This document shows, piece after piece, positions 1 through 34,805 of a stretch of 34,805 bases of DNA (position 1 is its first letter; the number at the start of each line of letters is the position of its first letter). The stretch comes from Treponema sp. (GTDB taxonomy: Bacteria > Spirochaetota > Spirochaetia > Treponematales > Breznakiellaceae): the NCBI GenBank assembly GCA_031283105.1, contig JAITCL010000028.1, positions 1 through 34,805 on the forward strand, written 5' to 3'. Below the pieces are notes generated by a model. That model ran no database searches. It was not told where the DNA came from and worked only from the letters and a program-made list of their open reading frames with translations. Both the position numbers and the translations under genes were made by a program.

Positions 1-1016
1 GCCATTTGTATTCCCATTATTGCCTGTGATTTTTCACTGCCAAAATTTCCGGGAGTATCGTGTAAAAGACTTGGATATATGGGAGCGCAGCCCAGCCCGA
101 TTATAAAAAAGCCCGGTAATAATAATATTCTGCCGACGGGTAATAGTAACGCGATAATTCCACCGGCGATAAGAGCCTGCCCCAAACGAACCATTTGGCG
201 GTTGGTTAATTTCAGGGTGAGGAAACCGGAAATAAAGCGTCCGAATGTTATACCGATGTAGTATAACGAAATCCACCGGGCGGCTGTTTCGGGAGATATA
301 TTTTTTTCCATAACCAAAAAGCTGCTTCCCCATAATCCGGTTGTGCTTTCAAGACTGCAATAACAAAAGAACGCGATTAAAATTTGTTTTACCCCGGCAG
401 TGTGAAACAGTTCCTTAAATTGTATTCCTTGAGAAGTTTCATTTTTTTCACTGTTGTTTTGAGATTTATTTTTTCCCCATAGTGATATAGTGATAAATAA
501 TATCGCCACCAGACAGCATTGAAGCAAACCAATCGCGCGATACCCCATGTTCCATGAATCCTTATGTATCAAAAAAAATGACATGATAATCGGCCCCATT
601 GAAGCCCCAACGCCCCAAAAACAGTGAAGCCAGCTCATGTGTTTTGCTTTGTAATGCAGAGCGACATAGTTATTCAGCGCGGCGTCAACAGAACCCGCGC
701 CCAAACCAAGGGGAACAGCCCAAAGGCATAACAGCGTGAAAGCAGAGGAAAAAGAAAATCCCAGGAGGGCGGCGGCGGTCATTAAAACGCTCAAAGCGGT
801 AACCATGCCCGTTCCCAGCCGCCTGATAATTCTTCCGCTGAAAATACTTGAAATAACCGTTCCGCCGGCAATAATCATTGAAACATATCCGGCATAATGC
901 AGCGGAACATTTAAGCCGCCATACATTGAAGGCCACGCCGACCCCAGCAATGAATCCGGCAGACCTAAACTAATAAACGAAAGATAAATAATTATCAGCA
1001 ATATGGTTGAAATCAT
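1..1016 (-). CDS. MFS transporter (3' end cut off by window start)
   Basis: Manual translation of the minus strand from ATG at 1016 stays open to the window edge: MISTILLIIIYLSFISLGLPDSLLGSAWPSMYGGLNVPLHYAGYVSMIIAGGTVISSIFSGRIIRRLGTG...; GRxxRRLG motif and many TM segments. Absent from the ORF track because it has no stop inside the window. Confidence 0.85.
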   Translation of the reverse strand, partial: MISTILLIIIYLSFISLGLPDSLLGSAWPSMYGGLNVPLHYAGYVSMIIAGGTVISSIFSGRIIRRLGTGMVTALSVLMTAAALLGFSFSSAFTLLCLWAVPLGLGAGSVDAALNNYVALHYKAKHMSWLHCFWGVGASMGPIIMSFFLIHKDSWNMGYRAIGLLQCCLVAILFITISLWGKNKSQNNSEKNETSQGIQFKELFHTAGVKQILIAFFCYCSLESTTGLWGSSFLVMEKNISPETAARWISLYYIGITFGRFISGFLTLKLTNRQMVRLGQALIAGGIIALLLPVGRILLLPGFFIIGLGCAPIYPSLLHDTPGNFGSEKSQAIMGIQM

Positions 1017-1019
1017 TTT

Positions 1020-1937
1020 TTACCTATCCTTGTTATAAAATTTCAAAAGTGATTTTCGGATCATTGGTTTTACATAGCTAGTATGGCTGCCATTGTATAT
1101 TTCATAATCTAACGTTGTTATTCCATATTTCTTTGATCTTTGCAGAAAATTATCAATATTTGACAAACCGTTCTCCCTATCACCGACGGTTAAATATATT
1201 TCCTTTTTAAGTGTTTTATTCTTTTTAAAGTAAACCTTCTCGATATCACCATACTTCCAATTAGATTGATTACTCGTCATATAGAAAGACGGACTTGCCA
1301 TTACATAATAATTAAAAGGCTGATTTTTATATTTATCATGGTTGAATACCGCATAGTACGCAAACAATCCGCCAAGAGAATGCCCCATTAAAGCAGAGCG
1401 TATGTAATCTATATTGTAAAGTTCTCCCAGGTATGGCACAAGATTATTGGTTATGAAGTTAAGAAAAATGTCGCTCTTTTGGACTAATTCAACAAGACGG
1501 GTTTCTGCTTTTTCAGCATCTATTCCGTAATTGTAACCGATACTGACCATTATTATATCTTCAATATCGCCATTAACCATCATAGGTCTAAGTTCGGCGT
1601 GATCGCTTAACCGCCAAATTCCATCGGTCATCATATATAGCGGATATGATTTATTTTTGTCATAATCAGGCGGCAAGGTTATATGAATAATGTAGGTACT
1701 GTCAAGTTCTTCATCATACACCGTCATTTCCTGAATATATTCCGCAACATCGGCGACTTCGTTGTAATACTTCTGGTTTTCGGAAACGGCGCTAAATACG
1801 ACGCTTTTTCTTTCAGCAGGCGTCATGTAGTTCGTCAAATTTTCTGTTTTCTTGCCGTTATGACAGGAAACAGAAAAAAATATCAACATTGTAAAGAAGA
1901 CACAAAACCTCATTATATCTTGATGAATTCTTGTCAT
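1020..1937 (-). CDS. Esterase-like alpha/beta hydrolase, probable lipoprotein
   Basis: MTRIHQDIMRFCVFFTMLIFFSVSCHN lipobox; GHSLGG nucleophile elbow; YPLYMMTDG, as in Fes/YbbA-like esterases. ORF trimmed to ATG at 1937. Confidence 0.8.
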   Translation of the reverse strand: MTRIHQDIMRFCVFFTMLIFFSVSCHNGKKTENLTNYMTPAERKSVVFSAVSENQKYYNEVADVAEYIQEMTVYDEELDSTYIIHITLPPDYDKNKSYPLYMMTDGIWRLSDHAELRPMMVNGDIEDIIMVSIGYNYGIDAEKAETRLVELVQKSDIFLNFITNNLVPYLGELYNIDYIRSALMGHSLGGLFAYYAVFNHDKYKNQPFNYYVMASPSFYMTSNQSNWKYGDIEKVYFKKNKTLKKEIYLTVGDRENGLSNIDNFLQRSKKYGITTLDYEIYNGSHTSYVKPMIRKSLLKFYNKDR

Positions 1938-2374
1938 ATATTCCCTTTTAGGTATTTTAATAAATATCCCACTATGGGACCCGCAAATATTGCAATATAT
2001 ATTAACGTAATCCACGGTTGATAATCAATATAAAATCCTTTGAAATTCAAACTCCACGGATGTTTTATTATTACCCAGCCGAACAGGTCAAAAACAATAC
2101 ATATCCCCGCCCATAGTGCGCCGGTTATTAATGCTTCTTGAATAGTGGGGTTTTGAAATCCGTGCATATAAAGCCAACCGAATAATGAAAACAGAATTAT
2201 ATTATACAACGGATGCCAGGGTTTGGTTTTTTCGTATCCCTCGCCCATTCCGTTTTTATCCATAGGTTTCATATGCAGAACATATATATTAAAGACCGTA
2301 TGTAATATGCCAACGATAGTGACTATAAAATAGCATACCCAAAACCATAACATAGACATTCCAAAATTTTCCAT
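1934..2374 (-). CDS. Small multi-TM membrane protein, function unknown
   Basis: 146-aa ORF with about 4 hydrophobic segments; 4-bp ATGA overlap with the downstream esterase. Confidence 0.65.
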   Translation of the reverse strand: MENFGMSMLWFWVCYFIVTIVGILHTVFNIYVLHMKPMDKNGMGEGYEKTKPWHPLYNIILFSLFGWLYMHGFQNPTIQEALITGALWAGICIVFDLFGWVIIKHPWSLNFKGFYIDYQPWITLIYIAIFAGPIVGYLLKYLKGNI

Positions 2375-2416
2375 AATTTTCCTCCGTTAAAATCTGTTCA
2401 ACAATTGTTAACCTCA

Positions 2417-3631
2417 TTATTTTTTGATGAACAAAAGCCGTATAGTGTCCCATGCCCGTTTGAAGATATTCCCCCGCTGATACGCCTGCGCGGTGAGAAG
2501 CCGCACGCGGTGGAGTTCCCCTTCTTCATCGGCAATGACCAGCCAGCCGGCAGGATACCACGCGGGCAGCGGGGCAATAAGGGGATGTTCGATTTCCGCG
2601 GTGAATTGCAGTACGGCGGCGGCGCGGCCAACGGGGGCGGTAAAGACCGGCGCTTCGGCAAGCTCCCATTCAACCCATTTATGTTTGCCCTTCCATAACC
2701 GTGCCGGTTCAAGCGGCCCTATTTCAGGGCGGACGGTTTTGAAATTTTCAAAAGCCCAGGACAGGAGGCGTTCGCCGTCACGGTCGCGGATGCGGTCGCC
2801 GCCGGGATGGGCCGGAGCGCCGAGGATAACCGCGATAAAGCGGGTATTGTTCCGCTGAGCGGTGAGGGCGATATTGTAACCGGCTTCGTCAATATAACCG
2901 GTCTTTAATCCGTCAACGCCGGGAAATGTTTTGAGCAGGGCATTGCGGTTTCCCTGCACAATGGTCATGGGGTTGTCACGAAATGCCTCCGCCACATTGG
3001 CGGCCTGGGGATAGGCAAATTCGCGCACCGAGTGAAATGCGGCGAGGCTCTGGGGATGCTGGCGCAGGTACTCCCGGCACAACGCGGCGAATTCGGCGGC
3101 GGTGGTGATATTGTCTTCGGAAATGCCCGACGGCTCGGTGAAGCGGGTTTTCCTTAAACCCATGCGGCGGGCTTCCTGCGTCATGAGGGCGGCAAAATCG
3201 GCGACCGAGGGGGCAAGGCGCAGGGCGGCGGCAACAGCCGCGTCGTTCCCCGATGAAACGGCCAGCCCCAGCATAATTTCCCTAAGCGTTACAATCTGCC
3301 CCGGGGCAAGGAACATCAGGCTGGAACGGGGGGGCTGTTTGAGCGCCCAGCTTTCCGTCCCGACAGGAATAACTTCATCAAGCGAGGCCCTGCCCGAATC
3401 AACTTCTTTCAGCACCAGATGCATGGTCATGAGTTTGGTCAGGGACGCCGGGGAAATTTCTTCATCGGGATTTTTGGCGTAGAGGACTGTCCCCGTCTCC
3501 GCGTCCAGAACCACTGCCGCCTGCGAAACAATTTCCGGCGCGGTAGCAAGATAGGGCGCAAGAATGTTCTGCGGGAAGAGATACGCGCCGCAGAGGATAA
3601 GTAACAAAAAACAAAACGGGACTCTTTTCAA
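2417..3631 (-). CDS. dacA: D-alanyl-D-alanine carboxypeptidase (peptidase S11)
   Basis: Signal peptide; SxxK (SPASLTKLM), SGN (SSGNDAAVA) and KTG (GLKTGYIDEAGYN) motifs. Confidence 0.9.
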   Translation of the reverse strand: MKRVPFCFLLLILCGAYLFPQNILAPYLATAPEIVSQAAVVLDAETGTVLYAKNPDEEISPASLTKLMTMHLVLKEVDSGRASLDEVIPVGTESWALKQPPRSSLMFLAPGQIVTLREIMLGLAVSSGNDAAVAAALRLAPSVADFAALMTQEARRMGLRKTRFTEPSGISEDNITTAAEFAALCREYLRQHPQSLAAFHSVREFAYPQAANVAEAFRDNPMTIVQGNRNALLKTFPGVDGLKTGYIDEAGYNIALTAQRNNTRFIAVILGAPAHPGGDRIRDRDGERLLSWAFENFKTVRPEIGPLEPARLWKGKHKWVEWELAEAPVFTAPVGRAAAVLQFTAEIEHPLIAPLPAWYPAGWLVIADEEGELHRVRLLTAQAYQRGNIFKRAWDTIRLLFIKK

Positions 3632-5076
3632 AAGTCTGCCTGTCCCACGGCGCGCGGATAGGGTATAACGTCCCTGATATTTGCCATGCCGGTTATGTAT
3701 TGAATAAGCCGCTCAAAGCCCAGGCCAAAACCCGCGTGGGGAATCGTTCCGTAGCGGCGGGTATCAAGATACCATGCGTAATCCTCAAGTTTCATTCCCA
3801 TTTCAAGCATACGGCGGCACAGTTTTTCCAGATTTTCTTCGCGCTGGGAACCGCCGATAATTTCACCTAACCGGGGAACCAGCACGTCCATTGCCCGCAC
3901 GGTCTTGCCGTCGTCATTTTGCTTCATGTAAAAGGCTTTAATATCTTTGGGGTAATCGGTAACAATCACCGGCCCTCCGGCGACTTTTTCGGTCAGGTAT
4001 TTTTCATGCTCGCTTTGCAGGTCGCAGCCCCACTGGGGTTTGAATTCAAAAACAATACTTTTGCCCGCCGCTTTTTCCAGTTCGCCGATTGCGTCGGTAT
4101 AAGTGATGTGGGCAAATTGCGCGTTCACCACCCGCGTTAAAGTTTCGATAATGCCCTTTTCAATATGCGCGTCAAAAAAGGCAAGGTCTTCGGCGCAGTC
4201 TACAAGGGCTGTTTTGAAAATAAATTTCAAAAAATCTTCAGCTAACGCCATATCGTTTTCAAGACCGGCAAAGGCAATTTCAGGTTCCACCATCCAGAAT
4301 TCCGCCAGATGACGCGCCGTGTTGGAGTTTTCCGCGCGGAACGTGGGGCCGAAAGTGTACACGCGGGACAGGGCCGCGGCATAGGTTTCCGCTTCCAGTT
4401 GGCCGGAAACGGTGAGGAAAGTTTTTTTGCCGAAAAAATCTTTGGCATGGTCGATTTGCCGCGCACCGGATTTTGCCAGATCCTCTACATCGAGGGTCGT
4501 CACCTGAAACATCGCCCCCGCGCCTTCGGCGTCACCGGCGGTAATTATCGGGGTGTTAATATATTGAAAATTTTGTTGTTGAAAATACTGGTGAATGGCA
4601 AACGCCATGCGGTTGCGCACCCGCGCCACTGCGCCGAAGGTATTTGTCCGTGGCCGTAAATGGGCAATTTCCCGCAGGAATTCCAGGGAATGGCGTTTTT
4701 TCTGGAGGGGGTACGCGGGCGTTGCCAAATAAGCAGGCTGGGCATCGCGGTTTTCCGCCGGCGCTTCCCCGATTATCCGCAGCGATTGGGCGGCAACTTC
4801 CACCGCCTGCCCCGAAGCGGGAGAAGCTATAAGATGCCCTTCGATGGCAACCGCCGCACCGGTACTGAGGGCGGCAAGCGCGGCGTCCGTTTCAGCCGGA
4901 AACGCCGCAGTGCCCCGGTCAAAGGTACACTGGATACCGGCAAGGCAGGAACCGTCATTGACCTCGACAAAGACCAAATTTTTCATTTCCCGCCTGGTTC
5001 TGACCCAGCCGCAAATTTTCACTTCCTGGGACTGGGGCGCTTGTGCGAGAATTTCTTTGATAAGCTGTGCAAACAT
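3628..5076 (-). CDS. asnS: Asparaginyl-tRNA synthetase
   Basis: OB-fold N-terminus ([15 protein letters not shown]), class II motifs ([53 protein letters not shown]). Start/stop overlap with dacA. Confidence 0.95.
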
Positions 5077-5111
5077 GGCATTAGTATACCGCAGGGTCTA
5101 TCGTTGGGGGA

Positions 5112-5436
5112 ATAGGTGGCAGCTTTTACTTTTTTACCTACACACCGATAGTATGTAAACCGGCACAGGAGACAGCGCCGGGGCTGCCAAAACAGATGGG
5201 GGAATCCAACTACGCAGCCCCCGCACGGCTTCTGTGCATCATTGAAAACTATGGGTAATTCCATATAGCAGCGTGTCCTCTTGTTTTCCGCGCCGTGCGG
5301 CTTCTACTGTACACTTAGTTTTTGCTTTTGTTCCCTGGTCTGCTCCGTCGGAGAATCCCATAATATTTTGGCAACCCCGCACTGTCCTCCCGTGCCGCCC
5401 TATAACCAATGTAACAGGGTAAATGCTGCCACCTAT
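5112..5436. repeat. Palindromic MITE-like element, copy A
   Basis: ATAGGTGGCAGCttTTAC at the left end, GTAAAtGCTGCCACCTAT at the right end; internal arms are imperfect reverse complements; homologous to copies B-E. Confidence 0.85.
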
Positions 5437-5493
5437 AACAGCAGAGACCAGCCGGAGGGGGCGCATTGTTTGCTCCCCTTTCCTTTTTCTTCC

Positions 5494-5516
5494 CTCTCCG
5501 TGTTCTCCGTGTCTCC
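5494..5516. repeat. CCACGGAG-type intergenic repeat (fragment)
   Basis: ctctccgtgttctccgtgtctcc, periodic TCCGTG. Confidence 0.7.
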
Positions 5517-5655
5517 CGCCGCGCACTCGGCTTGCTAAAGCAAGCCGGCATTACCGTACACGGCGGCCTTTACTGTGCGCGGTAACGTATAGCATTTATT
5601 TGGTCAACGCCCCTTAACGGGGCGCTGTTATTTGGTTACCGTGGTGAAAATTCTT
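5517..5655 (+). repeat. Multi-stem structured repeat element, copy 1
   Basis: CCGCGCAC(5519-5526)/GTGCGCGG(5575-5582); CGGCTTGC-taaa-GCAAGCCG (5528-5547); GGTAAC(5581)/GTTACC(5635-5640); CGCCCC-ttaac-GGGGCG (5608-5624). Inverted homolog at about 14124-14272. Confidence 0.8.
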
Positions 5656-5713
5656 CCCTGCTTTCACATCTCGCATTGCTCCCCGGTCATTGACCTGACG
5701 GGTCTTTCACGTT

Positions 5714-6118
5714 ATGCTTAACCAAGTGAAAATAGAACTTTTTACCTTTTGTGACTTTGCCCAGGAGAACGGCGGCAAGCTCACCATCGTGGGAACTTTC
5801 GACACGATCATTTCCCGCAATTTTCCCTGCATCCATCCTCAGCTTTCAGTAGTAATTCGAATGCGTTTTGATCTGTGGGAATTTTCCACCCATAACTTTC
5901 GCATTGAAACCCGTAACCTTGACGGCGAGATGAACATGGAGCCTATTAGCGGCAACCTTGATGTCAGGGGGGTCGGCAATGCCACCGCGGTTTCACATTT
6001 GGTCTTTACCATTGGCAACCTGCGTTTCAAGAATCCAAGCGTTATCAATTTCACCCTGTTTTTGGACGACAAAGAAATCGGCTCTATTCCGTTGTATGTG
6101 AGGAGAGGGAACCAGTAG
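5714..6118 (+). CDS. DUF6941-like protein
   Basis: 134-aa ORF MLNQVKIELFTFCDFAQENGGKLTIVGTFDTIISRNFPCIHPQLSVVIRMRF..., resembling the short proteins annotated as DUF6941. Confidence 0.65.
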   Translation: MLNQVKIELFTFCDFAQENGGKLTIVGTFDTIISRNFPCIHPQLSVVIRMRFDLWEFSTHNFRIETRNLDGEMNMEPISGNLDVRGVGNATAVSHLVFTIGNLRFKNPSVINFTLFLDDKEIGSIPLYVRRGNQ

Positions 6119-6157
6119 AGCGCTCTGTAAAAACTAAACTTTACTCGCAATATCTCT

Positions 6158-6332
6158 CACAAAGACACAAAGGTTAGAAGAGCACCAAGAAGAAAAAAAT
6201 GGGGTTGTTGTCCGTTAGCTTTTCGTAAGGCTCACGCTTGGATTTCGAACAACAATTCCCTCTTTTCCCCTCCGTGTTCTCCGTGTCCTCCGTGGTTAAA
6301 TTCTTCCCTCTTTTCCTCTTTGTGTCTTTGTG
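6158..6332. repeat. CACAAAG-type inverted repeat enclosing a CCACGGAG repeat
   Basis: CACAAAGACACAAAG (6158-6172) and its exact 15-bp reverse complement CTTTGTGTCTTTGTG (6318-6332); CTCCGTG repeats at about 6269-6300 lie inside. Confidence 0.8.
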
Positions 6333-6368
6333 TGTAATTCTTGGGACTAAATTATAAAGTTATAGATT

Positions 6369-7460
6369 TTACAGAACTCTAGCCGCCCTTTGTAGCAACA
6401 CTAAATCCGCCAACACCAGGGCGGTCATGGCTTCCACTACCGGAACCGCGCGGGGCGGTATGCAGGCATCGTGCCGCCCGCTGATAATCAGGTCAATAAT
6501 TTCACCGTTTGCCGTGCCGTCGGCCTTGCCGTCAGCTTTACCGATGGCTTTTTGGGGTTTGGCAATCGAAGGCGTGGGCTTAAAGGCAACGTTAAAGGTA
6601 ATATCCTGACCGCTGGAAATGCCGCCGAGAATGCCGCCGGCGTTATTGGTCTTGTTAACCGGTGTATCGTTGTTTTCCGATCCTTTCAAACCGGCGGCGG
6701 CAAAACCCGCCCCGAATTCTATACCTTTGACCGCCCCCAGGGACAGCATCGCCGAGGCCAGCCTGGCGTCAAGTTTGCCGAAAACCGGCTCGCCCAGGCC
6801 GGGCGGCACGCCCTGCGCCAGACAGGACACGATGCCCCCGGCGCTGTCACCTTCGGCGCGCAGGGCTTCAATGGCTTTGAGCGCCTGTTCCGCAGCCGCC
6901 CTGCCGGGAATCCTCAACGGGTTTTGTTCAATTTCGTCAAAATCAAACTCGGGGCTGCCGGGACGGGGCATTTCAAGCCCGGCAAGAGCGGAAGTCCAGG
7001 CGGTTATTCGTATGCTATAATTTGCAAGTAATTTTTTTGCCACCGCCCCCGCGGCGACGCGGCACAGGGTCTCTCTGCCGGAGCTTCTGCCGCCGCCCCG
7101 GTGGTCGCGTATGCCGTACTTGGCTTCCCAGCAAAAATCCGCATGGCCTGGCCGGTATACATTCCGCAGATTGTCATAATCCGTTGAATGGCAGTCGGTA
7201 TTGCGCACCATTATCGCGATGGGCGTACCCAGGGTTTTACCTTCAAATACGCCGGACAGAATTTCCGGCTCATCATCCTCTCTGCGGCTGGTGGACGCAA
7301 CGCCCTGAGCGGGACGGCGCCGCCGCAATTCCCGACTGATGTCTTCAACCGCAAGTTCAAGCCCCGCCGGACAACCGTCAATCACGCAGCCCAGAGCCGG
7401 CCCGTGGGATTCCCCGAAACTCACTACCTTAAATAATTCGCCAAAAATATTTCCCGCCAC
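6369..7460 (-). CDS. aroC: Chorismate synthase
   Basis: [67 protein letters not shown] signatures. Confidence 0.95.
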
Positions 7461-7528
7461 GTCTTTACTATGGCATTATATCGGCTGTAATTCCAGCCCC
7501 CAGGACGGCCATAATAAGGAAGACTTAC

Positions 7529-7558
7529 TTGACAATATATGAAATATCATGGTATTTT
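7529..7558 (+). promoter_or_regulatory. Sigma70-like promoter with TGAAATATCA operator-like site upstream of mcp1
   Basis: TTGACA 7529-7534, TATTTT near 7553; TGAAATATCA at 7540-7549; near-identical to the block at 10333-10361. Confidence 0.65.
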
Positions 7559-7582
7559 ATTAAGATAAACTGGAGAAAAAAA

Positions 7583-9772
7583 ATGAAAATAGGATCTAAA
7601 CTTATGGTGCTTATGGTGGCGCTTAACCTGTTCGCCATTGTCTCGGTCAGTCTTACTCTGCTTGTCCGCTCCCGAATCAGTATCACCGGCGTTTCGGAAA
7701 AATATGTCTTGAGCATGACCAATGACTCCGCCGCTCAAGTTCGCAGCTTTCTTGATATTTATTTTTATAAGGTGGAAACCGCCGCTCATGTAATGGAACA
7801 ATACCAGTATGTGTTACCTGCCAACCGGCGGACTATGTTTAATGTTATACTCGAAGGCATAGCGCAGGCAAATCCCGGCATTATCGGGGCATGGTGCGTA
7901 TGGGAACCGGACGTTTTGGAAGGCGGCGACCGGCAGTATATCGGGACAAAAGGAACCAGCTCCGGCGGACGTTTTTCGCCCTACTATTACTGGGAAAACG
8001 GAAAAGTTGAAGTAGACGCGCTTGAAGATTTTGACGGAGCCGATTATTACCTTTTGGCAAGGAACTCCGGTTTTCCGACCATTTTGAATCCATTTGAATA
8101 TAACGTAGGCGGGAAGATGCTATTGATGACTTCAATCAGTGTTCCGATACGTGTCAGCGGCAAAGTCGTAGGGGTTATGGGCTTTGACCTTCCCCTGACC
8201 GGTATTCAGGAAATATCGCAAACTCAAAAGCCTTTTCCCGATTCTGTAACCGCCGTATTCAGTAATGATGGCACGAACGCGGCCCACTTCGACCCAAGCC
8301 GTCTCGGAAAAAACATGAAAGATACCGAAGCGGACATGGCAGGTCCCTATATGAATGATTTTGTGAACGCGATTAAAACGGGCACACCTTTTACTTTTTC
8401 CAATTACATCCAGGCGGTGAAGGCGGAGATGAAAATATTTACCGTTCCCTTTACTGTCGGAACCACTAAAACCCCCTGGAGTTATGCGACAGCCATTATG
8501 CACAATACGATAATGGCGCCGGTTAACGAAATGCGTAAAATAACCATAGAGATAGGTCTCGCGGTATTGGCTCTGGTAGTTTTGGCGACGCTGTTTATGT
8601 CCCGGACTATCAGCAAACCAATCGTCAAAGTGGCGGCTAACCTCAAGGATATTGCCGAAGGCGAAGGCGACCTGACCCACACCATACCAGTACATTCCCA
8701 GGACGAGGTGGGCGACCTTGCCCTGTACTTCAACGAAACGCTGGAAAAAATCAAAAACCTTGTGGTAAATGTCAAAGGAGAGGCCAATATTTTATCCGGC
8801 ATAGGAACCGACCTTGCCGGCAATATGAACGAGACCGCCGCCGCGGTGAATGAAATTACCGCCAATATCCAGAGCATCAAGGGAAGGATTATCAACCAGA
8901 GCGCCAGCGTCAGTGAAACCCACGCGACTATGGAACAGCTTACCGTAAACATTCATAAACTCAACGACCATGTTGAAAACCAGAGCACTCATGTCGCCCA
9001 GGCCTCGTCAGCCATTGAAGAGATGATGGCGAATATCAGTTCGGTTACCGGAACGCTGGTCAGTAACGCCGCCAATGTAAAGACATTACGGGATGCCTCC
9101 GAAGTGGGGCGCGCCGGTATACAGGAAGTAGCGGGAGACATTCAGGAAATAGCCCATGATTCCGAAGGATTGCTGGAAATTAACTCGGTAATGGAAAATA
9201 TTGCCAGCCAGACCAATTTGCTGTCGATGAACGCCGCGATTGAGGCAGCCCATGCGGGGGAGGCGGGAAAGGGCTTTGCGGTAGTAGCGGCAGAAATCCG
9301 CAAACTGGCGGAAAGTTCCAGCGCACAGTCAAAAACAATCGGTACCGTTCTAAAAAAGATAAAAAATTCCATCGACAAAATAACCAAATCTACGGAGAAC
9401 GTATTAACCAAATTTGAGGCGATTAACTCAAGCGTCAAAACCGTTGCGGATCAGGAGGAAAATATCCGCGCTTCAATGGAGGAGCAGACTACGGGGAGCA
9501 AGCAGGTGCTTGAAGGCGTCAGCGAAGTGAACGAAATAACGCGGCAGGTAAAAAGCGCGTCCCGGCAAATGCTTGACGGGGCGAAGGAAGTAATACAGGA
9601 AAGCGAGAATCTTGAAAAGGCGACTCAGGAAATAACCAGCGGTATGAATGAAATGGCATCGGGAGCGAATCAAATCAACACGGCGGTACACGAAGTCAAC
9701 GGGATAAGCGGCAAGAACCGCGACGGTATTGACGCCTTAATACGGGAGGTTTCGCGGTTCAAGGTGGAGTAA
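7583..9772 (+). CDS. Methyl-accepting chemotaxis protein (Cache sensor, HAMP, MA domain)
   Basis: ATG 7583 preceded by TGGAG; N-terminal TM and periplasmic PDC-like domain; [50 protein letters not shown] hairpin tip. Confidence 0.9.
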
Positions 9773-9778
9773 AAACGC

Positions 9779-9795
9779 GCAGGGCAGAGCCCTGC
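9779..9795 (+). terminator. Hairpin after mcp1
   Basis: GCAGGGC-aga-GCCCTGC perfect 7-bp stem just after the stop codon; no strong U tract. Confidence 0.45.
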
Positions 9796-9823
9796 ACCCG
9801 GAAGGTGTCCAGAAAGAATAATA

Positions 9824-9905
9824 AACCACGAACCAACACCAACCAACACGAACAACTACAGGATATGGAGTAAAAGTTCGTGATAGTTCGTGAGGTTCGT
9901 GGTAA
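9824..9905. repeat. CCACGAAC-type hairpin repeat, copy 1
   Basis: ACCACGAACCAACACCAACCAACACGAAC ... GTTCGTGATAGTTCGTGAGGTTCGTGGT; central GATATGGAGTAAAAGTTCGTG shared with 30409-30470. Confidence 0.75.
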
Positions 9906-9959
9906 AATTCAACTTATTGGACAGCCCCTTCATCGTCCAATAAAGACGTCACGCGCAAT

Positions 9960-10292
9960 TTAATCCTTAAAAGCCCTTACCAGCTTCAGGACAGCCCTGC
10001 ACTGTTCGGGGTTGAGGTTTTCAATCCAATGGATAATTTCCCGCGCTTCCCGGCCCGGTTTGTTGGAGGGCCTTTCCATTCTTGCAGTGTCGCCAATAAC
10101 AAGATACTCAACCGAAACCTGTAAAGATTGGGCAATTTTGACCGCGGTTTCGGCAGAAGGTATAGTTGCGCGGGTACCCAGGTAACAGTCAAGCGTCGCA
10201 ACGGGAATTCCTGTCCGTACGCTTAATTCCTTGACGGTTATACCCTGATAGTCAAGCTCATTTCTCAGATTTTCTTTAAAATTATGGTTCAT
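9960..10292 (-). CDS. XRE/Cro-CI family transcriptional regulator
   Basis: MNHNFKENLRNELDYQGITVKELSVRTGIPVATLDCYLGTRATIPSAETAVKIAQSLQVSVEYLV, a helix-turn-helix. An alternative start at 10301 is possible. Confidence 0.85.
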   Translation of the reverse strand: MNHNFKENLRNELDYQGITVKELSVRTGIPVATLDCYLGTRATIPSAETAVKIAQSLQVSVEYLVIGDTARMERPSNKPGREAREIIHWIENLNPEQCRAVLKLVRAFKD

Positions 10293-10310
10293 CGTTAACA
10301 TAAAATGATA

Positions 10311-10385
10311 TGAAATATCAGGGAAACCGTACTTGACTATATATGAAATATCATGTATTTTATGATAATATTCACTGATATTTCA
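10311..10385. promoter_or_regulatory. Intergenic control region with three TGAAATATCA sites and an mcp2 promoter
   Basis: TGAAATATCA at 10311-10320 and 10344-10353, inverted TGATATTTCA at 10376-10385; TTGACT 10333-10338 with 17-bp spacer to TATTTT at 10356. Confidence 0.65.
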
Positions 10386-10498
10386 AAGAAAAACATAAAA
10401 CACATTTTACACCGAAGAAGCAAGAGGGAAATCGTCGCCGCTTCGCGGAGCCGTTCGATTCATGTCGCTGTTCGCGCGGTTGAAACAGGAGGAGTAAA

Positions 10499-13072
10499 AT
10501 GAAGATTAAAATCAAATTGAGCCTCATGGTTATTGCAATTGTGGCGGTCGTGGCGGGCAGTATTGCCGTAATATTGCTGCAGGAAGCATCCAAGATAAGC
10601 CGGGAAGCTAACCAGCGCGGCCTGAGGTATATGGCCAGAGAGCAAGCCCAATACTGGAAAGGCCGGGAAGACGCCTATATACGTGCCTTACATACACTGG
10701 CAAATGTAATGAATGATTTTGAATCCATGCCTGCTGCGGATCGCCGTGACCGGTACGACGATATGCTGCACTCCGCTCTGGAAGCGGAATCCAATATGAT
10801 TACCATATATACGATCTGGAAACCAAACGCGTTAGACGGTATGGACAGCCGTTACATAGGCCGGACAGGTTCAAGTCCCACGGGGCAGTACGCAATGACC
10901 TTTAGCAAGGAAACCGGCCAGATTGCAGGCCGGGCCAGCGTTGATATTGACAACACTATGGCTTACTTAAACGGCCCCAACGCGCACAAAGACCGGGTGG
11001 ATAATCCCGAGCCATGGAGAGTAAAAGGGAAGGATACATTCGCGTTTAAAATGATGGTTCCCATCATTAATTCCCATACCAATGAAATAGTAGGGGGATT
11101 AGGCTGCCTTTTGGCTATTGATGTAATACAGGCCACGATAATGGATCTTCTTACCAATTCCGAAGCGCTTTCCGTAATGATAATGTATTCAAATAACGGA
11201 ACCGTTTTGGGGCATTTTCTTTCCGACAGGATTGGCAAAAATACGCGTGATGTCGATTTTGAATTCGGTTCTCACCAACAAGTGGCTTATCAGGCAATAG
11301 TAGACGGAAAGCCTTATCAGTTGACCATGTATGATCCGAATTTCAATGAAAATGTCAATTTGGTAATGGAGCCGTTTATCATCGGCGATTCGGGCGCGAG
11401 TTGGACGATATTAATAGGAACTATGGATTCGTATATTTTTAAAGAAATCAGGGCGATTACCAGATTTACCATTATCCTTGCGGTGATAGCAATTCTGGCG
11501 GGGGCGTTGGTAGTGTACTTTGTCCTCGGCAGCATTACAAAACCAATCTTAAAAATAGCCGTCGCCCTTGGGATTGTGGCCGAAGGCAACTTAACGAAGA
11601 ACATCAATATCAATACAGAAGACGAGATAGGCGATCTTGCCCATGACTTTAACACTACCATTGAAAAAATCAAAAATCTGGTAGGTACCATAAAATACAA
11701 AATTAACGGGCTTAACCATACCAGTTTTGAACTTTCCGGCAATATGGGCAAAACTTCTACAGCCGTGCGGCAGATTTCATCGAACCTTGACAGCATGAGA
11801 AACCTGATGGTGAAACAGGAAACCAGCGCGACCGAAGCGGGCAGGGCGGTAGGGGATATTAAGGAAAATATCGACAATCTTAAAAAAATAATAGAAGAAC
11901 AAACCGACAGCGTAAATATGTCGTCTTCCGCCATTGAGGAAATGACGGCTAACATTCATTCGGTAACCCAGACGCTGGCGGAAAACAGCAAAAACGTCGG
12001 CGCCTTGACCGAAGCGTCTGAGCACGGCAGGACAGGCCTTCAGGCAGTCGCGCAGGAGATAGGTGAAATAGCGCGGGATTCCGAAGGATTGCTGGAAATA
12101 AACTCGGTGATGGACAATATCGCCAGCCAGACCAATCTGCTTTCGATGAACGCCGCGATTGAAGCCGCCCATGCCGGAGAGTCCGGCAAGGGCTTTGCCG
12201 TTGTCGCCGATGAAATACGCAAACTCGCCGAATCATCGGGAGAGCAGTCAAAAACCACCGCGGCGATGCTGAAAAAAATAAAAATGTCCATAGACAACAT
12301 CACCAAATCTTCCGATGAAGTGTTGTCGCGTTTTGGCGCCATAGACTCCGGCGTAAAAACCGTTTCGCAGCATGAGCAAAATATTCTGCACGCGATGGAA
12401 GAGCAGGAAGTGGGCGGAAAGCAAATACTGGATTCCATAGGCCGTCTGCGGGACATAACATCCTCGGTTAAAAAAGGCTCTGATCACATGGAAGAATCGG
12501 GCGAGGCTCTGGTTAAGGAAACCGATGAATTCATAAAGACCAGCAAAGAAACGGTAGAAGGCATGAACGAAATACTGAAAGGCATTAACCAGATAAATGT
12601 TTCGGTAAGCCATGTCAACGAAATGAGTTTGGAAAACAACAATAACTTTGAATCGCTCAAACAGGAAACGGAAAAATTTAACGTTGCCGCCGGCAACGAA
12701 AAGCAAAAAGTTCTTATAGTAGATGACGACACTATCCACCTTGAAATGGTACATGCGGTGCTGTCAAACGATTATGACGTATCAAGCGCCAAATCGGGCA
12801 AAGAAGCGCTGGGCTTGTTCTATCAGGGGCTGGTTCCCCACTTAATATTACTGGACCTGGTAATGCCGGGAATGGGCGGATGGGATACGTACAACAGAAT
12901 AAGAGCGCTCGGCAATTTGCACGATACCCCGATAGCGTTTTTTACCGCTTCAAACGACCCGAAAGACATGCAACGGGCGCGTGAAATGGGGGCGGTTGAT
13001 TATATCAAAAAGCCTTTTGATAAAGACGATCTGATAAACAGAATAGGAAGGATCATTAAAAAAGAAACATGA
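10499..13072 (+). CDS. MCP with C-terminal receiver (REC) domain
   Basis: TM, Cache-like domain, HAMP, MA hairpin ([46 protein letters not shown]), then [15 protein letters not shown]...[13 protein letters not shown]...FFTAS...[25 protein letters not shown]. Confidence 0.92.
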
Positions 13073-14085
13073 AAACAATTTTTGCGGTGGACGACAGCGA
13101 CACCAACCTGTCATTGACAAAAAAAGCGCTGGAAGAACACTACCGGATACTGACTATGCCCTCCGCCGTAAAAATGTTTACGCTGCTGGAAAAAATCACG
13201 CCCGACCTGATTCTGCTGGATATTGAAATGACCGAACTGAACGGGGTAGAGGCCTTTAGCAGGTTGAAAGCCAGCAATATATTCGGAAAAATCCCGGTCA
13301 TATTCCTGACCGGCCGCAATGACACTGCCATTGAAGCCAAATGTTTTGAACTGGGCGCGGTGGATTTTATCACCAAACCGTTTTCCGTACCGGTGCTTCT
13401 GCACCGCATTAAAACATATCTGAACATTGATGAAATTATCCATGAGCGTACGGCTCAGCTCCAGCGGCTGCAAACCGGCATTGTGTCCGTTCTGGCGGAT
13501 ATTGTCGAAAGCCGCGACATTGCGACGGACGGCCACATTGAACGCACAACGGCATATATCAGAATATTGCTGGATGCGATGAAAGAACGCGGGGTGTATG
13601 CCGATGAGATACAGAGATGGGATATAGAAACGGTTATTTTGTCGGCGCGGCTGCACGACATGGGCAAGATTGTCGTTTCCGATGTGGTTCTGAACAAGCC
13701 GGACAAGCTGACCGGCGAGGAATACGAGACAATAAGAACCCATGCCGACGAAGGCGTGCGGATTATCGACAAGATGGTTGAACAAACGGGCGAGGCGGAC
13801 TTTTTGCAGAACGCGAAACTGTTTGCCGGTTATCACCATGAATATTGGGACGGCTCAGGCTACCCGCACCGGCTGAAGGGAACGGACATTCCCCTGCAGG
13901 GGCGCATCATGGCGATAGTTGACACCTACGACGCGCTGATTTCCCGGCGTTCATATAAGGAAGCCTTTTCTACCGAAGAGGCGGAGCGTATCATCATGGA
14001 AAACGCGGGCACGCAGTTTGATCCCGCCATTGCCCGGGTGTTTTTCGCGGTAAAAGAACAGTTTAAAATAGCGGCTGAAAGTTAG
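13069..14085 (+). CDS. Response regulator with HD-GYP output domain
   Basis: REC ([12 protein letters not shown]...DLILLDIEM...FLTGRND...FITKPF) followed by ARLHDMGKI...[41 protein letters not shown] overlap with the upstream gene. Confidence 0.92.
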
Positions 14086-14123
14086 GGTAAGTAACTGTCA
14101 CCGGGAAGCTGTGCGTGGTGAGA

Positions 14124-14272
14124 AAAAGGGAAGAATTTTTAACCACGGTAACCGAGTAACAGCGCCGTGTTAAACGGCGTTGACCGAATAAACGCGACAC
14201 GTTACCGCGCACAATAAAGACCGCCGTTTACAATAATGCCGGCTTGCTTTAGCAAGCCGAGTGCGCGGCGGA
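14124..14272 (-). repeat. Multi-stem structured repeat element, copy 2
   Basis: Reverse complement closely matches 5517-5655; P4 stem is CGCCGT-ttaac-ACGGCG versus CGCCCC-ttaac-GGGGCG in copy 1. Confidence 0.8.
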
Positions 14273-14330
14273 GGACACGGAGTTTTGGTACCAAACCATT
14301 TCTTCCTCCGTGGTTATATTCTTCGTTTCG

Positions 14331-16055
14331 CTACAGTACCGTCTTGCCGATTACCGCTTCGTAGTTTTTCAGCAGCGTCCCGTCATCGTCCATGATAAAG
14401 TCGCGGTTCGCCTTAATCCTTGACGGCATTTTGGCGATAAAAATCGCCGCCACTTTTTGCTTGCGCTCACTGTGGTTGCCGTCGCGCAGTAACAGGTAAC
14501 TGATTACGAGGTCGGTCGCCATTTCCACCAGCCGGCGGGAATGGTAGGTCAGGAACTGATCGTGGCCTTCATAGGCTTTTGCGTATTCCAGGGCTTCATT
14601 AAAGACTTTCCGGCTTTCCCGGATTTTCGCCAGTAAATCCGCGCCGTAAGTATAATTGGCCGTGTCATACTCATCCAGAATCGTCTGCGCTATGCCGGAA
14701 GTTACCGGACCGATGGCGGCGACAACCTGCAACTGGGTGGTTCCTTCGTAAATGTTGGTGATTCTCGCGTCACGGTAATGGCGTTCCGCGTTAAATTCCT
14801 TCATGTAGCCGGTGCCGCCGTGAATCTGAATCGCGTCGTTGGCGACTTTGTTCGCCATTTCCGTGGCGTAGGCTTTAATCATCGGGGTAAAGAAACCGGC
14901 AAGTTTCGCGTAACGTTTTTTCTCTTCGATAATCGCGCCTTTGTCTTCCGGGTGCCGGTCGGAATAGTCTTCCAATACTTCTTTAAGGTCAACAAAACGG
15001 GCGGTTTCGTAGAGGAGAGTCCGCCCCGCTTCAACGGCAATTTTCATTTCGGTAAGCATTTCAAACACCGGGGCCAAATCCCGCACCGGCGCGCCGAACT
15101 GAATCCGCTTGGCGGCATAAAGGTCGGCTTCGCGGTAAGCGGCTTCGGCAATGCCTACCCCCTGGGCGGCGACTCCGAGACGGGCGTTGTTCATCAGCCA
15201 CAGGGTGTATTTGGTCAGTCCCCGTTGCCGTTCGCCGATTAACTCCGCCGGCGCATGGTTAAATTGCAGCTCACAGGTGGGGGAGCCGTGTATACCGAGT
15301 TTGTGTTCCAGCCGCCGTATAATCATTTTATCATCGCGTTTGTACAGGAAAAACGACAGCCCCCGCGCGCCCTTGCCTTTTTCTTCACTGCGGGCCAGCA
15401 CCAGGCCGATGGTTCCGCAGCCGTTGGTAATAAAACGCTTAACGCCGTTCAGATACCATTTGCCGTCAGCGTCCTGAACGGCCTTGAGGTTGACCGATTG
15501 GAGGTCGCTGCCCGCGTCCGGTTCGGTAAGCACCATCGACGAGTCCCATTCACCGGAACAGAGTTTGGGCAGATAAGCCTGCTTCTGTTCCTCCGATGCA
15601 AATTTGTTGATAGTCCCCGCGTTGTCCTGCTGGAGGCCCAAATTAAGAAATGACCCGTCCGCTCGCGCGGCTATCTCCGCCGCGATGCTGAGTATCGTGT
15701 TGGGCATATTCAATCCGCCGTATTTGCGGGGAATGACAAAACCCATCATATCGGCTTTCGCCATCATATCAAGCGCTTTTTGCGTCGCCGGATGCATGGT
15801 TACCTGATTGTTCGCCAGAGTGGGGCCGGCCTCATCAACCGCCGGAGCGTTAGGCGCCATATACTCGCCGGCTATCTCCCCAATAATGGAAAGCACCCTG
15901 CGGTATGAATCCTTCGCGTCTTCCGCGTCTTTGGGGGCGTAGGCGAATTGTTTCGCCTGTTCAAAATTATCTTCCTTAAAGTGAATAATCCGGTCCAGAT
16001 CAAGATGATCCAGATGAAACAGAATATCTTCGTTATCAGTTAAAAAGTTTTCCAT
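14331..16055 (-). CDS. Acyl-CoA dehydrogenase
   Basis: DSSMVLTEPDAGSDLQSV, LNGVKRFITNG, IQIHGGTGYMKEFNAERHYRDARITNIYEGTTQLQ signatures. Confidence 0.93.
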   Translation of the reverse strand: MENFLTDNEDILFHLDHLDLDRIIHFKEDNFEQAKQFAYAPKDAEDAKDSYRRVLSIIGEIAGEYMAPNAPAVDEAGPTLANNQVTMHPATQKALDMMAKADMMGFVIPRKYGGLNMPNTILSIAAEIAARADGSFLNLGLQQDNAGTINKFASEEQKQAYLPKLCSGEWDSSMVLTEPDAGSDLQSVNLKAVQDADGKWYLNGVKRFITNGCGTIGLVLARSEEKGKGARGLSFFLYKRDDKMIIRRLEHKLGIHGSPTCELQFNHAPAELIGERQRGLTKYTLWLMNNARLGVAAQGVGIAEAAYREADLYAAKRIQFGAPVRDLAPVFEMLTEMKIAVEAGRTLLYETARFVDLKEVLEDYSDRHPEDKGAIIEEKKRYAKLAGFFTPMIKAYATEMANKVANDAIQIHGGTGYMKEFNAERHYRDARITNIYEGTTQLQVVAAIGPVTSGIAQTILDEYDTANYTYGADLLAKIRESRKVFNEALEYAKAYEGHDQFLTYHSRRLVEMATDLVISYLLLRDGNHSERKQKVAAIFIAKMPSRIKANRDFIMDDDGTLLKNYEAVIGKTVL

Positions 16056-16072
16056 TATTATTACCCCCTCCT

Positions 16073-17086
16073 TTAAACTCTGGCCTTGTATGCTTTAATC
16101 ATCCGGGGGATAACCTCGTTCAGGTCTCCCACGATGCCGTAATGGGCAATGCCGAAAATCGGCGCTTCAGGATCGCTGTTAATCGCAATTATCCGGGAAG
16201 AAGCGTCCATGCCCGCCCGGTGCTGAATCGCCCCGGAAATGCCGCAGGCGATGTACAGCTTGGGCCTGACTGTGGTTCCCGTCTGCCCCACCTGATGTTC
16301 CTTGCCGATAAAACCCTGATCCACCGCGGCGCGGGAAGCCCCCACTTCGGCGCCCAGCGTTTGGGCGAGTTCCCGGATAAGGGCAAAATTTTCTTTGCTT
16401 CCCACTCCCATGCCGCCGGACACGATAATCTGCGCCCCTTTCAGGTTGACGGTTTTTTCTTCCATTATGCGGTCTATTATTTCGCTGGGGAAATCACCCG
16501 CCCCCAGGCTGGCGGTAATTTTTACCGTTTCCGCCGTGCGGGAAGGATTCGGCTGCGCCATGCGCATAACGCCTTCGCGGACGGTTGCCATCTGCGGCTT
16601 TTTTTCCGGGCTGACAATGGTAGCGATAATGTTGCCACCAAAGGCCGGCCGTATCTGATAGAGTATGTCCTTATATTCCGTTTCTTTTTGGGTGTGGTCG
16701 CCGATTTGCAGATCGGTACAATCGGCGGTCAGCCCCACTTTAAGGTTCGACGCCACGCGGGGGGCAAGGTCGCGTCCCTCGGTGGTCGCCCCGTACAGAA
16801 CAATCTGCGGCTTGCGCTCCGTGATTACCTGAATCATCAGCTTGCTGTAGGGAATGGGGGTGTAGTATTTAAGGCGGGGGTCTTCCAGCAGGTACACCCT
16901 GTCCGCGCCGAGGCTTGCCAGCCGCGTTACCTCTCCTGCTACCGATTCGCCAAAAAGGGCGGCGCTGACTTCCACTCCCAGCCGGTCGGCAAGCTCGCGG
17001 GCCTTACTGACCAGTTCCAGACTCACCTCCGCCGCTTTGCCCCCGTTTTGCTGAATATATACCATTACACTGTTTTCTGCGCTCAT
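16073..17086 (-). CDS. etfA: Electron transfer flavoprotein alpha subunit
   Basis: C-terminal FAD domain: VGASRAAVDQGFIGKEHQVGQTGTTVRPKLYIACGISGAIQHRAGMDASSRIIAINSDPEAPIF. Confidence 0.95.
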   Translation of the reverse strand: MSAENSVMVYIQQNGGKAAEVSLELVSKARELADRLGVEVSAALFGESVAGEVTRLASLGADRVYLLEDPRLKYYTPIPYSKLMIQVITERKPQIVLYGATTEGRDLAPRVASNLKVGLTADCTDLQIGDHTQKETEYKDILYQIRPAFGGNIIATIVSPEKKPQMATVREGVMRMAQPNPSRTAETVKITASLGAGDFPSEIIDRIMEEKTVNLKGAQIIVSGGMGVGSKENFALIRELAQTLGAEVGASRAAVDQGFIGKEHQVGQTGTTVRPKLYIACGISGAIQHRAGMDASSRIIAINSDPEAPIFGIAHYGIVGDLNEVIPRMIKAYKARV

Positions 17087-17104
17087 GCTTATCCTCTTTA
17101 TCTT

Positions 17105-17974
17105 TTATCCAAATGTATGATCGGCAATAAGGCCGTGAATCAGTTCGGTGACACCGGCTTCGCCCGGGTCGATATACCTGATATCCGCGGCGGTCAACAC
17201 CACGGAATTGATATGCTTCACTTTAGTTGGAGAACCGGAAAGGCCGCATTGCAGCGGGTCGGCGTTAATCGCGGCAATATCCCACAGCGCCATCGGGTTG
17301 GCGGTTTGCGTACCTTCGGCAAACGGGTCGCTGGGAGAACCCGCGCCGCCGGAAACAGGAGCCGCCCGCTTATAGGTCATGGTTTTAATCGCCGAAGCAG
17401 GCCGCGGCATTTCACCTTCCTCGGTAAAGGTAACAAGGACAGGCAACTTCGCTTTCACTTTTTCCCAGCCGCCTTCAATGGAACGTACCGCAATAATTTC
17501 TTTCTTTGTTGAATCTATCGATTCTATTTTTGAAACGCAGGTAATCTGGTTAATCCCCAGTTTTTCCGCCGTTTGGGGGCCTACCTGGGCGGTATCGCCG
17601 TCAATCGCCTGCCGTCCGCACAGCACCACATCAAACTCCCCGATTTTGTTAATGGCGCATTTGAGCGCATAGGAAGTGGCAAGGGTATCGGCCCCGGCAA
17701 ATCCCCGGTCAGACACGAGGGCGGTAAAATCCGCGCCCCGGTACAAACACTCCTTCAGCACCGCGGCGGCGGCGGGAGGCCCCATAGTCACCACGTTTAC
17801 CTTTGTTCCCGGATTTTTATCTTTAATATGCAGCGCCGCTTCCAGAGCGTACAGGTCATCGGGGTTAAAAATCGCCGGCAGCGCGGCCCGGTTGACCGTA
17901 CCCTCCGGCGTCATGGCCTCGCCCGTAACATTTTGGGTGTCAGGCACCTGTTTTACCAAAACAATTACATTCAT
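17105..17974 (-). CDS. etfB: Electron transfer flavoprotein beta subunit
   Basis: MNVIVLVKQVPDTQNV..., DVVLCGRQAIDGDTAQVGPQTAEKLG. Confidence 0.95.
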   Translation of the reverse strand: MNVIVLVKQVPDTQNVTGEAMTPEGTVNRAALPAIFNPDDLYALEAALHIKDKNPGTKVNVVTMGPPAAAAVLKECLYRGADFTALVSDRGFAGADTLATSYALKCAINKIGEFDVVLCGRQAIDGDTAQVGPQTAEKLGINQITCVSKIESIDSTKKEIIAVRSIEGGWEKVKAKLPVLVTFTEEGEMPRPASAIKTMTYKRAAPVSGGAGSPSDPFAEGTQTANPMALWDIAAINADPLQCGLSGSPTKVKHINSVVLTAADIRYIDPGEAGVTELIHGLIADHTFG

Positions 17975-18081
17975 TCAGTTCCTCGCTGGGTTTATTATGA
18001 CACTTTTGGCAAGTTTGTCAAGGCAGGGCTTGCTCTGCGGTATTGATACCCTTCATTCCATTTTTCAGGTATACTATCACT

Positions 18082-18672
18082 ATGGATTTTACCATTGGCC
18101 CCGACGAGCAGCGGTATCTGCTGACGCTTGCCCGCGAAAGCATTGCCTCTGAACTGGAAAACCGCAAAGCCCAGTACCCACACGACAAAGTCGCGCAAAG
18201 CCCCGTATTGGAACAGCCCTGCGGGGCATTTGTCACCCTGCACAAAAATGCCTTCGGCGGAGCGGGCGTCGCCCAAGGCGAGCGCAGTTTGCGGGGCTGC
18301 ATTGGCAGAATGACGGCTAACCTGCCCCTGGCGGAAACCGTCCGCATTATGGCGCGTGAAGCGGCTTTCGGCGACCCCCGTTTTCCCCCGCTGAGGCCCG
18401 GCGAACTGGAACAGTGCCATATCGAAATATCGGCCCTTTCGCCCATGACGGTTTGTCCCGATCCGCGGCAGGTTAAGGTCGGCGTTCACGGTTTGTATCT
18501 GGTACGGGGCGGACGGGCCGGTGTGCTGCTGCCTCAGGTTCCGGTTGAACAAGGTTGGAATTTGGATGAATATCTGGACTATATCTGCGTCAAAGCGGGC
18601 CTTCCCCCGGAATCGTATAACGCCCCTGACGCGACTCTGCACACTTTCACCGCGGTAGTATTTGGAGAATGA
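18082..18672 (+). CDS. AMMECR1 domain protein (AmmeMemoRadiSam system protein A-like)
   Basis: GAFVTLHKN...LRGCIGRMTANLPLAETVRIMAREAAFGDPRFPPL...IEISALSPM...VGVHGLYLVRGGRAGVLLPQVPVEQGW. Confidence 0.9.
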   Translation: MDFTIGPDEQRYLLTLARESIASELENRKAQYPHDKVAQSPVLEQPCGAFVTLHKNAFGGAGVAQGERSLRGCIGRMTANLPLAETVRIMAREAAFGDPRFPPLRPGELEQCHIEISALSPMTVCPDPRQVKVGVHGLYLVRGGRAGVLLPQVPVEQGWNLDEYLDYICVKAGLPPESYNAPDATLHTFTAVVFGE

Positions 18673-18706
18673 TTAATTCAACAACCCCGCCCTGAAGGAC
18701 TCAACG

Positions 18707-18957
18707 TGATCTACAAATGTGCAGAAATCCCAGCCAGAGGGGGCGCTACGGGCGAGCGGAAACGCTTGTGGAATCCGCCTACGGAGCCTCCCAGCACCTC
18801 CATTAATCATGCGAATCGTGATAGTACGAATAATTATGGTATGGAGGTGCTGGGCTTTTTCTGTCCTCACTTGTTACTGTTACCCGCTGGTCTCCTCCGG
18901 CGGGGAATTCCAAATGTTTCCGCTACCCGCCCACCCCCTCTGGCTGGTGTCTATTGT
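18707..18957. repeat. Second palindromic element, unrelated to the MITE-like family
   Basis: CCCAGCACCTCCAT (18790-18803) and exact inverted ATGGAGGTGCTGGG (18841-18854); outer arms CCAGCCAGAGGGGG... also inverted at both ends. Confidence 0.7.
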
Positions 18958-18959
18958 AA

Positions 18960-19240
18960 CAAGGCAACAGCATTTACCATGTCACATTGATTATAGGGCG
19001 GCACAGGGGGGCAGTGCGGGGTTGCCAAAATATTATGGGGTTCTCCGACGGAGCAGACCAGGGAGTAAAAGCAAAAACTAGGCGTACGGTAACAGCCGCA
19101 CGGCACGGAAAATAAGAGAACACGCTCATAGTGGAATTACTCATAGTTTTCAATAATGCACGGAAGCCGTGCGGGGGCTGCATAGTTGGATTCCCCCATC
19201 TGTTTTGGCAGCCCCGGCGCTGCCCCCCTGTGCCTGATTT
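18960..19240. repeat. Palindromic MITE-like element, copy B (reverse orientation, one end truncated)
   Basis: CAAGGCAACAGCATTTAC end present; homology to the other copies stops after ...CCCCCCTGTGCC; distal TIR missing. Confidence 0.8.
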
Positions 19241-19299
19241 TGCACATCTGTGGGTCAAGTTTAGCTTTTTAGGGTGAGGTTTTTATTTCTTCATAAATA

Positions 19300-19791
19300 T
19301 TACTGCTTATCATACTGCTGAATTTCCTCACTCACATATTCCAGCTTGATTCCTGCGGCAGCAAACATCGCTTCTGAATCGCCTGAATCATGATAGCGGC
19401 GCTGGCATACCACGCGGACTATGCCGCAGTTGATGATCAGCATGGCGCAGGTGCGGCAAGGGGTCATGCGGCAGTAGAGGGTTGCGCCGTTAATTGATAT
19501 GCCCCGCTTGGCGGCCTGACAGATGGCGTTCTGTTCGGCGTGAACGGTGCGGACGCAGTGAGTGGTAACATTGCCGTCCTCATGAAGCATTTTCTTAAAC
19601 TGATGACCGGCCTCGTCGCAGTGGGGCAGTCCGGCGGGAGCGCCCACATAACCGGTTACCAGTATCTGGTTGTCTTTGGCGATGACGCAGCCGGAACGCC
19701 CCCGGTCGCAGGTAGCCCGTTTGGCGATAGCGTCACACACCTCCATAAAATACTCGTCCCAGCTTGGCCTGCGGTATACATTGTCTTCCAT
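19300..19791 (-). CDS. dCMP deaminase (ComEB-like)
   Basis: CDEAGHQF, TVHAEQNAICQAAKRG and MTPCRTCAMLIINCGI zinc motifs. Confidence 0.9.
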   Translation of the reverse strand: MEDNVYRRPSWDEYFMEVCDAIAKRATCDRGRSGCVIAKDNQILVTGYVGAPAGLPHCDEAGHQFKKMLHEDGNVTTHCVRTVHAEQNAICQAAKRGISINGATLYCRMTPCRTCAMLIINCGIVRVVCQRRYHDSGDSEAMFAAAGIKLEYVSEEIQQYDKQ

Positions 19792-19844
19792 AAAAACCTC
19801 CTACCTTTCCCTTATCACTACCGTAACGTTTACTTAATATTTTT

Positions 19845-19924
19845 TACCACGGAGTACACGGAGTTTCACGGAGGAATAAAGATTATCGTATCAAAACTCC
19901 GTGTTCTCCGTGCCCTCCGTGGTG
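19845..19924. repeat. CCACGGAG-type inverted hairpin repeat
   Basis: ACCACGGAGTACACGGAGTTTCACGGAGG ... AACTCCGTGTTCTCCGTGCCCTCCGTGGT. Confidence 0.8.
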
Positions 19925-19925
19925 T

Positions 19926-20525
19926 TTATTCTTCTTCCTTTTCCCGCAGCATCACCGTATACGGCCTGGTTTCTATCCATTCAGCCGGGATTTCCAATTT
20001 TTCAAGCAGAGCAAACAGCCGCCTCCGGCTTTCCTCAACGATTTGTTCGCAATCATCGGCGGCCATAATCTCGATTTCCAAAAACCAGCCCAAACCCGCC
20101 ACTTGGGAAAGTTCCGCCAAAATGGGGGATTGCCCGCTGTCCTGCGGGGGAATAGTCCACGCCCAGCCTTCTTTTTCCTTGCGCACCGCCCGGCGCAGAC
20201 CCAGACGGCCCAGCAATGCTTCAAACAGCCCGGCATCGGAAACGGTAAATTCACATTCATTATTAACCTCAATGCCGCCGGAAATTTCCTTGATTTTATA
20301 GGTCGCCAAAACGGATTCATGGGCCGCGCCCGCCGCGTCAATGCCGCTCTCGCGGCGAACCCGCACCCCCGATGCCGGAACGGATATTCCGGCGGCCGGC
20401 TGCGCGGGAAGCCAGTAAGAATCGGACTTTTTGTAGGAACAGCAATAATCCCCCACAAGGGAAAGCCGTTCTTTTACCGGCGCGTAATCGTCCAACCGTG
20501 CCTTTAACTCAATTTCAACCGCCAT
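19926..20525 (-). CDS. CYTH domain protein (class IV adenylate cyclase/ThTPase-like)
   Basis: MAVEIELKARL (ExExK), VRVRRESG, YKIKE, FLEIEIM motifs; ATG at 20525. Confidence 0.85.
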   Translation of the reverse strand: MAVEIELKARLDDYAPVKERLSLVGDYCCSYKKSDSYWLPAQPAAGISVPASGVRVRRESGIDAAGAAHESVLATYKIKEISGGIEVNNECEFTVSDAGLFEALLGRLGLRRAVRKEKEGWAWTIPPQDSGQSPILAELSQVAGLGWFLEIEIMAADDCEQIVEESRRRLFALLEKLEIPAEWIETRPYTVMLREKEEE

Positions 20526-20666
20526 AATTCTTCTTGCTATTATATACGGAATAAAATACCTGTTAAAGACTGAACTTGACCCGCAATTTTCCGGGACAGG
20601 CCGGCAAAATATTTGCCCGTAACGCGCCCTTGTATACCGGTCATTTTTTATGCTACAATGGTCAAT

Positions 20667-21479
20667 ATGAAAAAATATCTCCTGCTTTATGTTTTTGTCC
20701 CGATCCTGCTGATCTGTACGTGCGTCAGCGCGCCCGGGAGAGAAGAATCCCAGTATGACCAGTGGCATTATACGTATACCATACTTCTTGACCCTGAAAG
20801 GCCGAGTGACAGCCCCCAGTTCGATATTGCGCTGTCCCTGCTGTATATGAAGTATCCGGCTGATAAAGCGGAATACTTAAGCGAGCTTCTGTATTCGACC
20901 GGCAATTTTGACGTGTACAAAGACCGGATAATTGACGAGCAGCGGAAAAAATACCGCAGCAGTTTGTTTGATACGGCGGCGCAGCCTGTCGGGAAAGATT
21001 TGGCAAGTTATAACTGGCGCTATGCTGAAGCCGTTAATATCAAAAGTTCCGGGCGGCAGGGGATAGTCATCGAGCGTGATTATGACGTTTATTCCGGTGG
21101 CGCCCACGGCATGAGTACCAAGCGGTATTATGTCCTTGATATGGATGAGCATAAACAGTTAAAAATTACTGATTTCTTTCCCGATTATCAGGGGGAAAAG
21201 CGGCTGCGGGATATTATTTATTTTGAGTTGGGGAAATACAGTAAACTGGAGAGCGGGCAGAAACTTTCGCAAGGGATATTCTTTTCCGATGAACCTGAAC
21301 TGAGTTTCAATTTTTTTGTCTCCAATAAGGGGCTGGGTTTGCATTGGGCTCCCTATCAGATTGCCCCCTATGCTCATGGCAGTATCGAGATTATTGTGCC
21401 CTGGCAGGTAATTCGCCCCCTGTTGCTGAATGAAGGTATTGAACTGTTGACCAAATTCGGTATTTACCTTTTTGTGTAA
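20667..21479 (+). CDS. DUF3298/RsiV-like exported protein, possible lipoprotein
   Basis: MKKYLLLYVFVPILLICTCVSAPG signal; YSGGAHGMSTKRYYVLDMDEHKQLKITDFF; C-terminal YAHGSIEIIVPWQVI. Confidence 0.75.
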   Translation: MKKYLLLYVFVPILLICTCVSAPGREESQYDQWHYTYTILLDPERPSDSPQFDIALSLLYMKYPADKAEYLSELLYSTGNFDVYKDRIIDEQRKKYRSSLFDTAAQPVGKDLASYNWRYAEAVNIKSSGRQGIVIERDYDVYSGGAHGMSTKRYYVLDMDEHKQLKITDFFPDYQGEKRLRDIIYFELGKYSKLESGQKLSQGIFFSDEPELSFNFFVSNKGLGLHWAPYQIAPYAHGSIEIIVPWQVIRPLLLNEGIELLTKFGIYLFV

Positions 21480-21507
21480 CATTGAGGAGTAATAACGGGT
21501 TATATCC

Positions 21508-23193
21508 ATGAAAATTCGCCTAAAGATGTTTTTGGTTATTCTGCCTCTTATCATCGTAACCCTCGCGCTGGCGGAAACCGCCTCGTATTTTAACGCGGTA
21601 AACGGCGTAACGCGGCTTGCCCGCCAGCTTTTGGGGTTCAAGCTGGGGGAACTGGAAAAATACGCCGACAACCAATGGTCGCTGCTGGTAGAGAATAACT
21701 ATGCGGGCAGGCCGGACATGGTTGAGGCGGCACAAAAAGCGGTCGAAATATATGCCGAAAGCATAATCCTCAGCGGCACCGAACTTATTTTTGCCGTGGA
21801 CGGCGCGGGGAACGTGGCTATGGCCAGCGGCCCCCTTGAAATGCAGGAAAAGGAAAAAGCCCCCCTTATACGCCTGCTGAACGCGGAAAATCCCGGTCTG
21901 CAAAACGCCGTTATCGGCGGTGAAAAAAGGGTTTTTCAGGCGTTTTATTTTTCTCCCTTTCAATGGTATCTGCTGATAAGCGAAAAAAACGACGTGTTTT
22001 ACCATGACGCAAACCGCATCGCCCTGCAAACTCTTATTACCCTGGGTATTTCCGTTATCATTACGTCGATTCTGTTAATCATGGTTGCGGGGCACCTGAC
22101 CAATCCTTTAAGCCGCATTGTTAAAGCCATGAATAAAATTATCAATTCGGCGGATCTTTCTTCACGGGTGGAAGTTGAGTATCAGGACGAGACGGGCAAC
22201 CTTGCCCATACCTTTAACCAGATGATAGGCGAACTGGACAACGCTTACGGGCAGATTAAGCGTTATGCGTTTGATGCGGTGCTGGCGGGTAAAAAAGAAG
22301 AACGCATTCGGCAGATATTTCAAAAATATGTTCCCAAAGATGTCATTGAACGATTTTTTGCCTCGCCGGAAAAAATGCTGGTGGGCGACAACCGTAAACT
22401 TTCGATTTTATTCTCCGACATTCGCAGTTTTACCACCATTTCCGAGGGCATGGCCCCCGACGATCTGGTGAATTCATTGAACCGCTATTTTTCCGGGCAG
22501 GTTGACATTATTTACAACCGCAAGGGGATAGTGGACAAATACATCGGCGACGCGATAATGGCATTCTGGGGTGCGCCGGAAAAACATGACGATGACGCGT
22601 TACAGTCCGTATTGGCCGGCCTTGAAATGATTGACGCCCTTTCCGGCTTTAACGCAAACCAGCGCAAACTGGGTGGGCCGGAATTCCACATCGGCATCGG
22701 GATTAACTACGGCGAAGTGACGGTCGGCAATATCGGCAGCGAGCGGAAAATGGACTACACGGTCATAGGCGACTCGGTGAACCTTGCCTCGCGCATGGAG
22801 GGTCTTACCAAAACCTATCATTCCGAACTGCTTATCTCTGAATTTGTTTATGAGGAATTGCAAAAAACATTACAGACTGTGCCTAACGCGCCCCGTCTTT
22901 ATTTCAGGCTGCTTGACACCGTAGCGGTCAAAGGCAAAACCAAAGGGGTAAAGATATACACGCTCAAACGTTCCCTTAACGCGGCGGAAGCGGTGGCATG
23001 GCCGGTTCACAATCAGGGAATGGAATTGTATTACCGGCGCTCATTCCGCGAGGCTGCGGAAAAATTCCGGGAAGTATACCGTGTGCTTGCCAAAGACTCC
23101 AATGCGGAAAGCCTGTACCGCCGTTGCGCCGAATACGCCGGCAGCCCGCCCCCCGCCGGCTGGGACGGTGTCGAGGTAATGAAGACGAAGTAG
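21508..23193 (+). CDS. Membrane class III adenylate/guanylate cyclase with HAMP domain
   Basis: LSILFSDIRSFTTISEGM, DKYIGDAIMAFWGAP, GIGINYGEVTVGNIGSERKMDYTVIGDSVNLASRMEGL; two TM segments and HAMP. Confidence 0.92.
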   Translation: MKIRLKMFLVILPLIIVTLALAETASYFNAVNGVTRLARQLLGFKLGELEKYADNQWSLLVENNYAGRPDMVEAAQKAVEIYAESIILSGTELIFAVDGAGNVAMASGPLEMQEKEKAPLIRLLNAENPGLQNAVIGGEKRVFQAFYFSPFQWYLLISEKNDVFYHDANRIALQTLITLGISVIITSILLIMVAGHLTNPLSRIVKAMNKIINSADLSSRVEVEYQDETGNLAHTFNQMIGELDNAYGQIKRYAFDAVLAGKKEERIRQIFQKYVPKDVIERFFASPEKMLVGDNRKLSILFSDIRSFTTISEGMAPDDLVNSLNRYFSGQVDIIYNRKGIVDKYIGDAIMAFWGAPEKHDDDALQSVLAGLEMIDALSGFNANQRKLGGPEFHIGIGINYGEVTVGNIGSERKMDYTVIGDSVNLASRMEGLTKTYHSELLISEFVYEELQKTLQTVPNAPRLYFRLLDTVAVKGKTKGVKIYTLKRSLNAAEAVAWPVHNQGMELYYRRSFREAAEKFREVYRVLAKDSNAESLYRRCAEYAGSPPPAGWDGVEVMKTK

Positions 23194-23210
23194 AAAAAAC
23201 ATATCCCTTT

Positions 23211-23864
23211 TTATGCCTGTCTGTTCATTTGGGCATTATTAAATTCATGTATGGCATTTAAAATATGTTTCTTTACCATGTTTGCGGTTATTTTTCGATT
23301 AATCGCGCGTACTTCATTCCAGCTTGATTCCGGCACATCATCAAAAAAGCCCAAGCTTCTTTTTGCGTTAAAAATATTATCGGTGGCATATTTTTTCCGG
23401 TAATACTCAAACATTTTTTCAAGCGGCATTTCCTTGAGTAAAAAAAATATATCCACAAAGTCTTTTGCCCTGCTTCCCTCGGTTTCTATGGCGTGCAGTT
23501 TCATGGCGGCTATATCTTTTTTCCCCAGATAGGTTATCCGGCTGTCATGATGCGCCGCTTCAACCAGTTCAAAAGGATGATGAACAAAATCCACTTTTAT
23601 TCCGTCTATCATTACCTGATATATCATACTTTGGCTGTTAAGAAGCTGGTATTTGCCGCCATGATGCTGTTTCAAATATTTGGCTATTTCAGGTATCCGT
23701 AATTCTTTTTGGGTAAACAAATCTATATCATCTGATTTTCGGTGTCCAATTTGCAGGGCAAGCGCCGTTCCTCCCACCAAAAAAAAATCCCTGAAAACCG
23801 TCTCGCCTTCCAGTTTTCGGGTCAGCGCTAAAAGCCTTTCTGAAACACATCCTTCATATAACAT
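23211..23864 (-). CDS. AbiEii-like nucleotidyltransferase (putative toxin)
   Basis: FFLVGGTALALQIGHRKSDDIDLFT (GG...D-x-D nucleotidyltransferase signature), AMKLHAIETEGSRAKDFVDIFFLL. Confidence 0.82.
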   Translation of the reverse strand: MLYEGCVSERLLALTRKLEGETVFRDFFLVGGTALALQIGHRKSDDIDLFTQKELRIPEIAKYLKQHHGGKYQLLNSQSMIYQVMIDGIKVDFVHHPFELVEAAHHDSRITYLGKKDIAAMKLHAIETEGSRAKDFVDIFFLLKEMPLEKMFEYYRKKYATDNIFNAKRSLGFFDDVPESSWNEVRAINRKITANMVKKHILNAIHEFNNAQMNRQA

Positions 23865-24142
23865 ACGAATTCCTTTTTTGGTATTTCGTAAAAAATACTC
23901 AGGTAATTCAAAGTTTTTCTGTCAAGTGATTTGCATTTTACCACTTCTTTTCTGATTCGTTCTTTCCCATAGTATTCGTTTACTTTCCATTCGTCTTCCT
24001 GCATTCCCATGGTAAATACCCGTTCCAAAATAAAGGGCGCGCGGCTTTCATAGTCGAGCTTGCGCATATCAATATCCCAAAACAGATAGCGCGACAAGTT
24101 TGGTTTTCTTCTTTTTGAAACACCGCCGTTATTATTCTTCAT
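23828..24142 (-). CDS. DUF6922-like small protein, putative partner of the nucleotidyltransferase
   Basis: SRYLFWDIDMRKLDYESRAPFILERVFTMGMQEDEWKVNEYYG; overlaps the downstream nucleotidyltransferase gene by 37 bp. Start at MKNNNGG (near 24142) preferred; ORF opens at 24202. Confidence 0.7.
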   Translation of the reverse strand: MKNNNGGVSKRRKPNLSRYLFWDIDMRKLDYESRAPFILERVFTMGMQEDEWKVNEYYGKERIRKEVVKCKSLDRKTLNYLSIFYEIPKKEFVCYMKDVFQKGF

Positions 24143-24201
24143 GAGTTTGCCCTGTATAGTGTAACCCGCATTCTGTATGCGCCGCAATAGGCACCTCTGC
24201 A

Positions 24202-24638
24202 CAGGGCAACAGCATTTACTTTTCTATTCTACACACCAATAGCGCGTAAACCGGCACAGGGAACAGCGCCGGGGCTGCCAAAACAGATGGGGGAACTCAA
24301 CTACGCAGCCCCCGCACGGCTTCTGTGCATCATTGAAAACTATGAGTAATTTCATTATCAGCGTGTTCTCTTGTTTTTCGTGCCGTGCGGCTTTTACTAT
24401 ACGCCTAGTTTTTGCATTTGTTCCCCAGCCTGATTACATTTACTGCATAATCTAAAGCAATTATTGGGCTTAGGCCGTGTTACCTTTATTCATCTACACG
24501 CTCACCGGTTCGCGTGCTTTTTCTGGGCCGGTCTGCTCCGTCGAAGAACCCCATAATGTTTTGGCAACCCCGCGCCGCCCCCTGTGCCGCCCTATTCCAC
24601 CCTATAACCGATGTAACAGGGTAAATGCTGCTACCCTG
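24202..24638. repeat. Palindromic MITE-like element, copy C (with about 100-bp internal insertion)
   Basis: CAGGGCAACAGCATTTAC ... GTAAATGCTGCTACCCTG; extra sequence at about 24427-24528 relative to the other copies. Confidence 0.85.
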
Positions 24639-24650
24639 CATATCTGCATC

Positions 24651-24753
24651 GCAATACGACCAAAATGCACCGTATTGCAAAATAGTCGTGACTTTTTCGC
24701 AATATGATGCAAAAAAGTCTTGACTTTCTTGCAAAATGATGCAAAATAGTCGT
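24651..24753. promoter_or_regulatory. 32-bp tandem operator/iteron-like repeats before the DUF4143 ATPase
   Basis: 24689-24720 and 24721-24752 match at 27/32 positions; TGCAAAATAGTCGT at 24676 and 24740; GCAATACG...CGTATTGC stem at 24651-24678. Confidence 0.7.
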
Positions 24754-25905
24754 ATGAAGCGAAGACGTACAGATCAGATACTCAAAGACCTCGACTCAAA
24801 AATTGTCTTTTTGACCGGCCCGCGGCAGGTTGGTAAAACCTGGCTTGCCCATGATATTGCCCGGAAATTTGACCACCCCCTGTATCTTAATTATGACAGC
24901 CACGGCGACCGGGAAATTATTGAAAAAGAGGCATGGCTTGATTCTACGGATTTGATTGTTTTTGATGAAATTCACAAGATGCCGGACTGGAAAAGGTATA
25001 TAAAAGGGGTTTTTGATACCAGGCCGAAAAAGCTGAGAATTTTGGTAACCGGCAGCGCCCGACTGGAATATTTCAGGCAGGCAGGCGATTCGCTTTCGGG
25101 CCGTTTTTTTACCCACCGGCTTTTCCCCTTTTCGGCGGGAGAAACGGCTGCGGCGGGTCTTGCGCCGGACATTGACCGTCTGATGAGCCGGGGCGGGTTT
25201 CCCGAGCCTTTTTTGGCGGAAGATCCGCCATTGAGCAATGGCGAGCCATCTTTGGGTGGAGAGACCTTTGCCCGGCGCTGGCGCAAACAGTATGTGGACG
25301 GGCTTATCCGCGAAGATGTTCTTGATTTTGAAAATTTCAGTGATTTCAAATCCCTCAAACTGTGTCTGGAACTGCTGCGAAGCCGGGTCGGCTCCCCGGT
25401 TTCATATTTATCCATAGCCAGGGATATTGGCATTGCCCCTAACACGGTAAAAAAATACATTCATGTTTTTCAGGAACTGTATATAATTTTTATTGTTAGT
25501 CCTTTTAGCGAAAATATCGCGCGTTCCCTGCTGAAAGAGCCGAAAATTTACTTTTTTGATACCGCCCTTGTTGAGGGAGATGAAGGAGTCAAATTTGAAA
25601 ACCTTGTTGCCCTGTCGCTGGCAAAAGAAGCCGCCGCCGAGGAAGACCTGCGGGGAGTTTCCGCCGCCCTTCACTACATACGGACAAAAGACGGCAGGGA
25701 AGTTGATTTCTGCTATGTCAGAAACGGCAAGGCGCAGTACCTTATGGAAACAAAACTGTCCGATTCAAATATCAGCAAAAACCTTCACTATTTTTGCACC
25801 CTGTATAATATTCCGGGCATACAGTTGGTGAAGAATCTGAAACGGGAACGGCAGGAAGGTATTGAAGTGCGATCCGCCGCCGCATGGCTTGCGGAGCTTG
25901 AGTAA
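24754..25905 (+). CDS. AAA ATPase with DUF4143 C-terminal domain
   Basis: Walker A GPRQVGKT, Walker B LIVFDEIHKM, TGSARLEYFRQAGDSLSGR; C-terminal FENLVALSL...DGREVDFCYVRNGKAQYLMETKLSD. Start at 24754 preferred over 24736. Confidence 0.88.
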   Translation: MKRRRTDQILKDLDSKIVFLTGPRQVGKTWLAHDIARKFDHPLYLNYDSHGDREIIEKEAWLDSTDLIVFDEIHKMPDWKRYIKGVFDTRPKKLRILVTGSARLEYFRQAGDSLSGRFFTHRLFPFSAGETAAAGLAPDIDRLMSRGGFPEPFLAEDPPLSNGEPSLGGETFARRWRKQYVDGLIREDVLDFENFSDFKSLKLCLELLRSRVGSPVSYLSIARDIGIAPNTVKKYIHVFQELYIIFIVSPFSENIARSLLKEPKIYFFDTALVEGDEGVKFENLVALSLAKEAAAEEDLRGVSAALHYIRTKDGREVDFCYVRNGKAQYLMETKLSDSNISKNLHYFCTLYNIPGIQLVKNLKRERQEGIEVRSAAAWLAELE

Positions 25906-25908
25906 TTC

Positions 25909-27333
25909 CTACTGATTTAAAGACCGCAGGGCATTCTGGATTCTGGTGATGCGCGTTTTAATTTCATTGGGGGGTATCTCATCATAATCCCTGTCCAGTT
26001 CTACCTCATTGCGAATTCTGGTGATAACTTCATTGCGATTCGCAATAGTAGCTTCACGGGCTGTAATGGTAGCTTCACGAGTCCTAATGGTATTTTCCCG
26101 GTCGCCAATGGTATTTTCGCGGGCAGCAACGGTTTGGTTCAGTGAAGCGGTATCCCTTTCCAGCGACCTTATCCGGTTGTCCTTCTCGGCGGAGCTTGCC
26201 GTTAAAGTCTTGTTGGTGTTTTCCAGCGTTTGAACCGATTTTTCCAGATTGGCAAGCCGCTTGACCATACCGGCGCCGTCGGAGCTGAAAGTTTGTATGG
26301 CTTTTTCAAGCTGGGTATTTTTTTCCTGCAGTTCGGCAAACATTTTTTCGGCGCTCCGGTCGAGCGGCACTACGCCGCTGGCCAGGGCCGCCTGGTTCCG
26401 GCGCATTTCGTCTATCAGTGTTTCAAAGGCATTTATGGTCTGGACGTACATTTCTTTGCGCGTCTGTATGGCGCGAAGCCCCTGAAAAGCGGGGGTGTTC
26501 AAAAAGTTTCGCATTGACTGCACAATTTCGGCGGCCTCATCAAGGCGGTTTTCATTAATTTTATTGTTCAGATTCGCGAGAAAAGCGCCCATCTGGGCTT
26601 CCACTATGGCGGCCTGATTCTGCTCTCCGGAAAGCTGGTCCATTTCGTTGAAGGCAAGATCAACGATGGCGGCGTTTTGTTTTGAAACAAGGGCAAGCTC
26701 GCGGGTACGGCTTTCAAGCTGTGACTGAAGGTTTGCCTCCCGCGCACGGGATTCTTCCAGTATTTGGGAACGTTCATCCTGTACCGATGTCAGCGCGTTG
26801 CGGTATTCTGTTTGCAGGGATTTAAGTTGGTCTTCGGCGGCCTTTTGCTCCACGCTGAGTTCCTTGTTGTTTGAATAGAGTTCCCGCAGTTGGGCGTCAA
26901 CGTCTTCAAGCTGGGAAGCGATGACGGAAATTTCACTTTCTTTTTCTTCCAGGCGGGAAGATGTTTCTTTGCGGATGGTATCAATCAGCGCCCGCTCGGC
27001 GGTATTGTACACCTTTGTCCCTTCACGAACCTCGGCGTCGGTTTTTCCCTGGAGCGTGTACAGGGCGAAAAAACCGCCGGCAAGCGCCGCAACAGCGGCT
27101 ATATTAACCAGAACGGGAAAAAGCCCGCCGCTTTTTTGCGCCTTAAAGCGCCGTTTTAAGCCTTTCTTTTTACCTTTTATGGTTACGCTGTCCGCGCCGG
27201 CCGCGAGGGACAGGCGATTTTTTTCGGCAATGGCGTTTATCTGCGCGAAAATTTCCCGCTGTTCTTCCTCGGAAATTCCGCAGGCCGCGTCAAATACCGC
27301 TTCTTCGTTATACGTTACTGTGTTATTCGTCAT
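25909..27333 (-). CDS. Membrane-anchored coiled-coil protein of unknown function
   Basis: TM segment (LFPVLVNIAAVAALAGGFFALYTL) then long coiled coil; C-terminal heptads ARENTIG DRENTIR TREATIT AREATIA NRNEVIT. Confidence 0.75.
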   Translation of the reverse strand: MTNNTVTYNEEAVFDAACGISEEEQREIFAQINAIAEKNRLSLAAGADSVTIKGKKKGLKRRFKAQKSGGLFPVLVNIAAVAALAGGFFALYTLQGKTDAEVREGTKVYNTAERALIDTIRKETSSRLEEKESEISVIASQLEDVDAQLRELYSNNKELSVEQKAAEDQLKSLQTEYRNALTSVQDERSQILEESRAREANLQSQLESRTRELALVSKQNAAIVDLAFNEMDQLSGEQNQAAIVEAQMGAFLANLNNKINENRLDEAAEIVQSMRNFLNTPAFQGLRAIQTRKEMYVQTINAFETLIDEMRRNQAALASGVVPLDRSAEKMFAELQEKNTQLEKAIQTFSSDGAGMVKRLANLEKSVQTLENTNKTLTASSAEKDNRIRSLERDTASLNQTVAARENTIGDRENTIRTREATITAREATIANRNEVITRIRNEVELDRDYDEIPPNEIKTRITRIQNALRSLNQ

Positions 27334-29260
27334 TTTTCTTCCTCGCTATTTCAACCTTTGATACTTCCTTGTTCGCCAGCCTGATACCTCCGGCTTTAAG
27401 CCCCCGTACGCTGTAATCATGGGCCTTAAACTCCTCCATAAGAACCTTGAGCCGGGGTTTGGGCGTATATTTCAGGGTAAACGTAAATTTTGGCCGGGTG
27501 TCAATATACAGAACCGCCGCCCCGTCCGGCACCAGAAAATAATCCTTGTTCATAATCCAGCCTTCAATAATAAAACGCTTGATAAAGGCGCAGCCGGTTT
27601 CTTTTTCTTTATAAATAATGGTAAAAATTGTTTGTGATAATGCTTCCTTGTCGGCGACGCCTATCCACCATGCGTCTGCTCCGACAAAGGCCTTGTCCGG
27701 CAAATCCATCACCGAGTACATTCCGTTTTTGCGGATTGTCAGTATACGGTCAAAGGGGGAAACTTCGGTAATTTTTGCCCCGGCGACATTGGTCCCCAGA
27801 TAGCCGGTTTTCCGGTCATATTTTAACTCAACGTCCTTTTTAACCACTTCTTTCGCGTCAATTTTGTCAAACGCGCCGACTTTGGTCTTGCGGACTCCCT
27901 TTCCCAGTTCTTCATTGGCCTGTATCCGGGCGATAATTCCTTTAAGATAATTTATGGAGTATGCGACAATATTTTTTAAGTGGGCGTTGATCTCCTTTAT
28001 CCTTGCCTGTATCTGTTCCATTTCATCGCGCGCCTTGTTGATGTCGTATAACGAAATCCGGCGGATGGGGATACGCAGCAGGTGTTCAACATCGTCATGG
28101 CTTACGCCGCGCGGCCCCACTTCTTTCATAAAGGGCTGAAAGCCGGAAATAACGGCGTCTTCAACCCCTTTGGCGGTTTTCATTTTTTCAATGCCTTTGT
28201 AGATTCTCTCTTCTATAAAAATCCGCTCAAGGGTACGCAGGTGGAGCTTGTCCTGTAGCTCTCTTTTTTCCAACTCAAGTTCACTGGTAAGAATCTTGAC
28301 CAGTTGTTTCGCGTGATGTTTGATTACTTCGGTAACGGTCATCACGGTGGGCAGGCCGTCTTTAATGACCAGAAGGTTAACTGAAATGGATTGCTCACAT
28401 TCGGTAAAAGCAAACAGCGCGTCAACGGTTTCCTGGGCGTAAACCCCGCGGGCCAGTTTTACTTCTATTTCAACTTTTTCGGTGGTAAAGTCGCTGATCC
28501 CCTGAATTTTCAGCCTGCCCGCTTTTGCCGCGGCTTCCACGCTGTTTATCAATCCCTCCGTGGTTGAGCCGAAGGGCAGTTCGGTAATCAGTATGCGCTT
28601 GGGATCGGACGTGTCAAGTTTTGCCCGCACCAGCACTTTGCCGTTCCCGTCACGGTAATCGGAAACATCCACCTGGCCGCCGGTGGGAAAATCCGGGTAC
28701 AATTGAAATTTTTTTCCCGAAAGGCAGGCGATTTCCGCTTCCAGCACTTCGACGGCATTATGGGGCAGAATCTTCGTGGACATACCCACGGCGATTCCCT
28801 CGGCGCCCATTACCAGCACGACGGGAATTTTCGCCGGAAACAGCACCGGTTCCCGGTTGCGGCCATCGTAGGAATCCGCCCAGTCGGTAAGTTTGGGATT
28901 ATAAAAAATATCTTTGGAAAGTGGCGTCGCCCGACATTCGATATAACGCGGGGCGGACGCTTCATCGCCGGTGTAGAGGTTGCCAAAATTCCCCTGCCGG
29001 TCGATAAATAGTTCCTTGTTGGCAAGCACTACCAGAGAAGAACCGATAGAGGCCTCGCCGTGGGGGTGGTATTTCATGCACTGGCCCATTACATTGGCGA
29101 CTTTATGGAATTTGCCGTCGTCCATTTCGAAAAGGGTATGGAGAATGCGCCGCTGCACCGGTTTCAGGCCGTCTTCCAGATCGGGAATTGCCCGGTCTTT
29201 AATGACATAGGAGGCGTACTCAAGAAAGTTGCGGTCAAAGAGGTTTTTAATGTAGGCCAT
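27323..29260 (-). CDS. parC: DNA topoisomerase IV subunit A
   Basis: MAYIKNLFDRNFLEYASYVIKDRAIPDLEDGLKPVQRRILHTLFEMDDG; FGNLYTGDEASAPRYIECR active-site region. ATG at 29260. Confidence 0.92.
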   Translation of the reverse strand: MAYIKNLFDRNFLEYASYVIKDRAIPDLEDGLKPVQRRILHTLFEMDDGKFHKVANVMGQCMKYHPHGEASIGSSLVVLANKELFIDRQGNFGNLYTGDEASAPRYIECRATPLSKDIFYNPKLTDWADSYDGRNREPVLFPAKIPVVLVMGAEGIAVGMSTKILPHNAVEVLEAEIACLSGKKFQLYPDFPTGGQVDVSDYRDGNGKVLVRAKLDTSDPKRILITELPFGSTTEGLINSVEAAAKAGRLKIQGISDFTTEKVEIEVKLARGVYAQETVDALFAFTECEQSISVNLLVIKDGLPTVMTVTEVIKHHAKQLVKILTSELELEKRELQDKLHLRTLERIFIEERIYKGIEKMKTAKGVEDAVISGFQPFMKEVGPRGVSHDDVEHLLRIPIRRISLYDINKARDEMEQIQARIKEINAHLKNIVAYSINYLKGIIARIQANEELGKGVRKTKVGAFDKIDAKEVVKKDVELKYDRKTGYLGTNVAGAKITEVSPFDRILTIRKNGMYSVMDLPDKAFVGADAWWIGVADKEALSQTIFTIIYKEKETGCAFIKRFIIEGWIMNKDYFLVPDGAAVLYIDTRPKFTFTLKYTPKPRLKVLMEEFKAHDYSVRGLKAGGIRLANKEVSKVEIARKKNDE

Positions 29261-29300
29261 GAGTTTATTATACCATTTTTGATGAAGGCAAACAATAACG

Positions 29301-29631
29301 CATGACAACAGCATTTACCCTGTTACATTGGTTATAGCCGGAATAAGGCGGCAAAGGAGGACAGTGTGGGGTTGCCAAAATATTATGGGGTTCTCCGACG
29401 GAGCAGACCAGGGAGTAAAAGCAAAAACCAGGTGTACAGTAAAAGCCGCACGGCACGGAAAACAAGAGGACACGCTGATAATGGAATTACTCATAGTTTT
29501 CAATAACGCACGGAAGCCGTGCGGGGGCTGCGTAGTTGGATTCCCCCATCTGTTTTGGCAGCCCCGGCGCTGTCTCCTGTGCCGGTTTACGCACTATTTC
29601 GTATATGAAGAAAGTAGATACTGTTGCCCTG
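29301..29631. repeat. Palindromic MITE-like element, copy D (reverse orientation)
   Basis: CATGACAACAGCATTTAC ... AGATACTGTTGCCCTG; body homologous to the other copies. Confidence 0.85.
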
Positions 29632-29690
29632 ATATTACTCCCTTGACAAAAAATAAAAAACATTATATAGTTTTTATATACTTTTATTAA
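29481..29690 (+). CDS. Possible micro-ORF in repeat copy D, CxxC-x(14)-CxxC peptide
   Basis: MELLIVFNNARKPCGGCVVGFPHLFWQPRRCLLCRFTHYFVYEESRYCCP...; same frame open in copies A, C, E and (partly) B. Confidence 0.3.
   Translation: MELLIVFNNARKPCGGCVVGFPHLFWQPRRCLLCRFTHYFVYEESRYCCPDITPLTKNKKHYIVFIYFY
29643..29671 (+). promoter_or_regulatory. Sigma70-like promoter of the HTH/histone-like fusion gene
   Basis: TTGACA 29643-29648, 17-bp spacer, TATAGT 29666-29671; RBS AAGGAG at about 29689-29694. Confidence 0.65.
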
Positions 29691-29699
29691 GGAGTTATT

Positions 29700-30398
29700 A
29701 TGGCAAAAACCAAACAAACCCCGGGAGCTGCGTTGAATGCGCTTCTGAAAAAACACGGTTTGAATTATAACCGTCTGGCAAAGGCAATCGGCCTGAGCAG
29801 CGCAATGGTACGCCTTATTGCCCGCGATGAAAATCCGGTGTCGGCCTCTGTTGCTTTCCGCCTTGCGAAGTTTTTCAAGACAAAGCCGGAATACTGGCTT
29901 GCCTTGCAGATGGACTTTGACAATGCCAAAGCCGCTGGGGATAAAAAACTGGCCAAGGCGCTCAAGGACATCCCCACCGTAGATAAGGCGACGTTCGAGC
30001 GAAAACCAAGAACCACCAAAGCAAAATCCGCCAAAAAGGCCAAGCCCAAAGGGAAGCCCGCAAAGAAGTCCGTGCGGGGCAGAAAAGCCGCAGCAAAGCC
30101 CAAAAAGGCCGCGCCGAAAAAGGCTGCCAAGGGCGTAAAAAAAACGTCCGTAAAGCGGGCTAAACCCGCAACCAGCGCCAAAAAATCATCACCCAAGAAA
30201 ACGGTTAAGGCTGCCAAAGCCCCGGCTGTGAAGAAAGCCCCGGCTAAAAAAGCCGCGCCCGCGCCTAAACCATCCGTACCGGTAAAAAAAGCGCCGGTTG
30301 TCACGGTAAAACCGGAACCAAAACCTGTGGAAGTACAGTCTGTACCGCAACAGCCGTCAGTTCCTCCCGAGACACCGATTAACGAACCGCAGATTTAA
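29700..30398 (+). CDS. HigA-type XRE HTH protein fused to histone H1-like Lys/Ala/Pro-rich tail
   Basis: N-terminal NYNRLAKAIGLSSAMVRLIARDENPVSASVAFRLAKFFKTKPEYWLALQMDFD resembles HigA antitoxins; the remainder is KPKKAAPKKAAKGVKK-type low complexity. Confidence 0.88.
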   Translation: MAKTKQTPGAALNALLKKHGLNYNRLAKAIGLSSAMVRLIARDENPVSASVAFRLAKFFKTKPEYWLALQMDFDNAKAAGDKKLAKALKDIPTVDKATFERKPRTTKAKSAKKAKPKGKPAKKSVRGRKAAAKPKKAAPKKAAKGVKKTSVKRAKPATSAKKSSPKKTVKAAKAPAVKKAPAKKAAPAPKPSVPVKKAPVVTVKPEPKPVEVQSVPQQPSVPPETPINEPQI

Positions 30399-30408
30399 GA
30401 AGAATAAA

Positions 30409-30470
30409 AACCACGAACCAACACGAACAACAATAAGATATGGAGCAAAAGTTCGTGCTGGTTCGTGGTA
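30409..30470. repeat. CCACGAAC-type hairpin repeat, copy 2
   Basis: CCACGAACCAACACGAAC ... GTTCGTGCTGGTTCGTGG, arms complementary at 17/18 positions. Confidence 0.8.
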
Positions 30471-30496
30471 AAATTCAAACATGTTTTAATAACATG

Positions 30497-32029
30497 CTAA
30501 CTCAAAACTATCTTATATCCAAACGTGTCCTGAAAGAGGCCGACTTTTTCTTCCACGCCCATAAGTTCCAGTGAAATGTCATAACTCCCCTGGGCGTGGA
30601 GGACTATGGTTTCAGCGCGGCGGTCTATCGTAATGTCTTTGATTTGCTGGGAATGGCCCCGGTCGAGGGCGTCGGCAACCCGCAGGATAGAAGCCATTTT
30701 CAGCACCAGTATCCGTTCCTCGCGCTGGAGGCTGATGTACTCAATGTCAGCCTCGGAAGGAGGGTCGCCCCGGTGGTAGCGTATAACATTGGCGATAATG
30801 TCCTGTTCGTCGCGGGGCAGGCCGAAAATTTCTGAGTTGGCGACAATGTACTGGCCGTGCCTGTTGTGGCCGGACGCTTTTATAAAAGCCCCTATGTCGT
30901 GAAGAATTGCGGCGGTTTCCAGCATCATACGCTGGCGCTGATTCATGCCGTGTACCTTTTCCAGCGCGTCAAAAAGCGTCATGCAGAGCCGGGCGACGTG
31001 CCGCGAATGGGATTCGTCAAAATGGAAACGGCGGCCTAAGTTAACCGCGGAAGCGATAATCTGGGAATAAAATTCCTTTTGCACATCGGAATCCACCCCC
31101 AGGGCCATGTCAATCAGGTAGCCTTCCCGGATACTTACCAGAGGAACCGCCACGCGGGCCGCGCCGGTCTGATCAAGAAATAATTTCAGCACGAGGATGC
31201 CGGGAATAAAACCTTCCGCCTCGGCATAGGTGATACCCAGTTTTTGAACACATTCTTCAACGGAATAATTGCGGATTTTTTCGGCAAAAGCGATAAAATC
31301 CTTACGGTCAATAACGCGGCAATGCTCGTTAAGTTCCGTACCGGCCTGGAGCGCGACATACCGGGCGTCGGAGCCGACCATAACAAAGGTGCGTACATGG
31401 GCCAGATCCATTTCGGCATTTAAAAGACTGGTGGTATTACGGATGGTTTCGCCGAGGTAACGTTCGTATAACAGGCTCGGCCCCGCTCCCAGCCGCGTCC
31501 GCTGGTCAATGATAATCGTTCCCAGTTTGATGCTGTGCGCCGCCACCATTTGCCCCCGGCGCAGCAGCATTATCTCGGTAGAACCGCCGCCCACCTCAAT
31601 AATCATTGAATTGGCCCGCCAGAACAGGGGCAAATCCTGCTTCAACGCAAAACGCACCCCCAGATACATCAGGCGGTTTTCCTCAACGCCGTCCACTACG
31701 GACAGGTTAAAGTCAGTTTCCTGCCGTATCCGGTCGATAAACATATCGCGGTTACGGGCAACCCGCAGGGCGCTGGTTGCGATAACGTGGGCGTCGGCGG
31801 CGGCAATGCCCCAGCCGGCCAGTAACTCTTTGAAATTTTGCAGAACGGTAAGACATTCCAAAAGAGACTCGCGGGAAAATTCGCCTGAATTAAATACGTC
31901 GCGTCCCAGGGCTACCGGCCTGCCCGCGTTATCCATGACCGTCCACTGTCCGTCGTCCTGTATTTGAGCGACGAGCAATCTGACACCGGTAGAACCTATT
32001 TCCAAAACAGCGACCAGACGGTTTTCCAT
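30497..32029 (-). CDS. Ppx/GppA exopolyphosphatase family with C-terminal HD domain
   Basis: VLEIGSTGVRLLVAQI, IIEVGGGSTEIMLL, ATSALRVARN; LETAAILHDIGAFIKASGHNRHGQYIV HD motif. Confidence 0.9.
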   Translation of the reverse strand: MENRLVAVLEIGSTGVRLLVAQIQDDGQWTVMDNAGRPVALGRDVFNSGEFSRESLLECLTVLQNFKELLAGWGIAAADAHVIATSALRVARNRDMFIDRIRQETDFNLSVVDGVEENRLMYLGVRFALKQDLPLFWRANSMIIEVGGGSTEIMLLRRGQMVAAHSIKLGTIIIDQRTRLGAGPSLLYERYLGETIRNTTSLLNAEMDLAHVRTFVMVGSDARYVALQAGTELNEHCRVIDRKDFIAFAEKIRNYSVEECVQKLGITYAEAEGFIPGILVLKLFLDQTGAARVAVPLVSIREGYLIDMALGVDSDVQKEFYSQIIASAVNLGRRFHFDESHSRHVARLCMTLFDALEKVHGMNQRQRMMLETAAILHDIGAFIKASGHNRHGQYIVANSEIFGLPRDEQDIIANVIRYHRGDPPSEADIEYISLQREERILVLKMASILRVADALDRGHSQQIKDITIDRRAETIVLHAQGSYDISLELMGVEEKVGLFQDTFGYKIVLS

Positions 32030-32033
32030 TTTC

Positions 32034-33458
32034 CTACAACTTATCTATCAGCATTGAACACTTTCCCGAAGGGATAGGCAGCGTTTTTCTCTTCTTCCCC
32101 AAAATGTTAATCGTAAAATAATACAACTTTTCACTTTCCATATGTATCTCCCAGCCCCGCCCGCTTTTGTTGGAAAGAATCGTTATCATGTTTTTCTTGA
32201 GGGAAAGATTTTCAACCCCCATAATTTCCAGATTGGGAATAATCCAGTCCACCGTTTTGCGGGGCAGGGAAATACACAGACCCACAATATTTTCAATGGT
32301 CAAGGTAATGGTAGAAAGGGCGTCGTAGGAAAGATATTGGGCGCGGGGAAAATCAACCTTGCCGTGCCATTTTGCCGGGCCTTCTTTGGTGGGCAGATAC
32401 GCCTCCCACAAATTGCCCTTGTGATGGTCGCCGTCGGGACTCATCGAATCCAGCATAAAATACAGGTGGCGGATGGCGCAATCACGGGCCAAGTCCCAGC
32501 GCTGGTAACGCTCCAGCCCCTTAATCACCATGAAGGTGAGGTGGGGATACACCGACCCGCGATAGCCCCGCCCGGTTTCATCAAAATTTTTGTCGGAAAG
32601 GGACAGCGAAGGAAACGGATGCGGCGCGCCAAAAAACTTAGGATCGGAAAGTTTTGCGATGATACGTTCCGCCTTTTCATCATTGGGAATTTCGGCGAGC
32701 AGCGGCCAATAACCGGCGATGGTTTTAACCGGCAGCCGTTTTTCACTGCGGTCAATGTCATGGTAAAAGCCGTCATGGGGATCCCACATCAGGGAATTGA
32801 TTCGGGTTTTAAGGGAGAAATACTGTTTCTTGTACTGAAAGCTGGAATCCTTGTCATTGAGGATGTCCGCCATTGCGGACATATACAGGGCATTAACCGC
32901 CATCATGGCGTTAAAATCCAGCGAATAATAAGTTCCTTCGCGGGGGGCGTTAGCCATTCCCGTAACCGCCAGGGGAACCCGGTACAGGCCGTTGGACTTC
33001 TTAAAGGTTGAGTCTATCCACTCGGTATATTTGTGCAATACCGCCAAAACATCCTTGACCCGCTTTTTGTTGGCGGATTTGTGGTAGATGTTATACTCGG
33101 CCCAGGCAAAAAGGGGGACTCCCAAGCCCTCGGCATTGTCCTTTTCCGCCACCGGCTCGCCGGTATTGATGTCATAGGCGCTGCGAATGGCCCCATCCGG
33201 CTCCTGGCGGCTGTAAAACAGGTCCAAACTGGGCGTTGCCTGATAAATTCGGTTGGAATACACCAAAAAAAAGGACGAATAGATCGCATCGGACTGAAAA
33301 ACAGTCTGAGACCCCGGATAGGAAAAGAATTTTCCCTCTATTCCGCCTTTTTCGTTCCCGCTATTCCAGCAATCCTGTATCCAGGCCCATGTTTTATCGT
33401 AAATATCGACAAAATCCTGATCATAGAAGTGAATCCTCGGAAAGTCGTGCTTTGTCAC
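32034..33458 (-). CDS. MGH1-like/trehalase-like (alpha/alpha)6 glycosidase
   Basis: Full-length ORF with W.D.HDGFYHD, GYWPLLAEIPNDEKAERI, RGYRGSVYPHLTFMVIKGL, LWEAYLPTKEGPAKWHGKVDFPRAQYLSYDAL typical of GH37/GH63-like enzymes. Confidence 0.8.
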   Translation of the reverse strand: MTKHDFPRIHFYDQDFVDIYDKTWAWIQDCWNSGNEKGGIEGKFFSYPGSQTVFQSDAIYSSFFLVYSNRIYQATPSLDLFYSRQEPDGAIRSAYDINTGEPVAEKDNAEGLGVPLFAWAEYNIYHKSANKKRVKDVLAVLHKYTEWIDSTFKKSNGLYRVPLAVTGMANAPREGTYYSLDFNAMMAVNALYMSAMADILNDKDSSFQYKKQYFSLKTRINSLMWDPHDGFYHDIDRSEKRLPVKTIAGYWPLLAEIPNDEKAERIIAKLSDPKFFGAPHPFPSLSLSDKNFDETGRGYRGSVYPHLTFMVIKGLERYQRWDLARDCAIRHLYFMLDSMSPDGDHHKGNLWEAYLPTKEGPAKWHGKVDFPRAQYLSYDALSTITLTIENIVGLCISLPRKTVDWIIPNLEIMGVENLSLKKNMITILSNKSGRGWEIHMESEKLYYFTINILGKKRKTLPIPSGKCSMLIDKL

Positions 33459-33564
33459 CTAAACCCCTTGGTTAATTACGTTTATGTATAGGTTTCAATT
33501 ATACATCAAAAAGCCCTTATTTGCCAGTTTTTTTTATTTTTTTGCACAAATTTGAATGATAACG

Positions 33565-33900
33565 CAGGGCAACAGCAGGTACTTTTTCTTTCATATACGA
33601 AATAGCACGTAAATCGGCACAGGGAACAGCGCCGGGGCTGCCAAAACAGATGGGGGAACTCAACTACGCAGCCCCCGCACGGCTTCCGTGCATCATTGAA
33701 GGCTATGGGTAATTCCATTATCAGCGTGTCCTCTTGCTTTCCGTGCCGTGCGGCTTTTAATCGTACACCTAGTTTTTGCTCTTATTCCCTGGTCTGCTCC
33801 GTCGAAGAATCCCATAATGTTTTGGCAACCCCGCGCTGTCTCCCTGTGCCGCCTTATTTCACTTTATCACCTATATAACACGGTATATGCTGTTGCCCTG
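33565..33900. repeat. Palindromic MITE-like element, copy E
   Basis: CAGGGCAACAGCA ... TGCTGTTGCCCTG, perfect 13-bp terminal inverted repeats. Confidence 0.9.
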
Positions 33901-33998
33901 TGACGGTAGAGGGGAAGGCTTTCCCCTCTAACAAAAGCAGGACTTTTGCCTTTATGCGTTAATAACGCGGTATTCTGTAATTCTACCCCTGTCTTCTT

Positions 33999-34027
33999 CC
34001 TCCGTGTTCTCCGTGTCCTCCGTGGTG
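33999..34027. repeat. CCACGGAG-type intergenic repeat
   Basis: cctccgtgttctccgtgtcctccgtggt. Confidence 0.75.
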
Positions 34028-34089
34028 AAAATTCTGCCCCCGTTAATTACCAGCTTGTCTTTTTCACACCGCAGATATACAATATACCT

Positions 34090-34455
34090 ATGTTTTTTCT
34101 AATACTGGTCGGCATTATTACTTTTGTCGGCATTGTTTATTTGGCTGTTTCATCGCAATCCAGCTTTAAGATCAGAATCGCGGCGCTGGGCGCTTTGGCT
34201 CTGATGATAACAACGGTCATAATATGTTTGATTTTTTTCTTTAAATCGGCGGCAACTCCCAAACAGCTACTGCTGCCGGATATGTCGCCTTCCGACCTTC
34301 CGCCCGTGTCAACGGGTCATAATATCCCGATGCTGATAATGCTGGTCATTTTCCTGATCGCCCTGTTTGTAATGGTAGTGATACTATCCATGCGGGAACA
34401 AAAGCGAACCAAAGACAAAGAAGACAAAAACGACAACCTCATGGGTAATTGGTAG
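34090..34455 (+). CDS. Small membrane protein, function unknown
   Basis: MFFLILVGIITFVGIVYLAVSS... with about 3 hydrophobic segments and a charged C-terminus; ATG at 34090. Confidence 0.5.
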   Translation: MFFLILVGIITFVGIVYLAVSSQSSFKIRIAALGALALMITTVIICLIFFFKSAATPKQLLLPDMSPSDLPPVSTGHNIPMLIMLVIFLIALFVMVVILSMREQKRTKDKEDKNDNLMGNW

Positions 34456-34489
34456 TATTGGTGGTCAGTCACCGCTGACCCCCTTTCCC

Positions 34490-34510
34490 CCTCCGTGTTC
34501 TCCGTGGTGA
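34490..34510. repeat. CCACGGAG-type intergenic repeat
   Basis: cctccgtgttctccgtggtga followed by aaattcttcctgctttctcactacgcat, as at 5641-5685. Confidence 0.7.
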
Positions 34511-34556
34511 AAATTCTTCCTGCTTTCTCACTACGCATGGCTCGCCGTACCGTAGT

Positions 34557-34620
34557 GGTGTCAGTCACTTTTTACGTTTGAAACAAAATTCTTTCGAATC
34601 GGGTGGGGGTGACTGACACC
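34557..34620. repeat. Inverted repeat pair GGTGTCAGTCAC / GTGACTGACACC
   Basis: Exact 12-bp arms at 34557-34568 and 34609-34620 separated by 40 bp. Confidence 0.75.
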
Positions 34621-34805
34621 TATGCTCTATAGGCTTTTATCAATGCTTTATAGGCAATAGGTGACTGCCATCATAAACCCCTTGACAACCCCCCAAAAGT
34701 ATGCCATTATGTAATCTGGAAGCAGGTAAATATATGCTTATAGCGAAGGATACCATACTAATAGCGAATTCTTATATAACTAATAGTATGGGTTTTAAGG
34801 GCTTA

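Follow-up and report, generated by a model that had tools for sequence, protein, structure and literature searches.

The window (the whole 34,805-nt stretch of Treponema sp. DNA analyzed here) carries two copies of a folded repeat of ~125 bases, which, as judged from its sequence, we consider likely to be a small non-coding, non-autonomous mobile DNA element whose site would be recognized by base pairing. Structure and family are both solid; mobility has good support, and guide-directed joining is plausible, with partial support. No published description of the repeat was found in the open-access literature; as far as sampled, the family is new and confined to a family of termite-gut spirochetes.

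Copy 1 lies on the forward strand at 5515–5640 (model positions 1–126), the inserted unit probably being 5518–5640 (GCCGCGC...GGTTACC), and copy 2 lies on the reverse strand at 14147–14272; the two share 87% identity over 150 nt (E 1.7e-47) and belong to a set of 44 BLAST hits in the window's genome. The initial annotation had placed two homologous copies here, and all of the motifs that it named were recovered: CCGCGCAC/GTGCGCGG around the hairpin CGGCTTGC-TAAA-GCAAGCCG, then GGTAAC/GTTACC, and a last hairpin that differs between the copies with its pairing kept (CGCCCC-TTAAC-GGGGCG in copy 1 vs. CGCCGT-TTAAC-ACGGCG in copy 2). The stem boundaries need one refinement: CCGCGCAC/GTGCGCGG and GGTAAC/GTTACC share one GG, and the stems are therefore better described as CGCGCAC/GTGCGCG (P1) and GTAAC/GTTAC (P3). 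The repeat unit of ~123–126 bp comprises four stems, with P1 around hairpin P2 and P3 around hairpin P4. In copy 1 (forward strand throughout), P1 pairs 5520–5526 (CGCGCAC) with 5575–5581 (GTGCGCG); in an alignment of 21 copies it surrounds P2 (loop TAAA; 5528–5547 in copy 1) and ~28 unpaired bases. P3 pairs a guide-like segment, GTAAC (5582–5586), with the complementary right end, GTTAC (5635–5639); in the same alignment it surrounds ~21 bases, P4 (loop TTRAC; 5608–5624 in copy 1) and ~10 bases.

Conservation of the fold was assessed in 21 full copies from the window's genome (alignment A1, built with MAFFT and blind to structure) and in 74 distinct rows from relatives in a cross-genus alignment fitted to the covariance model. 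In A1, 97.3% of cells are paired, vs. 26–43% with the partners slid by 1–3 columns; changes on both sides occur in 10 of the 26 pairs (6.3 ± 1.0 in shuffles) and affect 52 cells (17.5 when shuffled). Among the relatives, 90.7% of cells are paired (34–49% in slid controls), with double changes in 23 of 26 pairs and a covariation score of 0.525 vs. 0.154 for shuffled alignments. Tested in this way for stem-breaking substitutions, further copies keep their stems (97% in the genome, 91% across genera). Folding z-scores range from -2.5 to -3.75, as RNA and as DNA and on either strand. Selection for a folded single strand, as proposed in the initial annotation, is strongly supported; the choice between RNA and ssDNA was left open there, and a mobile repeat family was not visible from the window's two copies.

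The types of substitution bear on this choice. Across the relatives, P2 and P4 together show 238 double changes vs. 2 single wobble changes, a pattern unlike that of most RNA genes and more like that of DNA palindromes; for P1 and P3, the corresponding counts are 141 and 41. Mismatches in the hairpins P2 and P4 are more commonly A-C than G-U. In the long-range stems P1 and P3, G-U exceeds A-C by about 61 to 7 (11 vs. 1 in A1), which indicates that pairing takes place on the strand as read. We infer that the hairpins are kept as DNA palindromes and that long-range pairing occurs on the + strand of the element, which is compatible with RNA too. The two halves of P2 are mismatched in a few copies (L012, L017), which look like recombinants between P2 types.

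A genome-wide and cross-species covariance-model search, which had been put forward as a check on the two copies, gave 64 matches in the window's genome, with at least 25 near-full copies. Within the window's family it located the element in 85 of 201 genomes, and in 31 of the 58 genera; a 394-genome sample of the phylum gave no matches outside the family, under stricter filters that may miss weak cases. A broader model recovered 14–105 copies in nine relatives (105 in G032, 66 in G190, and 48 each in G017 and G189), 9 copies in a one-contig genome (G224), and zero in one genome from outside the family. An element-specific pattern scan of the collection retrieved only 'Treponema sp.' MAGs (Cyl330_bin39, Th196P3bin31, and Coa324_bin45), which we take to resemble the MAG series from higher termites. 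Judged from the relatives carrying the element, the window's genome is probably a termite-gut Treponema MAG; Breznakiellaceae is the family for most termite-gut spirochetes (PMC13067680). Searches of viral contigs gave one partial match to the element, in a putative viral contig (IMGVR_UViG_3300028327_000004; L247, 5154–5244), where it sits at the edge of the retrieved segment.

Three other repeat families contain nested copies of the element, and empty paralogues exist for the same sites, as seen when the sequences on either side of single copies were joined and compared with the retrieved loci. The empty-paralogue junctions (left/right of the insertion point) are CTCCGTGTTCTCC/GTGGTG, also CTCCGTGTTCTCC/GTGGTGAAAATTC (window copy 1, L011, and others); GTGACTGTCACC/ATAGGG, also GGTGACTGTCACC/ATAGGG (L017); and GTAGAATCC/GCCTACGG, also CGCTTGTAGAATCC/GCCTACGG (L027, L028, and L030). 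Window copy 1 is inserted in the first host family, along with ~70 bp of common upstream sequence: host-repeat sequence to its left (CCGGAGGGGGCGC...CTCCGTGTTCTCCGTGTCTCC) occupies 5445–5517 on the forward strand, with empty paralogues at L042, L038, and L046, and that to its right (GTGGTGAAAATTCTTCCCTGC...) occupies 5641–5700 on the same strand. Copies of the ACGCC-guide subfamily in G032 lie before GTGG of this same host repeat (L189, L197, and L199–L201). The filled/empty pairs have no uniform duplication; some classes carry flanking direct repeats of 4–7 nt. Head-to-tail arrays were also found, with a junction sequence common to the array members. Copies within one host repeat may in part represent a single insertion copied with its host. 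None of eight loci orthologous to the acyl-CoA dehydrogenase site carries the element; because gene order and neighbors differ between species, an orthologous empty site is not demonstrable.

Dispersed repeats other than the element were also noted. One, made of 12-bp units (CTCCGTGTTCTCCGTGTCCTCCGTGGTGAAAATTCTTC), has many copies in the genome and hosts the element in two genomes; in the window it occupies 5470–5516 and 5641–5660, 6261–6306, 14273–14310, 33985–34026, and 34484–34520. A third repeat family (CAGCCGGAGGGGGCGCTACGGGCGAGCGGAAACGCTTGTAGAATCCGCC...), which likewise hosts the element, is present at 18725–18950 of the window and in L028, L029, and L050. Conversely, a ~110-bp repeat (GGGTTTAATACCCCGCC...GGGGTATT) resides inside an element copy (L025, G000:C158, 547–656), with an apparent ~7-bp duplication (TTATTCG).

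P3 joins an internal segment of 4–5 nt to the right end of the element; at tRNA sites, the tRNA gene itself serves as the partner. Guide and right end change together, forming the classes GTAAC/GTTAC, GGAAC/GTTCC, GGGCG/CGCCC, and ACGCC/GGCGT. The right end is the reverse complement of the guide in 17 of 21 GTAAC copies, 18 of 23 GGAAC copies, and 16 of 19 GGGCG copies; in the ACGCC class the match extends to all five bases in 12 of 28 copies and to the first four (GGCG) in 27 of 28, and small guide classes match to varying degrees. A copy of the right end recurs to the left of the element in the GGAAC (14/23), GGGCG (11/19), GTAAC (2/21), and ACGCC (2/28) classes. The left flank shares longer words with its own right end than with the right ends of others, and this holds for single copies too (4.06 vs. 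3.39 ± 0.09; 0/1000); the direct repeat in the left flank is clear only at Leu sites and in the GGAAC and GGGCG classes, but not for GTAAC or ACGCC, and thus a uniform junction rule is not established.

In 18 of ~152 copies from relatives, the 3′ end runs up to or into the 5′ end of a tRNA gene on the same strand (Trp, Thr, Leu, Phe, Val, or Ser), compared with a chance estimate of ~0.03 such cases (~50 tRNA genes, ~2.8 Mb, ±10 nt). In the Leu genes, tRNA positions 5–8 read AAGT, GCGT, or GGGT and the matching internal segments read ACTT, ACGC, or ACCC; in Leu copies L096, L103, and L091, the first 6–7 tRNA bases recur to the left of the element. Complementarity between guide and tRNA received no more than moderate support in a coarse permutation test (19/2000). 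In L180, an array adjoins the 3′ end of tRNA-Asn on the opposite strand. The element also contributes to the ends of protein-coding frames: in four copies of G000, the GGTAACC end gives ...TGG TAA (Trp–stop) to a convergent ORF of 118–228 aa, and in three copies of G032 the stop of a convergent ORF is supplied a few codons further in. As a separate observation, five Trp, Thr, Phe, and Val loci (L053, L108, L086, L100, and L206) have an extra hairpin, and then CTAAAGCNGTTNTTC, upstream of the element, as if forming a longer composite leader.

The abutment of tRNA genes raises the alternative that the repeat is a duplicated structured ncRNA or an RNA leader (e.g., in tRNA precursors or at the 3′ ends of mRNAs), with the fold selected as RNA. 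Strong covariation, conserved unpaired segments, the excess of G-U over A-C in P1 and P3, and the 18 same-strand copies directly upstream of tRNA genes all accord with this reading, which we nevertheless consider unlikely. Most copies lie away from tRNAs, and in the window's genome no tested copy abuts one; moreover, orientation relative to genes is mixed, copies are nested in other repeats, and the near-exclusive double changes in the hairpins (238 vs. 2) speak against an RNA. No Rfam family matches the element at the gathering score; in the relatives, Rfam returned only tRNA, Flavo-1, and cobalamin hits, and the tRNA hits reach no further into the element than its right end.

For the mobile DNA element that we favor, a mover was sought. 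No autonomous element and no copy enclosing a gene was detected, the partial BLAST hits being truncations or nested insertions. Nor did the element show the hallmarks that were tested: a Y1 transposase for IS200/IS605, a GTAG palindrome and flanked RAYT for REP/RAYT, and core boxes with an integrase for attC. REP sequences are palindromes of 20–50 nt preceded by a GTAG-type tetranucleotide (PMC8266576). Like REP, BIME, and REPIN sequences, the element is a high-copy, intergenic, palindromic repeat that is frequent at gene ends, adjoins stop codons, and is lineage-restricted, and RAYT-like genes are present in the window's genome, where an element copy lies next to one of them. Mobilization of a REP/BIME-like repeat by a resident RAYT is, however, improbable: the palindrome on the flanks of that RAYT is a different one (GGTGACAGTCACC), and the element copy there is an insertion into it; no element was found near the other Y1_Tnp genes examined, and copy-rich genomes G190, G017, G030, G001, and G026 gave no Y1_Tnp hit (the MAGs being incomplete). 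The element is also several times longer (126 nt), has four stems including two hairpins, and in A1 shows no GTAG tetranucleotide at the foot of either hairpin. A RAYT/IS200 partner was rejected as not linked to the element: of the Y1 loci examined, a single one has an element close by, and that copy sits within the different palindrome. This palindromic repeat (GGTGACAGTCACC ends, CCCCTAT/ATAGGGG core) is probably the REP of the RAYT-like Y1 enzyme (176 aa) whose gene it flanks; it occurs in L026/L050 (G000:C87:2400–3300), L039, and L017, and one of these repeats holds a nested copy of the element.

An integron-like attC site or cassette array served by an integron-type tyrosine recombinase is likewise an improbable reading: the element resembles attC in its arrays, which run head-to-tail, and its folded single strand, and every tested genome has tyrosine recombinases that match the integron-integrase model with scores under its cut-off, but none of 16 genomes encodes an integrase above the TIGR02249 cut-off, the element lacks the core boxes R'' (RYYYAAC) and R' (GTTRRRY), its right ends (GTTACC, GTTCCC, CGCCCC, and GGCGTG) do not fit GTTRRRY, its arrays are without ORFs or cassettes, its copies are dispersed and nested, and two treponemes of termites, T. 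primitia and T. azotonutricium, are reported to have no integrons (PMC3607928). One of these recombinases, of ~405 aa (L233, 1117–2322, forward strand; L231, 1207–2430, reverse strand), also scores below the cut-off; it has an extra N-terminal region of ~125 aa and lies beside a PRPP-synthetase-like gene in the two genomes inspected closely. All 16 searched genomes encode related recombinases, which are also widespread in the phylum. The ~405-aa protein was rejected as the mover, as it is not tied to the element and is also encoded in genomes without an element match at the strict setting.

MITEs and the ERIC, RU, Correia, and BOX repeats are likewise short, non-coding, and dispersed, with folding potential. 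The element differs from them in its cross-genus covariation and its end/guide complementarity, and in having neither a uniform target duplication nor the terminal inverted repeats of a MITE of a DDE transposon, its ends (GCCGCGCACTC.. and ..GGTTACC) not being inverted repeats of each other. The closest parallel in mode of action may be the pairing of guide and cleavage site in IS200/IS605 elements, to which the working of the element would be comparable: like it, IS608 and ISDra2 lack terminal inverted repeats, carry their subterminal hairpins on a single strand, and contain a short internal segment pairing with end or target sequence, and in IS608 the guides are tetranucleotides, a change in which resets the target (PMC5934647). 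By contrast, the element has no tnpA or tnpB, copy-rich genomes gave no Y1 transposase hits, its guide lies ~21 nt from hairpin P4 rather than at the foot, and P1 has no counterpart in the published description (PMC5934647).

On the reading that we favor, the element would move as a folded single strand, with a putative trans-acting recombinase recognizing hairpins P2 and P4. The internal segment would act as a guide, pairing with the right-end/target strand and fixing the junction; a change of guide would change the landing site, which would explain the discrete guide classes. More speculatively, we suggest that termite-gut spirochetes may harbor diversified guide-bearing elements without genes of their own, in which a guide of 4–5 nt sets the junction, different classes colonize different sites, and a recombinase other than Y1/RAYT moves the folded single strands. 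If this tentative scheme is correct, the sites colonized by the guide classes would include tRNA 5′ ends, gene ends, and other repeats.

Small mobile repeats shape many bacterial genomes, and their movers and choice of sites are mostly unknown. The hundreds of natural copies described here, with varied guides and matching ends, offer a ready test of guide-directed insertion outside IS200/IS605. For the spirochetes that carry them, exact junctions at tRNA 5′ ends and element ends that serve as stop codons suggest that these repeats may spread with little harm.
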